From: a virus
IMG/VR virus record: IMGVR_UViG_3300041405_000148
Coordinates: 25,310-89,309 of that record
Reading direction: 5' to 3' (one strand)
Length of the DNA: 64,000 nucleotides
A program made the position numbers and the translations under genes. Every line of letters starts with the position of its first letter. Positions within the stretch are counted from its first letter, which is position 1. This document shows positions 1 to 64,000 of this stretch, one piece after another. The notes beneath the pieces are model-generated. The model was not told the DNA's origin, did not search any database, and worked only from the letters and a program-made list of their open reading frames with translations.

Positions 1-846
1 TTTTTCAACACGCTCTGCTTCTGCTTTTTCTACAGCAACCAAGCGGGTCTGTGCATCAGTTAAAGACTTTTTAAGATCTTCTTTTTCTTGTTTTTCAGCT
101 TGAACAGCTTCATCAACCAGACTCTTTAGGAGTTCCTTGGCTTCTTCGCTTTTCAGAATTTCTTTAATATCCAATTGAGGTTCCTCATTTGTTTTTATGA
201 TTACTTCAGAGGGATCATTCTCCTCTGATTTAATGTCCTCTGATTTAATCACAGAGTGTTTTTCTATCTGTAGTTTTTGTTTCGCAATCAGCTCAGATAC
301 TTTAGTTTTAACATCCTCACGAGATTCAGATTTAACTAAAAGAGCCAAGACTTCTGCTTCAACAGTGTCACGTACAGAATCAGAAACTAAAACTTCACCA
401 TCTATTTCAACATAGCTGGATAAAGAGATAACAGGAGTAGCCACATCATTTAACGTAACAGTTGTTCCATTTATTGAGTAACTTACTGAATATAATCCTT
501 CATCAGTTAAAAATATTGCGATAGTGTCGTCATAATCTACAAGCCAGGTAATTTCCCACCAGTCAACATAATTCTTGTCGCTGATAGCATCTTGAAGAAG
601 ACGATAAGTGTCATTTGCAAAAAGAGCTTTTTCTAATTTTTCGGTGTTGACACCAATCTCTTTTAGCTTTAAAATCATCTCATCGTTAACTTCTAAATTA
701 TCTGATTTGAATAAAAGTGGTTTGTTGTAACCAGAAGCAGCACCACCTTGAAAGTCAAAGGTAAGAGCAATATGTGCTCCAAGTGTGTCTTCTGATTCTT
801 CGAAGTCAAATGTAACGTCTTCGAGGTATGCGGATGGTTTTGCCAT
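1..846 (-). CDS. Partial head-assembly protein, scaffold-like; C-terminus off the left edge
   Basis: Reads leftward from ATG at 846-844 and stays open for 282 codons to the window edge, so the C-terminus is missing. The start shares a TAATG junction with the protease gene before it, and GGAGG lies just upstream. The first ~150 residues look globular. From about residue 165 onward the chain is rich in E and K with heptad-like spacing (for example VDEAVQAEKQEKEDLKKS), suggesting a long coiled coil. A coiled-coil protein directly after a prohead protease is often a scaffold or core protein, but that role is inferred from position; I do not recognise the family. Confidence 0.7.
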   Translation of the reverse strand, partial: MAKPSAYLEDVTFDFEESEDTLGAHIALTFDFQGGAASGYNKPLLFKSDNLEVNDEMILKLKEIGVNTEKLEKALFANDTYRLLQDAISDKNYVDWWEITWLVDYDDTIAIFLTDEGLYSVSYSINGTTVTLNDVATPVISLSSYVEIDGEVLVSDSVRDTVEAEVLALLVKSESREDVKTKVSELIAKQKLQIEKHSVIKSEDIKSEENDPSEVIIKTNEEPQLDIKEILKSEEAKELLKSLVDEAVQAEKQEKEDLKKSLTDAQTRLVAVEKAEAERVEK

Positions 847-1325
847 TAATCCTCCAAAGGTACTCGTCTACCACGAGCGCCAATAGAAATTCCTTTAAAG
901 ATACCATCTTTCCTTTTTTGCCAGAGTTCAGGATCATGGAATTTCAGTTTAACGAGTGGCAACCCTTCAGGAACAAGCTCATCTCCGATCATACAATCGC
1001 ACTCATTAACCCAAGCTCTAGTTGGTGAGAATTGATCGGTGTTTACAGCGTGTCCGAAGTTACCTTTAATTTTATGGATGTTGGTATTGAAGTTATCTAC
1101 CATTTTACGAATCTCAGCTTCTGTCATAGCCTCTCCGTGAGCATCAGCTTCTAACGGAGCACAATAAAGGACTTCGATACTTTCCATCTTTTCATCTTCA
1201 AATTTCTTTACAACAGGAACTGAAAGATCTTGTGGAGGAATATCGAAATCTTCATCAGGAGCAGATTCGACAAATTTTTTAAATAACTCAACTATGGTTG
1301 ACTTGTTTAACAAAGTTTTCTCCAA
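846..1325 (-). CDS. XkdF-like prohead maturation protease
   Basis: A 159-residue protein resembling the XkdF-like putative phage serine proteases that trim the capsid. The N-terminal ~50 residues are acidic. The middle contains FGHAVN and WVNECDC, and the C-terminus carries IFKGISIGARGR, like the GxSIGxR signature of that family; the Ser in this motif is a plausible catalytic residue. It lies between the portal gene (1412-2992) and the scaffold-like gene, the usual head-gene order, and overlaps the latter by one base. It has its own strong promoter at 1352-1380. The family call rests on the C-terminal signature and on context. Confidence 0.65.
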   Translation of the reverse strand: MEKTLLNKSTIVELFKKFVESAPDEDFDIPPQDLSVPVVKKFEDEKMESIEVLYCAPLEADAHGEAMTEAEIRKMVDNFNTNIHKIKGNFGHAVNTDQFSPTRAWVNECDCMIGDELVPEGLPLVKLKFHDPELWQKRKDGIFKGISIGARGRRVPLED

Positions 1326-1351
1326 AATAATTAAGTTATTTCCTAATACTC

Positions 1352-1380
1352 ATTGTATAGGAAGTTTTTAAGAAAGTCAA
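1352..1380 (-). promoter_or_regulatory. Sigma70-type promoter for the protease and scaffold-like genes
   Basis: On the minus strand TTGACT and TACAAT are separated by exactly 17 bases. The sequence after the -10 (AATGAGTATTAG) is repeated after the portal promoter at 3038-3066. Confidence 0.8.
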
Positions 1381-1411
1381 CATATTTATCAAAAAATATT
1401 AAATATATTTA

Positions 1412-2992
1412 TTAAGATGCATTTTCTGTGTTAAGAGAAGATGTGTCGTCTACAGCTACAGCAGTTGAAGTTCCGTTCCCGTTTGTCCCTTGTGCCATAC
1501 CATCTCCAGAACGACTTGTAGAGTTAGGAACAAACTTAGCCATGAAATCTGCCAGTTTATTTTCATCTAAAAGTATTTCATCAGGGATTTGATATTTAAT
1601 CCCACACATGGACATAAACTCATTCATAACTTCTGGTGTCAGTGGTACAGCACCTACAGCAATAATACGCTGGATCATTTTTGAGTTTGCTTCTATGTCT
1701 GGATCACCTACTTCACCAGGTACGAATACAGGCATATCTTCATCAGAAAGATACATACCGTTGAGTGCTAATAACTGTGGAATAAAATCTTTATTCAGGA
1801 CATCAGTACAACCCTTAACATCATGCTCTACGAACTGAGAATGCAAGTTTTGTTTGTTATCACTAAGGTTATAAGAACCACCATCACCAGAACCCATAAT
1901 AAGTACATAAGCACCGAAGCCATCATAAATATCTTTCTTACGTTCATTCTTTAAAGTCTGTGTGTCAAATTGCTTACCAGAACCTTCAATACCTAAGAAC
2001 TTTATTGAGTACTGTTTTATACCATTACCTTGTTCTTGAACATCAGAAGGTATGATCATAAAACTTTGTTCGCCAGCATGGAGGTTTGCCATTTGGCTTT
2101 TCAGCACTTCAATACTATATGCTTCATCACTGTTAGGATCTTCAGCTGCCTTATTCATGATTTCTGCTGGTACTTCTAATACAGGCATACCACCCATATC
2201 TTTTGCCACACCAACGACTTCATACTCAGCAATAAGAGTTTTCTCTTTCCAAGGTCTGTACAGACTTGCCAGAGGTGATTTACCCATTGGATTTGTATCA
2301 GTGATTTGTTCACCAAAAAGTAAGAATTTATTCCTTGGAATATAAATCTCACCAACTAATGGTACAGTATTTCCATCAGTGAATGAAGTTGCATTTGGAA
2401 TATTCTGATAAACACCAAGAACTTCTCTTCCATCTTCTGAGTACTTAAATGGACGACTCTTTCTCAATGTTGTCTGGGGTCTTGCTGCAAGTTTTTTGAC
2501 TTTGTATTTACCTACATATTCACCACTAAGAACTTTGGTATAAACTTTCTCAAGAACAGAAAAGCCATGAACTTTATAAGTTAGTGCCTCTCTTATTGCT
2601 TGTTTTAAAGTTTGACCATCCATGTTCTTCAAACACCACTTTACAAACTTAGCGGCATCCTCTGACTGTTTGCTCTCTTTATTAAAAGTAACTTCGAAAT
2701 CATCAAAAGCTCTCTCAACAAAAAGTCCATTAGCGCGAAGTGCTGTAGCGACATCCTGATCTAAGGCCATTTCTTCAAATGTATCTATACAACGAGGCCA
2801 TGCAATTTCATAATCCTTGATGAAACTTGTGTAGATGTTTATTGTGCTTAAAGCTGTAGTACCAATCTCCCCTAATTTTAGACGAGATGTTACTTGATCT
2901 GTGTTGCCAGCTTTGCTAACATCTCCTGACTGAGATTTCTTAGAGAGATTGTCCCAATAAGGAGATTTCTTGGTGTAGTTTCTTTTTGCCAA
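1412..2992 (-). CDS. Phage portal protein
   Basis: 526 residues, a normal length for a portal protein, lying between the large terminase and the prohead protease. The portal forms the dodecameric ring at the capsid vertex through which DNA enters and to which the terminase docks. Residues ~130-260 (EALTYKVHGFSVLEKVYTK, RNKFLLFGEQ, NPMGKSPLASLYRPWKEK) look like the DUF935/gp29-type portal fold, and the C-terminus is a low-complexity S/T/N/G tail. The start is TTG at 2992-2990 behind GAGGAAATAATC; no better ATG exists nearby. Its own promoter is at 3038-3066. The call rests on pattern and gene order. Confidence 0.75.
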   Translation of the reverse strand: MAKRNYTKKSPYWDNLSKKSQSGDVSKAGNTDQVTSRLKLGEIGTTALSTINIYTSFIKDYEIAWPRCIDTFEEMALDQDVATALRANGLFVERAFDDFEVTFNKESKQSEDAAKFVKWCLKNMDGQTLKQAIREALTYKVHGFSVLEKVYTKVLSGEYVGKYKVKKLAARPQTTLRKSRPFKYSEDGREVLGVYQNIPNATSFTDGNTVPLVGEIYIPRNKFLLFGEQITDTNPMGKSPLASLYRPWKEKTLIAEYEVVGVAKDMGGMPVLEVPAEIMNKAAEDPNSDEAYSIEVLKSQMANLHAGEQSFMIIPSDVQEQGNGIKQYSIKFLGIEGSGKQFDTQTLKNERKKDIYDGFGAYVLIMGSGDGGSYNLSDNKQNLHSQFVEHDVKGCTDVLNKDFIPQLLALNGMYLSDEDMPVFVPGEVGDPDIEANSKMIQRIIAVGAVPLTPEVMNEFMSMCGIKYQIPDEILLDENKLADFMAKFVPNSTSRSGDGMAQGTNGNGTSTAVAVDDTSSLNTENAS

Positions 2993-3037
2993 GATTATTT
3001 CCTCTTACGTTGAATGTATATTACTAATCTAATACTC

Positions 3038-3066
3038 ATTTTACACTAAAAAGGTTATAATGTCAA
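3038..3066 (-). promoter_or_regulatory. Sigma70-type promoter for the portal gene
   Basis: TTGACA and TAAAAT on the minus strand with a 17-base spacer. It is followed by ATGAGTATTAGATTAG, which repeats the downstream motif of the promoter at 1352-1380. Confidence 0.8.
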
Positions 3067-3076
3067 CAAAGTTACT

Positions 3077-4633
3077 TTATCTTCTTCTCCTACGACTTTT
3101 TATTGTTGGAGCTGAAACAACAGGGATCTTAACTGCTGTGAAAATGACCTCTTTACAAAGGGTATTATATGCAGAAGCGGCACTATCCGCCCAATCATCT
3201 TTTCTGGTAGATGTAGACCTATCACCATTAAAAGATTCTAATTCTTTATAAAAAGCTTCCAGTGTTGCAGAGTTAGGGAAACTATCTTCCACAATATAAA
3301 CTGAACCATTTTGACAAGCAGAACTGAAAGGCATAAACCTGATCATTTTCTTTTGGTTAGAAGGTGTCGGATCTGGTTTAACTTTAAAACCACTTTGATT
3401 TAACTTTTTAGCAGCTTCTGTATACTCTACAATACCTGCTGCCGGGTCTTTCGGTAAAATGATAGTACACTCATAACCATCAATTTCAGCTTGAGATGCA
3501 ATTAATTTATCCCTGTCGCCTGGTCTTTTCCTGAACCTGCCATAAACCATAGTCTTTTCATCAAAGGTTTCATCATCATAATCACCAAAGATATAAATGA
3601 ATCCATCTTTATCTTTCGCCATTTTAACTGATGCTGTAAAGTCAGGGTGTCTGTTTGTATCAGAAGGTTCATTATATGCTTTATCCCAAGCACGAACAAA
3701 CTTAAAACTTCTTCTAAAATCTTTCGGCAAGTCTGCAAGTTTCTTCGTGTGCAACCACTCTCTATCCCATACGTTAGCACCTTCAGGACGAACAAGCCAG
3801 TTTCCATCTAAAAGACGAGCACGTTGAATTTTGGTCTGAGCTTTTAGGTTAGAAAGATATTTAGGGTTAGCACGGATCAGTTCAGGGTTGTCAAATATGT
3901 TCCCATTGATGAAGCAGAAAGTCATAGGTGGAACATAGACTCGTTCACCTGTATTATCATTGTCAACATAACATAAATCTGGGTATTCCAGAGCGAGTTC
4001 TTCTGGCGTATCTGCGAAAACTGGTTTGTCTTCTACAATAACGAAATAACGTATTTTACCACAACGGTCTTCACGTGGGTAACCTTCTTCATCAAGATAC
4101 CACTGAACCCAAGATAATACCCAACTGTCCGGGTCTGGGTTAGTTGAAGCCATACAGAACGAATCTGTCTCTGACGCAGAACGCAGACGACCTATTAGAT
4201 AAAGGAATTGTGTCTGGGAAAAGTGCGTCAGCTCATCAAAGGCTACCATTGAATACTGTAGACCCTGATGGTTACCTTCCGCATCGCCTTCATTCTCCAA
4301 GTGGGTGAATTTTAATGTACCACCTTTGGTGTTTCCAAAGATGATCTCCATATCTTTCTCACGGATTCGTGGTTGAAGTTGCGAGTAAAGTTTTTTAGCT
4401 TCTGTAAATAATCCACCTGCACCTCTGAGTGGTGGCGATGTTCTACGAAAAAGAACACCTTCAAAATTTGGATCGTGAGCTGCATATTTTAAAGCTTTCA
4501 AAAGAATTAAACGAGACTTACCTGAACCAGCAGCACCACCGTATATCATTACGTCAGCTTTTGTATCCAGGGCCATTTTCTGTTTTCCTTCTTGAGCTTT
4601 AAAAACAATCTCTTGTTGTTTCTTAATAGCCAA
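3077..4633 (-). CDS. terL: Terminase large subunit
   Basis: 518-residue packaging motor. The N-terminal ATPase has a Walker A motif at residues ~30-40 (YGGAAGSGKSRL) and a Walker B-like stretch MVAFDELTH at ~130-138. Downstream, STNPDPDSWVL fits the coupling motif. The C-terminal half contains the acidic segments expected of an RNase H-like nuclease (FVRAWDKAYNEP, FGDYDDETF) and DDWADSAASAYN near the end. Translation starts at TTG (4633-4631), five bases after AGGAGG. It is followed by the portal gene and preceded by its own promoter and the terminator that closes tRNA array I. Confidence 0.93.
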   Translation of the reverse strand: MAIKKQQEIVFKAQEGKQKMALDTKADVMIYGGAAGSGKSRLILLKALKYAAHDPNFEGVLFRRTSPPLRGAGGLFTEAKKLYSQLQPRIREKDMEIIFGNTKGGTLKFTHLENEGDAEGNHQGLQYSMVAFDELTHFSQTQFLYLIGRLRSASETDSFCMASTNPDPDSWVLSWVQWYLDEEGYPREDRCGKIRYFVIVEDKPVFADTPEELALEYPDLCYVDNDNTGERVYVPPMTFCFINGNIFDNPELIRANPKYLSNLKAQTKIQRARLLDGNWLVRPEGANVWDREWLHTKKLADLPKDFRRSFKFVRAWDKAYNEPSDTNRHPDFTASVKMAKDKDGFIYIFGDYDDETFDEKTMVYGRFRKRPGDRDKLIASQAEIDGYECTIILPKDPAAGIVEYTEAAKKLNQSGFKVKPDPTPSNQKKMIRFMPFSSACQNGSVYIVEDSFPNSATLEAFYKELESFNGDRSTSTRKDDWADSAASAYNTLCKEVIFTAVKIPVVSAPTIKSRRRRR

Positions 4634-4662
4634 GCGGCCTCCTTATTAGTTAATCTAATGTT

Positions 4663-4692
4663 AGTATACCCCCTTAACATAACTTTTGTCAA
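4663..4692 (-). promoter_or_regulatory. Promoter for terL
   Basis: Minus-strand TTGACA and TATACT with an 18-base spacer. The transcribed start region contains AACATTAGATTAACTAATAA, an imperfect palindrome (TTAG...CTAA) that could bind a regulator. Confidence 0.7.
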
Positions 4693-4719
4693 GAGTCAAT
4701 AGATTTATCTAAATTTAGG

Positions 4720-4745
4720 CAATAAAAAACCACCCGAAGGTGGTT
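4720..4745 (-). terminator. Rho-independent terminator ending tRNA array I
   Basis: On the minus strand a 7-bp stem (AACCACC/GGTGGTT) closed by a TTCG tetraloop runs into TTTTATT. It separates the array from terL. Confidence 0.85.
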
Positions 4746-4752
4746 GATTATT

Positions 4753-4827
4753 TTTGCAGGTCTCACTCTTATACCGGGCTTAAATTGCATACCATCCCGA
4801 TAGAGTCCCTGTATGCTGCACTGCAAA
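4753..4827 (-). ncRNA. Structured 75-nt RNA with a possible pseudoknot
   Basis: Minus-strand ends TTTGCAG and CTGCAAA pair over 7 bp, like an acceptor stem. Inside, GCATAC can pair with GTATGC while CGGG pairs with CCCG across it, giving an H-type pseudoknot, and ACTCT/AGAGT can extend the second helix. There is no T-arm, anticodon arm or CCA, so it is not an ordinary tRNA. It sits between the first tRNA-like gene and the array terminator. No known family recognised; fold made by eye. Confidence 0.5.
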
Positions 4828-4831
4828 TTGT

Positions 4832-4899
4832 GTGGGACTGTGGATTCTAACCACGTCTTAGATACCCTGTACCTACGTTCTCCATTGAACTATGTCCCA
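4832..4899 (-). tRNA. Degenerate tRNA-like gene, apparent anticodon AGG (Pro)
   Basis: Acceptor TGGGACA/AGTCCCA pairs at 6 of 7 positions and the D-stem GTTC/GAAC is good. The anticodon stem TAGGT/ATCTA encloses ACAGGGT, so position 33 would be C rather than U. The T-loop reads TTAGAAT, the T-stem is short, and no CCA is encoded. At about 68 nt it is shorter than its neighbours, so it may be a decaying copy. Confidence 0.5.
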
Positions 4900-4902
4900 A
4901 CT

Positions 4903-4979
4903 TGGTACACCGTACAGGAGTCGAACCTGTAACCTACTGCTTAGAAGGCAGCTAAACTATCCAATTGTTCTAACGGTGC
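4903..4979 (-). tRNA. tRNA-Arg(TCT)
   Basis: Acceptor GCACCGT/ACGGTGT, anticodon loop CTTCTAA on a five-pair stem, T-arm ACAGG-TTCGACT-CCTGT, encoded ACCA. It reads AGA, a rare codon in enterobacteria. Confidence 0.93.
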
Positions 4980-5031
4980 ATTTTATCTTATATCCATTAT
5001 ACTTTCAACATCCTTAAAGTACAATCTTTTT

Positions 5032-5117
5032 TGGTACCTCCAGCCAGACTCGAACTGACACAACCAATAGTCGAGGGATTTTAAATCCCTTGTGTCTACT
5101 AATTTCACCATCTGGGC
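5032..5117 (-). tRNA. tRNA-Leu(TAA) with a badly mismatched acceptor stem
   Basis: Anticodon loop TTTAAAA on AGGGA/TCCCT, a long leucine-type variable arm, T-arm GTCAG-TTCGAGT-CTGGC and encoded ACCA are all good. The 5' acceptor strand GCCCAGA does not match the 3' strand TGGAGGT beyond the outer three pairs. A second, well-paired tRNA-Leu(TAA) lies at 6063-6150. This copy may be dead, chimeric or repaired after transcription. Confidence 0.75.
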
Positions 5118-5123
5118 AAATAT

Positions 5124-5309
5124 TTACTCTTGTATATCCTGATAAGCCGATTTATAACCACGATTCCAGGCATATTGCAACATAAGATTAAGACTTTTTA
5201 GTTGATCTTCACTCCATCCTTTTGTGGAAGGAATATTTTTATTTGAAGAATCTGCATTACTTGCATCTTCCATAATTTCATTAACATCATTATGAATATA
5301 ACCAGCCAT
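5124..5309 (-). CDS. Small hypothetical protein inside tRNA array I
   Basis: 61 residues from ATG at 5309-5307, preceded by GAGGTT at a good distance. Starting further upstream would run into the tRNA at 5342-5418, so this start is preferred. The protein is acidic in its first half (HNDVNEIMEDASNAD) with a helical C-terminal half (QLKSLNLMLQYAWNRGYK). No signal peptide or known motif is visible. Confidence 0.6.
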   Translation of the reverse strand: MAGYIHNDVNEIMEDASNADSSNKNIPSTKGWSEDQLKSLNLMLQYAWNRGYKSAYQDIQE

Positions 5310-5341
5310 TTTTATAACCTCAAACTTAAATAGTTTAATTA

Positions 5342-5418
5342 TGGTAGCCCTTGTTGGACTTGAACCAGCGATCAATCGATTATAAGTCGAGTACTCTGAC
5401 CAACCGAGCTAACGGTGC
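5342..5418 (-). tRNA. tRNA-Ile(TAT)-like gene with a mismatched acceptor stem
   Basis: Loop CTTATAA gives anticodon TAT, which would read AUA directly. From the D-arm to the T-arm it closely resembles enterobacterial tRNA-Ile2. The 5' acceptor strand GCACCGT is identical to that of tRNA-Arg(TCT) at 4903-4979 and does not pair with its own 3' strand AAGGGCT. The gene looks like a chimera made by recombination within the shared TTAG segment. Encoded ACCA is present. Confidence 0.7.
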
Positions 5419-5424
5419 ATTGTT

Positions 5425-5510
5425 TGGTGGAAGGTGTGGGATTTGAACCCACGAACCCTTTCGGATTTACACATTAGCAGTGTGCTGTCTTACCACTTGA
5501 CTAACCTTCC
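5425..5510 (-). tRNA. tRNA-Ser(GCT)
   Basis: Perfect 7-bp acceptor GGAAGGT/ACCTTCC, anticodon loop CTGCTAA, long serine-type variable arm, T-loop TTCAAAT, encoded CCA. Confidence 0.93.
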
Positions 5511-5517
5511 TTAAAAA

Positions 5518-5624
5518 TGTTTATGTCCGGCACTCTCTACAGGTGGTCAATCCCGTCTATAGGGCATCCACATCTATTGTGGTTGACCTAGCCCCTAAGA
5601 TGAAAGAAAGCACCAGCATAAACA
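5518..5624 (-). ncRNA. Structured ~107-nt RNA with a long closing helix and pseudoknot
   Basis: On the minus strand the ends pair as TGTTTATG/CATAAACA and continue as CTGGTGCTTTC/GAGAGTGCCGG, 19 pairs in all with wobbles and one bulged base. Inside, TAGGGGC can pair with GCCCTA and GGTCAA with TTGACC in crossing order, with hairpin CCACA/TGTGG between them. No T-loop or anticodon arm is present. This much pairing between two tRNA genes is not expected of plain spacer. Family unknown. Confidence 0.6.
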
Positions 5625-5633
5625 CTTTAAAAT

Positions 5634-5709
5634 TGGAAGACGGTACGGGACTCTAACCCGCATGTAACGAATTTGCAATTCGCTGCCTAAAACATTCAGC
5701 CAACCGTCC
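5634..5709 (-). tRNA. tRNA-Cys(GCA)
   Basis: Acceptor GGACGGT/ACCGTCT with one wobble, anticodon loop TTGCAAA, encoded TCCA. The T-loop is TTAGAGT instead of the usual TTCGANT, like that of the degenerate gene at 4832-4899. Confidence 0.88.
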
Positions 5710-5711
5710 TA

Positions 5712-5805
5712 TTGAATTAGTGTCCGTATCGTGGACTAACGTTTCACTTCGCAGGTGAAATTCTTCTTCTAGCAGAAGATGGTATGACTAGTCAGGATTG
5801 TTTGG
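5712..5805 (-). other. Spacer with three short hairpins
   Basis: No gene seen. On the minus strand it holds TCTTCT/AGAAGA, TTTCAC/GTGAAA with a 7-nt loop, and a bulged TTAGTCC/GGACACTAA hairpin. It may be processed precursor sequence between the cysteine tRNA and the RNA at 5806-5932. Confidence 0.35.
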
Positions 5806-5932
5806 TTTAGAGTCCTTAGTTCCTCAAACCTCTACTGAGGATGAAAGTACATGTACCAGTCATCCCGTTCGTTTTCTGCGGCCTCTGCCTTTCGACACTC
5901 CACTGAGTAGGACCTTTCCTAAGAACTCTAAA
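5806..5932 (-). ncRNA. Structured ~127-nt RNA closed by a 14-bp helix
   Basis: The minus-strand ends TTTAGAGTTCTTAG and CTAAGGACTCTAAA pair over all 14 positions (one G-T). Inside are GGATGA/TCATCC around the palindrome GTACATGTAC, a GGC/GCC hairpin, and CCTACT with AGTAGAGG. There is no tRNA signature. It resembles the other inter-tRNA RNAs at 5518 and 13662 in having one long closing helix, but no shared sequence is obvious. Confidence 0.6.
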
Positions 5933-5934
5933 TT

Positions 5935-6056
5935 TGGCGCTCATCCGAGGATTCGAACCTCGATACCTTCTGGTGGCCTACCAGCGTAGCACTTACCATC
6001 TCAACCTTTCATAGCCTTGGGTTGCAACCCTATCTATCCTCAGTTGGTGCATGAGC
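5935..6056 (-). tRNA. tRNA-like gene with an insertion in its 5' half; apparent anticodon GGC
   Basis: The T-arm CGAGG-TTCGAAT-CCTCG and the 3' end GATGAGC-GCCA are normal. The only 5' strand that fits (GCTCATG, 6 of 7 pairs) lies about 122 nt upstream, so ~40 extra bases, including the palindrome GGGTTGCAACCC, sit between acceptor and anticodon arm. The anticodon-like loop is TAGGCCA, with A where U33 is expected. It could be a tRNA with an insertion or another tRNA-mimicking RNA. Confidence 0.45.
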
Positions 6057-6062
6057 ATTGTT

Positions 6063-6150
6063 TGGTGCGTCTGGTCGGGATCGAACCGACATGCCCATTA
6101 CGGGCGGGAGATTTTAAGTCTCCTGTATATACCAATTTCACCACAAACGC
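6063..6150 (-). tRNA. tRNA-Leu(TAA)
   Basis: Acceptor GCGTTTG/CAGACGC, loop CTTAAAA on GGAGA/TCTCC, long variable arm, encoded ACCA. This is the intact TAA isoacceptor; the copy at 5032-5117 has a broken acceptor stem. Confidence 0.92.
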
Positions 6151-6158
6151 ATTAAATC

Positions 6159-6431
6159 TTATTCTTTGTCTTGACCTTTACGATCTTTCTTCGTCTTGCC
6201 AGTACGAATACGATGTGAAGCAGCGATAACTGTACCACCCTCTGTACGAGAGGTTGACTCCCAGTAATACTCTACATTACCATCTTCATCTTTACGCTTC
6301 TTCATCACAGAAGTTGTTGTAGTCTTTCCACCCAGACGAATCTGACGTGGATCAGAATGAGTCTGTGTAGACTTAGACTGAAACTGGAAAGGCTGAATGA
6401 TTGCATCAATTGCAGAAGTTTTATTAGTCAT
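6159..6431 (-). CDS. Hypothetical basic protein
   Basis: 90 residues. The N-terminus is S/T/Q-rich; the middle (GGKTTTTSVMKKRKDEDGN) leads into a short beta-like stretch (EYYWESTSRTEGGTVIAA); the C-terminus is strongly basic (RIRTGKTKKDRKGQDKE), which suggests nucleic-acid binding or disorder. ATG is preceded by GGAGAATAA. It lies between two tRNA genes. No family recognised. Confidence 0.65.
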   Translation of the reverse strand: MTNKTSAIDAIIQPFQFQSKSTQTHSDPRQIRLGGKTTTTSVMKKRKDEDGNVEYYWESTSRTEGGTVIAASHRIRTGKTKKDRKGQDKE

Positions 6432-6455
6432 ATTTATTCTCCTATTATTTAATTT

Positions 6456-6530
6456 TGGTGGCCCCCCAGGGTTACGATCCCTGCCTAAAGTCTTATGAGG
6501 ACTCTACTCTCGCCAGTGAGTTATGGGGCC
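6456..6530 (-). tRNA. tRNA with CAT anticodon (Met or Ile2-type)
   Basis: Loop CTCATAA. Acceptor GGCCCCA/GGGGGCC pairs at 6 of 7 positions and shares the GGCCCC start of enterobacterial tRNA-Ile2, so C34 could be modified to lysidine and read AUA. The T-loop ATCGTAA is atypical. Encoded ACCA. Confidence 0.8.
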
Positions 6531-6562
6531 TTGTGTCTATTCACTTACTTTACCAGAATTCA

Positions 6563-6733
6563 CTACTTCGTGTCAACTGATTGTTGTACTAATTTTTCAT
6601 CTTTTTCTTTGGGGCGTCGTTCAGCAAGAAGTTCTCTTGCTGTCTTGACTCGGCCAAGTTTAACATCAGTCTCAGATAAGTCAACAATTTTTAAAATTGA
6701 ATCCATATCAGTGTTATTGATTTCTTTTTCCAT
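6563..6733 (-). CDS. Small hypothetical protein
   Basis: 56 residues from ATG at 6733-6731 behind GAGGTGCGTA; stop TAG at 6565-6563. The sequence (SILKIVDLSETDVKLGRVK, then TARELLAERRPKEKDEK) looks helical and charged. A terminator lies just upstream, so it is transcribed with tRNA array I from an unseen promoter or by read-through. Function unknown. Confidence 0.6.
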   Translation of the reverse strand: MEKEINNTDMDSILKIVDLSETDVKLGRVKTARELLAERRPKEKDEKLVQQSVDTK

Positions 6734-6750
6734 TACGCACCTCTAACTAA

Positions 6751-6780
6751 AAAAGGACACCAAGTTGCCCTGATGTCCTT
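6751..6780 (-). terminator. Terminator after the Lpp-like gene
   Basis: Minus-strand AAGGACA/TGTCCTT stem with a 14-nt loop followed by TTTTTA. It separates the lipoprotein gene from the small gene at 6563-6733. Confidence 0.75.
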
Positions 6781-6813
6781 ACTATAATCGAAGTGCTTAC
6801 TTCAAGTCAACCA

Positions 6814-7047
6814 TTATTTACGATAAGTTGTCACTTGATTATCAAGACGTTGGTTAGCACGTGCTGCTTCACCTTTAGCCTGATCTACATCCTGACGTAG
6901 AGAAACAACATCTTTCTCTAAAACATCAACTTTCTGTTGAACAACTTTTACATCCGTTTGAACTTGGTCAAGGGTAGCATGTTCAGAAGAACAACCAGCT
7001 AAAGCCAGAGTACCTGCAAGGATTGCACCAAGAATTACTTTATTCAT
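6814..7047 (-). CDS. lpp: Phage homologue of Braun's murein lipoprotein (Lpp)
   Basis: 77 residues, the length of enterobacterial pre-Lpp. Signal peptide MNKVILGAILAGTLALAG ends in lipobox LAGC, so Cys19 would be acylated and the protein sorted to the outer membrane. The mature part has heptad repeats (VQQKVDVLEKDVVSLRQDV) for a trimeric coiled coil and ends EAARANQRLDNQVTTYRK. Host Lpp ends almost identically in TKYRK, whose last lysine is joined to peptidoglycan. It could replace or interfere with host Lpp, stabilise the envelope late in infection, or block superinfection. The match is strong; the role is inference. Confidence 0.9.
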   Translation of the reverse strand: MNKVILGAILAGTLALAGCSSEHATLDQVQTDVKVVQQKVDVLEKDVVSLRQDVDQAKGEAARANQRLDNQVTTYRK

Positions 7048-7107
7048 TATTAAATCTCCTTTATTGAGTTGATGCGGAAAATCCGCTATAGGACTATCTT
7101 AACATAA

Positions 7108-7127
7108 TCAAAACCTTAAGGCTTTGA
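7108..7127 (-). terminator. Weak terminator-like hairpin after the tail-fibre gene
   Basis: Minus strand TCAAAGCC-TTAA-GGTTTTGA forms an 8-bp stem with a 4-nt loop, but only a broken T run follows. It may attenuate rather than stop transcription into lpp. Confidence 0.4.
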
Positions 7128-7148
7128 GATTAATCTTATTTATTTAAA

Positions 7149-9254
7149 TCAAACACCTTCCACACGGATCTTAACTGTTGCACCTGGAGACATCGTTAAA
7201 CTGTTTGTACCAGAGAGCAAGATTGTAACAATAACTGTGTTTGTGAAAACTGCACCTGAAAGGCTTGTTGATGTTGCAGTATAAGTGTTAACTGTTGCTT
7301 GACGAATCCCACCAAGGTTACTTCCTGTACTTAATGCTGTTGCCTGTACATCTAAGATCTCTGTAAAATCTGTACCTAAACTAAGTGTCCAAGATCCAGC
7401 TGAGTCGGCAGTTACTGTGTAGTACTTAACTTTCACCCCTGAAACCTGAGTACCTGCTTGACGAAGATATCTTGTTCCTTGAGCTGATGGAGCTGCACCG
7501 ATATCTGTAGAGCTTAAAACAACTGCACCTGTCTTTGTGTTGACTGACGTGACCGGAGCTGCTGTAAGAAATCCTGCATCATTGGTAAGTTGACTTAAAC
7601 TTGTTGGCACCACAGGTTTACCCGTCAGATCAGCATAACTCCCACTGAACAACGTAGGCTTATTCTTTATATAATCAAGAGCCGTTGTATTTGTTTGTGT
7701 CCAGTTTGACTGTATCTGTGCTGCTGGGATAACAGGAGTTCCTGTTAAAGAGCTGTATGGTATTGTAGAACCTGTACCAATTTTACTGTCCAGCGCTGTC
7801 TGTAAACCACTCACTTCTGAGATACTATGTGTGTGATCAACAGCTGCTGCACCTACATCACTTGCTGTTAAAGTTACTGCTCCAGTTTTACTGTTAACTG
7901 ATACAACAGGATAATTCACCACAGGTATAGTTGGTTTATTTTTGATGAAATCAACTGCTGAGGTATTTGTCTGACTCCAATCAGATTGAACTTGACTTGC
8001 AGGGATTGTTGGCTTGTTAGATAATGAATTATAACTGCCATCAAATAAAACTGGCTTATCTTTTAAATCTGTGTATGACCCTGTTTGTGAGACTGTTGAG
8101 AGCGTTGGTAGACCAGTAAGGTCAGAATACTTACCAGAGAATAATGTTGGCTTATTGGAAAGATCATTGTAACTCCCGCTAAATAATTCTGGTTTATTAC
8201 TCAAGTCTTCGTAAAGACCTGAAGTTGCTACTTCAGACAGGACAGGTGCATCTTCGATTTGATTGTAAGAGAAGCTAGAACCTTCTGTCATTTTACCATC
8301 AAGACTAGATTGTAACCCATCTATCTCACTTATTGAGTGGCTATGTATCACCTCAGCAGCACCCACATCAGAGGCTGTTAATTTCACATCCCCTGTCTGG
8401 TCATTGACAGAATCTACAGGATAATCAACCTCATTTGCAACAGGTTTATTTACGAGATCTTCATAATTCCCTGTAAAAGCAACCTTTGAAATGTCGTTAG
8501 CGCCAAGTAACCCGACATACTCACCTCTTTGAACATAGGCACTCATCTTAGGGACATTGTTAGAAGAACCTTTTAAGGATACACTGTCTGCTAAGATCTC
8601 ATATGTTAACTCTGTACCTGCTGACAATGGAACTGGTGAGTCTTTAAAATCAATGATATTTTCACCAACCTGAAAGTCATAACCAGTTTCTTGCCCTAAG
8701 TATGCAGCTTTAGTTGGAAGATATTTTAAAGTTATATTACCTTTTGAGATCCTGATTCTGACATTCTTCATAGTAGATGCAGCTGTAAGTATAATACTAT
8801 TTGTTCTTGCATCCAACTGTGTCACATATTTAAATGTTAATGGATTGGTTGTTATTGTTTTCGTGTCTTCAGGCGAACCATCATACCTAAACTCACCTTC
8901 CAGTAACTTAAAGTAGAAAGGTTTAGAGGATGCTCTATCTCTTGGAACATAATAATCCACAAGTTGGTATTGTTTTTGGTCTAAGTGATTATACAAACCT
9001 AAGTAACCTGAAGCTTCAGAGACGGTGATCAAGTCCCCGAAATTTACAGAGCCTGACTCAACACCAAAATGGTCAGGAGCCAGAACAGTACCATCAGACA
9101 ACTGACGTATACCTATTCCTACCAACTTACCCACTGAGTTTTTCACAAAAACCTGATTGACAGGCATTTCTTTGAGAAGTTGAGTTGAAGTATCTTCTCC
9201 TGGAGTTGAAGCAGAACCTCCGCTACCAGTCATATAATATGGTTTAACTGTCAT
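7149..9254 (-). CDS. Large repetitive tail-fibre or virion surface protein
   Basis: 701 residues. The N-terminal ~230 residues look like a virion-attachment or beta-rich domain. The centre contains two copies of a tail-fibre repeat (V.S.N..GxVxLTASDVGAA, then HSHSISEIDGLQSSLD and HTHSISEVSGLQTALD) interspersed with many copies of SGSYxDLxxKPxL. The final ~100 residues (from about APSAQGTRYLRQAG) form a new beta-rich domain that could be the tip. Such repeats form trimeric fibre shafts. Start ATG lies nine bases upstream of its partner gene's end. Receptor role inferred. Confidence 0.8.
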   Translation of the reverse strand: MTVKPYYMTGSGGSASTPGEDTSTQLLKEMPVNQVFVKNSVGKLVGIGIRQLSDGTVLAPDHFGVESGSVNFGDLITVSEASGYLGLYNHLDQKQYQLVDYYVPRDRASSKPFYFKLLEGEFRYDGSPEDTKTITTNPLTFKYVTQLDARTNSIILTAASTMKNVRIRISKGNITLKYLPTKAAYLGQETGYDFQVGENIIDFKDSPVPLSAGTELTYEILADSVSLKGSSNNVPKMSAYVQRGEYVGLLGANDISKVAFTGNYEDLVNKPVANEVDYPVDSVNDQTGDVKLTASDVGAAEVIHSHSISEIDGLQSSLDGKMTEGSSFSYNQIEDAPVLSEVATSGLYEDLSNKPELFSGSYNDLSNKPTLFSGKYSDLTGLPTLSTVSQTGSYTDLKDKPVLFDGSYNSLSNKPTIPASQVQSDWSQTNTSAVDFIKNKPTIPVVNYPVVSVNSKTGAVTLTASDVGAAAVDHTHSISEVSGLQTALDSKIGTGSTIPYSSLTGTPVIPAAQIQSNWTQTNTTALDYIKNKPTLFSGSYADLTGKPVVPTSLSQLTNDAGFLTAAPVTSVNTKTGAVVLSSTDIGAAPSAQGTRYLRQAGTQVSGVKVKYYTVTADSAGSWTLSLGTDFTEILDVQATALSTGSNLGGIRQATVNTYTATSTSLSGAVFTNTVIVTILLSGTNSLTMSPGATVKIRVEGV

Positions 9255-9263
9255 ACTAACCCC

Positions 9264-9533
9264 TTATTCAAAAACCTGAACACAAACAGCACCAGAGCCA
9301 TAAATCCAAACTCCTGAAATAGAAGCTGAAGTCACAACACAAGTTTCATTAGACATTAACAAGTAACCATCTCTTGATGAAGCTATAGGTTGTGTTGATC
9401 GGACTTGGATATAAAGACCAGTAGCAGTTTTATTCTGTATTAATAAGTTAGTACCTTTTGGGATCTTTGTCGCAGCGTATACATCTGTATAGCCAGTATT
9501 TGAAATTCTTATGTCTGGTATTGTGTCTGCCAT
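9264..9533 (-). CDS. Small virion-associated hypothetical protein
   Basis: 89 residues, beta-rich (DIRISNTGYTDVYAATKIP, LLIQNKTATGLYIQVRST), without signal peptide or charged tail. It ends ten bases before the tail-fibre gene starts, so the two are probably co-translated, and it may be a decoration, connector or fibre-assembly protein. The start has only a weak AAGGG site. Function unknown. Confidence 0.6.
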   Translation of the reverse strand: MADTIPDIRISNTGYTDVYAATKIPKGTNLLIQNKTATGLYIQVRSTQPIASSRDGYLLMSNETCVVTSASISGVWIYGSGAVCVQVFE

Positions 9534-9534
9534 A

Positions 9535-9604
9535 ATAAAAAACCCTTTTAATCAAAAATACGAAAGAAGTATTTCTCCTTACAATATTTTATCATAAAAG
9601 GGCT
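9535..9604 (-). terminator. Long inverted repeat with T run between small tail-region genes
   Basis: Minus strand AGCCCTTTTA pairs with TAAAAGGGTT over ten positions (one G-T) and runs into TTTTATTA. The 44-nt loop holds a second hairpin (AATAC/GTATT) and an AAGGAG sequence. It may be a terminator or a translation-control hairpin for the 9264-9533 gene. Confidence 0.4.
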
Positions 9605-9624
9605 TTAAGATCTACAAATTTGTG

Positions 9625-9879
9625 TTAATTTTGTTGTGTAACTCTGTTTATGATCCTAACAGTGCTCCCTTGTTGGTTAACTAAGTATGCAGATTCATCA
9701 CAATAAATTAGAATTTCATCACCATCAGAAATAACTTTAGCTATTGGCATCTCCTTTGTTGTAGGGTGGTAAAGAAGAACTTCTGTCTTCACACCCACTT
9801 CATGATAAACTTCTTCCTCTTTAACAAACATGCCATGATCTTCATAATCAGCTGGACGAACGATTTTTAATGTATACAT
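9625..9879 (-). CDS. Hypothetical protein upstream of the tail genes
   Basis: 84 residues, mixed alpha/beta (MYTLKIVRPADYEDHGMF, ISDGDEILIYCDESAYLV), without membrane segment or signal. It follows the Rz1 gene by 14 bases in a leftward run and has a GGGAG site. No family recognised. Confidence 0.6.
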   Translation of the reverse strand: MYTLKIVRPADYEDHGMFVKEEEVYHEVGVKTEVLLYHPTTKEMPIAKVISDGDEILIYCDESAYLVNQQGSTVRIINRVTQQN

Positions 9880-9893
9880 TTATTTCTCCCTAG

Positions 9894-10244
9894 TTATTTA
9901 ATTACACCACTTGCCACTAATCTTTTATAATACTGACTCCATTCCCTACGAATATCCCTGTCCTGCTGCCATAATTTTGAATTGTTTCTTGTTATCACTT
10001 CTAATGCAGCTGAATTAGTTGCACCATTCTTCAGTTGCTCTTCTGTTGGCTGCTCCGGTGGTAATGGATCTTCCAACCAAGCAGGGTCAGCTTTTTCTAC
10101 GGGAATACTTGACACTACAGCGCAATTATTCGGGTAGACTGTCTTTGTAGAGCTGCAACCACTTAGGATCAAGACAAAGCTTGCTGCCATCAGAAGTTTT
10201 GCTGTATTCAACGACTTTTGTTTGCACTTTATCACTTTTTGCAC
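9894..10244 (-). CDS. Rz1: Outer-membrane spanin subunit (Rz1-like lipoprotein)
   Basis: 116 residues. A basic N-terminus and hydrophobic stretch (LLMAASFVLILSG) end in lipobox LSGC, so the mature protein starts with a lipidated Cys near residue 30. Proline-rich DPLPPEQPTEEQ follows, typical of Rz1. The start lies inside the Rz gene in another frame and the gene runs past its end. With Rz it spans the periplasm and fuses inner and outer membranes at the last step of lysis. Its C-terminal part (WQQDRDIRREWSQYYKRL) is longer than in lambda Rz1. Confidence 0.85.
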   Translation of the reverse strand: MQKVIKCKQKSLNTAKLLMAASFVLILSGCSSTKTVYPNNCAVVSSIPVEKADPAWLEDPLPPEQPTEEQLKNGATNSAALEVITRNNSKLWQQDRDIRREWSQYYKRLVASGVIK

Positions 10245-10551
10245 CTCTGGACTTTTCGAGTAAACGGTACTTTTCTTTTTGGTTAGTTATTTCTTCATTC
10301 AGAGTTAATCTGTCAGCGTTAGCTGCATCCAATCGTTTTTGATACTCTTCCTTAAGCTGTTGCTGCACTTTCTCATCTTGAACTTGTTGATAAGCAATAC
10401 CATCTTGATACTTTGAATTGCCGTAATGATGTAAAGCCAACCAACTCAACAGTAAGGCAACTAAAGCAATAACAACAAATCTCAATACTTTATTTTGCCA
10501 AAGATTTTTAATTGTAACTATTAATACAGATGCACCCACAAACCCTCTCAT
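10126..10551 (-). CDS. Rz: Inner-membrane spanin subunit (Rz-like)
   Basis: 141 residues. One N-terminal transmembrane segment (FVVIALVALLLSWLAL, about residues 26-41) is followed by a long periplasmic coiled coil (QDEKVQQQLKEEYQKRLDAA) and a short C-terminal region with one Cys (SKLCLDPKW). This is the classic i-spanin layout, overlapping an out-of-frame Rz1. Its start overlaps the end of the gene at 10508-10765. Confidence 0.85.
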   Translation of the reverse strand: MRGFVGASVLIVTIKNLWQNKVLRFVVIALVALLLSWLALHHYGNSKYQDGIAYQQVQDEKVQQQLKEEYQKRLDAANADRLTLNEEITNQKEKYRLLEKSRGAKSDKVQTKVVEYSKTSDGSKLCLDPKWLQLYKDSLPE

Positions 10552-10765
10552 ACTCTTTTAAGGCGATCTCCCGACATGAAGTACAAAAGTTTTCCAAAGA
10601 TTTGCTTTCGTTAGTGTCGCCAGGTTTATCTTCCTCTTGGGTATAATCTTCCAAGTCTAATTCCCGTTCGAGGTCTTTTTTAAGGGATTGACGATCAAAA
10701 TCATTTTTGTGGTCTTTATGCCAACCCCCTTTATTAAAATCATACTTACTGACTGGATTTCTCAC
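10508..10765 (-). CDS. Hypothetical cysteine-containing protein upstream of Rz
   Basis: 85 residues: a basic head (YDFNKGGWHKDHKNDF), an acidic middle (LERELDLEDYTQEEDKPGD) and a Cys-rich end (FCTSCREIALKEYERVCGC) that could bind zinc or form disulphides. It overlaps Rz by 44 bases and follows the exported protein at 10778. Starts ATG with AGGAGGGCAAGG before it. No membrane segment; no known family. Confidence 0.55.
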   Translation of the reverse strand: MRNPVSKYDFNKGGWHKDHKNDFDRQSLKKDLERELDLEDYTQEEDKPGDTNESKSLENFCTSCREIALKEYERVCGCICINSYN

Positions 10766-10777
10766 TCCTTGCCCTCC

Positions 10778-11062
10778 TTATTTATTAAGGTTTATGATTT
10801 GCCCATTCTGCAATACAGTAGTTGTCCCATCAGCGAACGTCTTAGTTACAGTTCCGGGAGTACCGTCATTACCAGGACAGGTAGTAGTTGAAGCCTTAAA
10901 ACGACCTGTTTTCATGTCATTAAGTACAAAAGTAGAACACCGACCTACCTCCACAACTTGTGTTTCAGTGATTTTTGTTTCAGTAGTAGTCTTAGTTTCT
11001 GCATACATACTACCAGAGAAAATCAACAGCAATGGGAATGCAAGTATAGCTAGTTTTTTCAT
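10778..11062 (-). CDS. Exported small protein, probably periplasmic
   Basis: 94 residues with a signal peptide (MKKLAILAFPLLLIFSGSMYA) and a likely cut before ETKTTTETK. The mature part is T/K-rich, with two cysteines (GRCSTFVLND, TTTCPGND) that could form a disulphide, and the pattern TKTFADGTTTVLQNGQIINL. It opens the leftward spanin run and has a strong promoter at 11094-11122. No family recognised. Confidence 0.7.
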   Translation of the reverse strand: MKKLAILAFPLLLIFSGSMYAETKTTTETKITETQVVEVGRCSTFVLNDMKTGRFKASTTTCPGNDGTPGTVTKTFADGTTTVLQNGQIINLNK

Positions 11063-11093
11063 TTAATTTCTCCTGAAATTAGGGTTGAACCTG

Positions 11094-11122
11094 ATTGTAC
11101 ATGTTTACAAATCTTAAGTCAA
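11094..11122 (-). promoter_or_regulatory. Strong promoter for the exported-protein and spanin run
   Basis: Minus strand TTGACT and TACAAT with a 17-base spacer, immediately after the terminator at 11132-11162. Confidence 0.82.
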
Positions 11123-11131
11123 GATATAAAA

Positions 11132-11162
11132 CAAAAAACCCCTGACATTTCTGACAGGGGTT
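11132..11162 (-). terminator. Terminator after the putative small terminase gene
   Basis: Minus strand AACCCCTG/CAGGGGTT stem with a 10-nt loop followed by TTTTG. It lies just after the stop at 11169. Confidence 0.85.
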
Positions 11163-11168
11163 AAAATA

Positions 11169-11477
11169 TTATTCAATTTTTAACAGAAGTCCCGCAGGTT
11201 TTCCATCATCTTCCTCTGAAGAATTTCCATCATCTTCATCATCTTTTTCATACATTTCAAGACTTGTTTCAACATACTCTTTAATAGTTTTAGCAGCTGA
11301 CAGTCTGTTTGTTGGTGATGCACTTTCGTTATTCATGATTGTGATTAGAAGATTTATTGCTTGAGGATATGCATTAACAAGATCTTCTTGACCTTTCACA
11401 ACGTTCATTTGTAGATCATGCAGAAGTTTACTCATACGGTCTGGGCGACCTCTGCCTCTTTTTTTAATTCCAGCCAT
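11169..11477 (-). CDS. Putative terminase small subunit
   Basis: 102 residues from ATG at 11477-11475 behind GAGGCTAAT. The basic start (MAGIKKRGRGRPDRMSKLL) leads into a helical core (INLLITIMNNESASPTNRLS, then AAKTIKEYVETSLEMYE), the kind of helix-turn pattern with an N-R-L-x-A-A motif seen in many small terminase subunits, and the end is very acidic (EKDDEDDGNSSEEDDGK). That protein would recognise phage DNA and load TerL. It is far from terL (3077) and flanked by terminators, so the call is tentative. Confidence 0.5.
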   Translation of the reverse strand: MAGIKKRGRGRPDRMSKLLHDLQMNVVKGQEDLVNAYPQAINLLITIMNNESASPTNRLSAAKTIKEYVETSLEMYEKDDEDDGNSSEEDDGKPAGLLLKIE

Positions 11478-11495
11478 ATTAGCCTCACTTAGTTT

Positions 11496-11525
11496 AAATA
11501 AAAAGAAAGCGGCACAGAGGCCGCT
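11496..11525 (-). terminator. Terminator at the end of tRNA array II
   Basis: Minus strand AGCGGC-CTCTGT-GCCGCT followed by TTCTTTTTATTT. It isolates array II from the gene at 11169. Confidence 0.82.
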
Positions 11526-11634
11526 GACTATCGAATGCATATAAAGACTTTCTGCAAGAGGAGGAACAGATTGTCAACTCTTTAAAGGAGTTATGCTACT
11601 CCAGATTAACGGCTCTGGTTATGCTCGTTTTATT
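11526..11634 (-). other. Leftmost spacer of tRNA array II with small hairpins
   Basis: No gene seen. Minus-strand hairpins are CCAGA/TCTGG with an 8-nt loop, GGAGT/ACTCC, and AACTC/GAGTT; AGCATAAC occurs twice. This is probably the 3' tail of the array transcript. Confidence 0.35.
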
Positions 11635-11705
11635 TGGCAGGGGTAGAGAGATTCGAACTCTCGCATCCGGGTTTGGAATCCTTCTGGCTGCCTCAGCATA
11701 CCCCA
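11635..11705 (-). tRNA. tRNA-Trp(CCA)-like gene with a minimal D-arm
   Basis: T-arm GAGAG-TTCGAAT-CTCTC and 3' end TACCCCT-GCCA are good. Six acceptor pairs form, but 1-72 is T-T. The loop TTCCAAA gives anticodon CCA, yet the anticodon stem is poor, and the D-arm is only GCTG-AGG-CAGC without the usual GG. It may be degenerate or a tRNA-like RNA. Confidence 0.55.
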
Positions 11706-11711
11706 ACTGTT

Positions 11712-11787
11712 TGGAAGCGGATACCGAAATCGAATCGGTCTGGAGAGGCTTATGAGACCCCTGAACTCACCAGAGTTCTAATCCGCA
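11712..11787 (-). tRNA. tRNA-Met(CAT)
   Basis: Loop CTCATAA on GGGGT/GCCTC, D-stem GAAC/GTTC, T-arm ACCGA-TTCGATT-TCGGT, encoded TCCA. Position 1-72 is a T-T mismatch, as at the neighbour 11635. An unpaired 1-72 is an initiator feature, but the anticodon stem lacks the three G-C pairs of initiators. Confidence 0.85.
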
Positions 11788-11788
11788 A

Positions 11789-11974
11789 TTATTCTATTTC
11801 TTTAAAATAAGGTTGATCTAAAATACCATACCTCTTTTCAACTTTTTTAAGTCTTACATCACAAACTAAACCATCAGAATTAAAGCAATACTGAATCTTA
11901 GAGAAAGTTAAATTGCCATCCGAATCAAAGCCTGTTTGGACTTTCTTGCCAGAATCAACCCAGTTTTCTTTCAT
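11789..11974 (-). CDS. Small hypothetical protein inside tRNA array II
   Basis: 61 residues from ATG at 11974-11972, preceded by AGAGGTTTT. It begins just after the CCA end of tRNA-Leu(TAG) and ends two bases before tRNA-Met. The protein (MKENWVDSGKKVQTGFDSDG...) looks like a small beta-sheet protein with repeated DSDG and NSDG turns. No known family. Confidence 0.6.
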   Translation of the reverse strand: MKENWVDSGKKVQTGFDSDGNLTFSKIQYCFNSDGLVCDVRLKKVEKRYGILDQPYFKEIE

Positions 11975-11990
11975 AAAACCTCTTTTAAGT

Positions 11991-12075
11991 TGGTACATCA
12001 GGTGAGACTCGAACTCACACAGGTTGCCCCGCCAGAACCTAAATCTGGTGCGTCTACCAATTTCGCCACTGATGC
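11991..12075 (-). tRNA. tRNA-Leu(TAG)
   Basis: Acceptor GCATCAG/CTGATGT, loop TTTAGGT on CCAGA/TCTGG, long variable arm, encoded ACCA. Confidence 0.93.
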
Positions 12076-12085
12076 ATTTGTTTAG

Positions 12086-12145
12086 TTTGCTCTGATACGC
12101 TACACGTAAATCCTGCAAGCCCGAAGGTCTCTACAGGAGAGCAAA
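12086..12145 (-). ncRNA. Short structured RNA between tRNA genes
   Basis: The ends pair perfectly over 8 bp (TTTGCTCT/AGAGCAAA). Inside are CCTG/CAGG and a TACG-TGTAG-CGTA hairpin, with CC-TTCG-GG at the centre. 60 nt, no tRNA features, family unknown. Confidence 0.45.
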
Positions 12146-12148
12146 TTA

Positions 12149-12242
12149 GGCGTCGCTCTAGGGAATTGAACCCCAGTCAGGATGCGCAGTCCTGTCCACC
12201 AAGGATAGTGAGGAATCGAACCTCAGTCATACCAGACACGAC
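12149..12242 (-). tRNA. tRNA-like gene, anticodon GCG (Arg), with an extra T-arm-like hairpin
   Basis: Acceptor GTCGTGT/GAGCGAC pairs at 6 of 7 positions; anticodon loop CTGCGCA on CAGGA/TCCTG; T-arm TGGGG-TTCAATT-CCCTA; 3' end GCC without a final A. Between acceptor and anticodon arm, a normal D-arm is replaced by a longer stretch holding a second perfect T-arm-like hairpin (TGAGG-TTCGATT-CCTCA). It could be a fusion of two tRNA genes by deletion, or a structured tRNA mimic. Confidence 0.5.
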
Positions 12243-12248
12243 ATAATT

Positions 12249-12324
12249 TGGTGGAGACGAAGAGAATTGAACTCTTTACAGGAAAGGTGCAAACCTTCCT
12301 CGCTACCTTAGTACATGCGCCCCC
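12249..12324 (-). tRNA. tRNA-Ala(TGC)
   Basis: Acceptor GGGGGCG/CGTCTCC includes the G3-U70 pair that specifies alanine. Anticodon loop TTTGCAC on a 7-bp stem, encoded ACCA. Confidence 0.92.
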
Positions 12325-12325
12325 A

Positions 12326-12456
12326 AATTTTTGCGCCCCTTTGTAGTGAATGTCTTTAAGTGGAGTCTTTAATGCAAGCAATAAATTTCCTCACACACTT
12401 AATCTTAGACCTACTCAGCTGGACGGCTTTAGGAAAGCGTCCTTTCCCTTCTCATT
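12326..12456 (-). ncRNA. Structured spacer with a possible compact pseudoknot
   Basis: Minus strand GGAAAG can pair with CTTTCC while GACG pairs with CGTC across it. A second helix TTAAGTG/CACTTAA is extended by GTCT/AGAC with a 4-nt bulge. No ORF with a ribosome site and no T-loop. Could be one or two small RNAs. Confidence 0.4.
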
Positions 12457-12532
12457 TGGTGGAACCTCTCAGAATCGAACTGAGTCCTCATCGTCTTCAG
12501 CGACACGCGCGAACCATCTACGCCAAAGTTCC
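12457..12532 (-). tRNA. tRNA-Phe(GAA)
   Basis: Acceptor GGAACTT/AGGTTCC, loop CTGAAGA, T-arm CTCAG-TTCGATT-CTGAG, encoded ACCA. Confidence 0.92.
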
Positions 12533-12587
12533 ATATTCACTGTCGATTGGTTAACTGAATCTCCAACTCCCCACAATGAATTTTAAT

Positions 12588-12665
12588 TGGTCTCCCCTCC
12601 TGGATTCGAACCAGGGACCCGATGCATCCAAAGCACCTACGCTGACCAGACTGCGCTAAGGAGAG
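12588..12665 (-). tRNA. tRNA-Pro(TGG)
   Basis: Acceptor CTCTCCT/AGGGGAG, loop TTTGGAT on GGTGC/GCATC, T-arm CCTGG-TTCGAAT-CCAGG, encoded ACCA. Confidence 0.92.
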
Positions 12666-12666
12666 A

Positions 12667-12729
12667 TAGTTTTACTTTTTGATAATCCAGAAGTATCGGA
12701 AAAACTGGAACCAGCTGGCAAGCTGAGTT
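12667..12729 (-). other. Spacer with short self-complementary segments
   Basis: No gene seen. Holds CCAGCTGG (palindrome) and CTGG/CCAG hairpin options; weaker than the other spacers. Confidence 0.25.
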
Positions 12730-12805
12730 TGGCAGGTCTGCCTTGACTTGAACAAGGGCTACGAATTTCAAAGACTCGTGTGCTAACCAATTACACCACA
12801 GACCT
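12730..12805 (-). tRNA. tRNA-Gln(TTG)
   Basis: Perfect acceptor AGGTCTG/CAGACCT, loop CTTTGAA, T-arm CCTTG-TTCAAGT-CAAGG, encoded GCCA. Confidence 0.93.
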
Positions 12806-12813
12806 ATTAAATT

Positions 12814-12887
12814 TGGAGCATCCTACGAGACTCGAACTCGTGACATCGACTTGGAAGGACGAGATGTTACCACTACACCAAGAATGC
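12814..12887 (-). tRNA. tRNA-Gly(TCC)
   Basis: Acceptor GCATTCT/AGGATGC, loop CTTCCAA with one mismatch in its stem, T-arm ACGAG-TTCGAGT-CTCGT, encoded TCCA. It reads GGA, a rare codon in enterobacteria. Confidence 0.92.
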
Positions 12888-12894
12888 TTTAATC

Positions 12895-12970
12895 TGGTTG
12901 TCTCAACAGGGAACGATCCTGTGACCTCACCCTTATCAGGGGTGCGCTCTACCAACTGAGCTATGAGACA
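12895..12970 (-). tRNA. tRNA-Ile(GAT)
   Basis: Perfect acceptor TGTCTCA/TGAGACA, canonical D-arm GCTC/GAGC, loop CTGATAA, encoded ACCA. The T-loop ATCGTTC is atypical, as in the CAT tRNA at 6456. Confidence 0.9.
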
Positions 12971-12979
12971 ATTATTCTT

Positions 12980-13186
12980 TTAACGATTGATCTGATGTCC
13001 GATAACGCCACCAACAGCAGCACCACCTAAAGTCCCAAGACCTGAACCGTTTGTTAAAACTGAACCACCTATTGCACCTACACCTGCACCAATTGCTGTG
13101 TTACGATCACGTTGTGACATATTAGAACAACCTGAAACAGAAGCGGCTAAAACAACAGCCAGTAGGATAGCAGAAACTTTTTTCAT
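12980..13186 (-). CDS. OsmB-like glycine-zipper lipoprotein
   Basis: 68 residues from ATG at 13186, behind GAGGTAGTA; starting further upstream would run into tRNA-Thr. Signal peptide MKKVSAILLAVVLAASVSG with lipobox VSGC gives a lipidated Cys20. After NMSQRDRNTA comes a glycine-zipper hairpin (IGAGVGAIGGSVL, LGTLGGAAVGGVIGHQINR), as in OsmB and Rcp-type outer-membrane lipoproteins. It probably inserts in the outer membrane; a role in blocking adsorption or buffering the envelope is inference. It sits among tRNA genes as a cargo gene. Confidence 0.8.
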   Translation of the reverse strand: MKKVSAILLAVVLAASVSGCSNMSQRDRNTAIGAGVGAIGGSVLTNGSGLGTLGGAAVGGVIGHQINR

Positions 13187-13216
13187 TTTTACTACCTCAT
13201 TTGTTTTAATGAAACT

Positions 13217-13291
13217 TGGTGCTCCCACACTGAATCGAACAGAGATTAACGGGTTACAAAGCCGCAGTAATAGCCATTATACGATAGGAGC
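13217..13291 (-). tRNA. tRNA-Thr(TGT)
   Basis: Acceptor GCTCCTA/TGGGAGC, loop TTTGTAA with a C-C pair next to it, T-arm CTCTG-TTCGATT-CAGTG, encoded ACCA. Confidence 0.87.
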
Positions 13292-13297
13292 ATAAAT

Positions 13298-13380
13298 TGG
13301 CTGGGGAGGTGGGATTCGAACCCACGTTGTCTTTCGACATGGATTAACAGTCCACCGCTAAACCACTCAGCTACACCCCA
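13298..13380 (-). tRNA. tRNA with GTT (Asn) anticodon and a long class II variable arm
   Basis: Loop CTGTTAA on TGGA/TCCA gives anticodon GTT. The variable arm is a real hairpin, TGTC-GAAA-GACA, a feature of Ser, Leu and bacterial Tyr tRNAs, and the discriminator is G as in tRNA-Ser. Acceptor TGGGGTG/CTCCCCA has one mismatch. It may have arisen from a tRNA-Ser; which amino acid it carries cannot be told from sequence. Confidence 0.85.
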
Positions 13381-13396
13381 ATAATTCTTATTCAAC

Positions 13397-13559
13397 TAAT
13401 CATTCCACGAGGCTCCTCTCATCCTCGTCATTCTATCCGGTGCACTCGGCTTAGGAGTCCGTTACTTGGGAATCTACATGGTAGGAGCCGATCCTCCCTC
13501 GAATTACCTCACAGTTGTATGCCTACATCTGCTTTCGATCCTTGCTAACAAAATGATTA
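13397..13559 (-). ncRNA. Structured ~163-nt RNA between tRNA genes
   Basis: Ends pair as TAATCATT/AATGATTA (8 bp). Inside are ACGAGG/CCTCGT, TCGGCT/AGCCGA, and GGTA...GGAG with CTCC-TACC; the loop base-pairing options cross, so a pseudoknot is possible. No ORF and no tRNA features. Family unknown. Confidence 0.45.
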
Positions 13560-13572
13560 TGTAAATAAAAAC

Positions 13573-13647
13573 TGGTTGATCGGGTGAGGTTCGAACTCAC
13601 GTCTCGATGCTTAAAAGGCACCTGCCTAACCACTTGGCTACCGATCA
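13573..13647 (-). tRNA. tRNA-Lys(TTT)
   Basis: Perfect acceptor TGATCGG/CCGATCA, D-stem GCC/GGC, loop CTTTTAA, encoded ACCA. Confidence 0.94.
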
Positions 13648-13661
13648 ATTAAAACATTAAA

Positions 13662-13770
13662 AACTGACTGAAGTAAAAGGGGATTAAGGATTGCCCCTCT
13701 TTCCTTGCCCGAAGGCTGTTTCACCAATTGAAGTTTGTATTTTGGTTGCTGAACTACTTCATTGTCAGTT
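13662..13770 (-). ncRNA. Structured ~109-nt RNA: 14-bp closing helix and H-type pseudoknot
   Basis: Ends pair as AACTGAC/GTCAGTT and continue as TGAAGTA/TACTTCA, 14 bp broken only by a 2-nt bulge. Inside, GGGG/CCCC and AAGGA/TCCTT cross each other in a compact H-type pseudoknot (plus-strand 679-706 within the 13 kb block), beside a GCC-TTCG-GGC hairpin and AACCAA/TTGGT(T). Not a tRNA. It sits between tRNA-Lys and tRNA-Asp. Confidence 0.6.
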
Positions 13771-13778
13771 CTTAAATT

Positions 13779-13855
13779 TGGCGAGGATGACGAGATTCGA
13801 ACTCGCATTTTCCGCATAGACAGTGCGGTACAATTACCCAGTCTGCCACATCCCC
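13779..13855 (-). tRNA. tRNA-Asp(GTC)
   Basis: Acceptor GGGGATG/CATCCTC, loop CTGTCTA on CCGCA/TGCGG, encoded GCCA with the G73 expected for Asp. Confidence 0.92.
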
Positions 13856-13912
13856 ATGTATTTAATCTAACATAAATACCTACATCAAATCAAGATATTT
13901 ATCTTATTATTT

Positions 13913-14003
13913 TGGCGGAAGCGGAGAGAGTCGAACTCTCAAGGCGCTGTTAACGCTCGGCTGTTTTCAAGACAGTTTTCGTCGCCAATCGATTTGCACT
14001 TCC
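13913..14003 (-). tRNA. tRNA-Ser(TGA)
   Basis: Acceptor GGAAGTG/CGCTTCC, loop CTTGAAA, long variable arm, encoded GCCA. Confidence 0.91.
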
Positions 14004-14011
14004 ATTTTGTT

Positions 14012-14089
14012 TGGTATCCCCACCGAGACTCGAACTCGGCCCTCCAGATTGAAAGTCTGGCGATCTAACCAACTAATGCATATGGCGAT
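14012..14089 (-). tRNA. tRNA-Glu(TTC)
   Basis: Acceptor ATCGCCA/TGGGGAT with one mismatch, loop CTTTCAA on CCAGA/TCTGG, T-arm CCGAG-TTCGAGT-CTCGG, encoded ACCA. The D-stem is weak. Confidence 0.87.
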
Positions 14090-14095
14090 GTTGTT

Positions 14096-14177
14096 TGGTG
14101 GGGCCACCTGGATTCGAACCAGGGCGTGGTATGCTAGATTTACAGTCTAGTGCGTTCGGCCTCTCTGCCATGTCCCC
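14096..14177 (-). tRNA. tRNA-Tyr(GTA)
   Basis: Acceptor GGGGACA/TGGCCCC, loop CTGTAAA, medium-long variable arm as in bacterial tRNA-Tyr, encoded ACCA. Confidence 0.92.
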
Positions 14178-14185
14178 AAAATTAA

Positions 14186-14356
14186 TTACAACGGATTACG
14201 TGGACCACGACCCCTAAAGAGTTCAATGAGCCAAATAACAATTGCTACTACAAAAACAATCTTAGCTGCCATTGCTGCTGTTCCAGCTAAAACACCGAAA
14301 CCTAAAGCTGCTGCAAGTAAAGCCACTACCAAGAAAATTAAGCCCCATCCTAACAT
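14186..14356 (-). CDS. DUF1328-family small membrane protein
   Basis: 56 residues from ATG at 14356-14354, six bases after AGGAG. It starts [20 protein letters not shown] and continues [20 protein letters not shown], then [16 protein letters not shown]: two hydrophobic helices with small-residue packing, as in DUF1328 (YtjA-like) inner-membrane proteins, whose function is unknown. It lies between tRNA-Tyr and the Y-RNA-like gene and is read the same way. Confidence 0.8.
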
Positions 14357-14402
14357 AACATTTCTCCTGTGTCAATGGGTTTTATTAAGATACTTCAGTA
14401 TA

Positions 14403-14526
14403 TTCAGAAGGTCTGTTTTTAGTGTTTTATCCAGTTAAACTATCAAGTCAAAGACCTGAGCCGGATTCGAACCGACAACGCTCCTTTAGCAGAGGAATTT
14501 TAGTGTTGCTGAAAAACCTTCTTGAA
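14403..14526 (-). ncRNA. YrlA-type Y RNA candidate: circularly permuted tRNA body on a Ro-type stem
   Basis: The minus-strand 5' and 3' ends pair as TTC-(A)-AGAAGGT/ACCTTCT-GAA, a 10-bp stem with one bulged A, like the Ro-binding stem of Y RNAs. In order inside come a hairpin with an anticodon-like loop (TTCCT-CTGCTAA-AGGAG), a T-arm (GTCGG-TTCGAAT-CCGGC), the 3' acceptor strand TCAGGTC, a TTT loop, the 5' acceptor strand GACTTGA (7 of 7 pairs), TA, and a D-arm (GTTT-AACTGGATA-AAAC) with the conserved GG. So every tRNA arm is present but permuted, with the acceptor closed by a triloop. Bacterial YrlA RNAs mimic tRNA in this way and are encoded next to Ro60 proteins; here a Ro60-like gene lies at 14803-16263. 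Confidence 0.78.
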
Positions 14527-14615
14527 TTTGGTATGGCAGAAGAATTTTGGTTTACATTTCAATTGTAAGTAATTGCGGTATTTCTTCTTACCTAATCTTA
14601 AAACTTATTTTTGAA

Positions 14616-14661
14616 AATCACAGAAGAACCCTTGGTTTCTTTAAGCTAGAAGTTTGTGATT
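14616..14661 (-). other. Hairpin upstream of the Y-RNA-like gene
   Basis: AATCACA/TGTGATT (7 bp) encloses an inner AGAAACC/GGGTTCT-like hairpin. It may be a second small RNA or a processing element in the leader of the Y RNA transcript; no ORF fits here. Confidence 0.35.
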
Positions 14662-14692
14662 GCTGAATGTCTTCATCATGATCTTCAAGAAT

Positions 14693-14753
14693 AAGTCTTT
14701 GTTTATTAACTTATGTACTTGATTTAAGTCCAAAGTTATTTACTTATGTACTT
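14693..14753. repeat. Two tandem imperfect 28-bp repeats, 33-bp period
   Basis: Copies start at 14693 and 14726; both begin AAGTC and end ACTTATGTACTT, with about 22 of 28 positions the same. They lie just downstream (in transcript sense) of the promoter candidate at 14755-14783, a good place for operator sites. Confidence 0.6.
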
Positions 14754-14754
14754 A

Positions 14755-14783
14755 CTTTAACATAAGGGCTAACTCCATGTCAA
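14755..14783 (-). promoter_or_regulatory. Candidate promoter for the Y RNA and tRNA array II
   Basis: Minus strand TTGACA with a 17-base spacer to TTAAAG, starting 20 bases after the DUF2828 stop. The -35 is perfect and the -10 weak. The transcript would carry the repeats, the Y RNA, DUF1328 and the tRNAs. Confidence 0.5.
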
Positions 14784-14802
14784 CCCTTTTATTAAGTTTT
14801 TA

Positions 14803-16263
14803 TTAGAAATCGTAACGAGGTACGTTAACTAATGTTTTTACCACATTAACAGGATTCAGGTCTCCTGTCAACACCCCTTTCATCACTGAAGGAGAAAAAC
14901 CTGACACAAGAGCTACACCTTGGTCGTTGACCTGCACAGGAGAGTTCCCTAATTGCTTAGAGTGAACGTTCCAGAACACAATCTGAGGCATCTGATAACC
15001 CGCTACTTCATACTTCTGGCGAATCGCTTCAAAGTTAGTCACTTGAGGTGTCCGGTTATACCAGCTACCATAACCTCCTGTTGCTTGGTTGAACTCCATG
15101 TCAGAGACAATCAGGATTTTCGTAGGCATCTCATTTTCAGAAATACGATTACTGATTGCCAGGTCCAGAATCACATCGAAGGTCTTCTGAAGGTCAGTGC
15201 TGCCACCCCAAGAAGCCTGACGAACATAATTAACCTTCTGACCGATAGTCATTGAATCACTGACTTCAATGAAGTGCGGGTTGTCTTCAAAGGTGATCAT
15301 CTTGTTACGGAAGACACCAGTATTTCGCTCCGCAATATACAATCCGAGAGAGATTGCGACATCCATTGCTGAAGTCTCACCTGCTACGCGGCTTTCCATT
15401 GAACTTGACACGTCAACTACCGAAATCAAACGTTCGCTTGTCCCTTCCATATAATCAGGAAGAGCTTTCCATTGTGCGTTCGATACAGTCTGATCACCGT
15501 ACTTAACTGATTTAACGATATCATATGGATAAACTGCACCAGCATTAACTTTAGCAGAGCCATCGTCTTTAATCAATGCTTCTTTGTAAGCAGTATAACG
15601 ATCACTGTCTACACGATTAAATAAACGCTGATAACGTGAAGCAGCCAGAGAAGGAAGCTTGCTGTAATCAATCTCTGAGTAATCTTTTCGTGACAGCTTC
15701 TGTTCCACTGTATCAGAAAGAGTAGAAAGCATCTTATTGTACTCTTGGTAACTCAGTTTCATTGCTTTAGTTAATGTCTTGGCATAAACCTTATTTGCAG
15801 ATGTTGCATTTCCACGCATACGTGGCATCCACTTTGCAACTAATGCTGCACGAGATTTATCAGTCAATGCTTGAATGATAAAATCAATTGCCTCTGCCTG
15901 AACAGGTGTTCCGATAGCAGCCAGGATATCATCCCAACGACCAAGTTCTGGGATCTTGACAAGCAGACGCTTAGCCAACTCTGGATTTTGCATTGCAATA
16001 TTACGAAAAGTTTTACGGAAAATATTTCGCTCACCCATTCCACCGCGAACATCTCGTGAGTATAAAAGGATACGAACAGCTGTCTCTGCATCCTCATCAT
16101 AAGCTTTCCAAAACATATCTTCTGAAATAACAGAAGGATTGCTACGCAAAGAACCGATCTTAAAGAAAAGATCTACGTTAGCATTTAGTGAAGATTGATG
16201 AGTAACGGCACCGTTCAGCGTGACTTGAGTCTTAGTTTTGCTTGCATCAAACAGTTTGGACAT
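14803..16263 (-). CDS. Ro60-like (DUF2828/TROVE-type) protein with vWA domain
   Basis: 486 residues. Residues ~1-260 form a helical region with DUF2828 signatures: ANVDLFFKIGSLRSN, LLYSRDVRGGMGERNIFRK, LGRWDDILA, LVAKWMPRMRGN, LSYQEYNKMLSTLSD and VNAGAVYPYDIVKS. The C-terminal vWA domain has a MIDAS: VVDVSSSM (DxSxS, ~288-295), GGSTDLQKTF, and ILIVSDMEF. DUF2828 proteins share the helical-repeat-plus-vWA plan of Ro60/Rsr, a ring that binds misfolded RNAs and Y RNAs. A YrlA-like RNA directly follows on the same strand, which supports an RNA-binding role. It has its own promoter at 16301-16330. Family naming is by eye; a Ro60 function is inferred. Confidence 0.85.
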   Translation of the reverse strand: MSKLFDASKTKTQVTLNGAVTHQSSLNANVDLFFKIGSLRSNPSVISEDMFWKAYDEDAETAVRILLYSRDVRGGMGERNIFRKTFRNIAMQNPELAKRLLVKIPELGRWDDILAAIGTPVQAEAIDFIIQALTDKSRAALVAKWMPRMRGNATSANKVYAKTLTKAMKLSYQEYNKMLSTLSDTVEQKLSRKDYSEIDYSKLPSLAASRYQRLFNRVDSDRYTAYKEALIKDDGSAKVNAGAVYPYDIVKSVKYGDQTVSNAQWKALPDYMEGTSERLISVVDVSSSMESRVAGETSAMDVAISLGLYIAERNTGVFRNKMITFEDNPHFIEVSDSMTIGQKVNYVRQASWGGSTDLQKTFDVILDLAISNRISENEMPTKILIVSDMEFNQATGGYGSWYNRTPQVTNFEAIRQKYEVAGYQMPQIVFWNVHSKQLGNSPVQVNDQGVALVSGFSPSVMKGVLTGDLNPVNVVKTLVNVPRYDF

Positions 16264-16300
16264 ACTTGTTCTCCTTTAATTGATATTTATTTCGTTGTGG

Positions 16301-16330
16301 ATACTATCAAAAGTTATGTATGCGTGTCAA
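16301..16330 (-). promoter_or_regulatory. Promoter for the DUF2828 gene
   Basis: Minus strand TTGACA and TAGTAT, 18-base spacer, placed 38 bases before the start codon with AAGGAG in between. Confidence 0.75.
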
Positions 16331-16333
16331 GCA

Positions 16334-16606
16334 TTAATCAAAACTATTTTCATAACCACCTGAATTACCCAAATACAAATCACTTACAGCTTGATGTTCA
16401 TACTCTCTGTCAGAGTCCGATGTATCAAAAGCATAAGATGAGCATTTAGAGCAATAAGGTGATTCTTGTATCCCATTTTTAACATTATACGAGTTGTGAT
16501 TCAACATAGAGTCACACGCTCGACATCTAAAATAAAAATTATATTTTGGTTTAGTTTCGGTTTGCGGTAAATCAATACCGTCTTGTAAGTTTTGTTTGTT
16601 TTCCAT
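16334..16606 (-). CDS. Hypothetical zinc-ribbon-like protein
   Basis: 90 residues. A pair of cysteine knuckles, FRCRACDSML (~27-33) and YCSKCSSYAF (~51-56), spaced as in a zinc ribbon, is followed by an acidic tail (DTSDSDREYEHQ). It may bind nucleic acid or a protein partner. It has its own promoter at 16644-16673. The gene ends just upstream of the DUF2828 promoter. No specific family recognised. Confidence 0.65.
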   Translation of the reverse strand: MENKQNLQDGIDLPQTETKPKYNFYFRCRACDSMLNHNSYNVKNGIQESPYCSKCSSYAFDTSDSDREYEHQAVSDLYLGNSGGYENSFD

Positions 16607-16643
16607 TTAAGTTCCATAAAAAGGTTGAATTAATCTCCTCTTT

Positions 16644-16673
16644 ATGATAAACCAAAACACATCCTTGTGTCAA
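16644..16673 (-). promoter_or_regulatory. Promoter for the zinc-ribbon gene
   Basis: Minus strand TTGACA and TATCAT with an 18-base spacer. Confidence 0.7.
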
Positions 16674-16770
16674 TTAACCAAAATTTTACTTGCTATTTAT
16701 AAAAGAATTCCTTTCCTCAACAGAGATTGTTGAAAAATAAAATTTAAATAAATCTCTCAACGTACCTCCA

Positions 16771-18474
16771 TTAAAGATATTTTTTAATCTCTTGTGAGAC
16801 ATTCTCACGGATCTCAACCAGACTCTGTTTACGAACAAGCTGACCATCTTTGAAAACAATCGCAAGTTCATTCTCCGGTGCAGAAATATCTTCGAATGAC
16901 AAACCATCTACCAGAAGATAATCTCCCTCAGAGTCTTTAACTACATTTAGGAAACCTTTAGCTGATTTCTTTTTAACATCCGTTTTAGGTTCTTTGCTTA
17001 CCAAGATCTCTTCACCATCAATGATAGAGCCTGTTGCTTTACAAGCAAAACCGAATGTGTCACGGGTACTGTAGTTGTAAGTATAACTACCGATACCGAA
17101 TACAATGTTGCTTGATGCAAAGCCTTTTGCTTCCAGGCGTTCAAAGATCTCAGTTGCGCGTTTCAAGGTGATTGAATCACCATAGATAACACCTACATGT
17201 GTGTCCAGAACTTTGTAACCTTTGGAGTTAACTTCACCACCAAAGATTCCCCAAAGCACTTCAACAGAACCTTTTGCTTCATGTTCAGGGATTTCATAAT
17301 CATAATCTGAATCTTCTGGTTCAGGGCAAGCAATAAACTTACCTTCATCTTGAATGAAGAAAGCTTCCCAAGATGAAATTGCATCAACATCCCAAGTGTT
17401 AAGTTCTTCTCTGGAACTTACTTCAACATAATTGTAACCTGCAACAACTTTAACTGGATCACCAGAGTCAGGACGGAATACCAGACGACCTTCACGAGCC
17501 ATGATCTCCTCTTTCAGTGCAGGCGCAATCTCAGTCAGAACACTCCAGTAATCATAGCTGTCAGCAACATAAGATGCAAATCCATTTGGATAAATCTGAG
17601 TAATGTAACTTTTTAAAAATGATTCTTCAGCCATGTGACGTTTAACATCAATTGACCATTCAGTTTTTGCTCCTGGAATCGTAGCTTCAGCTTTAGCAAT
17701 AATAGCGCCAATATTGGTTGTTGCAACAGAATGCTCAGAAGCTGGGATTGAACCTGCCACAAAAGTTTCTTCACCATCGTAAAAATCTTCAGCGTACTGG
17801 ATTGCCAGAACAGTATCAGTACCTTTGAAGCTCAGGATGTGACCGAAGCTTGAGCCATAACCGTCATAAATGCCAGATAGACCACGGAATGCAAAGTCAT
17901 GACCCTGGAAGTCAACATGTAGATTGTTGTCACAGGTTTTCTCAGCGTAACGTTCAAACAACAGACGGTAGTTAAAAGCTGTAGTTGCGTTAGTGATGAC
18001 TTTCCAAGTTTCTGCTGAAAGTGCAGACTCAAAATAATTTGTCAGCCATGCAAAGCGATCATCTGTGTTGTGAACAGTGTAAATTGGAACTTGAATTGGA
18101 CACAGTGTACCTTCTGGAAGACAACGGATTTCCAAAGGCAGATATCCCAGATCGTGAAGTTCTTCAATATGTGTAACATCCAGGTCTACGTTCAGAGATT
18201 TATCTACCAAACGTTTGTACTGAGAAACAACTTTGTCTTTGGCTTGGTTAAAGAAACCTTCGTTCCACATATCCATAATAAATGATTGAACAACACCTTG
18301 TACACCTGCTACCAGGACCGCATGCGGGGCATCAGGAACATAATGTTGAAAAAGTTTATCAGCCCGTGGAGTAAAGTTACTGAAAATCAAAGTTGTCAGT
18401 GGGTTATACTGGTTAATATGCCCGATCTTGTAAAAGTCCGTTGAAAACAGTGGGTTAGGTTTACGGCTCATCAT
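16771..18474 (-). CDS. nadV: Nicotinamide phosphoribosyltransferase (NAMPT/NadV)
   Basis: 567 residues, slightly longer than typical NAMPT (~490). It makes NMN from nicotinamide and PRPP, the first step of NAD salvage. Signatures: NPLFSTDFYKIGHINQY near the N-terminus, FQGHDFAFRGLSG, the catalytic-His region SIPASEHSVATT (~246), LVFRPDSGDP (~340) and IVFGIGSYTYNY (~450) for phosphate and PRPP binding. Extra length lies mostly in an acidic insertion around 360-400. ATG-ATG start behind AAGGAG. Prs, which makes its PRPP substrate, is the gene just upstream in the same leftward run. Confidence 0.93.
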   Translation of the reverse strand: MMSRKPNPLFSTDFYKIGHINQYNPLTTLIFSNFTPRADKLFQHYVPDAPHAVLVAGVQGVVQSFIMDMWNEGFFNQAKDKVVSQYKRLVDKSLNVDLDVTHIEELHDLGYLPLEIRCLPEGTLCPIQVPIYTVHNTDDRFAWLTNYFESALSAETWKVITNATTAFNYRLLFERYAEKTCDNNLHVDFQGHDFAFRGLSGIYDGYGSSFGHILSFKGTDTVLAIQYAEDFYDGEETFVAGSIPASEHSVATTNIGAIIAKAEATIPGAKTEWSIDVKRHMAEESFLKSYITQIYPNGFASYVADSYDYWSVLTEIAPALKEEIMAREGRLVFRPDSGDPVKVVAGYNYVEVSSREELNTWDVDAISSWEAFFIQDEGKFIACPEPEDSDYDYEIPEHEAKGSVEVLWGIFGGEVNSKGYKVLDTHVGVIYGDSITLKRATEIFERLEAKGFASSNIVFGIGSYTYNYSTRDTFGFACKATGSIIDGEEILVSKEPKTDVKKKSAKGFLNVVKDSEGDYLLVDGLSFEDISAPENELAIVFKDGQLVRKQSLVEIRENVSQEIKKYL

Positions 18475-18522
18475 TAAACTCCTTATATAAAGTGGTCTTT
18501 GACCCCTTAAACAGTTTTAAAA

Positions 18523-19389
18523 TTAATTGGAAGAAGGTACGTCTTTCAGGATACTTTTTGTATTACGACCTTCAACATTGAAAGACCATGTGTTTCGGCT
18601 GTAAACATTATCGATCACACCATCAAAGATGTCAACACCTTTACTGAAAATTCCGTGTGTGATGTAAAGATCTACCTGAACTGCACCTTTCTCACGAAGT
18701 GCTTTAGCCAATGGGATGAACGTACCCCCAGCGTCGATCAGATCATCTACAATAAGAACTTTGCGACCATTAACATCATCATACACTTTAGTCTCAATGA
18801 TTTTTCCATCTTTTGTATCACGAATTTTATCTGCTTTGATAATATCAACACCACCCAATGCCTGAGAAAGTTTCAGAACTTTCTTCTGAGACCCTGCGTC
18901 AGGTGAGACCAGAGCAATATTTTCACTCTTAATATGGTCACCAAGCAGAGCAACAACAATCTCATGCTGAGACCGAGATGCAACATTATCAATAAGCGCC
19001 GGGGAAACATCTGAGTGAGGGTCTTCCACCAAGACACGATTGAATCCAGCGGTGTTCAGAAGTGTTGCATAAACAGCTGCTGATAAAGCTTCACCTTCTT
19101 CACAAGCTCTGTCCTGACGAGCTGCTGGAATGTAAGGCATTTCCAGCAGCAGGCTACTTGAACCCGGAAGGAAAGCAGGTAGACGTTTAATCGCGTCAGC
19201 TAAGAGTAAAGTCGTAAGAAAACTCTCTGCTGAAGTAATGTATGCATAAATGTTAGCAGATGAGATAAGCTCATCAATCTCAGAAACATTTTTGATCTTC
19301 ACATGACACTCGCCACCTGAAAATGTGAACATATCCAGTTCAAGGGTGATCTCTTTACCTGTAGCTGTTATAATCACTGACTTAATCAT
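18523..19389 (-). CDS. prs: Ribose-phosphate pyrophosphokinase (PRPP synthetase)
   Basis: 288 residues, a compact version of the ~310-residue enzyme that makes PRPP from ribose 5-phosphate and ATP. Key features: the adenine/flexible loop region EMPYIPAARQDR (~85-96), the pyrophosphate-binding segment VSPDAGSQKK (~160), and the PRPP signature VLIVDDLIDAGGTF (~214-227). It lies between the PcfJ-like gene and NAMPT with short gaps, so PRPP output and NMN synthesis are coupled. An AGGAG site precedes ATG. No missing catalytic residues noted. Confidence 0.95.
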   Translation of the reverse strand: MIKSVIITATGKEITLELDMFTFSGGECHVKIKNVSEIDELISSANIYAYITSAESFLTTLLLADAIKRLPAFLPGSSSLLLEMPYIPAARQDRACEEGEALSAAVYATLLNTAGFNRVLVEDPHSDVSPALIDNVASRSQHEIVVALLGDHIKSENIALVSPDAGSQKKVLKLSQALGGVDIIKADKIRDTKDGKIIETKVYDDVNGRKVLIVDDLIDAGGTFIPLAKALREKGAVQVDLYITHGIFSKGVDIFDGVIDNVYSRNTWSFNVEGRNTKSILKDVPSSN

Positions 19390-19397
19390 AATTTCTC

Positions 19398-20897
19398 CTA
19401 TTTAAAATAATAATCGTAAACTGACTTGTATGAAAGTGGATCATACGGATTAAACTTCAGCATGTCAACAGGAAATTCAATTCCATGCAGGTATCCAGGG
19501 TTTTCTTCAATGATCTTAAACAGCTCTAGGTCATGGTCACAAACAAAGTCAACCCCGTTTAGTCTTGAGATAATCAGGTCTGCTAAGAAAACCTGCATCA
19601 TATCTTGAATTTTTCCATTTGCAAAAGAATAATGTTGATCGAACTCCCAAGTTGGGACTACTTTTAAGCTAGTTGGAGCAACTTCCTCAGAACTTTCAAC
19701 AACCAGATCCTCAAAACACGTAACATGCCTTGAACTTCTTCCTTTGTTCAGACCTAACGTTGAGACTCTTTTCCCATCTTTCTTTATTGAGTACACAAGG
19801 TATTCACCCTGAGCAACATTACCTGCATAGCTGCCTACACAATGGCGCATCTCAACACCCTCTTGGTGGATCGCATACCGAGAGTCTAACAACTCAATTT
19901 CGTAACTGCCAACTTTGAGATATTTATCCTCAATAGAGTCAAGACATTTGATAGGTTCTGGTGAATACATTTGTTCATTTATCTTCTGTGTAAACAAATC
20001 ATGCACCTTTTCAAAACTGTCAATGTCATATTTCCAAATGTTAAACTTAACTCCCAGTTGGTCTGCCATACGTTTTGTATCGATGATTTTTGTCATCTTG
20101 TTCCTTGCTATACGAATAACAGCACTAGTAACATGACACATCGGGACGGATGAAATTATATTTTTATTAACAAAATCATAACCATAATCAGATTTCCAAT
20201 ATTTCCTAAAATGCATAAAAAGTTTATTTGCAAGCAATGTGCTTGGAATTTTCTCTAATTCTAAAAGGATCTCTCTGAGTCCATCATCTAAACTAGATAA
20301 ACCTAAAGAAAAACAATCAGTATAATCATCCAAAGCTTTTACAAGCAAATTATTTCTATGGAAGCTGTTTTTGCACAACCTCTTCCAGAGAGACTTACCA
20401 AAGTTATCTCTTAACTCTTTTGGATTTTTCTTCATACAAAAAACCCAAGGAAGAATGTTTTTTAAATTGTCATTTAGTGTCTCACGAAGAAGAGGTTCAG
20501 TTTTAACTACATCCTGGAATCTTCCCGCTGAGACCATCCCTCCACGACCTCGTGCAAGGAGATCAACAAGGTCTAACCTTGGTTGGACTTTAGTATAAAA
20601 TTCAGCTGCATTCCAAAGCTTAAGAGCTTTTGAAGGAGTACAACCAAGGATCTCTGAACACTTCTGATAAAAATTTTTGTGATAAAGTTTACGATCAGCT
20701 TGCTCTTGAGCATACACATGAGCATCTCGAAACTGTTCTTTGCTTAGTACTCTTGATAAAAAATCATTCAGCAATGGTGACCCACCTCTAACTCTGTGCG
20801 GAAACCTGTTTTTCGTGAAGAACACAACATTGTCCGCACTTGAACTCATCTTACCAAAGCTAACCTTGCCTTCTTCTGAAACTCTTAGATTGATCAT
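19398..20897 (-). CDS. PcfJ-like protein
   Basis: 499 residues. The C-terminal half contains the PcfJ-domain signature EGVEMRHCVGSYAGNVAQGE, then YLVYSIKKDGKRVSTLGLNK. The domain occurs in conjugative elements and phages but its biochemistry is unclear. The N-terminal half is helical and basic without recognised motifs. It is the first gene of the leftward run PcfJ-Prs-NAMPT and has a promoter at 20937-20965, so it may be an early gene. GGAGAAAAA precedes the ATG. Confidence 0.75.
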   Translation of the reverse strand: MINLRVSEEGKVSFGKMSSSADNVVFFTKNRFPHRVRGGSPLLNDFLSRVLSKEQFRDAHVYAQEQADRKLYHKNFYQKCSEILGCTPSKALKLWNAAEFYTKVQPRLDLVDLLARGRGGMVSAGRFQDVVKTEPLLRETLNDNLKNILPWVFCMKKNPKELRDNFGKSLWKRLCKNSFHRNNLLVKALDDYTDCFSLGLSSLDDGLREILLELEKIPSTLLANKLFMHFRKYWKSDYGYDFVNKNIISSVPMCHVTSAVIRIARNKMTKIIDTKRMADQLGVKFNIWKYDIDSFEKVHDLFTQKINEQMYSPEPIKCLDSIEDKYLKVGSYEIELLDSRYAIHQEGVEMRHCVGSYAGNVAQGEYLVYSIKKDGKRVSTLGLNKGRSSRHVTCFEDLVVESSEEVAPTSLKVVPTWEFDQHYSFANGKIQDMMQVFLADLIISRLNGVDFVCDHDLELFKIIEENPGYLHGIEFPVDMLKFNPYDPLSYKSVYDYYFK

Positions 20898-20936
20898 TTT
20901 TTCTCCTATGTAATTTAATTCTACTTAACCTAAAAT

Positions 20937-20965
20937 ATACTACCAAACCACCTACACCTTGTCTA
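20937..20965 (-). promoter_or_regulatory. Promoter for the PcfJ-Prs-NAMPT run
   Basis: Minus strand TAGACA and TAGTAT with a 17-base spacer, 40 bases before the start codon. Confidence 0.7.
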
Positions 20966-21000
20966 GAACCTGGCACATTGAAATTTACAACAAAAAAGAC

Positions 21001-21028
21001 TTGACAAAATAAATTTTTGTGTTATTTT
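21001..21028 (+). promoter_or_regulatory. Rightward promoter of the control region
   Basis: Plus strand TTGACA and TATTTT with a 16-base spacer; transcription would start near 21035, just before the hairpin RNA. Confidence 0.6.
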
Positions 21029-21035
21029 AAAGATC

Positions 21036-21092
21036 TTTATAGAACATGAACGGAGGTCGAAGACCGGAGTGAATGTTCTATTTCTTTTTGTT
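21036..21092 (+). ncRNA. Short hairpin RNA with paired GGA motifs and a T-rich end
   Basis: ATAGAACAT (21039-21047) pairs with ATGTTCTAT (21073-21081); inside, GGTC-GAA-GACC forms a second stem. Two CGGAG motifs (21051 and 21065) lie on either side of the inner stem, the arrangement of CsrA/RsmA-binding sponge RNAs. T-rich sequence follows (TTTCTTTTTGTTTTT), so this could be a ~55-nt terminated RNA or an attenuator ahead of the rightward genes. Confidence 0.5.
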
Positions 21093-21252
21093 TTTATTCT
21101 TTTTGGTTTTGTTTTTTATTAAGTTATTTAATAAATTATTATAAAACGTAGTGACTAATAATTTATATGTGTTTGTTTTTAAAAATTTATATACTAGATA
21201 TAACATAGATCTCTATAGTAAAAACCTTAGGTTAAGTGTTCTCGATCTAGAG
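21093..21252. other. Very AT-rich non-coding control region
   Basis: No gene seen. Runs of A and T, including AATTTATATACTAGATATAA, between the hairpin RNA and the small leftward gene. A site for DNA opening or regulator binding is possible; no iterons or clear origin motifs were seen. Confidence 0.4.
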
Positions 21253-21513
21253 TTAGTACTCTGCTTTCTGAGTTTCCATAGGATTGTAGATACCATAACA
21301 CATGTGATCATACAACACTGGCATATCTACCTCAGTCATCAAGACAACTCCCCACCTGTCCTCCTTTTCCACATCCTCTATGCGGATACCTTCACTCTTG
21401 TGTTTATGGAACTCACTCACATTACCACCTGTAAAATCAGACTTAGGTGTTAAGTCAGCTCTTCTCTCTTGCAAACTAAAAATTAACTTCAAAATGTTAG
21501 ATTTCTTTTTCAT
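21253..21513 (-). CDS. Small early leftward protein, unknown
   Basis: 86 residues from ATG at 21513-21511, directly after CAGGAGGAATT, the strongest local site; a longer reading upstream would run through the promoters. Sequence: basic start (MKKKSNILKLIFSLQERRADL), then VLMTEVDMPVLYDHMCYGIY near the end. No membrane span or known domain. It is read away from the rightward genes from its own promoter, so it may be an early host-takeover protein. Confidence 0.6.
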   Translation of the reverse strand: MKKKSNILKLIFSLQERRADLTPKSDFTGGNVSEFHKHKSEGIRIEDVEKEDRWGVVLMTEVDMPVLYDHMCYGIYNPMETQKAEY

Positions 21514-21538
21514 AATTCCTCCTGATAAGAATAGTGCT

Positions 21539-21567
21539 AAGATATACCAAGCATAAAAGCCTGTCAA
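21539..21567 (-). promoter_or_regulatory. Leftward promoter of a divergent pair
   Basis: Minus strand TTGACA and TATCTT with a 17-base spacer; its -35 lies 15 bases from that of the rightward promoter at 21583-21611. Confidence 0.75.
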
Positions 21568-21582
21568 ACTCTTTCTGAGGGC

Positions 21583-21611
21583 TTGACAAAGTAAACCTAA
21601 GCGATGATACT
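21583..21611 (+). promoter_or_regulatory. Rightward promoter of a divergent pair; start of the right arm
   Basis: Plus strand TTGACA and GATACT with a 17-base spacer. First gene starts at 21657. Confidence 0.75.
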
Positions 21612-21656
21612 CCTGAATCAAGAAAACGTCTTAGAATGCGAAACAGGAGGTCTCAG

Positions 21657-21848
21657 ATGGGTATAAAGAAGCGTAACAGGATGCGGAACCAAGAATCTGA
21701 CAAATCCTTGTGGTGGTGTGGTTGTGATCGTGAGTTGACAAGTGATGTGAACGTGTGTAGGATGTGTGGACAGAAACGTAAGCATCTCAATAAAAAGTTG
21801 AAGAATGCAAATTTTGATGAAAAGACGGAGTTAGATTTAGATGACTGA
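21657..21848 (+). CDS. Small zinc-ribbon protein, first gene of the right arm
   Basis: 63 residues. ATG at 21657 follows AGGAGG by eight bases and is preferred over one 21 bases upstream. The sequence WWCGCDRELTSDVNVCRMCG has two CxC/CxxC knuckles as in a short zinc ribbon, followed by basic KRKHLNKKLK and an acidic end. It may bind nucleic acid or RNA polymerase. The stop overlaps the next start by eight bases. Confidence 0.65.
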   Translation: MGIKKRNRMRNQESDKSLWWCGCDRELTSDVNVCRMCGQKRKHLNKKLKNANFDEKTELDLDD

Positions 21849-22146
21849 ATTTGAGACTATCATGGAAGCCAATACAAAACCTGCGCGTACACGCCGTAAA
21901 CCGCCTATGGAGCCAAAAGAACGTTTATTCCTTGATAGGGTACGGGATGTGAGGTTATCGCTTCTGGATGGCTTACAAACGCTTGTGGTGGTGTCTCATC
22001 ATAGAGCTTTTGAAGATATCTTTGTGCAATACACACCTTCAATGAAGCTCTATGCAAAAAAGAGCACTTTAGTGATAAAAACTATTGACGAAGTGACAGC
22101 AGAAGATTTAGACTCATGGAACTTCATTGAACTGGATAAGGATTAA
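21841..22146 (+). CDS. Hypothetical protein
   Basis: 101 residues, overlapping the previous gene by 8 bases. The N-terminus (NTKPARTRRKPPMEPKER) is basic and proline-rich; the rest is mixed alpha/beta (VRLSLLDGLQTLVVVSHH, STLVIKTIDEVTAEDL). Probably translated together with the genes around it. Unknown function. Confidence 0.6.
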   Translation: MTEFETIMEANTKPARTRRKPPMEPKERLFLDRVRDVRLSLLDGLQTLVVVSHHRAFEDIFVQYTPSMKLYAKKSTLVIKTIDEVTAEDLDSWNFIELDKD

Positions 22147-22148
22147 TC

Positions 22149-22448
22149 ATGAAAGAAAATTTTTTGCAACATCAAATTGGGTTCATTCAAGAGACAGTGA
22201 AAACGTTGTCTGAGTTCTTTGAGGAACCAGTAACAGTAGAATTTTTGGATTATCATCTCTTTGCTGTAGCTGTTTTTGATTGTGATTCAGACCAGATGAT
22301 CTCTGTTGTTAAGAAGAGGTTGTTTAATTGGCAACTGGAGAACACACCACATTGGAATGAGAAACTTATTAGGATCACAGATCAGGAGGGTAAATGTCTC
22401 TTAGATTCGACGGCCCAGAGCCAACAAATTATGATTTTACAGTTCTAA
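22149..22448 (+). CDS. Hypothetical protein
   Basis: 99 residues starting two bases after the previous stop. Contains VTVEFLDYHLFAVAVFDCD, a beta-hairpin-like stretch, and a helical start (GFIQETVKTLSEFFEE). Its last 55 bases overlap the next gene in another frame, where AGGAGGGTAA provides that gene's start, so the two are packed tightly. Unknown function. Confidence 0.6.
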   Translation: MKENFLQHQIGFIQETVKTLSEFFEEPVTVEFLDYHLFAVAVFDCDSDQMISVVKKRLFNWQLENTPHWNEKLIRITDQEGKCLLDSTAQSQQIMILQF

Positions 22449-22684
22449 CAGAGATCTTAGAGGAAGATTATGCTGGCGTTCGTAGTACATACGACATCCT
22501 GGTAGAACTCCTACAAGACCTTCCACCAGAGAAGAAATTAGCTTTTAGTATAGTTCATACACATTTGCAAGAAGCTAAAATGGCTTTGGAGATTGCAAGC
22601 AAAGAACTTTATGATGTAAACTTTAGTTTAAACAATCACATAGACTACAAATGGGAGGCTGATGATGACAACAAAGAAAGTTAA
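22394..22684 (+). CDS. Hypothetical acidic helical protein
   Basis: 96 residues. ATG at 22394 follows AGGAGGGTAA, one of the best sites in the region, which supports this gene despite a 55-base overlap with its neighbour. Mostly helical (YDILVELLQDLPPEKKLAF, HLQEAKMALEIASKEL) and acidic. Its end overlaps the DUF2591-like gene by 23 bases. Unknown function. Confidence 0.65.
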   Translation: MSLRFDGPEPTNYDFTVLTEILEEDYAGVRSTYDILVELLQDLPPEKKLAFSIVHTHLQEAKMALEIASKELYDVNFSLNNHIDYKWEADDDNKES

Positions 22685-23066
22685 AGATCTAAGAGGTAAA
22701 GAACTTGATATGGCTATGGCGATTGCGCTTGGTTTTGAAATGAAGTTATCAGCCTTTGGTACGTGGCGCTGGTATACCTTTGGAAATGAAAAATACCCAG
22801 CTTTTTACAATAGTGACGTGGAAAATTTTCATCCAACAAAAGATTGGAAGTTTATGGGAACACTCATTGATGAGCATGGTATTGAATTTAAGTGGGTTTC
22901 AGATGCGACAGTGGAATGTTATTCCCATACTTTAACTGAGTATCATGCTGTTGGTCATTCACATCTGGAAGCGGCATGTAGATTACTTGTGCTCAGCTTT
23001 GTTGGTGAAGAGATTGAGATCCCTGTGGAGGTTATGGAGGCTTACAATGGCAAAAGCACCAGCTAA
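22662..23066 (+). CDS. DUF2591-like phage protein
   Basis: 134 residues. The plan LRGKELDMAMAIALG near the start, YNSDVENFHPTKDWKFMGTL in the middle and GHSHLEAACRLLVLSFVGEE at the end matches the DUF2591 proteins found widely in enterobacterial phages; function unknown. Two ATGs are possible at the start; GGAGGCTGATG supports the second, one codon later. Confidence 0.65.
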   Translation: MMTTKKVKDLRGKELDMAMAIALGFEMKLSAFGTWRWYTFGNEKYPAFYNSDVENFHPTKDWKFMGTLIDEHGIEFKWVSDATVECYSHTLTEYHAVGHSHLEAACRLLVLSFVGEEIEIPVEVMEAYNGKSTS

Positions 23067-23142
23067 GAAACGTGCTCCAGCTAAATCAAAGGCTAAGTCA
23101 ACCATAAAAGCTCCTGTAAAACCAAAGTTTGATGGAGGTTAA
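23047..23142 (+). CDS. 31-residue Ala/Lys/Pro-rich peptide, histone H1-like
   Basis: Starts ATG at 23047 behind GGAGGCTTACA, overlapping the previous gene's end by 20 bases in another frame. The protein is almost entirely A, K, P and S (MAKAPAKKRAPAKSKAKS), like the C-terminal tails of histone H1 or AlgP, so it should bind nucleic acid through charge. The gene ends directly against the start of the HNH-type gene. Confidence 0.55.
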   Translation: MAKAPAKKRAPAKSKAKSTIKAPVKPKFDGG

Positions 23143-23919
23143 ATGAAAATTAAGATAGGACAAAATTTTGAATCAAAACAAGGGGATTCTTTTACAGTTA
23201 TTTCTAAATGCCGTGAAATTTACGGTAACAAACTTGAAACTATTTATTACGTAAAATTTAACCATGAAAACACACCAAAAAATTTTCTAGTTAGGACAAT
23301 TGGGTCTTCCATACTTAAAGGTATTGTTGAAAATCCATATTACCCCAGTTTTCATGGCGTGGCTTTCAAAGGTGACACGAAAACCTCTTGCATTAGAAGT
23401 CAAGCGGGAAAGGTTTGGTGTCAAATGATAGAAAGATGCTTTAACATGAAGGTAAAGGAAAAGAATCCCACTTACAGGGAAAGTTTATGTTGTAGTGAAT
23501 GGTTAAACTTTAGTTTATTTGAGCAATGGTACAACTCTAAAAATGTGCCAGAAGGTTACAAAATTTCTTTGGACAAAGATGCAAAAATAAAGGGTAACAA
23601 AACCTATTCACCTGAGACATGTTGTTTGGTTCCTAGATATTTTAATTCACTTTTTACGAAATCTGATGCGTCTAGAGGTAGATTTATGATAGGCGTAAGT
23701 TATCATAAAAGATTGAATAAATTCAAATCTAGTGTTAGCTATCTTAACAAAAGTAAACATTTAGGCTACTTCAATACTGAAAGGGAAGCTTTTTTAGTGT
23801 ATAAATTTGAGAAGGAAAAGATCATTAAAGAAGAGGCCGATAAGATATTTAAGCTTGGTTTTATCTCTAAATCAGAGTATGAGCAAATACTTACTTATGA
23901 GGTTAATGAGTATGATTAA
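23143..23919 (+). CDS. AP2/HNH-type homing endonuclease-like protein
   Basis: 258 residues. The N-terminal ~60 residues form a small beta domain. The middle (AGKVWCQMIERCFN, LCCSEWLNFSLFEQWY, SLDKDAKIKGNKTYSPETCC) matches phage HNH-like nucleases, and the C-terminal FMIGVSYHKRLNKFKSSVSY plus KHLGYFNTEREAFLVYKFEK is an AP2 DNA-binding domain. Such free-standing genes move between phage genomes. Codon use is more A-rich than its neighbours, supporting transfer. No split gene or intron was seen next to it. Confidence 0.75.
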   Translation: MKIKIGQNFESKQGDSFTVISKCREIYGNKLETIYYVKFNHENTPKNFLVRTIGSSILKGIVENPYYPSFHGVAFKGDTKTSCIRSQAGKVWCQMIERCFNMKVKEKNPTYRESLCCSEWLNFSLFEQWYNSKNVPEGYKISLDKDAKIKGNKTYSPETCCLVPRYFNSLFTKSDASRGRFMIGVSYHKRLNKFKSSVSYLNKSKHLGYFNTEREAFLVYKFEKEKIIKEEADKIFKLGFISKSEYEQILTYEVNEYD

Positions 23920-24187
23920 AAAGGTTAATACTAAAAAGTTTGACAAAGAGGCTTTTGTCTTTGATACACCTGTTGAAGAGATTGAAAAAGCACTGCAACG
24001 TTTGGAAGAGCAAGAAGCTGACCCTATGGCTGATCCACTTACAAAAGACCAGATCTATTACTGGGTTGTCTGGCTTAACTCCTTACCAGATGCAAAGAAA
24101 AGGGGAATGACTCATGTTCCCACTTGTGCTATAGAAAATGCTGTGTTAGGATTATACGATAAATCCACGAAGAGGAAATCCAAATGA
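23912..24187 (+). CDS. Hypothetical protein
   Basis: 91 residues from ATG at 23912, nine bases after GAGG and overlapping the end of the endonuclease gene by 8 bases; an ATG two codons earlier is too close to the ribosome site. Features: TPVEEIEKALQRLEEQEAD (helical, acidic) and YYWVVWLNSLPDAKKRGM. Unknown function. Confidence 0.6.
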   Translation: MIKKVNTKKFDKEAFVFDTPVEEIEKALQRLEEQEADPMADPLTKDQIYYWVVWLNSLPDAKKRGMTHVPTCAIENAVLGLYDKSTKRKSK

Positions 24188-24387
24188 AAGTACAATTTAA
24201 AGAGTTTAATCACAAAGGTATAACGTTTTTAGCAACAGGCTTTATTTATTATAATAACAACACTGACCTTCCTTACGTTGCACAACGTGCAGATGGCAAA
24301 GAGGAGTATTTTCATTCTTATAGTGAGGCTCTTGAATTCATTGGTGAAGGTCTTAATAAACCTACAGCTTGGACAATTGGAGACTAA
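24184..24387 (+). CDS. Hypothetical protein
   Basis: 67 residues, start and previous stop overlapping as ATGA. Looks like a small beta protein: VQFKEFNHKGITFLATGFIY, then LPYVAQRADGKEEYFHSYSE. No motif recognised. Confidence 0.55.
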   Translation: MKVQFKEFNHKGITFLATGFIYYNNNTDLPYVAQRADGKEEYFHSYSEALEFIGEGLNKPTAWTIGD

Positions 24388-24388
24388 A

Positions 24389-24922
24389 ATGGCGAAGAAA
24401 AAAGGTTTATCTGCTGTTTGGTTAGATGCAATGAATAAAGCAGAGTGTAGTCTTATCAATGACCCTAGATTCGGCGCCGTTTACACAGATGTAGAGCCTG
24501 TCTTGGGTGCGTTACGGGATTTAACTAAAGGAGTTAAAATAAATCTTGATGCACCCATTTTAGATGAACCTGAAGGTATTAATATTTGGGTTGATGACAT
24601 TCGTGACCCAGCAGACTATGGTTATCCTAATGCTGTATGGTGTAAAGACTCTTCACAATTCCTGACCAAGCTCATGTGTCTTGTTCTTGATGGCGAGGTG
24701 GATAGTTTAGAAGCAGTACACTTTGACAATGATCTTGGGGAAAAGACAGAAGGTTATGATCTTTTTGTGTTTTTAGAAGAAGCACTTCATAAAGGTTCCT
24801 TCAAGAATTTGAAGGAGATTTATGTTCATTCTTCAAACCCTTCAGCTGTGCATAAGTTCATGCTTGCTAAGGACAGTTTGAAAAAGTATTTCGGTATCGA
24901 AATGATCCGCAATCAGTACTAG
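24389..24922 (+). CDS. cREC-type cyclic-phosphate-processing receiver-domain protein
   Basis: 177 residues. The C-terminal ~120 residues have the receiver-like pattern INIWVDDIRDPADYG, then VHFDNDLGEKTEGYDLFVFL and IYVHSSNPSAVHKF, which matches the cREC_REC family predicted to process cyclic phosphates on RNA or nucleotides. The N-terminal ~60 residues are specific to this phage. The same arm holds an RNA ligase, a 5'-kinase-like protein and a metallophosphoesterase, which fits an RNA-repair role; this is inferred. GGAGACTAAA precedes the ATG. Confidence 0.65.
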   Translation: MAKKKGLSAVWLDAMNKAECSLINDPRFGAVYTDVEPVLGALRDLTKGVKINLDAPILDEPEGINIWVDDIRDPADYGYPNAVWCKDSSQFLTKLMCLVLDGEVDSLEAVHFDNDLGEKTEGYDLFVFLEEALHKGSFKNLKEIYVHSSNPSAVHKFMLAKDSLKKYFGIEMIRNQY

Positions 24923-24941
24923 CATATTTAAAGGAGATAAA

Positions 24942-25151
24942 ATGCAAAAAGATTTAGAGAAAGCAAAATTACGCCTACAGGTTATTGAAGATTTAATTCT
25001 TAAAGGTGACATACACCCTGACCCAGACTGGAGTTGGGATTTGGAAGTTATCTGCTTAGAACACGATATAGCAGTTTTTAATTTTGCAATTGAGAAAGGC
25101 CACACTGATTTTAATCAAGCTTGTGAAGCTTGCTACAAGTTTCTTAACTAA
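24942..25151 (+). CDS. Hypothetical small protein
   Basis: 69 residues, helical (KDLEKAKLRLQVIEDLILKG, IAVFNFAIEKGHTDFNQA) with two cysteines near the end (ACEACYKFLN). AAGGAGATAAA precedes the ATG. Unknown function. Confidence 0.6.
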   Translation: MQKDLEKAKLRLQVIEDLILKGDIHPDPDWSWDLEVICLEHDIAVFNFAIEKGHTDFNQACEACYKFLN

Positions 25152-25161
25152 AGGGGAAAAT

Positions 25162-25317
25162 ATGGCAACACTTTACGTTTTGTTTGCAATTTACACAGGA
25201 AATGGACCATCACATGTTACAGCAGAGTTTAACTCTCAAGGTGCATGTGAAATGGCCCTTTCAGAAGGTAAACGAGTTAATGTCTTTGACAGAGGGTTTT
25301 GTAGTCCTAAAGGCTAA
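25162..25317 (+). CDS. Hypothetical small protein
   Basis: 51 residues from ATG at 25162 behind AAAGGGGAAAAT. Compact: MATLYVLFAIYTGNGPSH, FNSQGACEMALSEGKRVNVF, ending in CSPKG. No signal peptide or known motif. Confidence 0.6.
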   Translation: MATLYVLFAIYTGNGPSHVTAEFNSQGACEMALSEGKRVNVFDRGFCSPKG

Positions 25318-25339
25318 TAATATTAAGTAAGGAGGTATT

Positions 25340-25834
25340 TTGGATATTTTACAAGAGTTAGGTGTCAATTTCACAACAGGTAACCTATCTGAGGGCTTGC
25401 ACTGGAGAGTTCATAATTATGTACAGACTCAGGCAAGATTTCATGAAGCATTACATGCTCTTCGTCAATCTTATATGATCCGGGAAGATCCTGTAGTTGT
25501 AAAGAAATTCCTGTTTCCTTATGATTATCTGGATGTGCAAGAAGTTGTAGATTTTTATGCTGAAATTAAAGCTTACATCAGCGAAATGGAATCAGAAGAT
25601 TGGATTTTCCATCGTATGGAAGAGGTTGATGAAGATTTTAATAACAGCAGTCACAACGACTACGAAGATATCCGGCGTGTTGTTTATATCCATGCTCTAA
25701 TAAAAAGTGATGATCAGCCAACAACGTATGAACAAGAACAGGCTTTGCGTTTATACAAAATCACAAGGCGTGACTTTGAGCAAGCACGAGAAGGTTTGGA
25801 ATATGAGATGAGGAAATTTGCAAATGAAGTATAA
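25340..25834 (+). CDS. Hypothetical protein with TTG start
   Basis: 164 residues. TTG at 25340 follows AAGGAGGTATTT, and no ATG nearby has a site. Long helical segments rich in D and E (VQEVVDFYAEIKAYISEME, DFEQAREGLEYEMRKFANE). Its end overlaps the membrane-protein gene by 11 bases. Unknown function. Confidence 0.65.
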   Translation: MDILQELGVNFTTGNLSEGLHWRVHNYVQTQARFHEALHALRQSYMIREDPVVVKKFLFPYDYLDVQEVVDFYAEIKAYISEMESEDWIFHRMEEVDEDFNNSSHNDYEDIRRVVYIHALIKSDDQPTTYEQEQALRLYKITRRDFEQAREGLEYEMRKFANEV

Positions 25835-26249
25835 TACTTTTTGGGGTTATATATTTTGGACTTTACTTCTCTTATCTACTGTGTCAGACTTACGCCCTAT
25901 ATTGATTAACTTCTGGGAAGTACTTTACAATGGAAGTTTTGGAAATGTTCATGTGATTTTTTGGATTCCGATTCACATCCTCTTGATAGCTGTCCTAGTG
26001 TTGAAAGTGTCACTTCTTCGTTGGTTCTTTCCTCGAAACACAGAAAGACGTTATGATTTATTCGGTATAAGAGAGATTTGTGGATTGTGTGCTGGGATGT
26101 CTACATTTTTAGCATTACCAGTGTTAATTGCTGTAATTATGAATGGTGGCTTGAAAACATATCAGATCCCGCAAATGATACAAATCATTAGCTATTTGGC
26201 TACACCATTTTTGTTTATTTATTATATAGTTAGGGAGGAAGAACGATAA
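25824..26249 (+). CDS. Integral membrane protein, unknown
   Basis: 141 residues with four hydrophobic segments: FWGYIFWTLLLLSTVSDL, VIFWIPIHILLIAVLVL, GMSTFLALPVLIAVIM and ISYLATPFLFIYYIV. The loop FFPRNTERRYDLFGIREICG lies between spans 2 and 3. ATG at 25824 is ten bases from GAGG; an alternative TTG at 25818 is too close. Stop and next start share one base. Could be a superinfection or holin-type protein; no evidence either way. Confidence 0.65.
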   Translation: MKYNTFWGYIFWTLLLLSTVSDLRPILINFWEVLYNGSFGNVHVIFWIPIHILLIAVLVLKVSLLRWFFPRNTERRYDLFGIREICGLCAGMSTFLALPVLIAVIMNGGLKTYQIPQMIQIISYLATPFLFIYYIVREEER

Positions 26250-26788
26250 TGTTCATTAGTTCAGATTTACATTTCTGCCACAAAAGAGTAAAGGAGTTCT
26301 GCCCTAAGACTCGCCCGTGGGAAACACTTGAAGAAATGCAGGAAGACCTGATCAACAAGTGGAATGCCTGTGCAACAAAACCCGGCGTTAAAATGTTCCA
26401 TTTAGGTGACTTCTCTTTTGGTCTGGAAGAAGAGACTGACGCCATTGCTTCACGTCTCAAAGGAGATATTACTTTTATCGTTGGCAACCACGACAGAGGC
26501 TACACCCGTGATATCTTGGCAAAATACGGTGAAGTCAAATATTATGATGAGGTAAAGTACAATAAACACTTCTTCTGTCTGATGCACTACCCTTTACTGG
26601 ACTGGAACAAAAAAGCGAGAGGATCTATCATGCTTCATGGTCATACGCATGGTTCGATCATTGAGACAGAGACTTCTCGTGGAAAAACTATGGACGTTGG
26701 CTGGGATATTTACGAAAAGTTCTTGCATTTCGACGAAATAATTGAAATGATGAGCCATCGAGAAATTATGCCTATCGGTCATCATTAA
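26249..26788 (+). CDS. Metallophosphoesterase
   Basis: 179 residues with the full calcineurin-type motif set: SDLHFCH (near residue 4), HLGDFSFG (~51), VGNHDRG (~76), LMHYPLLDW (~101) and LHGHTHG (~118). It would hydrolyse phosphoesters using two metal ions; small bacterial relatives act on nucleotides, cyclic phosphates or RNA ends. It directly precedes the RNA ligase and kinase-like genes, so a 2',3'-cyclic-phosphate or 3'-end role is possible. Confidence 0.88.
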   Translation: MFISSDLHFCHKRVKEFCPKTRPWETLEEMQEDLINKWNACATKPGVKMFHLGDFSFGLEEETDAIASRLKGDITFIVGNHDRGYTRDILAKYGEVKYYDEVKYNKHFFCLMHYPLLDWNKKARGSIMLHGHTHGSIIETETSRGKTMDVGWDIYEKFLHFDEIIEMMSHREIMPIGHH

Positions 26789-26797
26789 GAGGTAAAT

Positions 26798-27715
26798 ATG
26801 AAGTTTGAATGTAAAGATTTGATTTCACAAGGTATTGTAAAAGCTAAAACTTATACAGAAGGACCTTATGCTGGTCTTTCAGTTCTTAAATACTCAAATT
26901 CTGTGTTTTGGGATAACCGCTGGGGCGAGGATTCTCGCCTATTAGATTGTCGTGGGATGGTCGTTGACCAAGAGGATAATGTTGTCATTTGGCCTTTTAC
27001 TAAAATCTTTAACCGCTTCGAGAACGATACTGACTTACCTTTAGATCAAGAGGTGATTTGTGTACGTAAAGTTAATGGCTTTATGGGAGCGATGAGTGTT
27101 TACAAAGGTGAGTTGATTGTATCTACCACAGGAACACTTGATTCTGAATTTGCACAAATGGCAAAAGAGAAGATCACAGCAGCAATGCCGGATGGAATGC
27201 TGGATTATTTCGTGAAAAACGCAGGACCATGCACACTTATCTTCGAAATCTGTGACGATAGTGATCCACACATTGTTGCGGAAGAAGCTGGTGCTTATCT
27301 GATTGGTTGCCGTGTCCACCTGAGTGGTGGTATGCTTCCAGAATGGGACCTTGATAGGGTTGCAGAGCGATATGGCTGGAAACGTGCTGGCTGGGAAGTT
27401 ATCCCATTTGGCGATGTTGTTTACAATTCTAAAGTTATCAAGCATGAAGGTTATGTGATCCGTGATGCCAACTCTGGTGAGTTGTTACTGAAAATAAAAT
27501 CACCTCACTACCTAACAAAGAAATTCTTTATGCGTGGTAGTGTTAAGAAGTGTGAAGCTATTTGGGAACATGGTGATCGTGTGAAGCAAATTGTTGAAGA
27601 GGAGTACTACCCTCTTGTAGACTTCATCAAAACAACTTTCACAAAAGAGCAGTGGCTCATTATGAATGAACAACAGCGTGGGACAGTTATTGCACAATTT
27701 TTAGAGGGGGATTAA
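26798..27715 (+). CDS. RNA ligase (Rnl-type nucleotidyltransferase)
   Basis: 305 residues. Motif I is CVRKVNGF with the AMP-accepting lysine at ~88, followed by STTGTLD, CTLIFEICDDSD (motif IIIa), EGYVIRD (motif IV, ~222) and LLLKIKSPHY (motif V, ~235). N-terminal RLLDCRGMVVD is typical of T4 RnlA-like ligases. It would seal cleaved tRNAs. The next gene, overlapping by one base, is a P-loop kinase-like protein, the partner activity in T4 (Pnkp). Confidence 0.9.
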   Translation: MKFECKDLISQGIVKAKTYTEGPYAGLSVLKYSNSVFWDNRWGEDSRLLDCRGMVVDQEDNVVIWPFTKIFNRFENDTDLPLDQEVICVRKVNGFMGAMSVYKGELIVSTTGTLDSEFAQMAKEKITAAMPDGMLDYFVKNAGPCTLIFEICDDSDPHIVAEEAGAYLIGCRVHLSGGMLPEWDLDRVAERYGWKRAGWEVIPFGDVVYNSKVIKHEGYVIRDANSGELLLKIKSPHYLTKKFFMRGSVKKCEAIWEHGDRVKQIVEEEYYPLVDFIKTTFTKEQWLIMNEQQRGTVIAQFLEGD

Positions 27716-28119
27716 TGGCAACACTCTACATTGTTCGTGGTGTATCAGGTGCAGGGAAAAGCACCTTTGCACAAGTTCTGGCTTCTTCTTTAGGGATTAA
27801 TTTCTATGAAGCAGATCAATTTGCTTATGATGAAGAAGGTAATTATAATTTTGACGTAAATAAGCTAGGCTTTTATCACTCAGCCTGCCAACATATAGTT
27901 CTTTCTGAACTCGCTAATGGTTGGGATGTGATTGTGTCCAACACCTTTACAACTGAAAAAGAACTTGCACCTTATTTGGCAATTGCTAAAGAATTGGATT
28001 GCAAAGTTATCAGTTTGGTGGTAGAAAATCGTCATGGCAATGAGAGTATCCATGATGTGCCTTACACAACCCTTGTACGACAGGAGCAACGTCTTCGTAA
28101 CTCGATTAAGTTACGTTAA
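27715..28119 (+). CDS. P-loop polynucleotide-kinase-like protein
   Basis: 134 residues. Walker A motif VRGVSGAGKSTFAQVL at ~6-21, EADQFAYDEEGNY as the acidic strand, and RQEQRLRNSIKL as a lid-like basic end. This is the compact kinase fold of T4 Pnkp and N4BP2L1-type proteins, which would phosphorylate RNA 5' ends. No phosphatase domain is fused. It is coupled by overlap to the RNA ligase gene, so the two probably act together. Confidence 0.82.
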   Translation: MATLYIVRGVSGAGKSTFAQVLASSLGINFYEADQFAYDEEGNYNFDVNKLGFYHSACQHIVLSELANGWDVIVSNTFTTEKELAPYLAIAKELDCKVISLVVENRHGNESIHDVPYTTLVRQEQRLRNSIKLR

Positions 28120-28132
28120 CAAAAGGAGATAT

Positions 28133-28807
28133 ATGGAAAACATAATTATTACAACTTTTTATACTGGTCAATCTGACCCGCAAAGAAACATTATCTGGGA
28201 GCCGGACTACAGCAAGCTTGAAAAGCTGATTGAAAGCGTTGTCTCTAAGAAAGAAAAGCTTGTGATCCTTCATGACTGCTTTGATGTAGAGGATACCGAG
28301 TTTGTCACCCACATCAAAGTCAAATGCAAAATAAATCCTTATTACCAGAGGTGGAAACATATCCTTGACTACCTCTTACGGAACCAAAATGTTGATAAGA
28401 TCTTTTGTGTTGACGGTACAGATGTAACTATGTTAAAGTCTCCTTTCCAAGATATGGAATCAGGCAAACTTTATGTCGGTGACGAAACTAAAGTCCTTGG
28501 TGACCCATACACAAGGACGGATTGGCCTCACAGTTTTATGCAAGAATTTGTGAATAAGAATCTTGGTAAAACACTGCTCAACGCGGGACTTTGTGGTGGC
28601 GATAGAGAGACTGTCTTAGATTTTCTTGCCTTGATGAGTACACTTTATGATATTTATAAAGAAGAAAAGCTAAGTCCATTTGACATGAGTCTTTTCAATA
28701 TGGTATGTTATGATTACTTTAGTCGTGAGTTGGTTCATGGTGAAAAGGTAAATACTGTATTTCAATCATTTACACCAAATCAAGCCAGTTGGTGGATGCA
28801 CAAATAA
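28133..28807 (+). CDS. Putative GT-A-type glycosyltransferase
   Basis: 224 residues from ATG at 28133 behind AAAAGGAGATAT. KIFCVDGTDVTMLKSPFQDM (~90-109) looks like the DxD region of a GT-A fold, followed by KLYVGDETKVLGDPY and KTLLNAGLCGGDRETVLDFL, a pattern seen in small sugar transferases. It could modify DNA, a protein or host surface glycans. The call is from motif order only. Confidence 0.55.
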   Translation: MENIIITTFYTGQSDPQRNIIWEPDYSKLEKLIESVVSKKEKLVILHDCFDVEDTEFVTHIKVKCKINPYYQRWKHILDYLLRNQNVDKIFCVDGTDVTMLKSPFQDMESGKLYVGDETKVLGDPYTRTDWPHSFMQEFVNKNLGKTLLNAGLCGGDRETVLDFLALMSTLYDIYKEEKLSPFDMSLFNMVCYDYFSRELVHGEKVNTVFQSFTPNQASWWMHK

Positions 28808-28818
28808 GGAGAACTTTA

Positions 28819-29226
28819 ATGTGTGACAAGTCTTGCAACGGTTGTCCGTTTGCTTTTACAGAAGAGTCAGAAATAATTCAAAATTATGGATGCTTACCAA
28901 CACCAATGGAGATCGTGAGGATGCGGGTAGAATTCGGTAAAACTTGGGCTTGTCACAAAGAACCAACTAAGCCATGCTCAGGTAGCATCTCATACCTAAA
29001 AGAGAAAGGTCATCCATACAAGATGATTGATAAAGAGTTGGTAACAGAGCAGTCTGACTTCTTGTTTGGTTTTGGTAAATTACTCAGGGCAGAAGAAAAA
29101 GTAAAAGAACTTGAAAAAAGTAATGAAAGATTATTGACAGATTCACGTCAATGGAAGAAAATGTTTGAAACAGCCGAAAGGTTGATCCGTAGAATTAAGA
29201 GGAAGGAGAAACAGAATGTCACATAA
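28819..29226 (+). CDS. Cysteine-motif protein, unknown
   Basis: 135 residues from ATG at 28819 behind AAGGAGAAC. N-terminal CDKSCNGCPFAF, then YGCLPTP and WACH give five clustered Cys/His positions that could hold zinc or an iron-sulphur cluster, like the DUF6283-type motif. The C-terminal half is a basic coiled coil (EEKVKELEKSNERLL, ERLIRRIKRKEKQN). Function unknown. Confidence 0.6.
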   Translation: MCDKSCNGCPFAFTEESEIIQNYGCLPTPMEIVRMRVEFGKTWACHKEPTKPCSGSISYLKEKGHPYKMIDKELVTEQSDFLFGFGKLLRAEEKVKELEKSNERLLTDSRQWKKMFETAERLIRRIKRKEKQNVT

Positions 29227-29626
29227 TGATAAACGCACACCACACACTGACGCACTTGACACACTAGGTTATCTTCATAAAGAAGAAGAAAATCGAGACG
29301 CTATTCATTTAGCCGTTGAGCAGGTTGAAGCAGGTGAAAATCTTAAACCAGGAGACCATATTGGATTTGGTGAAGATGGAAAGGTTTATAAGAATCGACG
29401 TAGGGCTGGTAAGGCATTAGGGATCGTTGACCCGTTCTTGACGGAAGTTGTCCTCCCAGGTGAAATGTTTTGGTTGGTGGTTTATCCTCGTCAGGTAACT
29501 TCTCTTCGCCATGTATGGGTCCATCCAGATTTTCCTGAAAAAGTCGAAGAACTATCTCTGGAAGAACTTAGCACTGAAGATCTTCTGGCAGAGATCGGAA
29601 AGCGAGCCACAGCTCCAAAAAAGTAG
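29216..29626 (+). CDS. Hypothetical protein; upstream part of a probable frameshifted fusion
   Basis: 136 residues. The middle (LKPGDHIGFGEDGKVYKNRR, GKALGIVDPFLTEVVLPGEM) resembles small phage surface-decoration-like beta domains; the end is a helical linker (EELSTEDLLAEIGKRATAPK). It stops at TAG (29624-29626) directly after the slippery heptamer A-AAA-AAG (29617-29623). Reading -1 there enters the open frame at 29623-29937. Confidence 0.65.
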   Translation: MSHNDKRTPHTDALDTLGYLHKEEENRDAIHLAVEQVEAGENLKPGDHIGFGEDGKVYKNRRRAGKALGIVDPFLTEVVLPGEMFWLVVYPRQVTSLRHVWVHPDFPEKVEELSLEELSTEDLLAEIGKRATAPKK

Positions 29627-29937
29627 TAACCCAAGTTGTTAATGCCCTCGGTTATACAGAAGAGGACGTAAAGGCAGCTTGGGATTGGGTTAACAATTAC
29701 GCTGAAGAACTTAGTGGTTCTGATTATGAGGACAATAGTTACACCACAGATGCTGAAGAACTTATGGGTTATGCAGACAGTCATGTCAACAGCTCTGAGA
29801 GATGGGGTGGAGATTATTTATGTATGGGTGGTCTTCTAGAGGGTGAATATACTTCATCAGAGTTTTGGGATAATTATGAAATCATTCGTGGTGTTCGTAT
29901 CATTGATCGCCATAACTTCTTTACTTGTTCTTGTTAA
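29623..29937 (+). CDS. -1 frameshift extension of the 29216 gene
   Basis: Open for 104 codons to TAA at 29935-29937, but with no ATG, GTG or TTG in its first ~55 codons. It begins in the -1 frame exactly at A-AAA-AAG-TAG. Six bases later CCCAAG (29630) can pair with CTTGGG (29678), or AACCCAA with TTGGGTT, the usual place for a stimulatory stem. The protein part starts VVTQVVNALGYTEEDVKAAW and ends RHNFFTCSC, a Cys-ending tail a little like the family at 57.8-59.7 kb. Confidence 0.6.
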   Translation, partial: VVTQVVNALGYTEEDVKAAWDWVNNYAEELSGSDYEDNSYTTDAEELMGYADSHVNSSERWGGDYLCMGGLLEGEYTSSEFWDNYEIIRGVRIIDRHNFFTCSC

Positions 29938-29946
29938 GGAGATAAT

Positions 29947-30696
29947 ATGCGTAGGCTAATTCTTATCTCAGGTGCTGGACTTTCTGTTGAAAGTGGTATC
30001 AGGGCTTTTCGTACAGACACTGATTCTGGTAAAGCAATGTGGGATGAATATGACTTAGAAGAAGTTTGTAACATCCATGCATTCCGTGGTAACTTCTACC
30101 ATAAGACACATAACTTTTATAACAAGCGTCGCGTGGAGTTGGGTACAGTAGAGCCTAACCTTGCACATTGTAGAATCGCAGAATGGTCCAAAGCTTATGC
30201 AGGTCAAGTTGTAAACATCACAACAAATGTTGATGATCTACTAGAGCGGGCTGGTGTGTTTGGTGAAGTTCTACACGTTCATGGTTTTCTTCCTGAAATT
30301 ATAGTCCAAGATGAACCTTTGCAAGTTAAGAGAGTAGAGAACGTAGGTTACAATGAGATTAACCCTGATGATTATGAATGGTGTAAACCTAACGTAGTTT
30401 TCTTTGGAGAAAACGCACCTTTATACGGTGAGATGTATTCCATCTTAGACTCTTTGACAGTTCAGGATTTGGTTATTGTGGTTGGTTGTTCTAACCAAGT
30501 GATTAACTTCTTTTGGGATCTAATCCCTAAAGCAAGGTCTTTAGGTATAAAAATTCATTGTGTTAATCCAGGCACTTTGTATCATGAAGAACAGATCATT
30601 GAAGAAGTTGGCGGAACCTGCTGGAGAGCTGGTGCAGTTGAAGTTTTCAGCAACCCAAAATTCATTGAAATTGTTGAAAAACATTTGGAGGGCTGA
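29947..30696 (+). CDS. Sir2-family NAD-dependent protein (sirtuin)
   Basis: 249 residues. NAD-binding and catalytic signatures: LILISGAGLSVESGIRAFR (residues 4-22), NITTNVDDLLERAG (TQNID region), VLHVHGFL with the catalytic His, PNVVFFGENAP, and VVGCSNQVINF. The four zinc cysteines of classic sirtuins are not evident, as in some small phage and class U-like forms. It would consume NAD to deacylate proteins or hydrolyse it. NAMPT and Prs elsewhere in the window may replenish its substrate. GGAGATAAT precedes the ATG. Confidence 0.85.
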   Translation: MRRLILISGAGLSVESGIRAFRTDTDSGKAMWDEYDLEEVCNIHAFRGNFYHKTHNFYNKRRVELGTVEPNLAHCRIAEWSKAYAGQVVNITTNVDDLLERAGVFGEVLHVHGFLPEIIVQDEPLQVKRVENVGYNEINPDDYEWCKPNVVFFGENAPLYGEMYSILDSLTVQDLVIVVGCSNQVINFFWDLIPKARSLGIKIHCVNPGTLYHEEQIIEEVGGTCWRAGAVEVFSNPKFIEIVEKHLEG

Positions 30697-30697
30697 T

Positions 30698-31303
30698 TTG
30701 GAAACTAAACCAAGTGAGATGGATTTCATTGATCATATTATAAAAAGAATGGCACCTTTGTACCATGAAATTAGTTTAAAAACTAAATTTGATCTTGATA
30801 AACAGATTTTGACCTTCTATCTTTGGAACCTTTCTGGTCAATTAAAAGGTTTTCAAAGATATAATTGGCAGGGCAAAAAGACTATCAGCAACTCTGAAGA
30901 AGGAAAATATTTCTCAATAAGTCCTGGAGGTTGCGAAGTATATGGGTTAGAATGGCTTAACCCAGACCTACCAGTGACGTTTATCTGTGAGGGAATTTTT
31001 GATGCAATAAGCTTGCTTAATTTTGGCAATGCTGTTGCAGTGCTAACCAATGATCCAAAACCTTTGAAAGAGCAACTTAGGCTTCTACCAGGCAAGAAGG
31101 TCGTTGTTTGTGACAATGATAAAGCTGGGAGAAAACTGGCTAAGTATGGAGATGATTATGTCCTTTGTCCTGAAGGTGAAGATCCAAATAGTATGAGCAT
31201 GGCAGATCTAAAAACTTTACTCGGTGATTACGCTCTTGAGAGAGACTTCTTTCAAGACACTTTCCGTCACTGGTGGAATAAACAAGATATCCTTTTGGAG
31301 TAA
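30698..31303 (+). CDS. Toprim-domain primase-like protein
   Basis: 201 residues from TTG at 30698 behind GGAGGGCTGAT; the start overlaps no gene. The Toprim core is clear: VTFICEGIFDAISLLNFGNA (catalytic Glu at ~95), then KVVVCDNDKAGRKLAKYGDD (DxD). The N-terminal region (YLWNLSGQLKGFQRYNWQG) matches the part before Toprim in phage primases. No zinc finger or helicase is fused, so it is a stand-alone primase-like protein or a fragment of one. Confidence 0.78.
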   Translation: METKPSEMDFIDHIIKRMAPLYHEISLKTKFDLDKQILTFYLWNLSGQLKGFQRYNWQGKKTISNSEEGKYFSISPGGCEVYGLEWLNPDLPVTFICEGIFDAISLLNFGNAVAVLTNDPKPLKEQLRLLPGKKVVVCDNDKAGRKLAKYGDDYVLCPEGEDPNSMSMADLKTLLGDYALERDFFQDTFRHWWNKQDILLE

Positions 31304-31311
31304 CTTGATAA

Positions 31312-32151
31312 ATGAATTACTATAATGAGTGGGACAAGCCAACCGCCAATTGGTTGCGTGAGTTGATAAAAAGGAAACTATTACCGGAGGGGTATGTAGA
31401 TGAAAGATCAATTACTGAAGTCACCGCTTCAGACCTGGAAGGATTTACACAATGTCACTTTTTTGCAGGAATTGGGGGATGGTCAAGGGCTTTGCAACTC
31501 TGTCGTATACCCTCAACTGTCAAATTGTGGACAGGATCACCACCATGCCAACCATTTAGCCAAGCAGGATCACAAAGAGGTAAGTTTGATGAAAGACACC
31601 TTGCCCCAACCTTCCTCAAACTTATTGACCAGTGTAAACCTCCAATCGTGTTTGGAGAGCAGGTTGCAAAAGCGGTTGAAGACGGCTGGCTCGATGATCT
31701 TCACGTTGAGTTTGAAAAACAGGGTTACGCAATCGGGACTTCCATTTTGTCAGGTGGTATCGTCGGTGCACCGCACAAAAGGGAACGATTATTTTTCGGG
31801 GCAATACGCAGCGTGGTTGACTCCAACCGTCACGAATATTGGAGCAAGGTCTTTAGAGGCAATGGAAAAGCGTATGGCACAGAGATTATCGACTGGAAGG
31901 AAATCTTTGAGTCCTGGAAATCTATGGGAACAGGTTCGAATGTATTGGGGAGTTGGGACAGTGGAAGACCAAATCTATGCAGAGACGGGAAGTTCAGAAT
32001 TATTGAACCCTCTATTCCCTTGTTGGTTAATGGCATTTCCTCTGGAATGGGACGATTGCGGGGCTTCGGTAATGCAATAATTCCCCCTTTGGCTGCATCT
32101 TTTATACAAGATTTCCTAATTTCATGTGATGAAAATATTAAAGGTGGTTAA
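31312..32151 (+). CDS. C5-cytosine DNA methyltransferase
   Basis: 279 residues with the motif order of Dcm-type enzymes: motif I FFAGIGGWSRAL, motif IV TGSPPCQPFSQAG (catalytic Cys), motif VI region VFGEQVAKAV, motif VIII APHKRERLFF, then LCRDGKFRIIEPSIPLL and GFGNAIIPPLAASFI (motif X). It would methylate phage DNA against restriction. GAGG precedes the ATG weakly. A second frame (31400-32080) stays open through the gene and its last ~90 codons also read like a methyltransferase end; see findings. Confidence 0.9.
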   Translation: MNYYNEWDKPTANWLRELIKRKLLPEGYVDERSITEVTASDLEGFTQCHFFAGIGGWSRALQLCRIPSTVKLWTGSPPCQPFSQAGSQRGKFDERHLAPTFLKLIDQCKPPIVFGEQVAKAVEDGWLDDLHVEFEKQGYAIGTSILSGGIVGAPHKRERLFFGAIRSVVDSNRHEYWSKVFRGNGKAYGTEIIDWKEIFESWKSMGTGSNVLGSWDSGRPNLCRDGKFRIIEPSIPLLVNGISSGMGRLRGFGNAIIPPLAASFIQDFLISCDENIKGG

Positions 32152-32152
32152 A

Positions 32153-33418
32153 ATGGAACAAATCAATAACACTCTTTATGCACTAAACAAAGATGGTTCT
32201 TTTCAAGAATGGAAGGTCTTTGCAGAAGGATCAAATGTAATTGTTCAGTTTGGAAAAGTGGGAGGAAAGACTCAGACGAAGATCACAGAATGCTCACCTA
32301 AAAATGTTGGTCGTGCCAACGAAACTTCTGCTGAGCAACAAGCTGTCCTTGAGGCAAAATCTAAGTGGGAGAAGCAAGTTCGCTTGGGTTATCGTGAATC
32401 AACAGAAGAGCTGGAGGATGAAGAGCAGTTCTCACCTATGCTCGCACATGACGCTATCAAACGTAGTAAAGATATCATCTACCCTTGCTATGTTCAGCCT
32501 AAACTTGATGGTCTGCGTTGTCTTGTGACATTTGATGAGCAAGGAGAACCTGTATTCAATAGTCGTGGCAATAAAACTTACCCAATTCAAGGTAAGATTA
32601 TTGAGCAGATTAAAGAGTTGCGTAAAGCAACAGGGTTTGACATGTTCGATGGTGAAGTCTATTTGCACGGCCTGAGTCTTCAGAAGATTGTATCTCTAGC
32701 TAAGAAGTGGCGATCTAAAGAAGATATTGATGCTGAGATCAATAAAGAGTATTTAGCAGAAGTTAAAAAATGGCAGAAATCACCAGAAGCTTATGTCAAA
32801 CCTGAACCTAATGTTAATAAGTATTCTAGTTATACCTCAGATGACTTGGAGTTCCATATTTTTGATATTCCATCTAAAGGTAAAGTGTGGGATTCGGATA
32901 ACGGTTATGAAAGTTCATGGGATTATAATGAGCATCCTTGCCGTTATGCGGATCTAATGAACACTGATAGCCTAGTTTCTAAACTGTCCTTAAGTAAGAT
33001 CAAAGTAGTTCATGGAAGTTTTATGGAAGATGAAGACCAGGTTAAAGACGTTATTGGTGTTTATATGCAAGGTGGTTATGAAGGAGCTATCATTCGCAAC
33101 TTCAAAGGTCTTTATGAATTTGGTCAACGTTCAAGCGATTTACAGAAGTGGAAAGAATTTCAGGAAACAGAAGTGTATGTTTATGATTATGAGATTGACA
33201 AGAACGATGAAGTTCTGTTACACTGCCGAATCAACTCAGGTGCTCTCCTTAAAGTTAAAATGAGAGGGACACACCAATACCGTGCATCCTGCATGTCTCT
33301 TGTCGGTAAATTTATTACAATCCGCTTTCAAGCGTACACTGATGACGGTGTGCCTCAGTTTGCTTCAGGTCTTTATGAACGAGAAGTGAATCCTGAGACA
33401 TGGGAGCCACTTTATTAA
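32153..33418 (+). CDS. ATP-dependent DNA ligase with N-terminal WGR domain
   Basis: 421 residues from ATG at 32153. Residues 1-80 (LYALNKDGSFQEWKVFAEG, VQFGKVGGKTQTK) form a WGR-like domain. The ligase core follows: motif I YVQPKLDGLRCLVTF with the AMP-lysine at ~119, FNSRGNKTY, MFDGEVYLHG (motif IIIa), GYEGAIIRNFKGLYEFGQRS (IV) and LLKVKMRGTH (V). It would seal nicks in replication and repair. An insertion of ~60 residues between IIIa and IV is larger than in minimal phage ligases. Confidence 0.92.
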   Translation: MEQINNTLYALNKDGSFQEWKVFAEGSNVIVQFGKVGGKTQTKITECSPKNVGRANETSAEQQAVLEAKSKWEKQVRLGYRESTEELEDEEQFSPMLAHDAIKRSKDIIYPCYVQPKLDGLRCLVTFDEQGEPVFNSRGNKTYPIQGKIIEQIKELRKATGFDMFDGEVYLHGLSLQKIVSLAKKWRSKEDIDAEINKEYLAEVKKWQKSPEAYVKPEPNVNKYSSYTSDDLEFHIFDIPSKGKVWDSDNGYESSWDYNEHPCRYADLMNTDSLVSKLSLSKIKVVHGSFMEDEDQVKDVIGVYMQGGYEGAIIRNFKGLYEFGQRSSDLQKWKEFQETEVYVYDYEIDKNDEVLLHCRINSGALLKVKMRGTHQYRASCMSLVGKFITIRFQAYTDDGVPQFASGLYEREVNPETWEPLY

Positions 33419-33427
33419 GGAGGGAAA

Positions 33428-33790
33428 ATGATCTGGTACTTGTTGATTCAAATTTTAGCTGTACTGTTTTACATTGGAGTTATCTTTGTTTGGTATAAAT
33501 TCAGGAAAGATAAATTAGATGACTTTATTGAATTTTCAATGGATAGGTGGAAAATCCTTCTTATTGCTTACTTTGTTATTTTCACCATTGTAACGATATT
33601 CCTGTTTGTGCCATTGAAAAATACAACCAAATGTGCAATTCATGGAAACTCCATGAACACAGAAACTAAATATAGCTGGGTAATGGGTTCTTGTCTTATG
33701 AAGACTAGGACCGGAGCATGGCTACCAATTAATATCAGTCGTGATCAACCTGAGGGTGAACATCACGATTCTACCGACTTAACTAACTAA
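33428..33790 (+). CDS. Membrane protein with two N-terminal spans
   Basis: 120 residues. Spans at IWYLLIQILAVLFYIGVIFV (2-21) and ILLIAYFVIFTIVTIFLFV (43-61), separated by a basic cytoplasmic loop (WYKFRKDKLDDF), then a ~55-residue soluble part with two cysteines (TTKCAIHGNS, MGSCLMKT) that may form a disulphide. AAGGAGGGAAA precedes the ATG. Unknown function. Confidence 0.65.
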   Translation: MIWYLLIQILAVLFYIGVIFVWYKFRKDKLDDFIEFSMDRWKILLIAYFVIFTIVTIFLFVPLKNTTKCAIHGNSMNTETKYSWVMGSCLMKTRTGAWLPINISRDQPEGEHHDSTDLTN

Positions 33791-33799
33791 GGAGACTTC

Positions 33800-34501
33800 T
33801 TGAATAATTTTTATAAACCTTTAGATTTTACTAAATATTTTGAACGTGTTGTTGATTGGAATGCAACTGCTCGCAATGGAAAACATGACTTCTCACAGAA
33901 AGCCAAAGATTTCCAACTGACTTTGGTTCAAGAGGAAATTAAAGAGTTCTTTGATGCTGTAGAAACTAATAATAAAGTTCTTGCTCTTGATGGACTTTGT
34001 GACACATTTGTTACTGCCTCTTACCTTTATTTTCAGCAAAAAGGTGGAGAAAATATTAAGCCATTAATTATCAAATCACCTAATGATAATATTGACTATG
34101 TTCGATCTCTGAAACTTTCAATGCAGACTCTTGAAATTGGTTTTCCAGGACCTGAGGGTTTAGATGCCCTTGATGTACTGAAGACCACTTGTACACTCCT
34201 TTACAATTTTGATGGTTGTACCACTAAAGCTCTGGAAGAAGTTCTTGACAGCAATGATAGTAAGTTCCCTAAGGTATATAATGTAAAAGGTATGGATATT
34301 TTTTATGACCTGAATGGCAATGAAACAGACCCTGAAGTTGAGTGTCGTCAAATTGAACGTCGATCTGAAGGTAGGTATGCAGGTGTGAATTACATCATTG
34401 TAGGGGAAGGTAGCGACCGCCGATTCATCTTTAAGTCTGACAAAGGTAAAATCGTAAAACCTTATAGTTTCTTTGAACCTAACCTTGCACAATTCTGTTA
34501 A
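33800..34501 (+). CDS. MazG-like nucleotide pyrophosphohydrolase domain protein
   Basis: 233 residues, TTG start behind AAGGAGACTTC. QLTLVQEEIKEFFDAVETNN, then VLALDGLCDTFVTASYLYFQ gives the EExxE...ExxD-type pattern of MazG/phosphoribosyl-ATP pyrophosphohydrolase folds, which cleave NTPs or dNTPs to NMP and PPi. The C-terminal ~80 residues (VECRQIERRSEGRYAGVNYI) are an added domain. In phages such enzymes act on ppGpp or dNTP pools. Confidence 0.72.
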   Translation: MNNFYKPLDFTKYFERVVDWNATARNGKHDFSQKAKDFQLTLVQEEIKEFFDAVETNNKVLALDGLCDTFVTASYLYFQQKGGENIKPLIIKSPNDNIDYVRSLKLSMQTLEIGFPGPEGLDALDVLKTTCTLLYNFDGCTTKALEEVLDSNDSKFPKVYNVKGMDIFYDLNGNETDPEVECRQIERRSEGRYAGVNYIIVGEGSDRRFIFKSDKGKIVKPYSFFEPNLAQFC

Positions 34502-34510
34502 GGAGTTATA

Positions 34511-34810
34511 ATGGGGATACAACACAAAGCAGTTATTGGAGTAGGTCTGCCAGCAAAAGAACTTTGCAGTGATCATGATGAGTTTGAAGAAAAGTATGGT
34601 GATCACTGGGAGGTATTGGAACTTGTTTCACCTTGGTATGATGCTGATTATAGATATTGTCAGGCGGGTGTGATTGTCTATCAGATTGAAGATGGTTCAC
34701 TTGATATTGATTTAGTTTACTTAGAAGATGGAATTAAAGTTGCAATGGATGAGTTCAAAGAGATAACAGGTCAATCTGGAAAGATGTTCTTATCTACTTA
34801 TGGCTACTAA
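34511..34810 (+). CDS. Hypothetical protein
   Basis: 99 residues, acidic, beta-rich (IQHKAVIGVGLPAKEL, YCQAGVIVYQIEDGSLDIDL). Follows the MazG-like gene by nine bases with AAGGAGTTATA. No domain recognised. Confidence 0.6.
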   Translation: MGIQHKAVIGVGLPAKELCSDHDEFEEKYGDHWEVLELVSPWYDADYRYCQAGVIVYQIEDGSLDIDLVYLEDGIKVAMDEFKEITGQSGKMFLSTYGY

Positions 34811-34819
34811 GGAGTAGAA

Positions 34820-35089
34820 ATGTCACAGATTTTACAAACGTTTATTAAACACATGATCAACCGTTTACATGAAGCTGGGATTGATAATCCCACACAAGAA
34901 GTGATTTCTTGTATGTTTGGAGGTAAAAAGTTGAAATTCAGGTTGTACTCACAAGAACAGTGGGATACAATGATCCAAGGTCAAAGTGAAGCAGTTAAGC
35001 TCTTCGCAGACAGAGGGATTTCTCATCAACCTGATGCAGTGATCACTCATAAAGATAAAGTTTATCTTGTACGACTAATCAAAGACTAA
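34820..35089 (+). CDS. Hypothetical protein
   Basis: 89 residues, with KLKFRLYSQEQWDTMIQGQS in the middle and a short beta end (AVITHKDKVYLVRLIKD). AAGGAGTAGAA precedes the ATG. Unknown function. Confidence 0.6.
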   Translation: MSQILQTFIKHMINRLHEAGIDNPTQEVISCMFGGKKLKFRLYSQEQWDTMIQGQSEAVKLFADRGISHQPDAVITHKDKVYLVRLIKD

Positions 35090-35112
35090 TTAAATTATAT
35101 AAGGAGTTAAAT

Positions 35113-35457
35113 ATGGACTATCCAATTACAGGTCAAATTTCTATCGGTGCTTACCATGTATCTGACGAAGATGATTTAATTGACTTTTATGAGTACCTTC
35201 AAAAAACTCATGGTCAAGAGTTCGCAGATGAATTGGCTGAAAAACACCCTGATATTTTTGTAAAAACTTATAGTTTAACTCTGACACAGAAAGAGCTTGA
35301 TGTTCTTCATCTTGTTATTGGTCACTGTATTTCTGAAGAGACAGCTAACATTCAAGAGATGATTGAACCATATGTCTCCCCAGAGTCACTTGACGATTAT
35401 GATCGAGTGGGTTATAATCTTGATTCAGTCGATGGTCTTTGCATCCGTATTAATTAA
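35113..35457 (+). CDS. Hypothetical acidic protein
   Basis: 114 residues. DEDDLIDFYEYLQKTHGQEF is followed by YSLTLTQKELDVLHLVIGHC and an acidic end. AAGGAGTTAAAT precedes the ATG. No known domain. Confidence 0.6.
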   Translation: MDYPITGQISIGAYHVSDEDDLIDFYEYLQKTHGQEFADELAEKHPDIFVKTYSLTLTQKELDVLHLVIGHCISEETANIQEMIEPYVSPESLDDYDRVGYNLDSVDGLCIRIN

Positions 35458-35466
35458 GGAGGTAAA

Positions 35467-35643
35467 ATGAGCAAGATTGATTTACAGCCAACAGAAGAAA
35501 TGATCAGTGCAGGTATTTCTGAACTAATTCAGGTAGACGAATACCGACACCTTTATCACTCTGGAGAAGGCCCCAGTGATGATGAACTTAAAGGTTTAGT
35601 GGTATTTATCTGGCAAGCAATGGTTTCTAAAGTAAATAAATAA
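35467..35643 (+). CDS. Small hypothetical protein upstream of rdgC
   Basis: 58 residues from ATG at 35467, behind AAGGAGGTAAA. Acidic, helical: LQPTEEMISAGISELIQVDE, ending LVVFIWQAMVSKVNK. Probably co-translated with rdgC, which starts 16 bases later. Unknown function. Confidence 0.6.
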   Translation: MSKIDLQPTEEMISAGISELIQVDEYRHLYHSGEGPSDDELKGLVVFIWQAMVSKVNK

Positions 35644-35659
35644 GAGGAGATTTAAAATT

Positions 35660-36592
35660 ATGGCAAAGAACGGACTTTCTAAAGCATTTAACGGTTTTGT
35701 GGTTTATGAGTCAAATGGCGAATACCCAATTGATATCCAAAAGATCCCAACCGTAGAGAATTTTGATTATTTGAAGTATGAAATCGCAGCAGAAGATGAA
35801 GTTTCTTCTATTGGATTTGAACCTGTTATTGAAATGGAAGTGACGACTGACGGTGAACTTGTTCGTGAAGAAGAATATGTGCATTCTGTCGGTACTTTTG
35901 ATGTAATTAAGATCAAACAATCCAAACGAAAGGTTCCTGGGTCAGAGGTTAAAAAGATTGTTTCTGAGAAAACCCGCAAAGCGATTGCTGAAGCAGAAGA
36001 GCGCGGTCAAACGATTAAGGTTAATAAAGAACTTAAAGAAATGTTTAAAGAAGAAGCAATCAAGGAGCTGCTACCTCGCTGCTTTATTGATGAATCCAGC
36101 ACCTTTGTGTTCCTTGACAAAGTTACAGAGAAGCTTTATGTAGCTGTACCTTCTCACAAGAAAGCTGAAGATATTACTGCTTTTATTCGTAAGACTCTGG
36201 GCAGCCTGCCGATCACACCTCTGGTCACAGAGCGTGAGATTGTAAAAGCAATGACACAGTTTGTAACTTCTCAGCTGAATGATAAGATCACCTTAGGCGA
36301 TTTTGTTCAGATGGAAGATGAAGAAGGTGTTGTAGCATGGAAAAAAGAATCACTCTACAACTCTGATGCAAAAGAGCTGATTGAAAATTCCGAAAAGCTG
36401 GTCACAAAACTTGGCCTTAATTTTGATGGCGTAGTTTCTTTTACCATTGACAGTGACTATGTAATCTCAGGTGTTAAGTTTGAGAGTTACGTTACCGCAG
36501 AAGGTCATGACTTCTCATCTACATTCCTGCTGATCGCTAATGAAATCACAGGTGCAGTAAAAGAGCTGTTGAAAGAACTTGGTGAAGAATAA
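35660..36592 (+). CDS. rdgC: RdgC-like recombination-associated DNA-binding protein
   Basis: 310 residues, close to the 303 of E. coli RdgC, which forms a ring around duplex DNA and limits RecA. Matching landmarks: ELLPRCFIDESSTFVFLDKV, then AVPSHKKAEDITAFIRKTLG-SLPITPLV (the host protein has [20 protein letters not shown]), and SEKLVTKLGLNFDG near the end. The first ~100 residues are more divergent. It would modulate recombination on replicating phage DNA. Followed directly by a promoter. Confidence 0.88.
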   Translation: MAKNGLSKAFNGFVVYESNGEYPIDIQKIPTVENFDYLKYEIAAEDEVSSIGFEPVIEMEVTTDGELVREEEYVHSVGTFDVIKIKQSKRKVPGSEVKKIVSEKTRKAIAEAEERGQTIKVNKELKEMFKEEAIKELLPRCFIDESSTFVFLDKVTEKLYVAVPSHKKAEDITAFIRKTLGSLPITPLVTEREIVKAMTQFVTSQLNDKITLGDFVQMEDEEGVVAWKKESLYNSDAKELIENSEKLVTKLGLNFDGVVSFTIDSDYVISGVKFESYVTAEGHDFSSTFLLIANEITGAVKELLKELGEE

Positions 36593-36605
36593 ATTCAAAT
36601 AAATC

Positions 36606-36634
36606 TTGACTCTCAGGCCATCTTTTGATAGGAT
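36606..36634 (+). promoter_or_regulatory. Promoter inside an inverted repeat
   Basis: TTGACT and TAGGAT with a 17-base spacer. GGCCATC and GATGGCC flank and overlap the -10, so a repressor could bind here or the mRNA start could fold. Confidence 0.75.
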
Positions 36635-36663
36635 GGCCTCCTAAACCTCATAGGAGAAACAAA

Positions 36664-36864
36664 ATGAAAAAATTAGCTTTCGTACTTTTAACTCTAGCTG
36701 CTTTCAACGCCTCCGCTGTGAAGATTACACTTACAGATCCTTCAGAAGTTATCACAGGTGATACTAAACTGTGTATTTATGAAGGTCACGGCACTGAAGA
36801 GGTCTATGAGGTTGCAAAGAGTCAAAATTGCCCTTACGCAAAGACTTTTGAGACAGATGAATAA
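36664..36864 (+). CDS. Small exported protein
   Basis: 66 residues from ATG at 36664 after AGGAGAAACAAA. Signal peptide MKKLAFVLLTLAAFNASA, mature start VKITLTDPSEV. Two cysteines (KLCIYEGHG, SQNCPYAKTF) could form one disulphide in the periplasm. It has its own promoter, so it is probably made strongly. Unknown function. Confidence 0.7.
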   Translation: MKKLAFVLLTLAAFNASAVKITLTDPSEVITGDTKLCIYEGHGTEEVYEVAKSQNCPYAKTFETDE

Positions 36865-36879
36865 TAGAAAGGAGGTTTA

Positions 36880-37977
36880 CTGAGTAAATTCGAAACAATC
36901 AGTTTAGAGGATCTTCCTAAGTACATTGATGAAAATACGAAGTTAGTCATTGACTACGATCAAATAGGATATCTTAGCTCCTCTGTCCTGGAGGGGCGTA
37001 AAATAGAAGCTGTACACAAAGCTTCTGGCAGAACTAAAGAGTTTAAGAACAAGACTGAGTTCTGGGGCAGAAAGAAAAACTCTTTAGAGGGAAGTTGGCT
37101 TGGTGATCAGAATGTCATGAGGGAAGCCAAAGGACAAACGCCTTTCACAAGAGAGGATTTTGAGATCCGTGAAGTTCAGGTTGCCCCTGAACTGTCCCAT
37201 GTTCTTTATGCAGCAAAAACAAAAGTTAATACAATTTGTGACCACCTTGGTATTGATAAATATTTCGGTGTTATCGGCAAAGGTGAAACATTTAGGCATG
37301 AACTTGCTTTACCTGAGAAGTACAAATCCAACCGTGAAGAAGCACTCCGTCCAATATTCCTAACAGAAGCCAAAGATTATCTTGTAGAAAAGCATGGTGG
37401 CGAAATCGTTACAGGCATTGAAGCTGATGATCGTTTAACTCAATATGGTTATCAAGGATGGCTTGACTTCAAAAAGACTGGCAAGATCTCTTACCTTCCT
37501 GTTACGATGGATAAAGATAGCAACTCAACACCCTCAATTTATTTCAATCTCTACCGTTCAAACAATGCTTTTAAGCACATCAATCCTATCCTAATAGATG
37601 ATGGAGTTGGTGAACTTTGGATGGATAAAGGTGAAGTGAAAGGTTACGGTGCCAAATGGCTTGCAGTACAGATGTGCAAGGGTGATAGCAGTGACCATGT
37701 TAGACCTTATCAAGACTTTGGTTTAACTTATGGAGATGCTACCTGTTACGCAGACTTTGCTGATGCAACAGACCACAAAGAGCTTTTTACACGTGTCATG
37801 AACCGTTTTAAAGATTGGTTCCCGGACGGTGTGGAGTATGATGCCTGGACAGGTGAACATATGAAGATGTCAGCTGGTCAATGGGCCTCTCTTATGTTCA
37901 AACTCGTTTATATGCAACGTGTCCCACATGATCCTACAACTTTCGCCCGTGTCCTTAAACACTATGGGGTGATTTAA
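36880..37977 (+). CDS. FEN-type 5'-3' exonuclease with apparent CTG start
   Basis: 365 residues. The frame opens after TAG at 36865, and the only start-like codon before the conserved N-terminus is CTG at 36880, four bases after AGGAGG; the first ATG (37117) would remove the metal-binding segment KLVIDYDQIGYLSSSV. Further FEN features are GIEADDRLTQYGYQGW (acidic metal site) and QMCKGDSSDHVRPYQDFG-LTYGDA (helix-turn DNA-binding region). It would remove RNA primers and flaps. It overlaps the RuvC-like gene by one base. Confidence 0.78.
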   Translation: MSKFETISLEDLPKYIDENTKLVIDYDQIGYLSSSVLEGRKIEAVHKASGRTKEFKNKTEFWGRKKNSLEGSWLGDQNVMREAKGQTPFTREDFEIREVQVAPELSHVLYAAKTKVNTICDHLGIDKYFGVIGKGETFRHELALPEKYKSNREEALRPIFLTEAKDYLVEKHGGEIVTGIEADDRLTQYGYQGWLDFKKTGKISYLPVTMDKDSNSTPSIYFNLYRSNNAFKHINPILIDDGVGELWMDKGEVKGYGAKWLAVQMCKGDSSDHVRPYQDFGLTYGDATCYADFADATDHKELFTRVMNRFKDWFPDGVEYDAWTGEHMKMSAGQWASLMFKLVYMQRVPHDPTTFARVLKHYGVI

Positions 37978-38549
37978 TGTTGATATTAGGCATAGACCAG
38001 TCGATGAGCCATTGTGCAGCCGTTCTTACGGAGGACGGTATCGCCATAGAAAAACATGTATTTAGAACAGGTAGTTCAGGGTCAAAAACCAAAAGCAAAG
38101 GTGTTGTTTACTTCGATACCCAAGTTGAACAGATTATCTACATTATAGATAATCTTGTTGATCTGATCAACCGAATTAAGCCTGACGCTATTGTTCTGGA
38201 GTCTCTTTCTTTTGCGTCTGTAGGGAATGCAACAAGAACCCTTGCCGGTCTTTACTTCTGTATTATGTATCAACTTTATAAACTTGGTTACGGTGATAAA
38301 GTTCATCATTTAGCACCAACATCAATTAAGAGTTGGGCCAGGAATAAACTTCCTGAAGAACAGCAAACAGAGTTGAATAAGAAAGGAAAGAAGATAAAGA
38401 AAAAGATGGAGAAAAAAGATATGATTCAGGTAACTGAAATACTTGACTCAGAACTCCTAAAAGGGTATACTCTCGTGGCTGGTAAAGCAGACATAGCTGA
38501 TGCATTTATTCTTGCTAAATGTTATGAGGAAAGACAGGAGGAAAAATAG
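37977..38549 (+). CDS. RuvC-like Holliday-junction resolvase
   Basis: 190 residues. RNase H-fold acidic residues: LILGIDQSMSHCAAV (Asp7), AIVLESLSFA (Glu), and AGKADIADAFILAKC (paired Asp). A basic stretch (KKGKKIKKKMEKKDM) inside is typical of phage and poxvirus resolvases. It would cut branched DNA before packaging. Its stop codon overlaps the possible start of the endonuclease VII-like gene, in the -1 frame. Confidence 0.82.
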   Translation: MLILGIDQSMSHCAAVLTEDGIAIEKHVFRTGSSGSKTKSKGVVYFDTQVEQIIYIIDNLVDLINRIKPDAIVLESLSFASVGNATRTLAGLYFCIMYQLYKLGYGDKVHHLAPTSIKSWARNKLPEEQQTELNKKGKKIKKKMEKKDMIQVTEILDSELLKGYTLVAGKADIADAFILAKCYEERQEEK

Positions 38550-39103
38550 TCTTTAAAAGGAAAAGAAGAGCTGTTAAATCTGTTACAAAAACGGCTAAGA
38601 AGCGAAGAGAAAGTATACCTCTTAACCCTAAATACTGGTTGAAAAACACAACAGAAGTTAGACTTTGGTCAGAAGCAAACAAACCTGCCGATGGCCTTTG
38701 TCCTGTGTTGAGATATCAACCTACAAGGTGGACATGTGATCATGACCACTTTGACTTGAAGGTGAGAGGTATGTTGTCCCAGCCTGCTAATACGTGGGAA
38801 GGATATGTAGTGAAATACTTCCAAAAGTACTGTTCAAATTACACTGAGATATCAATATCAGAAGCCCTAAGAAATCTTGCCGATTACCTTGAGACAACTT
38901 ACTGGATGGATAATAAACTCCATCACAGGGGAGTTGAGACTCAAAGGAAATATTTGGAGAGACTTAAAAAAGAGACAATAGCTATTGCAGCTAAAAAAGA
39001 TTTTGATCTTATTCTCGATTGTGAAGAAATGTCTAAAGAGCAGATGATTGTTGAGTACTTGAAGGAATTCATTAAAAAATATGAGGAGACTGTATGGGAC
39101 TGA
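38546..39103 (+). CDS. Endonuclease VII-like nuclease, start unusual (ATA or frameshift)
   Basis: 186 residues if read from ATA at 38546, four bases after AGGAGG; the first ordinary start is TTG at 38639, which has no ribosome site and loses a basic N-terminus (FKRKRRAVKSVTKTAKKRRE). The core GLCPVLRYQPTRWTCDHDHF-DLKVRGML and NTWEGYVVKYFQKYCSNY match the DHDH/His-Me motif of T4 endonuclease VII. It would resolve branched DNA with the RuvC-like protein. A -1 slip on AAAAA at the ruvC stop would also give a fusion. Confidence 0.68.
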   Translation: MVFKRKRRAVKSVTKTAKKRRESIPLNPKYWLKNTTEVRLWSEANKPADGLCPVLRYQPTRWTCDHDHFDLKVRGMLSQPANTWEGYVVKYFQKYCSNYTEISISEALRNLADYLETTYWMDNKLHHRGVETQRKYLERLKKETIAIAAKKDFDLILDCEEMSKEQMIVEYLKEFIKKYEETVWD

Positions 39104-39342
39104 ATAAAGTAGACGAAAGTTTGACAAGCAATAATGATTTACCAGTTATGGAGTTTATTTATACAAACTGGAAAGGTCAAACAACTAACAGACGTATTCA
39201 AAATCCTACACTGTGGTATGGTGAGAGTAAGTACCATAAAGGAGCACAATGGTTCTTTCATGCATTTGATTTGGAGAAAGATGACTTCCGTGATTTCGCA
39301 GTTGCAGACATCTTAACTTTCGTAGATAATAAAGGGGTATAA
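39094..39342 (+). CDS. Small WYL-like protein
   Basis: 82 residues, overlapping the nuclease gene by 10 bases. MEFIYTNWKGQTTNRRI, LWYGESKYHKGAQWFFHAFD and RDFAVADILTF follow the layout of small WYL-type domains that sense nucleic acids or nucleotides. No DNA-binding domain is fused, so it may act as a partner or ligand sensor. Confidence 0.6.
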   Translation: MGLNKVDESLTSNNDLPVMEFIYTNWKGQTTNRRIQNPTLWYGESKYHKGAQWFFHAFDLEKDDFRDFAVADILTFVDNKGV

Positions 39343-40317
39343 ATGAGGTTAGAGCAATCCATCATAGATTTAGTTGTAAAATATTTACAAGACGGAAGCA
39401 CCTCAAAAAGGGGTATTGCCAGAGAAATTTTTGGCAAGGACAGTAAAGAGTCAACAGTTCGACACATTGAGAAAAAATACTTCTCACCAGTTGACCTCAC
39501 AGTTGAAAAAAGCTATCTTGAAGGTGTCCAGAGTGATTACACTAAAGCTAAAATACTTGTTCTTGACATTGAGACTGCACCAATCCTTGGTCATGTCTGG
39601 TCTCTTTGGAATAACAATTTAGGTTTGAATCAAATTGACACTGATTGGTACATCCTGTCTTTCACTGCTAAGTGGGCACACGAAGGTGAAGAGGATGTTA
39701 TTTACATGGACAAGCGTGAGACGTTTGATAATGAAGATGACACTGAGATGCTGAAGGTACTGTGGGATCTACTCAATGAAGCAGATTTTGTGCTTGGACA
39801 GAACATCAGAAAGTTTGATATGAAAAAGATCAATGCCAGATTCATTTTAAATGGGTTTCCTAAACCTTCCACCTACCGTCAGATCGATACTCTGTTGATT
39901 GCAAAATCGCTATTCGGATTTACTTCTAATAAGCTGGAGTACATGACCGATAAGCTGTGCAAGAAATATAAAAAGAAAAAACATCTGAAGTTCCCAGGGC
40001 ACACTCTGTGGAGTGAATGTTTAAAAGGTAACATTGAAGCCTGGGATGAAATGAAAGAATACAATATCTTTGACGTTCTTTCTAACCAAGAGTTGTATGA
40101 AGTGTTTATGCCTTGGGATGCTAAACTTCCAAACTTCGATTTGTATGTTGACGAAGAGCTGGATATGTCAGAGTGGGTTGAAGATGGTTTCCATATGACC
40201 AACTTAGGTAAGTACCAACGTTACCGTCATGTTGTAACAGGGCAGCAACGTCGCGGTCGTGAGAATCTTCTTTCTCCAGAGAAAAGAAAGTCTCTTCTGG
40301 CAAATATTGTAGATTAA
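39343..40317 (+). CDS. RNase H-fold 3'-5' exonuclease (DnaQ/YprB-like)
   Basis: 324 residues. An N-terminal ~65-residue helix-turn-helix-like part (STSKRGIAREIFGKDSKES) precedes the exonuclease: KILVLDIETAPILGHVWSLW (Exo I), DFVLGQNIRKFDMKKINARF (Exo II) and EYNIFDVLSNQELYE (Exo III). It would proofread or degrade DNA. No polymerase is fused. Ends at a strong terminator. Confidence 0.85.
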   Translation: MRLEQSIIDLVVKYLQDGSTSKRGIAREIFGKDSKESTVRHIEKKYFSPVDLTVEKSYLEGVQSDYTKAKILVLDIETAPILGHVWSLWNNNLGLNQIDTDWYILSFTAKWAHEGEEDVIYMDKRETFDNEDDTEMLKVLWDLLNEADFVLGQNIRKFDMKKINARFILNGFPKPSTYRQIDTLLIAKSLFGFTSNKLEYMTDKLCKKYKKKKHLKFPGHTLWSECLKGNIEAWDEMKEYNIFDVLSNQELYEVFMPWDAKLPNFDLYVDEELDMSEWVEDGFHMTNLGKYQRYRHVVTGQQRRGRENLLSPEKRKSLLANIVD

Positions 40318-40322
40318 TTATG

Positions 40323-40345
40323 AGGGGCGAAAGCCCCTTTGTTTT
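40323..40345 (+). terminator. Terminator after the exonuclease gene
   Basis: GGGGC-GAAA-GCCCC followed by TTTGTTTT. Confidence 0.85.
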
Positions 40346-40356
40346 AAGGAGGTTTT

Positions 40357-40740
40357 ATGACTAATGCACTAGATACACAGATTGATGGCAATCATTATAA
40401 AGATCAGAAGATGCAGCCTTTAGAGTTGGCTTACCGTGTGAACGGCAGTCCCTGCTTCACTAAGCTCGCAAAGTATGCAAGTCGTAGAAAAGTTGACCGG
40501 TTAGGTGATCTTAATAAAGCAATTCATTGCATTCAACTGGAAAAGGAGTTAACCTTACTTTGTGGGAATTCATACGAAAAGCTAAGGGTTGTAGAGCCTT
40601 TTTTCCATAAAATTCTTTGTGAATTTACTGAAGATGAGGATTTGTTTTCCGCTCTATACCATATGTATTACTCCAATTATGATCTAGCCATTCGAAGCAT
40701 AGAGAGTATTATTCAACAGGAGTTCCCAAATGAAGCCTAA
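40357..40740 (+). CDS. DUF3310-like protein
   Basis: 127 residues. DGNHYKDQKMQPLELAYRVN, then FTKLAKYASRRKVDRLGDLN-KAIHCI, matches the DUF3310 signature of small phage proteins of unknown role, often near nucleotide-metabolism genes. The C-terminal ~60 residues are an extra helical part. AAGGAGGTTTT precedes ATG. It overlaps the HAD gene by 11 bases. Confidence 0.7.
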   Translation: MTNALDTQIDGNHYKDQKMQPLELAYRVNGSPCFTKLAKYASRRKVDRLGDLNKAIHCIQLEKELTLLCGNSYEKLRVVEPFFHKILCEFTEDEDLFSALYHMYYSNYDLAIRSIESIIQQEFPNEA

Positions 40741-41299
40741 ATTCATTGTTGCCTGGGATGTTGACTTGACCTTCTACCCAACAGACATTACCTGGTTGAA
40801 GTGGTTGAATGAAGTGTGCGGGACCTCCCGCACTATGGAAGACTGCCTTTTTGATTACCAGACAGGTTACCACTTCCCTGAGTTCGAAAAACTTGAAGTA
40901 AAGGCTATGGACTTCTGGCGTAACCCAACACTATATGATACGATCCGACCTGTGGAAGGCGCTGTAGAAGCAGCAGAGATGATTGTTGGTGCTGGTGGTG
41001 CAATTAGTTGGAATAGTTATTGCAAGGCAGGTCACTTTGGTAGTAAAGTTAGGGCCATCAAACGTGACACACCGTTTGCACCTTTGGGTGAACTACATAG
41101 TTTCTATGCTACCAAAGAGAAAGGTGGCGTTATCTGTGACTTTGCTATTGACGACAGATTCAAGCATCTGGCACAGTACCCGGACAATGTAGTTAAGATC
41201 CACTACGACACACCTTGGCAAGAAGAGTTCAGTTGTCCTGTTGATCTAAAAAGCAACAATTACAAAGAGATAGCAGAATTTATCATTGACTTGGTATAA
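40730..41299 (+). CDS. HAD-family 5'-nucleotidase-like phosphatase
   Basis: 189 residues. FIVAWDVDLTFYPTDITWL carries the DxDxT-type nucleophile motif (DVDLT), followed by GAISWNSYCKAGHFGSKVRA (motif II-like) and CDFAIDDRFKHLAQYP (acidic motif IV). Likely removes phosphate from nucleotides and feeds the dNTP genes that follow. Its start overlaps DUF3310, so the two are co-translated. Confidence 0.75.
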   Translation: MKPKFIVAWDVDLTFYPTDITWLKWLNEVCGTSRTMEDCLFDYQTGYHFPEFEKLEVKAMDFWRNPTLYDTIRPVEGAVEAAEMIVGAGGAISWNSYCKAGHFGSKVRAIKRDTPFAPLGELHSFYATKEKGGVICDFAIDDRFKHLAQYPDNVVKIHYDTPWQEEFSCPVDLKSNNYKEIAEFIIDLV

Positions 41300-41311
41300 A
41301 AAGAGGTTAGA

Positions 41312-41485
41312 ATGGGTTGTTATGAAGAGGATGAGGTAGTTCAAATCTTAGCTAAAGGTACTAATACAGTTCTTTATGAAGTGAAGATGACAGCTAAGAC
41401 TTGTTCACAAATGTTTGTTAGGTTGGTGTTCTTCAAGTATGGTTTAGAAAAAGGTACTTACAGTCACAGAAAAAAGAGGAGTTGA
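41312..41485 (+). CDS. Small hypothetical protein
   Basis: 57 residues from ATG at 41312 behind AGAGGTTAG. MGCYEEDEVVQILAKGT, then a beta-like stretch and basic end (GTYSHRKKRS). Unknown function. Confidence 0.55.
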   Translation: MGCYEEDEVVQILAKGTNTVLYEVKMTAKTCSQMFVRLVFFKYGLEKGTYSHRKKRS

Positions 41486-41487
41486 GA

Positions 41488-41661
41488 ATGAAAATTAACA
41501 TTCAGTATATCTTTACAGAAGAAGATAAAAATGACGAAGATTTATGTAGTTTTATTGATTATTTAGATAGACTAGGTAGTGAGTTTATTTGTGAAGTTAT
41601 TGCAGACTCTGATTATTATAACCAGATTGATGTTTCAGGTGAAGACAAGGTGGAGAAATAA
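41488..41661 (+). CDS. Small acidic hypothetical protein
   Basis: 57 residues from ATG at 41488, behind AGAGGAGTTG; acidic (FTEEDKNDEDLCSFIDYLD). The stop overlaps the thyX start (TAATG), which suggests translational coupling. Unknown function. Confidence 0.58.
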   Translation: MKINIQYIFTEEDKNDEDLCSFIDYLDRLGSEFICEVIADSDYYNQIDVSGEDKVEK

Positions 41662-42686
41662 TGTATTTAGCAGAAGTGGAAGGTAAAGGTGGTATTAATA
41701 CAAAACTGGTGGCATACTCAGTTTCCCCAGAAGGTAAAAAGATTGCAACATTTGAACTGACTTATCATAGATACATTCATGGTGAGTTTATGACACACCG
41801 CTTATTTAGCCGCAATGCAATGAGTTCTCGTGCTGTTCCTGTGAACAAGATGTTGGACATTATCCGTGAATCTCCAGCCATGCCTATCCACTGGGGTAAA
41901 AATCAACCAGGAATGCAGGCTAAAGAAGAGCATGATGCAGAGGTTATCGTTTCTGACTATGATGGCGACGATTGGCCTATATCTAAAGAACGAGCTTGGG
42001 AGTTGGCAAGTAATCATTCTGTGAGGATGGCTGAATGCTTTGCAGAAGCTGGGTATCACAAACAGATTGTAAACCGTTTGGTTGAACCCTTCCAAATGAT
42101 GAAGACTGTCATGACAGCAACAGAACTGGATAACTTTTTCTGGTTACGTTTAGATGAAGATGCACAGCCAGAGATCTTTGAACTGGCTCGTTGTATTCGT
42201 GAATGTTTGGAAAAGTCTGAACCCCAACCACTTCAGCCAGGGGAATGGCATACACCGTATGTATACCAAAAACACTCAAAGTCAACTGGCATTCATTACT
42301 TTATTTACGATGAAAAAGGTCAACAAAAATTCATTACTAAAGATGAAGCCCTTGCAATCTCTTCGTCATGTTGTGCTCAGGTCTCTTACCGTAATCTTGA
42401 CAACACATATGAGAAAGCAATGGCAATTTATGGTCGTCTACTAAGTGGTGCTAAAGTACATGCATCTCCTTTCGAGCATCAGGCCACGCCGATGGCAAAG
42501 AGGGATCTATCAGGCATAAAATCTGAGAGAGGTGCAGTCAATTTCCAACCTATCCCAGACTCTTGGGAGAAAGGTATTACTCATGTTGATCGTGAGGGTA
42601 ATTTCTGGTCTGCAAACTTCAAGGGCTGGGTACAACACCGACAACTCCTGGACAACCACAATTGCACAGATTATGTACCAGAGTAA
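41661..42686 (+). CDS. thyX: Flavin-dependent thymidylate synthase
   Basis: 341 residues, longer than typical ThyX (~220-270). The core signature is FMTHRLFSRNAMSSRAVP, a variant of the RHR-x7-S motif that binds dUMP and FAD; QIVNRLVEPFQMMKTVMTAT and SCCAQVSYRN with HASPFEHQ follow. It makes dTMP from dUMP. The window has no ThyA. Sits in a nucleotide-supply run with the HAD enzyme and the nrd genes. Confidence 0.85.
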   Translation: MYLAEVEGKGGINTKLVAYSVSPEGKKIATFELTYHRYIHGEFMTHRLFSRNAMSSRAVPVNKMLDIIRESPAMPIHWGKNQPGMQAKEEHDAEVIVSDYDGDDWPISKERAWELASNHSVRMAECFAEAGYHKQIVNRLVEPFQMMKTVMTATELDNFFWLRLDEDAQPEIFELARCIRECLEKSEPQPLQPGEWHTPYVYQKHSKSTGIHYFIYDEKGQQKFITKDEALAISSSCCAQVSYRNLDNTYEKAMAIYGRLLSGAKVHASPFEHQATPMAKRDLSGIKSERGAVNFQPIPDSWEKGITHVDREGNFWSANFKGWVQHRQLLDNHNCTDYVPE

Positions 42687-42711
42687 CTTAAGGGTTTTGT
42701 AAAGATATTTC

Positions 42712-42741
42712 TTGACTTGAAGTAACATATTGAGTTATTAT
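42712..42741 (+). promoter_or_regulatory. Promoter with leader stem-loops before the 42836 gene
   Basis: TTGACT, 17- or 18-base spacer, TTATTAT. The transcript begins with a 7-bp stem-loop GGACTGG/CCAGTCC (42746-42765), and a second hairpin AAAGTGAT/ATCACTTT lies at 42796-42813. Confidence 0.72.
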
Positions 42742-42835
42742 TCACGGACTGGAAACGACCAGTCCAATAATTAGAAACAATGTAGTCAGACTTAGAAAGT
42801 GATAGATCACTTTGCGGTCATAAGAGGAGATAAGC

Positions 42836-43348
42836 ATGGAAAAGATTAAAACTTCAGGTTTCACCAGTACAACTCTGGCATCTGTTACAATTGATACACT
42901 GAAAAACACACCAATCTGGAAAAAACACGTTAACGCTAACGGTGTTATCATTCCTGTCAAAAACTCTCAAGGCCACCTCTACACTGCACGTGAAGAAGAT
43001 TTGGTAAGAGCAGCACTTTATGCTTTAGGTTATGATGAAAAAGCTGAACAAGGTTTCACTAAACGCCGTGGGACTTACGTTGTACGTAGCTCAAAGGATT
43101 CTACTAAAGGTGTAGTCACCCAGATTTATGATTTCCGTGTTCGAAAGGGACACTCTATGGAAACATTCTTTATGCGTAATAGTTTTGTACACATTGACGC
43201 CGAACAATCTAATGAGTTTATTGACTTGGCAGGATATGGTCTCGAATATTACGAAATTACCCCACGAAAGTCTGACAAACGTGATCAAGATAATGACCTA
43301 ACTTCACAAGCTGCTGATAGTTCAGAATCTTTTGCGACTGTAGCATAA
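42836..43348 (+). CDS. Hypothetical protein with its own strong promoter and leader
   Basis: 170 residues. Mixed alpha/beta core (LYTAREEDLVRAALYALGYD, RGTYVVRSSKDSTKG, MRNSFVHIDAEQSNEFIDLA) and a disordered end (DNDLTSQAADSSESFATVA). The promoter, two hairpins in the leader and AGAGGAG suggest strong, stable expression. No domain recognised; it may be an abundant DNA-binding or host-takeover protein. Confidence 0.65.
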   Translation: MEKIKTSGFTSTTLASVTIDTLKNTPIWKKHVNANGVIIPVKNSQGHLYTAREEDLVRAALYALGYDEKAEQGFTKRRGTYVVRSSKDSTKGVVTQIYDFRVRKGHSMETFFMRNSFVHIDAEQSNEFIDLAGYGLEYYEITPRKSDKRDQDNDLTSQAADSSESFATVA

Positions 43349-43362
43349 ATAGCAGAGGTTTT

Positions 43363-43608
43363 ATGGATTTGAATAGCAACCAAAATTATGATAAAATGGA
43401 AACTCTAGAAGATGTTTTAATTAAAGTAGAGAAAGAACCATACCTGTCCAGTAAAAGAAAGAAAGCAAGAGAGACAGCTCTAACCAAAGGTTTCACTGAT
43501 GAATACCATATGGAAGGTTGGTTATATTTTAACAGATTGGATTCAGAGCAATACTCTGGTTATGATGTTGATCTACTTCATATGACATCCTCAGGTGAGA
43601 GTTATTAA
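43363..43608 (+). CDS. Hypothetical protein
   Basis: 81 residues, with a basic patch (LSSKRKKARETALTKGF) and a short acidic/aromatic end. Follows the previous gene by 14 bases. Unknown function. Confidence 0.58.
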   Translation: MDLNSNQNYDKMETLEDVLIKVEKEPYLSSKRKKARETALTKGFTDEYHMEGWLYFNRLDSEQYSGYDVDLLHMTSSGESY

Positions 43609-43632
43609 ATAAAATTAATTCAGGAGATTTAA

Positions 43633-43869
43633 ATGGAAGTGCAAAATAATGTAGTAGTTTATAGTAAACCGAATTGCCAGCAATGTGAGATGACAAAAAC
43701 CTACCTATCTAATAAGGGTGTTGACTATATTGTTGTAGATATTAGCAAAGATCAGGATGCATTCTCTCGCATCTCTCAGCTTGGTTATCGTCAGGTTCCA
43801 GTTGTCGAATCAGGAGAAGAACATTGGTCGGGTTTCCAGCCAGCTAAACTGAATGCAATTCTGAATTAA
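43633..43869 (+). CDS. nrdH: NrdH-type glutaredoxin
   Basis: 78 residues. Thioredoxin fold with redox motif NCQQC near residue 14-18 (SKPNCQQCEMTKTYL), the cis-proline segment RQVPVVE, and the end HWSGFQPAKLNAIL, which matches NrdH (which has SGFxxxxL). It reduces the class Ib ribonucleotide reductase encoded three genes later. Confidence 0.92.
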   Translation: MEVQNNVVVYSKPNCQQCEMTKTYLSNKGVDYIVVDISKDQDAFSRISQLGYRQVPVVESGEEHWSGFQPAKLNAILN

Positions 43870-43878
43870 GGTGTTATT

Positions 43879-44268
43879 ATGTTGATAGTCTATTTTTCAG
43901 GATTATCAGAAAATACACACCGATTTGTTAGTAAATTAGGCTTACCTAATAAAAGAATTCCCATCAGTGGTGAATGTTTTGTGGAAGAGCCTTATATTCT
44001 AATTGTACCTAGTTATGGAGGAGGGGCTGTAAAAGGCTCCGTCCCAAGTCAGGTTGTCAAGTTTCTGAATAATGAAAACAATAGAGTTAATTTGAGAGCT
44101 GTGATTGGATCTGGTAATACAAACTTCGGGGATATGTATTGCTATGGTGCCAAAGTCGTGGCAAATAAGTGTGGTGTACCTCTACTTTATAAATTTGAGT
44201 TGATGGGCAACACAAAAGATGTGGACTGTGTAAAAGATGGAGTGATTAAATTTGGAACAATCAATTAA
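43879..44268 (+). CDS. nrdI: NrdI flavodoxin-like protein
   Basis: 129 residues. [19 protein letters not shown] (FMN phosphate loop), [18 protein letters not shown] and [19 protein letters not shown] are the standard NrdI blocks. It supplies oxidant to assemble the Mn-tyrosyl cofactor of NrdF. Its end overlaps the nrdE start by 17 bases. Confidence 0.93.
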
Positions 44269-46396
44269 AGAGCAACTACAGAAATATAAAGACCTAGATT
44301 ATCATGCCCTCAACGCCATGATCAATCTGGTAGACTCAGATGGCAAACTTCAGCTAGACAAAGATGTACTGGCATTAAAGAAGTTTTTCCTTGACCACGT
44401 TAACCCAAATACAGTATTCTTCCACACTCTCAAAGAGAAATTAGAATACCTCGTGGACAATGAATATTATGATGAAAAAGTTTTAAGTCAGTATTCTTTT
44501 GATTTCATTAAAAGCCTTTTCCAGAGAGCTTATGACTTCAAATTCCGTTTTGAAACTTTTGTCGGCGCACAAAAATATTATAAAAGCTACACTTTGAAGA
44601 CTTTTGATGGTGAGCGTTATTTAGAACGTTTTGAAGACCGTGTTTGTATGAATGCGCTTGCACTAGCGGAAGGTAATGAAAAACTGGCTGAGTATTTCTT
44701 AGATGAAATTATTTCTGGACGTTTTCAGCCTGCAACTCCTACATTTTTAAATTGTGGTAAAAAACAACGTGGTGAATTAGTTTCTTGTTTTCTGCTTCGG
44801 GTTGAGGACAACATGGAGTCCATTGGACGTGCGATCACTTCGTCCCTGCAACTGTCTAAACGCGGTGGTGGTGTTGCACTCTGTTTATCCAACATCCGTG
44901 AAACAGGTGCTCCCATTAAGAAAGTAAAAGGTCAATCCTCTGGTTTGATCCCTGTAATGAAAATGCTAGAGGATGCATTCTCTTATGCAAACCAGTTAGG
45001 TCAACGACAAGGTGCTGGTGCTGTTTATATCAATGTACATCACCCAGACATCTTGAACTTTTTGGATACAAAACGTGAGAATGCTGACGAAAAGATCAGG
45101 ATCAAAACTTTATCACTTGGTGTAGTTATCCCTGATATTACTTTTCGTTTGGCTAAAGATGGTGAGCCAATGTACCTTTTCTCCCCTTATGATGTGGAGC
45201 AGGTGTATGGTAAACCATTCGGTGATATTAGTGTGACTGAGTTATATGATGAAATGGTTGCTGATAAACGGATCAGGAAGTCTAAAATTGACCCACGTGA
45301 ACTATTTCAACGTCTGGCAGAAATTCAATTCGAGTCTGGTTATCCATACATTATGTTTGAGGATACAGTAAATGCTGCTAACCCGATTGATGGTCGAATT
45401 AACATGAGCAACCTTTGCTCTGAGATCCTTCAGGTAAATACAGCATCTGTTCTTGATGAAGATGGGAGCTATTTGAGTGTAGGTAAAGATATTTCTTGTA
45501 ACCTTGGTTCAATGAACGTTGCGAAAGCAATGGACGGTAATCTCGCTAAGACTGTTGAGACGGCTATTCGTGCTTTGACTGCTGTATCTGATATGAGTGA
45601 CATTAAGTCTGTGCCAACAATCCAGAATGGCAATAATAAGTCACATGCTATTGGCTTAGGTCAAATGAACTTGCATGGGTATTTTGCTCGTGAAGAAATG
45701 TTTTATGGCTCAGAAGAATCTCTGGATTTCACGAATATGTATTTCATGACTGTTACTTATCATGCACTCAATACATCAAACATGATCGCAAATGAGCGTG
45801 GACAAACCTTTGAAGGTTTTGAAAAGTCTAAGTATGCTTCAGGTGAGTACTTTGACAAGTACACCAACCAAGTTTGGGAACCAAAGACAGAAAAAGTAAA
45901 AGAGATCTTCAGGAAAGCTGGAGTTACGATCCCATCCCAAAGGGATTGGGAAAAGTTGAAAGATGCTGTTATGGATACTGGCCTTTATAACCAGAATCTC
46001 CAGGCAGTTCCTCCAACAGGATCTATCTCTTACATCAACAACTCTACTTCAAGCATTCACCCGATTGCTTCTAAGATCGAAGTTAGAAAAGAGGGAAGTT
46101 TGGGTAGGACTTATTACCCAGCAGCATTCATGACCAATGATAATTTAGAGTATTATCAGGATGCATATGAAATTGGACATGAAGCAATTATTGATGTGTA
46201 TGCTGAGGCAACTAAGCACGTAGACCAAGGTCTGTCTCTGACATTATTCTTCCGAGATAACGTAACGACAAGGACTATCAATAAAGCTCAGATCTATGCC
46301 TGGAAAAAGGGCATCAAGACTCTTTATTATGTACGCTTGCGTCAAAATGCCTTAACTGGAACTGAAGTTGAAGGTTGTGTTTCCTGCACACTGTAA
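44252..46396 (+). CDS. nrdE: Class Ib ribonucleotide reductase, alpha subunit
   Basis: 714 residues, typical for NrdE, starting at TTG 44252 within the nrdI end. Landmarks: [20 protein letters not shown] (first active-site Cys), MNSNLCSEI-like [13 protein letters not shown] with catalytic Cys and Glu, [14 protein letters not shown], and the C-terminal redox pair [10 protein letters not shown]. It reduces NDPs to dNDPs with NrdF. No N-terminal ATP-cone for dATP inhibition is seen, as expected of class Ib. Confidence 0.96.
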
Positions 46397-46404
46397 TTCA
46401 GGGA

Positions 46405-46421
46405 GGCCCGCAAGTCGGGCC
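46405..46421 (+). other. Hairpin between nrdE and nrdF
   Basis: GGCCCG-CAAGT-CGGGCC, a 6-bp stem without a T run; it may set mRNA stability or the nrdE:nrdF ratio rather than terminate. Confidence 0.55.
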
Positions 46422-46427
46422 AATTAA

Positions 46428-47420
<993 letters not shown>

Positions 47421-47429
47421 TTAATCAAA

Positions 47430-47443
47430 GGGGAGAGATCCCC
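47430..47443 (+). other. Short hairpin after nrdF
   Basis: GGGGA-GAGA-TCCCC; no T run. Similar intergenic hairpins follow nrdE and phoH. Confidence 0.45.
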
Positions 47444-47459
47444 ATTCAAGGAGTTAAAA

Positions 47460-47846
47460 ATGGATACACTGTTATCTGGGTTGAAAGTTTATGATCCGAC
47501 AAGCATTGTGTTAAAAATAGATGGGCAAGAGGTTTATGGTTTCTCTTCTGAATTTAAATTTGAAATTTTAAAACAGGAACATGAAAAAGATATTCATATT
47601 TGGTTATCACTAGCCTCAGAGTGGTATCCCATACTGGATACGTTATTAGGTAAAAAAGTTAGAGTAGAAATTGAGTATGTGAATTCTAACTTCCCAGTGG
47701 AAATAAAGGAAAAGTTTTTTGCTGTTGTAAAGTCTTCAAAGGTCACCTTTGGTTCTGAATTTCCTGAGGCAGTCTTCAAAATATCGAAATACAAAGATGT
47801 TAATATAGAAGAGGGTGTTCGATTACTTACAACTAAAAACCAATAA
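47460..47846 (+). CDS. Hypothetical protein, beta-rich
   Basis: 128 residues: VYDPTSIVLKIDGQEVYGF, LGKKVRVEIEYVNSNFPVEI, FAVVKSSKVTFGSEFPEAVF. Looks like a phage-tail or tube-type beta sandwich by pattern only (SIVLKIDGQEV opening), but it sits in the metabolic region. AAGGAGTTAAAA precedes the ATG. Function unknown. Confidence 0.6.
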   Translation: MDTLLSGLKVYDPTSIVLKIDGQEVYGFSSEFKFEILKQEHEKDIHIWLSLASEWYPILDTLLGKKVRVEIEYVNSNFPVEIKEKFFAVVKSSKVTFGSEFPEAVFKISKYKDVNIEEGVRLLTTKNQ

Positions 47847-47864
47847 ATTAAGAGGAGAAGACTA

Positions 47865-48029
47865 ATGGCTAAAAAATATCGTGTGAAAGGTTCAACTCGT
47901 CGCAAACTTATGCAAATTGAAATGAGTAAAGAACTTCGGATGAAGAGTAAGAAAACAAAACCTGTACGTGAAATCACTGAAGAGCATGAAGCATTTAAAC
48001 AATTTGATCAAAGGGGTGAAGCAGAATGA
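47865..48029 (+). CDS. Small basic protein
   Basis: 54 residues from ATG at 47865 behind AGAGGAGAAG. Lys/Arg-rich (MAKKYRVKGSTRRKLMQIEM, KELRMKSKKTKPVRE) with an acidic end; likely binds nucleic acid. The stop overlaps the next start in ATGA. Confidence 0.62.
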   Translation: MAKKYRVKGSTRRKLMQIEMSKELRMKSKKTKPVREITEEHEAFKQFDQRGEAE

Positions 48030-48433
48030 TCTATGAAAAATTTGAAACTGAATTAAAACTTAGCTATGAGACGACTAAAGAAGTGCTACAGGAGCACTTA
48101 GATAATATTAATGGCTACATCGAAGCTCGACAGCAGGCGAAAGAGTTGCAGGAAGTGTCTGAAGAGGAACTGCAAGAATTTTATCCAGATGTTAAAGAGG
48201 AAAAGGAACGTCTGGAAGCGGCTATGGCTAAGCTTGAAGATGAAGCAACAAGTTCTTGGTGGGTAGAGCTTACACTAGAACGATTGAAAGAAGCTGTTTC
48301 AGAAGAAGAAGGTAAGATTTTAGAAAAAGCTCTTGAGATCCAAGGTCGTATTGAAAATATTATGGACGATAGCTCAGCAGACTTGGTTGGGTATCTTTCT
48401 AAAGGTTTAAGTAACGGAGTTGTGGTTCAGTAA
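48026..48433 (+). CDS. Coiled-coil acidic protein
   Basis: 135 residues, nearly all helical and Glu-rich (EVLQEHLDNINGYIEARQQA, EEKERLEAAMAKLEDEATSS). Could be an adaptor or assembly protein. Directly precedes the endolysin leader. Unknown function. Confidence 0.62.
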   Translation: MIYEKFETELKLSYETTKEVLQEHLDNINGYIEARQQAKELQEVSEEELQEFYPDVKEEKERLEAAMAKLEDEATSSWWVELTLERLKEAVSEEEGKILEKALEIQGRIENIMDDSSADLVGYLSKGLSNGVVVQ

Positions 48434-48442
48434 AACTAAAGT

Positions 48443-48482
48443 CCCCGCCCTTTAGAAATGCCACAACCAATAATAGGCGGGG
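48443..48482 (+). promoter_or_regulatory. Inverted repeat just upstream of the endolysin ribosome site
   Basis: CCCCGCC pairs with GGCGGGG across a 26-nt loop and ends four bases before the TTGGAG site. In mRNA it could delay endolysin translation. Confidence 0.45.
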
Positions 48483-48497
48483 TATTTGGAGAAAGTA

Positions 48498-49079
48498 ATG
48501 GCACTATCAAAAAGTGAATATGAATCAGCAGCAAAGTCTTTGGAAGTTGACACTCCAAGTGTAATAGCAATTGCTACGGTTGAAAGTGGTGGTGATGGCT
48601 TTTATGATAATGGGGAAGTTAAGATCCTATTTGAACGTCACATCTTTTACAGACAGCTTGTAAAAAATCGTGGTCAAAAATTTGCTGATGCAACTTATAA
48701 ATCTGACCCTGATATTTGTAACCCTGTTGCAGGAGGTTATGGTAAATTCTCAGAGCAACATCCTAAATTACGTAGGGCTGAGAAGTTCGATAAGACGAGT
48801 GCAAGAGAAGCTTGTAGTTGGGGCGGATTTCAAGTGTTGGGTAGTAATTGGCCTGATTTAGGTTATACATCAGTCCAGGCTTTGGTTAATGATGCTATGA
48901 CAGACGAAGGTCAGTTGAGAATGTTTGTTAGGTTTATAAAGTCAAAACCGTCGGTTTGGAAAGCTCTCAAGGCTCATGATTGGGTAGGTGTAGCAAAAGG
49001 TTACAATGGACCATCTTATGCTAAGAACAATTATGACACCAAACTTGCACAAGAGTATAAAAAAGCAGGTGGGAAGTGA
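48498..49079 (+). CDS. Endolysin, N-acetylmuramidase family
   Basis: 193 residues from ATG at 48498, six bases after GGAG. Family signature: IAIATVESGGDGFYDNGEVK (catalytic Glu at ~27), ILFERHIFYRQL, CSWGGFQVLGSNW and KGYNGPSYAKNNYDTKLAQE, typical of the N-acetylmuramidase (DUF3380) lysins. It cleaves the peptidoglycan glycan chain. No signal peptide or binding domain, so a holin, not seen in this window, would be needed. Spanins are at 9.9-10.5 kb. Confidence 0.92.
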   Translation: MALSKSEYESAAKSLEVDTPSVIAIATVESGGDGFYDNGEVKILFERHIFYRQLVKNRGQKFADATYKSDPDICNPVAGGYGKFSEQHPKLRRAEKFDKTSAREACSWGGFQVLGSNWPDLGYTSVQALVNDAMTDEGQLRMFVRFIKSKPSVWKALKAHDWVGVAKGYNGPSYAKNNYDTKLAQEYKKAGGK

Positions 49080-49087
49080 TTTAATTA

Positions 49088-49116
49088 TTGACAGGTAGTT
49101 ACAGTTGTGTTATAAC
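49088..49116 (+). promoter_or_regulatory. Strong promoter with leader hairpin for phoH
   Basis: TTGACA and TATAAC with a 17-base spacer. The transcript starts almost directly with CCCCTCT-CCTACC-AGAGGGG (49125-49144), then AAAAGGAGATATAC and the start codon. Confidence 0.85.
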
Positions 49117-49163
49117 TTTAATAACCCCTCTCCTACCAGAGGGGAATCTAAAAGGAGATATAC

Positions 49164-49919
49164 ATGGGTAAGAGTAATCGTCAGCGGGTTCAAGATAATA
49201 AAGTGAAAACTGCAAGCAAGTATGCAGAAAAAGTAATCCCTTTTCAGGTAAGCAATGATTGGAAACTTGATTGGTTTACGCCAGAAGGAGGACAAAATGC
49301 CCTTGTTGAATCTATGCAGGATAATGTACTGACTGCTGGTAATGGGCCTAGTGGAACAGGTAAAACAAGTACTGTTTTATGGCAAGCACTTCATTGGCTA
49401 AAGTCTGGAATATTTCAGAAGATTGTCTTTATTAAAAATCCTACAGAAGCTGGAGACGACCAAATTGGATATTTAAAAGGAGAGCAGCAGGATAAACTTA
49501 AAGCTCACTTCCATGAAACAAGACGTATTTTTCAGTCATTTATTTCAAAAGGTAAATTGGAGTGTGATGAAAGTTCTGGCAAAATTGAATTTGCAATCCC
49601 TAACTTTCTACTTGGTGCAACCATTGATAATGCGGTAATAATTATTGATGAATGTCAAACAATGTCTCCAGGTACAATGAAGTTGTTAATGGAACGTGTT
49701 GGGATGAATAGTATTGTGGTTATCCTTGGTGATTCCCGTCAGGCTTACTCAGTTAAGAAGCGTGAAGATGGTTTTGCTGACTTCATCAAAAAAATCACTA
49801 AAGTTGAAGAAGATGGTTCACGCGTCAGCTCTGAACCTTTGATGGGTTATGTTGAACTAAAAACAGATGATAACAAACGTTCAGCTCTTTCTAAAAGGAT
49901 CACAGAGCTGTATGCATAA
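49164..49919 (+). CDS. phoH: PhoH-family ATPase
   Basis: 251 residues. Walker A AGNGPSGTGKTSTVLWQA (~59-68), IVFIKNPTEAGDDQIGYLKG, Walker B AVIIIDECQTMSPGTMKLLM, and VVILGDSRQAYSVKKREDGF, the standard PhoH blocks. These RNA helicase-like ATPases are common in phages; the exact role is unclear. Strong promoter and stem-loop leader suggest high expression. Confidence 0.92.
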   Translation: MGKSNRQRVQDNKVKTASKYAEKVIPFQVSNDWKLDWFTPEGGQNALVESMQDNVLTAGNGPSGTGKTSTVLWQALHWLKSGIFQKIVFIKNPTEAGDDQIGYLKGEQQDKLKAHFHETRRIFQSFISKGKLECDESSGKIEFAIPNFLLGATIDNAVIIIDECQTMSPGTMKLLMERVGMNSIVVILGDSRQAYSVKKREDGFADFIKKITKVEEDGSRVSSEPLMGYVELKTDDNKRSALSKRITELYA

Positions 49920-49923
49920 AAAC

Positions 49924-49943
49924 AAGGGGAGGTCACTCCCCTT
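49924..49943 (+). terminator. Weak terminator-like hairpin after phoH
   Basis: AAGGGGAG-GTCA-CTCCCCTT (8-bp stem), but the sequence after it is only TCTAAC, so it may protect mRNA rather than stop transcription. Confidence 0.45.
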
Positions 49944-49960
49944 TCTAACAGAGAGGTGCT

Positions 49961-50452
49961 ATGGTAACAGGAGTTTTTGGGGCAATTAATCGTGAAAGTA
50001 TTGATGAGGTTTACCGTAATGGGTTGGTAAAACCTAATGAATATGAATCGATACGCGACAATATCATAGACAGAGAGTTATACCTTAGACATGAAGCTTT
50101 TTCCTATAAGTTGAATTACTTCTTTTTAGTCCTCCAGAAAATCCCACTTTGTGAATTTTTCTATATAAGTCAGACAGGGATCTTTGATGTAAAAGAAGCT
50201 ATTCTTTATATGGCTTACAATACACCGGAAGAACTCTTAATAGAAGTTGATGATGTTAGTACAATGGTCTTAGCTGATGTAGCTTACAATAAAGCTTGCA
50301 AGGTAAGGGATTTAGGTGATCTAAACAGATCTAAGTTAGTGCAAGGTGATATTTATGCGGATAAAGAAACTATCCGTAGTCTTGAATACCTAACACGTTA
50401 TAAGCGTGGTTTATGGGATTTATTAGAATGTTTAAATGTGGAGGATAAATAA
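49961..50452 (+). CDS. Hypothetical protein upstream of the HslV-like gene
   Basis: 163 residues, helical (YESIRDNIIDRELYLRHEAF, VLADVAYNKACKVRDLGDLN). Its stop and the next start share one base, so the two are coupled; it may be a partner of the HslV-like protein. No domain recognised. Confidence 0.62.
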   Translation: MVTGVFGAINRESIDEVYRNGLVKPNEYESIRDNIIDRELYLRHEAFSYKLNYFFLVLQKIPLCEFFYISQTGIFDVKEAILYMAYNTPEELLIEVDDVSTMVLADVAYNKACKVRDLGDLNRSKLVQGDIYADKETIRSLEYLTRYKRGLWDLLECLNVEDK

Positions 50453-51327
50453 TGACTACAATTACCTATAAGGATAGAAAAATTGCAAGTGACGGACAAA
50501 TTTCATTTGGTGACCGAATTGATAACTATAGCTTAAAGAAAGTCCGTAAAATTAATGGTTGTTTAGTTGGTGGCGCAGGCCGTCTTTCTAGCGTTCTCCA
50601 ATTTTTTGACTGGTTCCAAGAGTGGTCAGATGCACAACAAGTTCAAGGTGAATCCCCGCACGTTAAGGTGTTTGTCCCAGAGGGTATTGATGATGAAGAT
50701 TTTTACGGGTTGGTTGTCTTTGCAGATGAAGTTATATTTATGTATGAAGGTGGGAAAAAATCTTACCAGATGACCGGTTCACCTCATTATGCAATTGGTT
50801 CAGGATCTGATTATGCATTAGCTGCTATGGATGCTGGTGCAAGTGCAGATGAAGCCGTGGCTATTGCGATTACTCGTGATGTGTATACTGGTGGAGAAAT
50901 CTTTATTGAAGAACTTGACCCAGAGCCAATTGAGCTAACCAGGCAAGTTGCAGAAAGTATGGAGAAATCAGAGTTGCTTGACATGCTGTTTGGGGAAGAT
51001 GTGGAAATTGTTGAAGATGAAAAGGATGAGATCATTTTCCAGACCAGTCGTGTTGTGATTGACACTGCTGAAAAAGTTATTTTCATTAACCCTGAAAATG
51101 GTGATACACTAGATGAGATCACCTTGCAAGATTCAGAACTGGACAGTCCAAGTTTTAAACGTGTATGCAAAGCATTAAACAGAAAATATTTAGACTTAGT
51201 TGCATCAGAAATTGGCATGGTGTTTGAACAACCAGCAGCTAATAAAAGTGAACTTTTAGATGCAGTACTAGATTGTCTAAATGATGTTTACATTGAAAAA
51301 CTACAAGAGAGGGCAGATGCAGAATAA
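50452..51327 (+). CDS. HslV/proteasome-like Ntn hydrolase with long C-terminal extension
   Basis: 291 residues. MTTITYKDRKIASDGQIS puts a Thr at position 2, the N-terminal nucleophile after Met removal. The core has KKVRKINGCLVGGAGRLSSV, HYAIGSGSDYALAAMDAGAS and ADEAVAIAITRDVYTGGEI, as in HslV and proteasome beta subunits. The C-terminal ~130 acidic residues are not part of HslV. No HslU-type unfoldase was seen, so it may use host HslU or work alone. Confidence 0.8.
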   Translation: MTTITYKDRKIASDGQISFGDRIDNYSLKKVRKINGCLVGGAGRLSSVLQFFDWFQEWSDAQQVQGESPHVKVFVPEGIDDEDFYGLVVFADEVIFMYEGGKKSYQMTGSPHYAIGSGSDYALAAMDAGASADEAVAIAITRDVYTGGEIFIEELDPEPIELTRQVAESMEKSELLDMLFGEDVEIVEDEKDEIIFQTSRVVIDTAEKVIFINPENGDTLDEITLQDSELDSPSFKRVCKALNRKYLDLVASEIGMVFEQPAANKSELLDAVLDCLNDVYIEKLQERADAE

Positions 51328-51499
51328 AGAAGAACTCAAAGTATCTTTTGAGAAGCTTCTCAAGAAGCGGGGCATTGAACCCGCTTTTATTGAGGATGCA
51401 GCGGAAGTTATGTCAGAAACAGTTGAAAAACTGCTAGAAGAAGCACACAAAGAAGGGTATAGTAAGGGTTTTGAGGATGCCAGTCATCTTCCTTTTTAA
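51317..51499 (+). CDS. Small helical protein
   Basis: 60 residues from ATG at 51317, overlapping the HslV-like end by 11 bases. KVSFEKLLKKRGIEPAFIED, then EAHKEGYSKGFEDASHLPF. Unknown function. Confidence 0.58.
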   Translation: MQNKEELKVSFEKLLKKRGIEPAFIEDAAEVMSETVEKLLEEAHKEGYSKGFEDASHLPF

Positions 51500-51508
51500 G
51501 GAGGTAAA

Positions 51509-52261
51509 ATGAAGATTTTTGATAAAGTCACTATCCCTGATGATAAGAGAGTATTCTTTGTGGGTGACATTCACGGTGCTTTTGATTTGTATCTTAAAGG
51601 TTGCAAAGACCTTGGGATCACAGATGAAGATGTTGTTGTTAGCCTTGGTGATTTGATTGACCGTGGCCCGAAAAACTTTGAATGTGTCGTAGAGTTTACA
51701 CGCAAAGAGAATCGGTATGCTATACAAGGCAACCACGAAGATCTTATGATCAAAGGGATGCTCAATGACTCACATCAACATTTTGACTGTTGGTTTCTGA
51801 ATGGTGGAAATGTAACTTGGGAGGAAGTCGGAGGTGAACAGGGTTCAATGGCACTTGCTGAGATGGTTAAAGACCTACCTGTGATCTTAGAAGTTGAACA
51901 CCAAGGTAAGAGATTCGGTTGTGTACATGGAGGGATTCCTTATGCAGAGAAACTAGGTCCTTGGGATAATCTTGTTGATTATACAATTAAAAACCCAAGT
52001 TTTTGTGATAAGTTAGTTTGGGATCGATCTGTCATTGATTTAATTCAGACACAACTTAAGTCTTTTAAGTTTAGTAGTGTTCCTGAAGTAAAAGGTGTTG
52101 ATTATGTCTTGCATGGTCACACGCCTGTGAAAAATCCCCTAGTGCAAGAGAATCGTGTTTATATGGACAGTGGTGGGATCTTTAATTCTAGACTGACCTT
52201 TGCTCACATGGAAAATGGCGAACTTAAGTTCTATACCACAGGTGATTGGGACAGCTTATGA
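51509..52261 (+). CDS. PP2A/lambda-type protein phosphatase
   Basis: 250 residues with the full set: FFVGDIHGAFDLYLKG (GDxHG), VVSLGDLIDRGPKN (GDxxDRG), YAIQGNHEDLMIKGML (GNHE), FGCVHGGIPYA and VLHGHTPVKNP, ending YMDSGGIF. Same class as lambda phosphatase; removes phosphate from proteins or small molecules. AAGGAGGTAAA precedes ATG. Confidence 0.9.
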   Translation: MKIFDKVTIPDDKRVFFVGDIHGAFDLYLKGCKDLGITDEDVVVSLGDLIDRGPKNFECVVEFTRKENRYAIQGNHEDLMIKGMLNDSHQHFDCWFLNGGNVTWEEVGGEQGSMALAEMVKDLPVILEVEHQGKRFGCVHGGIPYAEKLGPWDNLVDYTIKNPSFCDKLVWDRSVIDLIQTQLKSFKFSSVPEVKGVDYVLHGHTPVKNPLVQENRVYMDSGGIFNSRLTFAHMENGELKFYTTGDWDSL

Positions 52262-52320
52262 ATTTAATTTATGGGCGGGCTATTAATGATGTAGAAGGTA
52301 AGACAACTATTTTTATTTAA
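52258..52320 (+). CDS. Possible 20-residue peptide
   Basis: ATG overlaps the phosphatase stop (ATGA); reads MNLIYGRAINDVEGKTTIFI. No ribosome site of its own; translation would rely on coupling. May not be a gene. Confidence 0.25.
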   Translation: MNLIYGRAINDVEGKTTIFI

Positions 52321-52328
52321 AGGGGATT

Positions 52329-52520
52329 ATGATGACATCTAAAGACTTGTTGTATTGTCAGAAATGTGGAGGCATGATTGACTTCCGTTTTAAAATCACA
52401 TTGCTAAGCCACCCTGCTAAATATCAAATGGCATGCAAAGATTGCAATGCGCTAAAAACATATACAGAAACAGAAAGATTATTAGCTCTTGAAGAACTTG
52501 AAAATGGCAGAAGTTCTTAA
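52329..52520 (+). CDS. Small zinc-ribbon protein
   Basis: 63 residues. LLYCQKCGGMIDFRF and MACKDCNALKTY give two CxxC knuckles about 30 residues apart, a zinc ribbon. Two ATGs in tandem (52329, 52332) behind AAAGGGG. Overlaps the next gene by 17 bases. Confidence 0.65.
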   Translation: MMTSKDLLYCQKCGGMIDFRFKITLLSHPAKYQMACKDCNALKTYTETERLLALEELENGRSS

Positions 52521-52848
52521 CTTTTATAAGGTTGGTAAAATAATACCTAAAGGCGCTGTCTACATCGGTAGGCAGATGCCAGGGTTGCCAAGAAGCAAGT
52601 TTGCCAATCCTTTCAAAATAACGGATGAAGAGCCAAGAGAAGTTGTTATCACGAAGTACAAGAGTTGGTTGTGGTCACAAATCAGGACAGGAAAAATAAC
52701 ACTTGAAGACCTTCTTGAATTAGAGGGACGAGATGTGGTTTGTTTTTGTGCTCCTCAACCTTGTCATGGGGATGTAGTTCTTGCAGCTGTCGTTTGGGCA
52801 AGAAAGAAGTATGATGTTATTCATGGCTATTGGTCATGGGAGGAATAA
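52504..52848 (+). CDS. DUF4326-family protein
   Basis: 114 residues from ATG at 52504. VYIGRQMPGLPRSKFANPFK, then LELEGRDVVCFCAPQPCHGD-VVL match DUF4326, whose CxCxPxxCHGD motif probably binds a metal. Function unknown. The upstream site is weak, so translation may be coupled to the zinc-ribbon gene. Confidence 0.8.
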   Translation: MAEVLNFYKVGKIIPKGAVYIGRQMPGLPRSKFANPFKITDEEPREVVITKYKSWLWSQIRTGKITLEDLLELEGRDVVCFCAPQPCHGDVVLAAVVWARKKYDVIHGYWSWEE

Positions 52849-53018
52849 TGAAAAGTAAAAATAGTTTAGAGTTTGCTAAGTTCTTAATGTTGTTTGATCC
52901 TAAATTTACTATCAGTTATTACACAGATATAACTTTAGTAGCAGATGAAGAGGAATTAGCCAGTCATATTGAAAATATCAGATTTATAAATAAAGCTTGG
53001 GAGGAAAGTCATGTATAA
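52848..53018 (+). CDS. Small hypothetical protein
   Basis: 56 residues, start overlapping the DUF4326 stop (TAATG) behind GGGAGG. Contains EFAKFLMLFDPKFTISYYTD and an acidic helix. Unknown function. Confidence 0.55.
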   Translation: MKSKNSLEFAKFLMLFDPKFTISYYTDITLVADEEELASHIENIRFINKAWEESHV

Positions 53019-53307
53019 AGTTACGATAGAAGAAACTGTTGGTGAAATTTCAAAAAGAACTATCCTTGAGACAGATGATGTTGAACTGGTCAAAGAAGTC
53101 CTGGGTGCTAAAAATGTTGTTGAGGTGGATTCTGATGAACCTAATAGAAATATCTCACCAGAGTGGCAAAAGCTTCAGGATTGGATGAATAAACAATTAG
53201 AAGAACGTAAAACAAGTCCATATCCCTTTGGAAGCCCTTATGAAACACCCTCACAACCTTGGATTAAACCTTACGACCCTTATAATCCTTTTGTTGTGAC
53301 TTGCTAA
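53011..53307 (+). CDS. Hypothetical protein with proline/tyrosine-rich end
   Basis: 98 residues. A small beta-alpha start (YKVTIEETVGEISKRTIL) leads to a helix and a P/Y-rich tail (SPYPFGSPYETPSQPWIKPY, ending VVTC). Overlaps the previous gene by 8 bases. Unknown function. Confidence 0.58.
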   Translation: MYKVTIEETVGEISKRTILETDDVELVKEVLGAKNVVEVDSDEPNRNISPEWQKLQDWMNKQLEERKTSPYPFGSPYETPSQPWIKPYDPYNPFVVTC

Positions 53308-53316
53308 GGAGGTTTA

Positions 53317-53685
53317 ATGTCAGGCTTTGAAACTCCATTGCAAGTTGAGTTGCAAGAAGACAGAAAGACGTGGAAGGTGCTATCTGACTTCGTGTATAAT
53401 GATGAAAAGTTTGGGTTGATTGGTGTACCTGAAGCATTCGTCACAGATTTCGCATCTGTGCCTCGCATTCCAATCATCTTTGACCTTGTGGGTGATTATG
53501 GACATGCAGCAGCAACACTACATGACTATCTCTATAAGCATGGTAAGCTACCACGTAAAGACTGTGATAATGTATTTTATCATGCACTAAGAAACACAGG
53601 TATTGCAAACTGGAGAGCAAGAGCAATGTGGCTGGGTGTAAGATCATTTGGATGGTTGTTTTATGTTAAGGAGGCTGTTAAATGA
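53317..53685 (+). CDS. DUF1353-family protein
   Basis: 122 residues. VPEAFVTDFASVPRIPIIFD, then AATLHDYLYKHGKLPRKDCD and FYHALRNTGIANWRARAMWL are the DUF1353 landmarks; the family is common in tailed phages, with unknown function. AAGGAGGTTTA precedes the ATG. Confidence 0.82.
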   Translation: MSGFETPLQVELQEDRKTWKVLSDFVYNDEKFGLIGVPEAFVTDFASVPRIPIIFDLVGDYGHAAATLHDYLYKHGKLPRKDCDNVFYHALRNTGIANWRARAMWLGVRSFGWLFYVKEAVK

Positions 53686-54332
53686 GGTACTATACTGCGG
53701 TTGGATCAAGAAACACACCTACAGAATTTATCTCTTCTATGGCTAACCTCTCCCGGAGGCTACGAGAGTTGGGTTGGGTGTTCCGTAGTGGTAAAGCTGA
53801 CGGAGCAGATGCCATTTTCCAGACTGGGGCGCAAATCTCTTTAGCTGCTGACTTAGAGGGAAAATACGGGGAGGTTTATAAAGCTTGGGAATCATTTAAT
53901 ACTGAATCTAATTCCATATTACCTTTTGTAACAGAATCTGGATATACACTCTGGCCTTGGTGGGATATTCTAATTAAAGATAAAGAGCTAATTTCTAAAG
54001 CTGAAGATATTGTATCCGAAATCCATCCATTTTGGAAAGCTGAGAAAGATGCAATTGCAGCAGGCAAGCCACTTGAAAAACCTATGTCAAAAGGTGCTAA
54101 AAGTTTGCACACAAGAAATGTCTTTCAAGTGCTGGGCAGAGATCTAAATTCACCGAGTGAGTTTTTAGTTTGTTATGCGCCTGTTGACAAACACGGTATC
54201 CCAAAAGGGGGAACAAGAACTGCTTTTGTCTTGGCACAACAGTATGACATACCTTGTTTTAACTTTGCAACACAGAGTAAAGAAGAAATCTACTCAAGTA
54301 TCAAGGGGATCATAGATGCCAAAGAATTATGA
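53682..54332 (+). CDS. SLOG-type (DprA-like Rossmann) protein
   Basis: 216 residues, overlapping DUF1353 by four bases. YYTAVGSRNTPTEFISSMAN, RELGWVFRSGKADGADAIF and GTRTAFVLAQQYDIPCFNF fit the SLOG superfamily of nucleotide- or DNA-binding Rossmann domains. Phage members may sense or process nucleotide signals. No fused effector. Confidence 0.72.
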   Translation: MRYYTAVGSRNTPTEFISSMANLSRRLRELGWVFRSGKADGADAIFQTGAQISLAADLEGKYGEVYKAWESFNTESNSILPFVTESGYTLWPWWDILIKDKELISKAEDIVSEIHPFWKAEKDAIAAGKPLEKPMSKGAKSLHTRNVFQVLGRDLNSPSEFLVCYAPVDKHGIPKGGTRTAFVLAQQYDIPCFNFATQSKEEIYSSIKGIIDAKEL

Positions 54333-54813
54333 TCTACCAGAGTACGAGTATTATCCAACTAATGATGAGACGGTGCAGAGACTATTCAGTGTGGTGCCAA
54401 TAAACCCTGATTGGGCATACTTGGAACCATGCAGGGGACAGGCTCAGGCAATTTATAAATACATGCCAGAAGGAAGCCAGTGGGCAGAGCTGTCCGAAGG
54501 GGTAGATTATTTAGAAACTAAGTTTGAACCTGTAGATTGTGTAATAACAAACCCTCCTTTTAGTTTGACTCAACAGTTTCTACAGAAAAGTTTTACTGAA
54601 GCAGATGTGATTATTTATCTCCAAAGGATAAATTATCTTGGGAGCAAAGGCAGGAAAGATTTTTGGAATATGCATAAACCTACAAACTTGATAGTATTAA
54701 GTAAACGTCCTTCGTTCAGTCCTGATGGAAGAACAGACCAAACTGATTATGCGTTTTTTATTTGGGATTATAAAGGCAGATTAGGACTAACAGACACTTT
54801 CTATTTTGTGTGA
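54316..54813 (+). CDS. Adenine-N6 DNA methyltransferase-like protein
   Basis: 165 residues. AYLEPCRGQAQAIYKYMP (SAM-binding motif I) and FEPVDCVITNPPFSLTQQFL with catalytic NPPF mark an N6-adenine (or related) methyltransferase. It overlaps the SLOG gene by 17 bases. It lacks a clear target-recognition domain, so specificity is unknown. Confidence 0.82.
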   Translation: MPKNYDLPEYEYYPTNDETVQRLFSVVPINPDWAYLEPCRGQAQAIYKYMPEGSQWAELSEGVDYLETKFEPVDCVITNPPFSLTQQFLQKSFTEADVIIYLQRINYLGSKGRKDFWNMHKPTNLIVLSKRPSFSPDGRTDQTDYAFFIWDYKGRLGLTDTFYFV

Positions 54814-54820
54814 TATGTGG

Positions 54821-54847
54821 TAAAATACTATAAGAGGGATCAACCCT
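54821..54847 (+). promoter_or_regulatory. Extended -10 promoter type (GGTAAAAT) with leader hairpin
   Basis: TAAAAT at 54821 within GGTAAAATACTATAAG, no clear -35, then a small AGGG-ATCAA-CCCT hairpin at 54835-54847. The same layout occurs at 61804 and 63763. Confidence 0.55.
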
Positions 54848-54873
54848 AATATCATAACAAAGGAGAAGTATTA

Positions 54874-55071
54874 ATGATCTACCGTGTTGCATATCACGAC
54901 AGGAACTCAAAAGAAACTTGGTCTACAGGAGTCTATGCTACCTCAGATGGAGAAGCCAGACAGATCGGTGCTATCCTTCTTAGCAGGGCTAATAGATATA
55001 ACATATCCCCAGAGCAAGTGGAAATTATACAAGTTCCTGGTATAACTTCAGATGTAACAACGACCACCTAA
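54874..55071 (+). CDS. Small hypothetical protein
   Basis: 65 residues. MIYRVAYHDRNSKETWSTG, then EARQIGAILLSRANRYNISP and EQVEIIQVPG; looks like a compact alpha/beta protein. AAGGAGAAGTATT precedes the ATG. Bounded by its own promoter and terminator, so it is a stand-alone unit. Unknown function. Confidence 0.65.
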   Translation: MIYRVAYHDRNSKETWSTGVYATSDGEARQIGAILLSRANRYNISPEQVEIIQVPGITSDVTTTT

Positions 55072-55075
55072 AATA

Positions 55076-55099
55076 AAGCGCCTTTTGGCGCTTTTTTCG
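55076..55099 (+). terminator. Terminator before the serine recombinase gene
   Basis: AAGCGCC-TTTT-GGCGCTT followed by TTTTCGTTTTT. Confidence 0.9.
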
Positions 55100-55109
55100 T
55101 TTTTAGGGG

Positions 55110-55138
55110 TTGCTTTATTTCTCAGGGTGAGGTAAGAT
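55110..55138 (+). promoter_or_regulatory. Promoter for the serine recombinase gene
   Basis: TTGCTT and TAAGAT with a 17-base spacer, starting ten bases after the terminator. Confidence 0.65.
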
Positions 55139-55167
55139 TACTGCATCTTAAATCAGAGGGTCATCAC

Positions 55168-55836
55168 ATGAAATTTGTTGCATACTACAGGGTTTCCACA
55201 AAGGGTCAGGGTGAAAGTGGTCTTGGTCTTGAGGCTCAGAAGCGTGATATTAACGTTTTTATGGATAGCTTTGCTGACAAAGATGATCAACTTATCTCAG
55301 AGTTTGTAGAGGTTGAGTCAGGTAGGCATGACGACCGCTCCAAACTAGAAGAAGCCATGCAAATGTGTAAAGAGGAAGGTGCAACACTGTTAGTAGCTAA
55401 ACTTGACCGTTTATCTCGTCGTGTAAGCTTTATTGCAACACTTCTGGAAGACAAACAATTTCAGTTTAAAGTTGCACAGATGCCGTATGCTGATAAATTT
55501 CAATTACACATTTATGCTGCACTTGCAGAACAAGAGCGTGACTTCGTAAGTCAACGAACTAAAGCAGCTTTGGCTGTTAAGAAAGCTGAAGGTGTTAAGC
55601 TTGGTGCAGCAGCTCATAAAGAAGCATCAAAACCAAGAGGTCTCAAACGTCAACCTCTTGCTGCAATTCAGTTTGCAGGTAAATTTCAAGAAGAATTGAA
55701 AATTATGCGTGATGTAGGCTTGACCTATGAGCAGATTGCTGTTAAATTTAACTCTAAAGGTTACAGCACACGTGAAGGGGCAGCTTTTAGTAAAGCTCAG
55801 GTTCAACGTATGTGTGTGAGATTAGAAATCAAATAA
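55168..55836 (+). CDS. Small serine recombinase (resolvase/invertase type)
   Basis: 222 residues. VAYYRVSTKGQGESGLGLEA carries the catalytic Ser at position 10, followed by LLVAKLDRLSRRVSF and YAALAEQERDFVSQRTKAAL, the core residues of the resolvase domain; the C-terminal 60 residues (LTYEQIAVKFNSKGYSTREG) are a helix-turn-helix. No invertible segment or crossover repeats were seen nearby. It directly precedes the GC-richer imported block, so it may have brought it in or act elsewhere in the genome. Confidence 0.9.
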   Translation: MKFVAYYRVSTKGQGESGLGLEAQKRDINVFMDSFADKDDQLISEFVEVESGRHDDRSKLEEAMQMCKEEGATLLVAKLDRLSRRVSFIATLLEDKQFQFKVAQMPYADKFQLHIYAALAEQERDFVSQRTKAALAVKKAEGVKLGAAAHKEASKPRGLKRQPLAAIQFAGKFQEELKIMRDVGLTYEQIAVKFNSKGYSTREGAAFSKAQVQRMCVRLEIK

Positions 55837-55849
55837 AGAGGAGAATAAA

Positions 55850-56491
55850 ATGACACAGTTAGATTTGCAGCAGAAGTTAGAGCGGGCAGAAACTCACGCC
55901 GACAACGGGTGGAAATGTGCTACAGCTCTGGCAGAACATTGCGACAACTTTCAGCAGCAGGTGAAAGATTTACAGGGTAAGCTTGATTTTAAGCAGAACC
56001 TTACTGAGCAGGTTGTGGATCTGCAAAAGCAGGTGGACGCGCTGGCGGCTGAAAACTTAATGCTGAAGTCCGGCCATCAAGGATTCTTTTCATATGGATC
56101 TGATAGTGGTTTTGAAGAGCATGAGTCTGCCGAAAAAGCCATTGCCGCAGCGGAAAGCGATATTGATTACTATCGCGGGGATGCTTGCGACGGATGGTCC
56201 GAAGAAACCGATCAGACTGTCTGGGGCGTAATTATGCAGCGGGCTACCATGACGGGGCTACGGCCTAAGTCTGAAGAAGATAGCGTAAGCTCTTATATCA
56301 CTGAGGTTTGTGATTACACACTGCTACCTAACATTGAAACCCCAGCAACCGACGCCATCAAGCGCCAATTGATGGCTGAGGGCTTGGAGTGGATGAGTAA
56401 AAAAGTAGGCCCTGAATTCCCTAAGGTGCAGGAAATGTGTGAGCATTTCGCCGCCAAGTTACGTCAGCCAGAGGAGAAATGCCATGAGTAA
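55850..56491 (+). CDS. Lambdoid-style ead/ea22-like protein in a GC-richer block
   Basis: 213 residues. Coiled-coil start (LQQKLERAETHADNGWKCAT, FQQQVKDLQGKLDFKQ) and later SSYITEVCDYTLLPNIETPA, patterns seen in accessory proteins of temperate enterobacterial phages. Base composition and codon use are clearly GC-richer than flanking genes, suggesting recent transfer. Function unknown. Confidence 0.65.
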   Translation: MTQLDLQQKLERAETHADNGWKCATALAEHCDNFQQQVKDLQGKLDFKQNLTEQVVDLQKQVDALAAENLMLKSGHQGFFSYGSDSGFEEHESAEKAIAAAESDIDYYRGDACDGWSEETDQTVWGVIMQRATMTGLRPKSEEDSVSSYITEVCDYTLLPNIETPATDAIKRQLMAEGLEWMSKKVGPEFPKVQEMCEHFAAKLRQPEEKCHE

Positions 56492-56687
56492 GTTGACTGA
56501 GTTTGAGCGTGGAGTATTTTACTCTGCATACCTAATTTGTGAATTGCATGACGAGCCTGGGATAGCGGCAGACGTAATCCGTGAGGCTAATCTTGACGGC
56601 TCAAATATCAAAAGCCTCGACACATCCGAGAAAAAGGTTCTGATGTTACTTAATAAAACCGAAAAACTTTCGCTGAGGGATAAATAA
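56484..56687 (+). CDS. Small hypothetical protein in the imported block
   Basis: 67 residues from ATG at 56484 behind GAGGAGAAATG. LTEFERGVFYSAYLICELHD, then AADVIREANLDGSNIKSLDT; helical. Similar to small accessory proteins of lambdoid phages by style only. Confidence 0.58.
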   Translation: MSKLTEFERGVFYSAYLICELHDEPGIAADVIREANLDGSNIKSLDTSEKKVLMLLNKTEKLSLRDK

Positions 56688-57253
56688 TGAAATTTGATAT
56701 AAAACACCTTAAAGATCTTGCAAACAAGTTGGATTATAAACCAGATAGTCAGCAGCATATTGATAACCTCTCTAATTATTGCAGTTCGGACAGAGTGATA
56801 GCTATTTGCGAAGCATACGCAGCACTGGAAGCGCGGCTGAAGGCGCAGGAGCCTGACTATATCCGATATGACTGCGGTGCTTGCGGTTATGACTCGTTTA
56901 GAGTTCCTTACAAAAACACCTGCCCGGAGTGCAATCATCGCCCTATGGCAGAAACAGAGCTATTCACCCGCGCTGCGCCATTCGACCCACGCCCGGCAGT
57001 GCCAGAAGGCTGGGAGGCTTGCTCGCCAGAATGGATTGGACGCAACGGCAATTGTAGCTGTAGTGAAGCGCCGAGAATTGCGTTTGGTGCAGTTGGCCCG
57101 CACTACCACCCGGCGGTGTTTGACGGCGGCAAGCAGAAGCGGTTCGTTGTGAAGATGAAACCCTCATATGCACTACGTGAAGAATATCCTACTTTAGCGC
57201 TTCACGACCTGGTGACAGCCATCAAAGCCGCAGGCGGGGAAATTGCAGAATGA
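56687..57253 (+). CDS. Lambdoid-style accessory protein with rubredoxin-like zinc knuckles
   Basis: 188 residues. The N-terminal helix ends AYAALEARLKAQEP; then YDCGACGYDSF and NTCPECNHRPM form a CxxC...CxxC zinc ribbon, followed by ELFTRAAPFDPRPAVPEGWE, a linker typical of ea22/ead-like proteins. A second Cys cluster (GNCSCSEAP) follows. Strongly GC-rich. Stop overlaps the next start. Confidence 0.65.
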   Translation: MKFDIKHLKDLANKLDYKPDSQQHIDNLSNYCSSDRVIAICEAYAALEARLKAQEPDYIRYDCGACGYDSFRVPYKNTCPECNHRPMAETELFTRAAPFDPRPAVPEGWEACSPEWIGRNGNCSCSEAPRIAFGAVGPHYHPAVFDGGKQKRFVVKMKPSYALREEYPTLALHDLVTAIKAAGGEIAE

Positions 57254-57504
57254 AGCTGACTAAAGCAGAAAAGGCATGGGTGGTGAAAGTTAACAAGGTG
57301 CTGGCGGAGTGTCCGTCAGATCGCCTGGGATTTGCGACTATAGGCGATAGCGAATTGTTTATTTTTGACGCAACAGGCATGGACGATATCTATCGCGTAT
57401 TGGAGCGCGGCAATACTGACTTCCTCCCCGCAGCGGCGAGCCTTGGCCTGGTTGCTGATGAAGCTATCCATTTTCCCAATAACGTGGAGAGTACCGCAGG
57501 ATGA
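57250..57504 (+). CDS. Lambdoid-style small protein
   Basis: 84 residues. MKLTKAEKAWVVKVNKVLAE, then RLGFATIGDSELFIFDATGM is a pattern common in small early genes of enterobacterial temperate phages. Last gene of the GC-richer block; its stop overlaps the next start (ATGA). Function unknown. Confidence 0.65.
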   Translation: MKLTKAEKAWVVKVNKVLAECPSDRLGFATIGDSELFIFDATGMDDIYRVLERGNTDFLPAAASLGLVADEAIHFPNNVESTAG

Positions 57505-57749
57505 TCGCAAAAGATAAAATGTTTAAAATAACTTCTGTGATAATGGAGTCGGGGTGTAAAAAGTTTATCCTTTACCGTAACTTTGGTTGGGGTCATCTTC
57601 TTTTCCTTGGCTCTCGTTATGGGGAGGTTGGTAAATTTGATAGTCTTAAAGCAGCAACAACCAGAATGGATGAACTTTACCAAAATGAAGCAAATAGTTG
57701 TATCAAAAGTAAAGAAATCGAAGTCTGGCCTAAAAAGGAGAAAGTATAA
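57501..57749 (+). CDS. Hypothetical protein
   Basis: 82 residues, starting in the stop of the imported block and returning to AT-rich codon use. FKITSVIMESGCKKFILYRN, GWGHLLFLGSRYGEVGKFDS, ending SKEIEVWPKKEKV. The last ~20 residues are nearly repeated in the short gene at 57752. Confidence 0.6.
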   Translation: MIAKDKMFKITSVIMESGCKKFILYRNFGWGHLLFLGSRYGEVGKFDSLKAATTRMDELYQNEANSCIKSKEIEVWPKKEKV

Positions 57750-57751
57750 CA

Positions 57752-57847
57752 GTGGAACAAAAATATGTTAGTTATACAAATAACTGCACTAAAAGCGAAG
57801 AAGTTCAAGTTTGGCCTACTAAGGAGGAAAAGAATGAAAACTGTTGA
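57752..57847 (+). CDS. 31-residue peptide, partial duplicate of the preceding gene's end
   Basis: GTG start at 57752 behind AAAGGAG. It reads VEQKYVSYTNNCTKSEEVQV-WPTKEEK, parallel to NEANSCIKSKEIEVWPKKEK at the end of 57501-57749; the DNA is also similar (TCTGGCCTAAAAAGGAG and TTTGGCCTACTAAGGAG). Ends in NENC, overlapping the next start. A tandem partial duplication. Confidence 0.45.
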   Translation: MEQKYVSYTNNCTKSEEVQVWPTKEEKNENC

Positions 57848-57998
57848 AGACATGATTAAAGATAAGATTGAAGAAGTGCTTGCACTGATGGCAGCAAATG
57901 GTGACGAGTGCAGTTATGGTGGTACAACGTACCAGTTAGATGATGGTCAGGAAGTTAAGATCAGTCGTGAATGGTATTCTAGTTCTTATAATTGCTAA
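57834..57998 (+). CDS. Tail-motif protein 1 (W-x-SSS-x-x-C family)
   Basis: 54 residues from ATG at 57834 behind AAGGAGGAAAAG. N-terminal acidic helix (VEDMIKDKIEEVLALMAANG), then a glycine/tyrosine hairpin (ECSYGGTTYQLDDGQE) and C-terminal EWYSSSYNC. The C-terminal motif is shared with four other genes up to 59663. Confidence 0.65.
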   Translation: MKTVEDMIKDKIEEVLALMAANGDECSYGGTTYQLDDGQEVKISREWYSSSYNC

Positions 57999-58007
57999 GG
58001 GGTAAAA

Positions 58008-58472
58008 ATGGATTATAAATTAGGTGATAAGAAAGTCCACCCTTATGGTGGTGAAAAAGAGGGTTACACCATCGTCGTTGCTGTCTTTAATAAGGAGACG
58101 GAAGAGTATGACCTACTGGAAAGTTTTGAAGATCTTGAAGACTTAAAAGAGTTCATTGAAGCAGAGGAACCAAGTGAAGATATTCTGTTTTTTGCTGTGG
58201 AAGATGGTTGGGGTGAGTATTTAAGTAGAGACGAGATTGAAGAAACAATTAGTGATAGTGGTCGTACTGTTCTTTGGTCTGAATATATCACTGAAGAGCA
58301 AATTAATAAACGCAAAGAAGTTAGTCGAAAAATTGTTGAGCTGTTAGAAGAAAATAACATCAACACTTCTGATCTTATTGTCAGCGATGGATGTGTTTAT
58401 CAGGGTTATGGAGAGTGTGCTAACTACATCCAAGCTACATATGCTTGGTGTTCAAGTTCAATGTCTTGTTAA
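58008..58472 (+). CDS. Tail-motif protein 2
   Basis: 154 residues, acidic. A beta-rich first half (EGYTIVVAVFNKETEEYDLL), a helical middle (NKRKEVSRKIVELLEENNIN), a G/Y/C segment (SDGCVYQGYGECANYI) and the end AWCSSSMSC. AAGGGGTAAAA precedes the ATG. Function unknown. Confidence 0.65.
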   Translation: MDYKLGDKKVHPYGGEKEGYTIVVAVFNKETEEYDLLESFEDLEDLKEFIEAEEPSEDILFFAVEDGWGEYLSRDEIEETISDSGRTVLWSEYITEEQINKRKEVSRKIVELLEENNINTSDLIVSDGCVYQGYGECANYIQATYAWCSSSMSC

Positions 58473-58481
58473 GGAGGTATA

Positions 58482-58916
58482 ATGTACCAAAACACAGAAA
58501 ACCTAGAGCTGGGTAAAGATTATTACGATATTAATACAGGTGAATATAAATTCACTTACATCTCTGATGGTTGTGATGAAATTGAGGTTGAAGGTATTCC
58601 AAAAAGTTTTGTTAAGGCTTATGGTACAACCTCCTATGATGTAGAAGTTCAGGCTTATGTCAAAGGCACTAATGAACTCTTATCTGAGTCTGAAGTTTGT
58701 GACATTTGTTATGAAGATATTATGGTTACAAAAGAACGCCTTGAAGAATTAGAGGAAGCTAAAATTAAGATTCAAGCAATTATTGATGAAGCTAATTTAA
58801 GTGAACCTTTTATCTTTGAAGGTGGACAGCTTTGGGTTGGGAAAGAGCATGTGTTGTCAACGCATATTAATGCTGGATATGATCATGGCTGGATTTCAAG
58901 TTCTATTTGTTGGTAA
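58482..58916 (+). CDS. Tail-motif protein 3
   Basis: 144 residues: DYYDINTGEYKFTYISDGCD, helix KERLEELEEAKIKIQAIIDE, then FEGGQLWVGKEHVLSTHINA and the end GWISSSICW, the only copy with one residue after the Cys. AAGGAGGTATA precedes the ATG. Confidence 0.65.
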   Translation: MYQNTENLELGKDYYDINTGEYKFTYISDGCDEIEVEGIPKSFVKAYGTTSYDVEVQAYVKGTNELLSESEVCDICYEDIMVTKERLEELEEAKIKIQAIIDEANLSEPFIFEGGQLWVGKEHVLSTHINAGYDHGWISSSICW

Positions 58917-58925
58917 GGAGAAGAG

Positions 58926-59192
58926 ATGTCAAAAGAAAACAAAGGTATTGAATTCAGTTTAGTAGAATCTTGGGATGGTTGGGATGAACAAGACATTGGA
59001 GATTTCTACTTTTACAACGTAAAGTTGCGTGAAGATGTTTTTGGTTCAGATTTCATTGAGAAATACAAAGAGCATAAATTAGATCTGTCACTGTGGACAC
59101 AATCGTCTGTTGTTGAGATTTACATAGCAGAAGATGAAACAGGTGAACCTATCTTTAAGCAAAAAATTAAAGTTGTTTTTGAGGAGGAATAA
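58926..59192 (+). CDS. Acidic protein between tail-motif genes
   Basis: 88 residues without the C-terminal motif: EFSLVESWDGWDEQDIGDFY, then VVEIYIAEDETGEPIFKQKI. It may interact with its neighbours. AAGGAGAAGAG precedes the ATG; its stop overlaps the next start by one base. Confidence 0.6.
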   Translation: MSKENKGIEFSLVESWDGWDEQDIGDFYFYNVKLREDVFGSDFIEKYKEHKLDLSLWTQSSVVEIYIAEDETGEPIFKQKIKVVFEEE

Positions 59193-59455
59193 TGACTGAT
59201 CTAAATTATAATAAACTGATCCAAGATAAGGTGGCTGAAGGTGAAGCTCTCGTTCAAAAGATTAAGGACCAGATCGAGGAGCTGGCAGAAGTTGGTCGGA
59301 CAACAGCTTATTGGGGTGAGTATGGCTCAGGTGAGACTTACTACTCAGTAGGTTATGTGCAAGATAACATTGATTCTGATGGTGAAGTGGATTACCTTAA
59401 CTTTGAAGATGAGTATGAACCTGGTAGCTGGATTTCCTCCAGCAGTATTTGTTAA
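59192..59455 (+). CDS. Tail-motif protein 4
   Basis: 87 residues: helix EGEALVQKIKDQIEELAEVG, then a Y/G stretch (YWGEYGSGETYYSVGYV), acidic linker and the end SWISSSSIC. GAGGAGGAATA precedes the ATG. Confidence 0.65.
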   Translation: MTDLNYNKLIQDKVAEGEALVQKIKDQIEELAEVGRTTAYWGEYGSGETYYSVGYVQDNIDSDGEVDYLNFEDEYEPGSWISSSSIC

Positions 59456-59468
59456 TAAGGAGAAAATA

Positions 59469-59663
59469 ATGTCTGAATTTAAAACTGTTCGTGAAGCGGT
59501 AGCTGCCGCAGAGTTTGCACTAGAGCAAGCGGAGCGCCTAGCTCTTGAATCTGGTGAAGGTTTTCGGTTCTCACCTGAATATGGAATGGGTGGATATTTT
59601 GATCCTAAGGAGGAAAATGAATACACAGGAAGTAACTGGTTCCCTTCCTCACTGGGTTGCTAA
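59469..59663 (+). CDS. Tail-motif protein 5
   Basis: 64 residues from ATG at 59469 behind AAGGAGAAAATA. Helix REAVAAAEFALEQAERLALE, then GFRFSPEYGMGGYFDPKEEN and the end NWFPSSLGC. It shows the family plan most simply: helix, aromatic/glycine hairpin, W-x-P/S-S-S-x-x-C. Confidence 0.65.
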   Translation: MSEFKTVREAVAAAEFALEQAERLALESGEGFRFSPEYGMGGYFDPKEENEYTGSNWFPSSLGC

Positions 59664-59673
59664 GGAGGTAGAG

Positions 59674-59892
59674 ATGACTATATTATCAGAATTTTCAATT
59701 GAAGAGCTTGAAGAAGAGATTACTAGACGCAAAAGTATGGAAGCCAATGGCTACTTAAACCGTGTCCAAGAGGCTGTTAATGACCTCGAAGAGTACTCAA
59801 GAAGAAACAGTTTAATGGTATATTTTGATTTTGGGGTGAACGGTTTGCCACTATCTTTTGATCCACATATGAATGAGTGGGAATGTGATTAA
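59674..59892 (+). CDS. Small acidic hypothetical protein
   Basis: 72 residues from ATG at 59674 behind AAGGAGGTAGAG. FSIEELEEEITRRKSMEANG, helical, then MVYFDFGVNGLPLSFDPHMN. No Cys tail. Unknown function. Confidence 0.6.
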   Translation: MTILSEFSIEELEEEITRRKSMEANGYLNRVQEAVNDLEEYSRRNSLMVYFDFGVNGLPLSFDPHMNEWECD

Positions 59893-59935
59893 TAGATTGG
59901 TCTTATCAAAATCCCTTAACTAATAGGAGAAAATT

Positions 59936-59992
59936 ATGTTGACTTTTCTACTGATCATCGTTATCCTAGTCTTACTGTCTCGAATCATCTGA
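59936..59992 (+). CDS. 18-residue hydrophobic membrane peptide
   Basis: MLTFLLIIVILVLLSRII, a single membrane span, with a good AGGAGAAAATT site before the ATG. Such tiny peptides can act as membrane modulators or toxins; no function can be assigned. Confidence 0.55.
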   Translation: MLTFLLIIVILVLLSRII

Positions 59993-60016
59993 GTTTCTTA
60001 TTAGGAGGAATCAAAA

Positions 60017-60907
60017 TTGTTAATCATCGGATCTAAAGCTTTAGTACACCACCTCAAGGACATTGGTCGTGAACCAAAGGACACTGACTTTATTTGCACT
60101 GAGGCTGAATGGTTGGATTGTGTTGAAACACACACGTTCAGTGCAAACCTCATTGAACGTAATGGAAACAAAGGACATATCTTTTCTGGAGATCGAGTCC
60201 ATTTTGAGTTTGATATTGCCCAAGAAGGTGACAGTAATGATTTGATCCTCCAACTTACAGAGGGAAAACTTTTTGCACCATTGGACGTACTCTTACTACT
60301 TAAGTTATCTCATCGATATAAGAAAAACAGTCCACATTTTATGAAGACAATGTGGGATATTCATAAATTACGAGCACACGATGCCAAGATCACACCAGAG
60401 CTTGAGCCTATTCTGAAACTGAGGGAAAAGGAGACTTACACTTATGCACATCCAAAATTGAATGTAACTAAGAAAGAGTTCTTCAATGGTGATGATGTAC
60501 CTTATGTTTATGACCACGATTCAATACATGAGGTTGTTGCTTTCTTAGATCGCCCTGCTTATACTTACTACATGACAGATGGAGAGCAGGTTAAAGCATC
60601 TATGGACAAGTTCTTTGAGCAAGACCGTTATATCCAGTTGTTGGGTGTTCTCGAAGAGTCTATGGTACTGGCTGCGGAGCGTAGTCAGATCCCAAATAAT
60701 TTTGAACTTTCGCCACGGCTATCTTTTAACATTGCACTGGAAAAGGTATGTACATCCATTACATCAGGCCGCTTTAGGGAATTTGCATGGGAGTCGTACT
60801 ACATTGTACAGCAGATGTATGACAAACTTGGTGGTGATGCTTGGGTCGAAAAAGTGAAACAAGCAATCGCAGAAAATAAACTTCGTCCTTTTGAAGGAGA
60901 GCACTAA
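60017..60907 (+). CDS. Nucleotidyltransferase-like protein
   Basis: 296 residues, TTG start behind AGGAGGAATCAAAA. The N-terminus MLIIGSKALVHHLKDIG-REPKDTDF has GS...DxDF, the active-site pattern of MNT-type nucleotidyltransferases; FDIAQEGDSNDLILQL could supply the third acidic residue. The rest is helical (LDVLLLLKLSHRYKKNS). It may add a nucleotide to a protein or RNA. Related proteins occur in other large phages. Confidence 0.62.
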   Translation: MLIIGSKALVHHLKDIGREPKDTDFICTEAEWLDCVETHTFSANLIERNGNKGHIFSGDRVHFEFDIAQEGDSNDLILQLTEGKLFAPLDVLLLLKLSHRYKKNSPHFMKTMWDIHKLRAHDAKITPELEPILKLREKETYTYAHPKLNVTKKEFFNGDDVPYVYDHDSIHEVVAFLDRPAYTYYMTDGEQVKASMDKFFEQDRYIQLLGVLEESMVLAAERSQIPNNFELSPRLSFNIALEKVCTSITSGRFREFAWESYYIVQQMYDKLGGDAWVEKVKQAIAENKLRPFEGEH

Positions 60908-61146
60908 TGCAGGTTCAAGCAATTAAGGTGGTAGTCCAGAAGAGTTTCGACTCACGTCGCCATGCATTGAATACATTCGAGGCGTTGTACCCTAGTATAA
61001 CACCTGCCTTGTTTTCTACAAATGGTGACCAAGGGGAGGAAATCTATGTGGCCCAGTATGAGAAAATAGTTGCATTGATCGAAGGTGTAGAGTATAGTGT
61101 CCTTACAGTTGAAGACCCTAAGGAGGGAATTGAAAATGCGGAGTAA
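60907..61146 (+). CDS. Hypothetical protein
   Basis: 79 residues, sharing one base with the previous stop. MQVQAIKVVVQKSFDSRRHA, then EEIYVAQYEKIVALIEGVEY; alpha/beta. Overlaps the next start by 11 bases. Unknown function. Confidence 0.58.
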   Translation: MQVQAIKVVVQKSFDSRRHALNTFEALYPSITPALFSTNGDQGEEIYVAQYEKIVALIEGVEYSVLTVEDPKEGIENAE

Positions 61147-61507
61147 AAGTCCTAATCATCGTATCTGGTTCTTTATTAACAATGCTAAAGATCAAGGCAA
61201 AGACAGTATTGAGTTTTATCGTCCGGTAAGTAAACTTGCTGACCGTAAGTACTCAGAGTTGTGTGAAGAGCTGAATAGTATGGGTTATTATGCAAAAGAT
61301 ATGACCAATCCAAATGGTTCTTCTTTGGCTGGGATCATTGCTGTCAATAACATTTTACATGATGTCCCTTATTATGAGGAGGATGATGGACCACTTACTC
61401 AAGCACAGCTTGAAGAAATCCAACGGATAGCTAATGAGACACATTTTCGTGAGACAGGTAGACATCTTCCAAGTGAAGATGACCCAGGTTGGGTGAGGTT
61501 GTTTTAA
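61136..61507 (+). CDS. Hypothetical protein
   Basis: 123 residues from ATG at 61136 behind AAGGAGGGAATTGAAA. HRIWFFINNAKDQGKDSIEF, ADRKYSELCEELNSMGYYAK, and acidic LTQAQLEEIQRIANETHFRE. Unknown function. Confidence 0.6.
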   Translation: MRSKSPNHRIWFFINNAKDQGKDSIEFYRPVSKLADRKYSELCEELNSMGYYAKDMTNPNGSSLAGIIAVNNILHDVPYYEEDDGPLTQAQLEEIQRIANETHFRETGRHLPSEDDPGWVRLF

Positions 61508-61707
61508 TGGAAAAGGAAGAATATAAATATGAGCCGCACCAGTTTGTATTCTGGAAAGCAGCAGGTAAACATTACTGTGTATGGTGTGGTTTAGTTGCTT
61601 TGAATAACCCTTATAGTGAATGGGCTGTTGAAAAAGGTTGTCTCAATAAATTGCACACAAGCCACAACAACACAAGACGTAAATTTACAAAATTAAAAGG
61701 TATTTAA
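61507..61707 (+). CDS. Small zinc-finger-like protein
   Basis: 66 residues, start overlapping the previous stop (TAATG). HYCVWCGLVALNNPYSEWAV, then EKGCLNKLHTSHNNTRRKF gives CxxC plus C/H residues that could hold zinc, with a basic end. Unknown function. Confidence 0.6.
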   Translation: MEKEEYKYEPHQFVFWKAAGKHYCVWCGLVALNNPYSEWAVEKGCLNKLHTSHNNTRRKFTKLKGI

Positions 61708-61803
61708 TGGTACATGTTGTCACCTGATTAGGTAAAAGTGTGAAATTTCTCTTTTGTTTATGTTTTTAGGACGAAACTAATAGTTTTTTACCAAAATTTA
61801 GGT

Positions 61804-61835
61804 TAAAATATGAATATAGAATAATTGTAATTCTA
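61804..61835 (+). promoter_or_regulatory. TAAAAT promoter with 5' stem-loop
   Basis: TAAAAT at 61804 within GGTTAAAATATGAATA, then TAGAAT-AATTGTA-ATTCTA at 61817-61835 and a GGAG site. Same layout as 54821 and 63763. About 100 bases before it (61708-61803) hold no gene. Confidence 0.55.
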
Positions 61836-61850
61836 TCACAGGAGAAAGTT

Positions 61851-62228
61851 ATGGAAATCACACCTCAGTTTAAAACGCACTACTGCTACTCAGTTGATAA
61901 CAAAGAATTTGAAGGAAAGTTTGAGACTATTGAAGATGCTAAACTTGCATACATTTTGAAAGAAAGACCAAAGAATGATACTATCTATTATATTGGTGAG
62001 CTAGTTGAGTATAGCCCAAGGGATTTCATTAGTGTGCTGAGCTTAGTTGAAAATATGAATGGTCAAGCAATCTTTGAGGTTGGCCCTGAGAAAGCAGGGA
62101 ATTGGCCTGAAGTGAGTCAATCTAAGTACCATGAATTAAGAGAAATTCTTGCAAAATTTTTCGAACAGTATTACCCTGTAGATTTTACAGGTGTTACTAA
62201 AGTTAAACGATACATTGTTGGTGAATAA
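61851..62228 (+). CDS. Hypothetical protein
   Basis: 125 residues: FKTHYCYSVDNKEFEGKFET, IGELVEYSPRDFISVLSLVE, LREILAKFFEQYYPVDFTGV. Alpha/beta with no known motif. Led by a stem-loop leader and AGGAGAAAGTT. Confidence 0.6.
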   Translation: MEITPQFKTHYCYSVDNKEFEGKFETIEDAKLAYILKERPKNDTIYYIGELVEYSPRDFISVLSLVENMNGQAIFEVGPEKAGNWPEVSQSKYHELREILAKFFEQYYPVDFTGVTKVKRYIVGE

Positions 62229-62237
62229 GGAGTAGAT

Positions 62238-62390
62238 ATGATCATTAATATTGAGATTTCACGTGGTGAACTGTACCAGGTAGATTCTTCTACAGAAGAG
62301 CTTGAAGAAATTGTGTGGGAGATGGTCGGAAACGCTATTGACCCAATGGAAAGACTCGATGTTGATTTGAATATCACTGTGTATGATTAA
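62238..62390 (+). CDS. Small acidic hypothetical protein
   Basis: 50 residues from ATG at 62238 behind AAGGAGTAGAT. IINIEISRGELYQVDSSTEE, then WEMVGNAIDPMERLDVDLNI. The stop is fused to the following terminator. Unknown function. Confidence 0.58.
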   Translation: MIINIEISRGELYQVDSSTEELEEIVWEMVGNAIDPMERLDVDLNITVYD

Positions 62391-62415
62391 AAAAGCGCCG
62401 AAAGGCGCTTTTTTA
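62388..62415. terminator. Strong terminator, symmetrical
   Basis: AAAAGCGCC-GAAA-GGCGCTTTT with A run before and T run after, so it can end transcription both ways. Confidence 0.9.
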
Positions 62416-62444
62416 TTGACTAAATTTTGTGTATGAGTTAGAAT
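62416..62444 (+). promoter_or_regulatory. Promoter for the 62472 gene
   Basis: TTGACT and TAGAAT, 17-base spacer, directly after the terminator. Confidence 0.78.
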
Positions 62445-62471
62445 GTGGGGAAAACAACAGAGGAGATTTAA

Positions 62472-62702
62472 ATGTTACGTGGTCTACAGGGCAAAATTGT
62501 TAAATTTACCAAGTACTCAGATTCTGGTAAGTGGCGTGGGACAGGTGTGGGCAAAGTTATGATCGTAGAGCGGGGAGAAAAGATAGTTGTCTCCATTCGT
62601 GAGCACCACATGTACAAACCACAACAGCTGGTTGAAGTGTTCCCTTGGGAGACTGAGGATCGCTATCGTTGCGACGTTATCTTAAGTGTGAAAGAGGAAT
62701 AA
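62472..62702 (+). CDS. Small beta-rich hypothetical protein
   Basis: 76 residues: LRGLQGKIVKFTKYSDSGKW, GVGKVMIVERGEKIVVSIRE, then PQQLVEVFPWETEDRYRCDV. The pattern suggests a small SH3-like barrel. AGAGGAGATTTAA precedes the ATG. Unknown function. Confidence 0.62.
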   Translation: MLRGLQGKIVKFTKYSDSGKWRGTGVGKVMIVERGEKIVVSIREHHMYKPQQLVEVFPWETEDRYRCDVILSVKEE

Positions 62703-62704
62703 AT

Positions 62705-63049
62705 ATGGTGAAGATAGAAGGTTTTGAGAACGTAAGACGAGTGGTGCAAATTGAAGTAGAATCCAAAGAGCTAATGAAAGTTTGTGAGACAGGTCTGAAA
62801 AATGAACACCTATCCCTCTTGATAAAAAGAAAAGTTTTTAGTATGATTATCTCAGCTTCAGAGGAGTTAAGAGATAAAATGGTTGTAGTCTTTACATCGA
62901 GCAATGGCATTAGGTCATGGTTGGTAGAGGATGGTTATGACCATCATAAAGGTGAGACTTTGTATACAAAACTTCGTGACCTTACAGAGGAAGAGTGTAG
63001 ATTGTTAGACTTAGCTGAAGAGGTTGCATCACTATTTAACAAAGATTAG
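62705..63049 (+). CDS. Hypothetical protein
   Basis: 114 residues from ATG at 62705 behind GAGGAATAAAT. VVQIEVESKELMKVCETGLK, MVVVFTSSNGIRSWLVEDGY, DLTEEECRLLDLAEEVASLF. Unknown function. Confidence 0.6.
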   Translation: MVKIEGFENVRRVVQIEVESKELMKVCETGLKNEHLSLLIKRKVFSMIISASEELRDKMVVVFTSSNGIRSWLVEDGYDHHKGETLYTKLRDLTEEECRLLDLAEEVASLFNKD

Positions 63050-63061
63050 GAGATAAACAAA

Positions 63062-63316
63062 ATGGGTTTCAGGTTTAGAAACAGGATCAAAATTGCCCCT
63101 GGCATTTATATAAACTTAGGCAAAAAAGGTATCAACTCTGTTAGTGCAGGTGCTGGACCTTTCACCAGCAACTTTAACAGGTCTGGTGTAAAACACACAA
63201 CTGGTTTGCATGGTTCAGGACTCTCTTATGAGAGTAAGAGGCAGAACTACGTAAAAGGTTCAAAGAAAATTTTCTGGATCTTATTTGTTCTGTTACTTTT
63301 GTGGGTCATTTTCTAA
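63062..63316 (+). CDS. DUF4236-family protein with C-terminal membrane span
   Basis: 84 residues. MGFRFRNRIKIAPGIYINLG, then KKGINSVSAGAGPF is the DUF4236 start; the usual long C-terminus is replaced by a short basic linker and a membrane span (IFWILFVLLLLWVIF). Function unknown. AGGAGATAAACAA precedes ATG. Confidence 0.82.
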   Translation: MGFRFRNRIKIAPGIYINLGKKGINSVSAGAGPFTSNFNRSGVKHTTGLHGSGLSYESKRQNYVKGSKKIFWILFVLLLLWVIF

Positions 63317-63333
63317 TCCTTAAGGAGGTCAAT

Positions 63334-63714
63334 GTGAATTCAAAAAAGCTACTGCAAGTTTATCGTGTTGTAGGTCCTGATGAGAAAGGGTTTTACTTTA
63401 CTGATGTCTTACACAAGATCAATAAAGAGATTGGTTATGACACAGGTTGTCCATCTAGCGAACACCCTATGCCCTGTGATGATGGTATTGAGGATTTCCC
63501 TAGCAGTTATCGTTTTGGTTTTAATTCCTTACGTCAACTCAAGGCATGGTTTAGCCCTAAGATTTTAACAGTAGCTGCCTCTAACGGATGTAAGGTAGAA
63601 ATTTGGGAGGTCAATAATAAATTTGTTTTGGGACGCAGGCAGATGTGCTTCTGCCCAGAGTCTGCAACCAAGGTAAAGAGTCTGCCAGCTTCTCATTTTA
63701 TGAAACAGAGTTAA
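63334..63714 (+). CDS. Hypothetical protein, GTG start
   Basis: 126 residues. GTG at 63334 lies seven bases after AAGGAGG; starting upstream would enter the DUF4236 end. VYRVVGPDEKGFYFTDVLHK, GCPSSEHPMPCDDGIEDF, SYRFGFNSLRQLKAWFSPKI, then CKVEIWEVNNKFVLGRRQMC. Similar small proteins occur in phages, but I cannot name a family. Confidence 0.62.
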   Translation: MNSKKLLQVYRVVGPDEKGFYFTDVLHKINKEIGYDTGCPSSEHPMPCDDGIEDFPSSYRFGFNSLRQLKAWFSPKILTVAASNGCKVEIWEVNNKFVLGRRQMCFCPESATKVKSLPASHFMKQS

Positions 63715-63762
63715 AGACTAAAAGATTAAGCAATTCCACATTTAATCCTCTTTGATCTGTGT

Positions 63763-63793
63763 TAAAATATATAAGTAGAGAATTTGTATCTCT
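63763..63793 (+). promoter_or_regulatory. TAAAAT promoter with 5' stem-loop
   Basis: TAAAAT at 63763 in TGTTAAAATATATAAG, then AGAGA-ATTTGTA-TCTCT at 63777-63793. Third copy of this layout; its loop (ATTTGTA) resembles that at 61823 (AATTGTA). Confidence 0.55.
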
Positions 63794-63815
63794 TATTTTA
63801 ACAAAAGGGAAGATT

Positions 63816-64000
63816 ATGTGGAATAGAATACTGGAAGCAACACTTGGAAACTTTTTAGATGATTTTGTAAAGGATGACATCAAAACCCGCTTGTTCGTTG
63901 ATGAAAGCATAGATGCCCTTTGTGTGGAAACCTCCTACAAAGGTGAAGTTGTAGACCGTGCAGAACTGCCACTTGGACATCTACTCAAGTCAATAATGGA
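63816..64000 (+). CDS. Partial hypothetical protein, cut by the right edge
   Basis: Starts ATG at 63816 behind AAAAGGGAAGATT and is open for 61 codons to the edge. MWNRILEATLGNFLDDFVKD, then RLFVDESIDALCVETSYKGE. No family recognised from this part. Confidence 0.55.
   Translation, partial: MWNRILEATLGNFLDDFVKDDIKTRLFVDESIDALCVETSYKGEVVDRAELPLGHLLKSIM

Follow-up and report, generated by a model that had tools for sequence, protein, structure and literature searches.

The early regions of large phages are rich in small proteins of unknown function, and the locus described here raises the question of why several neighbouring genes for such proteins should end in nearly the same residues. In the window, by which we mean the whole 64,000-nucleotide stretch of phage DNA that was analysed, five plus-strand ORFs between 57834 and 59663 carry a C-terminal W-x-[SP]-S-S-x-x-C, one of them closing in -CW. 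A sequence-only reading had quoted these five tails, and all are present in frame as quoted. Tail protein 1 (57834..57998, 54 aa, from the ORF and its sequence) ends in EWYSSSYNC, with tail codons at 57972-57995, tail protein 2 (58008..58472, 154 aa) in AWCSSSMSC (58446-58469), tail protein 3 (58482..58916, 144 aa) in GWISSSICW (58890-58913), where the Cys is penultimate, tail protein 4 (59192..59455, 87 aa, type A) in SWISSSSIC (59429-59452), and tail protein 5 (59469..59663, 64 aa, type B) in NWFPSSLGC (59637-59660). The first coordinate of each pair is the likely start, with a Shine-Dalgarno sequence, and the second is the stop. The sixth gene of the row (58926..59192, plus strand, 88 aa, phrog_4551/4991) is embedded in the cluster, has no tail and is not counted as a tail protein; relatives of it occur in ten further loci within this phage group, frequently next to tail genes.

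Two smaller features follow the cluster. A gene of 72 aa (59674..59892, plus strand) ends in ...NEWECD without the canonical tail and stands in the alignment of type C tail proteins by position only; it is possibly a decayed member of the family. Between the tail cluster and the next large gene, a micro-ORF at 59936-59992 encodes 18 hydrophobic residues (MLTFLLIIVILVLLSRII) and has its own Shine-Dalgarno sequence. Scans of the region for promoters and terminators gave matches no more numerous than in shuffled sequence, and operon structure is for this reason read from gene spacing only.

Profile searches say little about what these proteins are. With Pfam and PHROGs, the five tail proteins matched nothing other than phrog_899, a profile that has no assigned function, covers only some tail proteins and ends exactly at the tail. 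The products of 59192-59455 (E 6e-8) and 59469-59663 (E 5e-8) match its C-terminal end, both to position 221 of 221, 58482 gives a weak partial match, and 57834 and 58008 give none. An ORF of 258 aa at 23143-23919 of the window matches the N-terminal half of the same profile (E 4e-6), and phrog_899 may combine parts that are unrelated. The proposal that each protein consists of an acidic helix, a glycine/aromatic hairpin and then the tail holds for types A and B (59192 and 59469), in which a helix and a YGxGG/YGSGxTYY segment precede the tail, and only loosely for 58008 and 58482, in which an extra, poorly conserved N-terminal region stands before the shared part. In tail protein 2 (58008..58472), for example, the N-terminal part has diverged and the last ~40 residues are strongly conserved.

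The tail is a real C-terminal element, shared among these proteins and selected at the protein level. Of all 857 ORFs with 40 aa or more in the 153-kb phage record, the pattern W..S.{1,3}C.?$ matches only the five of the cluster, and a match by chance was ruled out by whole-genome ORF scans. For statistics on the motif, we used 139 tail proteins that are less than 60% identical in their last 40 residues. The position three residues after the Trp (W+3) is Ser in all 139, though the search pattern also allowed Thr, Ala and others, W+2 is small (mostly Ser, Ala, Pro, Thr, Asn or Gly), and W+4 is mostly Ser. The chain ends at W+7 in 100 proteins and at W+5 in 34, with two ending at W+6 and three at W+8. 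Some tail proteins have one more residue after the terminal Cys (-CW, -CF, -CN). Both codon boxes are in use for the W+3 Ser (90 TCN, 49 AGY), and selection must therefore act on the protein; a DNA-level cause, such as the Shine-Dalgarno sequence of the next gene, is ruled out by the same switching between TCN and AGY. In a 17-sequence alignment whose members share 19-40% identity with the first row, no residue is invariant apart from the start Met and the W, S, S and C of the tail.

The tail had been described as a terminal tag, and this stands insofar as it is a shared C-terminal element; it is not strictly terminal, since several relatives hold a second, internal copy of the form W-x-[SN]-S-x-C, in one class as DWLSSSCFGEGDDGF.... 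Internal copies matching W.[SGNPD]S..C number nine, against 0.1 expected from shuffles. Internal copies together with a preferred C-terminal position suit a short linear motif. Type C tail proteins (L012:20531-20752, L013:19755-19973 and L016:6977-7201) carry two W-x-[SN]-S-x-C motifs, the internal one reading DWxSSxCYGE and the terminal one W-x-x-S-x-C. At three further loci, the tails consist of repeated W-x-[SD]-S units (YYESSESYEDEWESSESSEC, SWWESSEEYWDDSGC) that look as if the motif had been multiplied (L144, ~80 bases upstream of the enzyme described below, L146, and L062:5102-5299).

The phage itself is related to Stephanstirmvirinae, with its best protein matches in Klebsiella phage KP2025, Citrobacter phage Tr1 and Phapecoctavirus, and the same gene block with the same tails is present in these relatives. 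The orthologue of tail protein 1 in KP2025 (L011:18177-18335), for example, has 52 aa and ends in WRSSSYDC. By the criterion set in the sequence-only reading, absence of the motif from homologues, or of clusters from other phages, would have refuted the idea of a family, and neither is what we found: orthologues and paralogues keep the tail, and clusters of 1-6 genes occur in Stephanstirmvirinae, T4-like phages and jumbo phages. Among T4-like phages, Moonvirus Merlin, Dhakavirus vB_EcoM_005 and WG01, and Karamvirus PS49 have 2-5 adjoining tail genes at unrelated sites, jumbo Erwinia phage Hallingskeid has two, and IMG/VR contigs add many further loci with 1-6 tail genes each. The hosts are diverse and include Escherichia, Acinetobacter, Aeromonas, Pseudomonas and Stenotrophomonas, among others. 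These loci were found by searching with close-family alignments; a search with protein 58482 or with a single enzyme sequence returned none or one. The record of Dhakavirus vB_EcoM_005 (L016:6259-8948, MK295203.1) labels its tail genes and enzyme as proteins of tail completion, major capsid and prohead scaffold, apparently mis-annotations carried over from elsewhere; its DUF7275 match also falls into two pieces.

What accompanies the tails is one enzyme. The suggestion that a shared tail points to a common partner or a modification is of the right kind, and a Pol-beta-type nucleotidyltransferase recurs beside the tails; its gene lies just outside the stretch considered by the sequence-only reading, which did not mention it. 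The gene (60017..60907, plus strand, 296 aa) begins with TTG after AGGAGG, ~350 bp downstream of the tail cluster, and its product combines DUF7277 with DUF7275. The nucleotidyltransferase half has the motifs G5 S6, D22-x-D24 and E64, and the DUF7275 half, of 190 aa, has H99, H167-D168-x-x-H171, E213 E214, E221 R222, K243 and R254. Across 72 enzymes, G5, S6 and D24 are invariant, D22 is kept in 71, and the position of E64 is E or D in 69. An AlphaFold2 model built on a 71-sequence alignment reached pLDDT 94 and pTM 0.89 and was the one used, the model without an alignment having a pLDDT of 33. With this model, Foldseek against the PDB placed MenT1 on top (probability 1.00, E 7e-3), followed by a CCA-adding enzyme, a giant-virus poly(A) polymerase, LinB, ANT(2'')-Ia and LnuA, and the top ten matches are all Pol-beta nucleotidyltransferases. 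The predicted structure thus shows a Pol-beta nucleotidyltransferase fold with catalytic acidic residues.

Some Acinetobacter phage records already name the enzyme a "putative nucleotidyltransferase", so this identity is not new; the link with the tails is. A sequence profile search of the PDB with the enzyme gave chance matches only, and no solved structure resembles DUF7275. All 15 members searched match DUF7275/DUF7277, with no AbiEii (DUF1814) at E<=10 and no HD, GlnD or PF10127 match, and PADLOC found no significant match of either the enzyme or the tail proteins to a known anti-phage defence component. Among 50,697 annotated phage records, 715 contain a DUF7275-type protein. In BFVD, the enzyme model also matches predicted DUF7275 proteins of the protist giant viruses Sylvanvirus and Satyrvirus, a predicted reach beyond phages.

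That the tail co-occurs with this enzyme and adjoins it in very diverse phages is evident from both directions of search. When ORFs around tail genes were grouped, one other family, the enzyme, was present in every type A/B locus. In 39 of the 44 loci fetched by their tails, the enzyme lies within 4 kb; it is elsewhere on the contig in four of the other five, and the fifth is a 29.7-kb fragment. Because the enzyme hypothesis arose from loci selected for tails, the converse test was run on 82 loci retrieved solely by similarity to the enzyme: in 72, tail ORFs lie on the same strand, nearly all 0.1-3 kb upstream, and in two they lie on the opposite strand. Many of these 82 are T4-like relatives, and clustering at <70% identity gives the same answer, with a tail gene in 43 of 47 clusters. 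The four exceptions are L069, whose tail gene is on the opposite strand at a distance of ~6 kb, L144 and L146, where degenerate W-x-S-S repeats directly precede the enzyme, and L110, with no tail. Even the last residue alone carries the signal: Cys ends 139 of 567 genes within 3 kb upstream of the enzyme and 22 of 1126 elsewhere (Fisher p = 1.7e-48), and with W at -5 or -7 as well, the counts are 131 of 567 against 6 of 1126.

Whole genomes agree with this pattern. T4, RB49, rV5, Aeh1, FelixO1 and phiKZ have no DUF7275 and no tail ORF among ~5,900, and RB69, a laboratory phage of E. coli in standard use, has the DUF7275 enzyme with three adjacent tail genes, a fourth pattern match in a distant ORF of 271 aa being counted as background. 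Stenotrophomonas phage YB07 has its tail genes on the downstream side of the enzyme; gene order is therefore not fixed, and the linkage is kept.

From this observed linkage we infer a chemistry. There is, in our judgement, about an even chance that the tail is the recognition site of the DUF7277-DUF7275 enzyme and probably its nucleotide acceptor. One enzyme would serve the 1-6 small proteins of a phage, which are alike in little but the tail; most likely, it would bind the C-terminal end of each and transfer an NMP onto the protein. Since every tail has Ser at W+3 and the chain stops at a set distance from it, the tail is probably the acceptor or its immediate neighbour; this Ser would be the best candidate acceptor, with the terminal Cys or carboxylate fixing the register. 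The DUF7275 half (H99, H167-D168, H171) may remove or control the mark, in the manner of the second domain of GlnD acting on PII, a suggestion read from the motifs because no solved structure offers a likeness. The wider proposal, that a single Pol-beta enzyme with a dedicated second domain reads a short, degenerate C-terminal code (W-x-x-S with Cys at W+5 or W+7) on phage proteins that have no other relationship and nucleotidylates them, or host targets through them, we regard as evenly balanced, and such a mark might play a part in host takeover. Against a protein acceptor, MenT1, the best structural match though only at E 7e-3, modifies tRNA and not protein. Protein-modifying Pol-beta enzymes do exist: MntA uses its GSX10DXD motif to attach three AMPs to a HepT Tyr (PMC7641770).

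Divergent forms of the enzyme indicate which residues might be involved. KVP40/ValKK3, Vibrio phage R16F, Pseudoalteromonas phage HM1, Gordonia phage Cucurbita and Streptomyces phage Blueeyedbeauty encode a divergent protein of 251-263 aa that keeps GS and D-x-D and lacks the E64 segment, the nucleotidyltransferase half being shortened. Tails are absent beside all of these short enzymes. They adjoin a different small protein, related via phrog_13591/18295/8206, the Gordonia one being phrog_16046 and the HM1 one recognised by eye. This neighbour reads G-E-G-E-Y-C-Y ... K-Y-F-K ... S-Y-Y-S-Y-x-G, and together with the short enzyme it looks like a parallel pair without the tail (KVP40 record 20093-21150; L240:3612-4669; L237:4995-6150; L236:4995-6085; L235:3839-4920; L238:4632-5772). 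R136, Y143, C245, S250 and R254 are among the residues conserved in all tail-partnered enzymes and absent from the short ones, and this set may read the tail; H99, H167, D168, H171, E213, E214, E221 and R222 are among those kept in both and may form another active site.

Gene neighbourhood alone cannot distinguish a substrate from an adaptor or an inhibitor, and other readings of the same linkage have to be weighed. The strongest rival, which we consider rather unlikely, is that the tail docks the small proteins on the enzyme and their N-terminal parts bind host or phage targets for it to nucleotidylate, as exchangeable adaptors would serve one ubiquitin ligase. A single enzyme alongside as many as six tail proteins in a phage would fit, as would N-terminal parts that vary far more than a tail strictly placed at the C-terminus, and R136, Y143, C245, S250 and R254 behave as a docking site should in being invariant only where tails are present. 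However, mere docking would not need an invariant W+3 Ser, and many tail proteins have only 50-70 aa, with little beyond helix and tail; nor do the N-terminal parts match any known binding domain in Pfam or PADLOC. We hold it improbable that enzyme and tail proteins form a toxin-antitoxin-like pair, in which the enzyme would modify RNA (tRNA ends, for example, as MenT does) and the tails of small inhibitors or regulators would plug its active site. Several proteins per enzyme argue against a simple antitoxin, up to six different inhibitors being odd, and lytic phages rarely need addiction modules, even though a small gene 5' of a nucleotidyltransferase gene is the classic arrangement and the closest fold is that of a tRNA-modifying toxin, MenT1. 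The apparent long helix at the start of the tail proteins recalls the MenA1 antitoxin, a small protein whose long helix blocks the active site; yet the C-terminus of MenA1 is dispensable (PMC10435456), and here it is the only conserved part.

More improbable still, the tail could be the final beta-strand of a small domain or a site to which some host protein binds, with the enzyme merely a frequent operon neighbour. Types A and B do share the helix and the YGxGG/YGSGxTYY segment besides the tail, so that conservation could be partly structural, but dissimilar tail proteins (L053:4612-5151, for example) are alike in the tail only, and the extra internal copies and exact end distances fit a linear motif better than a fold. 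The enzyme is also the constant neighbour of tails across very diverse hosts, and phages without it have no tails. Finally, the terminal Cys might hold a small molecule made with the help of the enzyme, as on a carrier or RiPP-like scaffold, comparable to the C-terminal Glu of LysW-type proteins; we consider this highly improbable. The tail proteins, small and acidic, with a conserved C-terminal tail that contains W and with a reactive last residue, do resemble the LysW/ArgW carriers, which end in EDWGE. In some of our proteins, though, the Cys is followed by another residue, and the loci hold no recurrent biosynthetic enzyme, protease or transporter besides the single nucleotidyltransferase. 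Over the 82 loci, only the nucleotidyltransferase and the tail genes recur, with no recurrent maturase, protease or exporter, and nothing points to the lipidation, disulphide capture, cyclisation or RiPP processing that had been suggested for the tail.

Nucleotidylation directed by the tail, the reading we prefer, would amount to a novel code of protein modification, in which each enzyme has several substrates, if the tail is the nucleotide acceptor; if it is a dock, phages would have a system of interchangeable adaptors. In either case, an eight-residue tail and an adjoining enzyme unite hundreds of small early-region phage proteins in one system, and DUF7277-DUF7275 and phrog_899 have both been without an assigned function so far. 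In the part of the literature covered, we found no description of the motif, of DUF7275 or DUF7277, or of phrog_899, and we know of no other case in which a single enzyme is paired with as many as six small proteins that have nothing but a C-terminal code in common.

Comparison with known systems shows which parts are familiar. GlnD, the PII uridylyltransferase/uridylyl-removing enzyme, whose second domain reverses the mark on PII, is a conceptual likeness, as it joins a nucleotidyltransferase domain to a second domain with a His/Asp motif and acts on small proteins; it differs in that the phage enzyme has no Pfam match to GlnD or HD and its candidate substrates are unrelated to PII. In phrog_899, the likeness is to the type A/B tail proteins themselves, which match its last ~75 columns up to the final residue. 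RlaP (PF10127) is an RNA-repair Pol-beta nucleotidyltransferase common in large phages (PMC7824862), but it is a separate gene elsewhere in the same phages (Merlin, Hallingskeid, RB69) and is present in T4, which has no DUF7275. MenAT/AbiE (DUF1814) offers the closest solved fold, MenT1, and a small protein partner, MenA1; the phage enzyme, in contrast, has no DUF1814/AbiEii Pfam match, and its partners are several, tailed and unlike MenA, which in the case of MenA1 needs no C-terminal tail (PMC10435456). In HEPN-MNT (HepT/MntA), as here, a Pol-beta nucleotidyltransferase with GS-x(n)-D-x-D is encoded beside a small protein, and MntA transfers AMPs to the Tyr of its partner (PMC7641770). That system differs in having one partner, an HEPN RNase with an internal RX4HXY, where the phage enzyme has 1-6 partners with a C-terminal W-x-x-S-x-x-C tail and an extra DUF7275 half; no tail protein has a Pfam match to HEPN, and no RX4-6HXY motif is found in the tails. 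In the proposed system, the layout is what we regard as new; its nucleotidyltransferase fold and the module of nucleotidyltransferase plus small protein were already known from HEPN-MNT and MenAT, and protein nucleotidylation, if proven, would put its chemistry close to that of HEPN-MNT.
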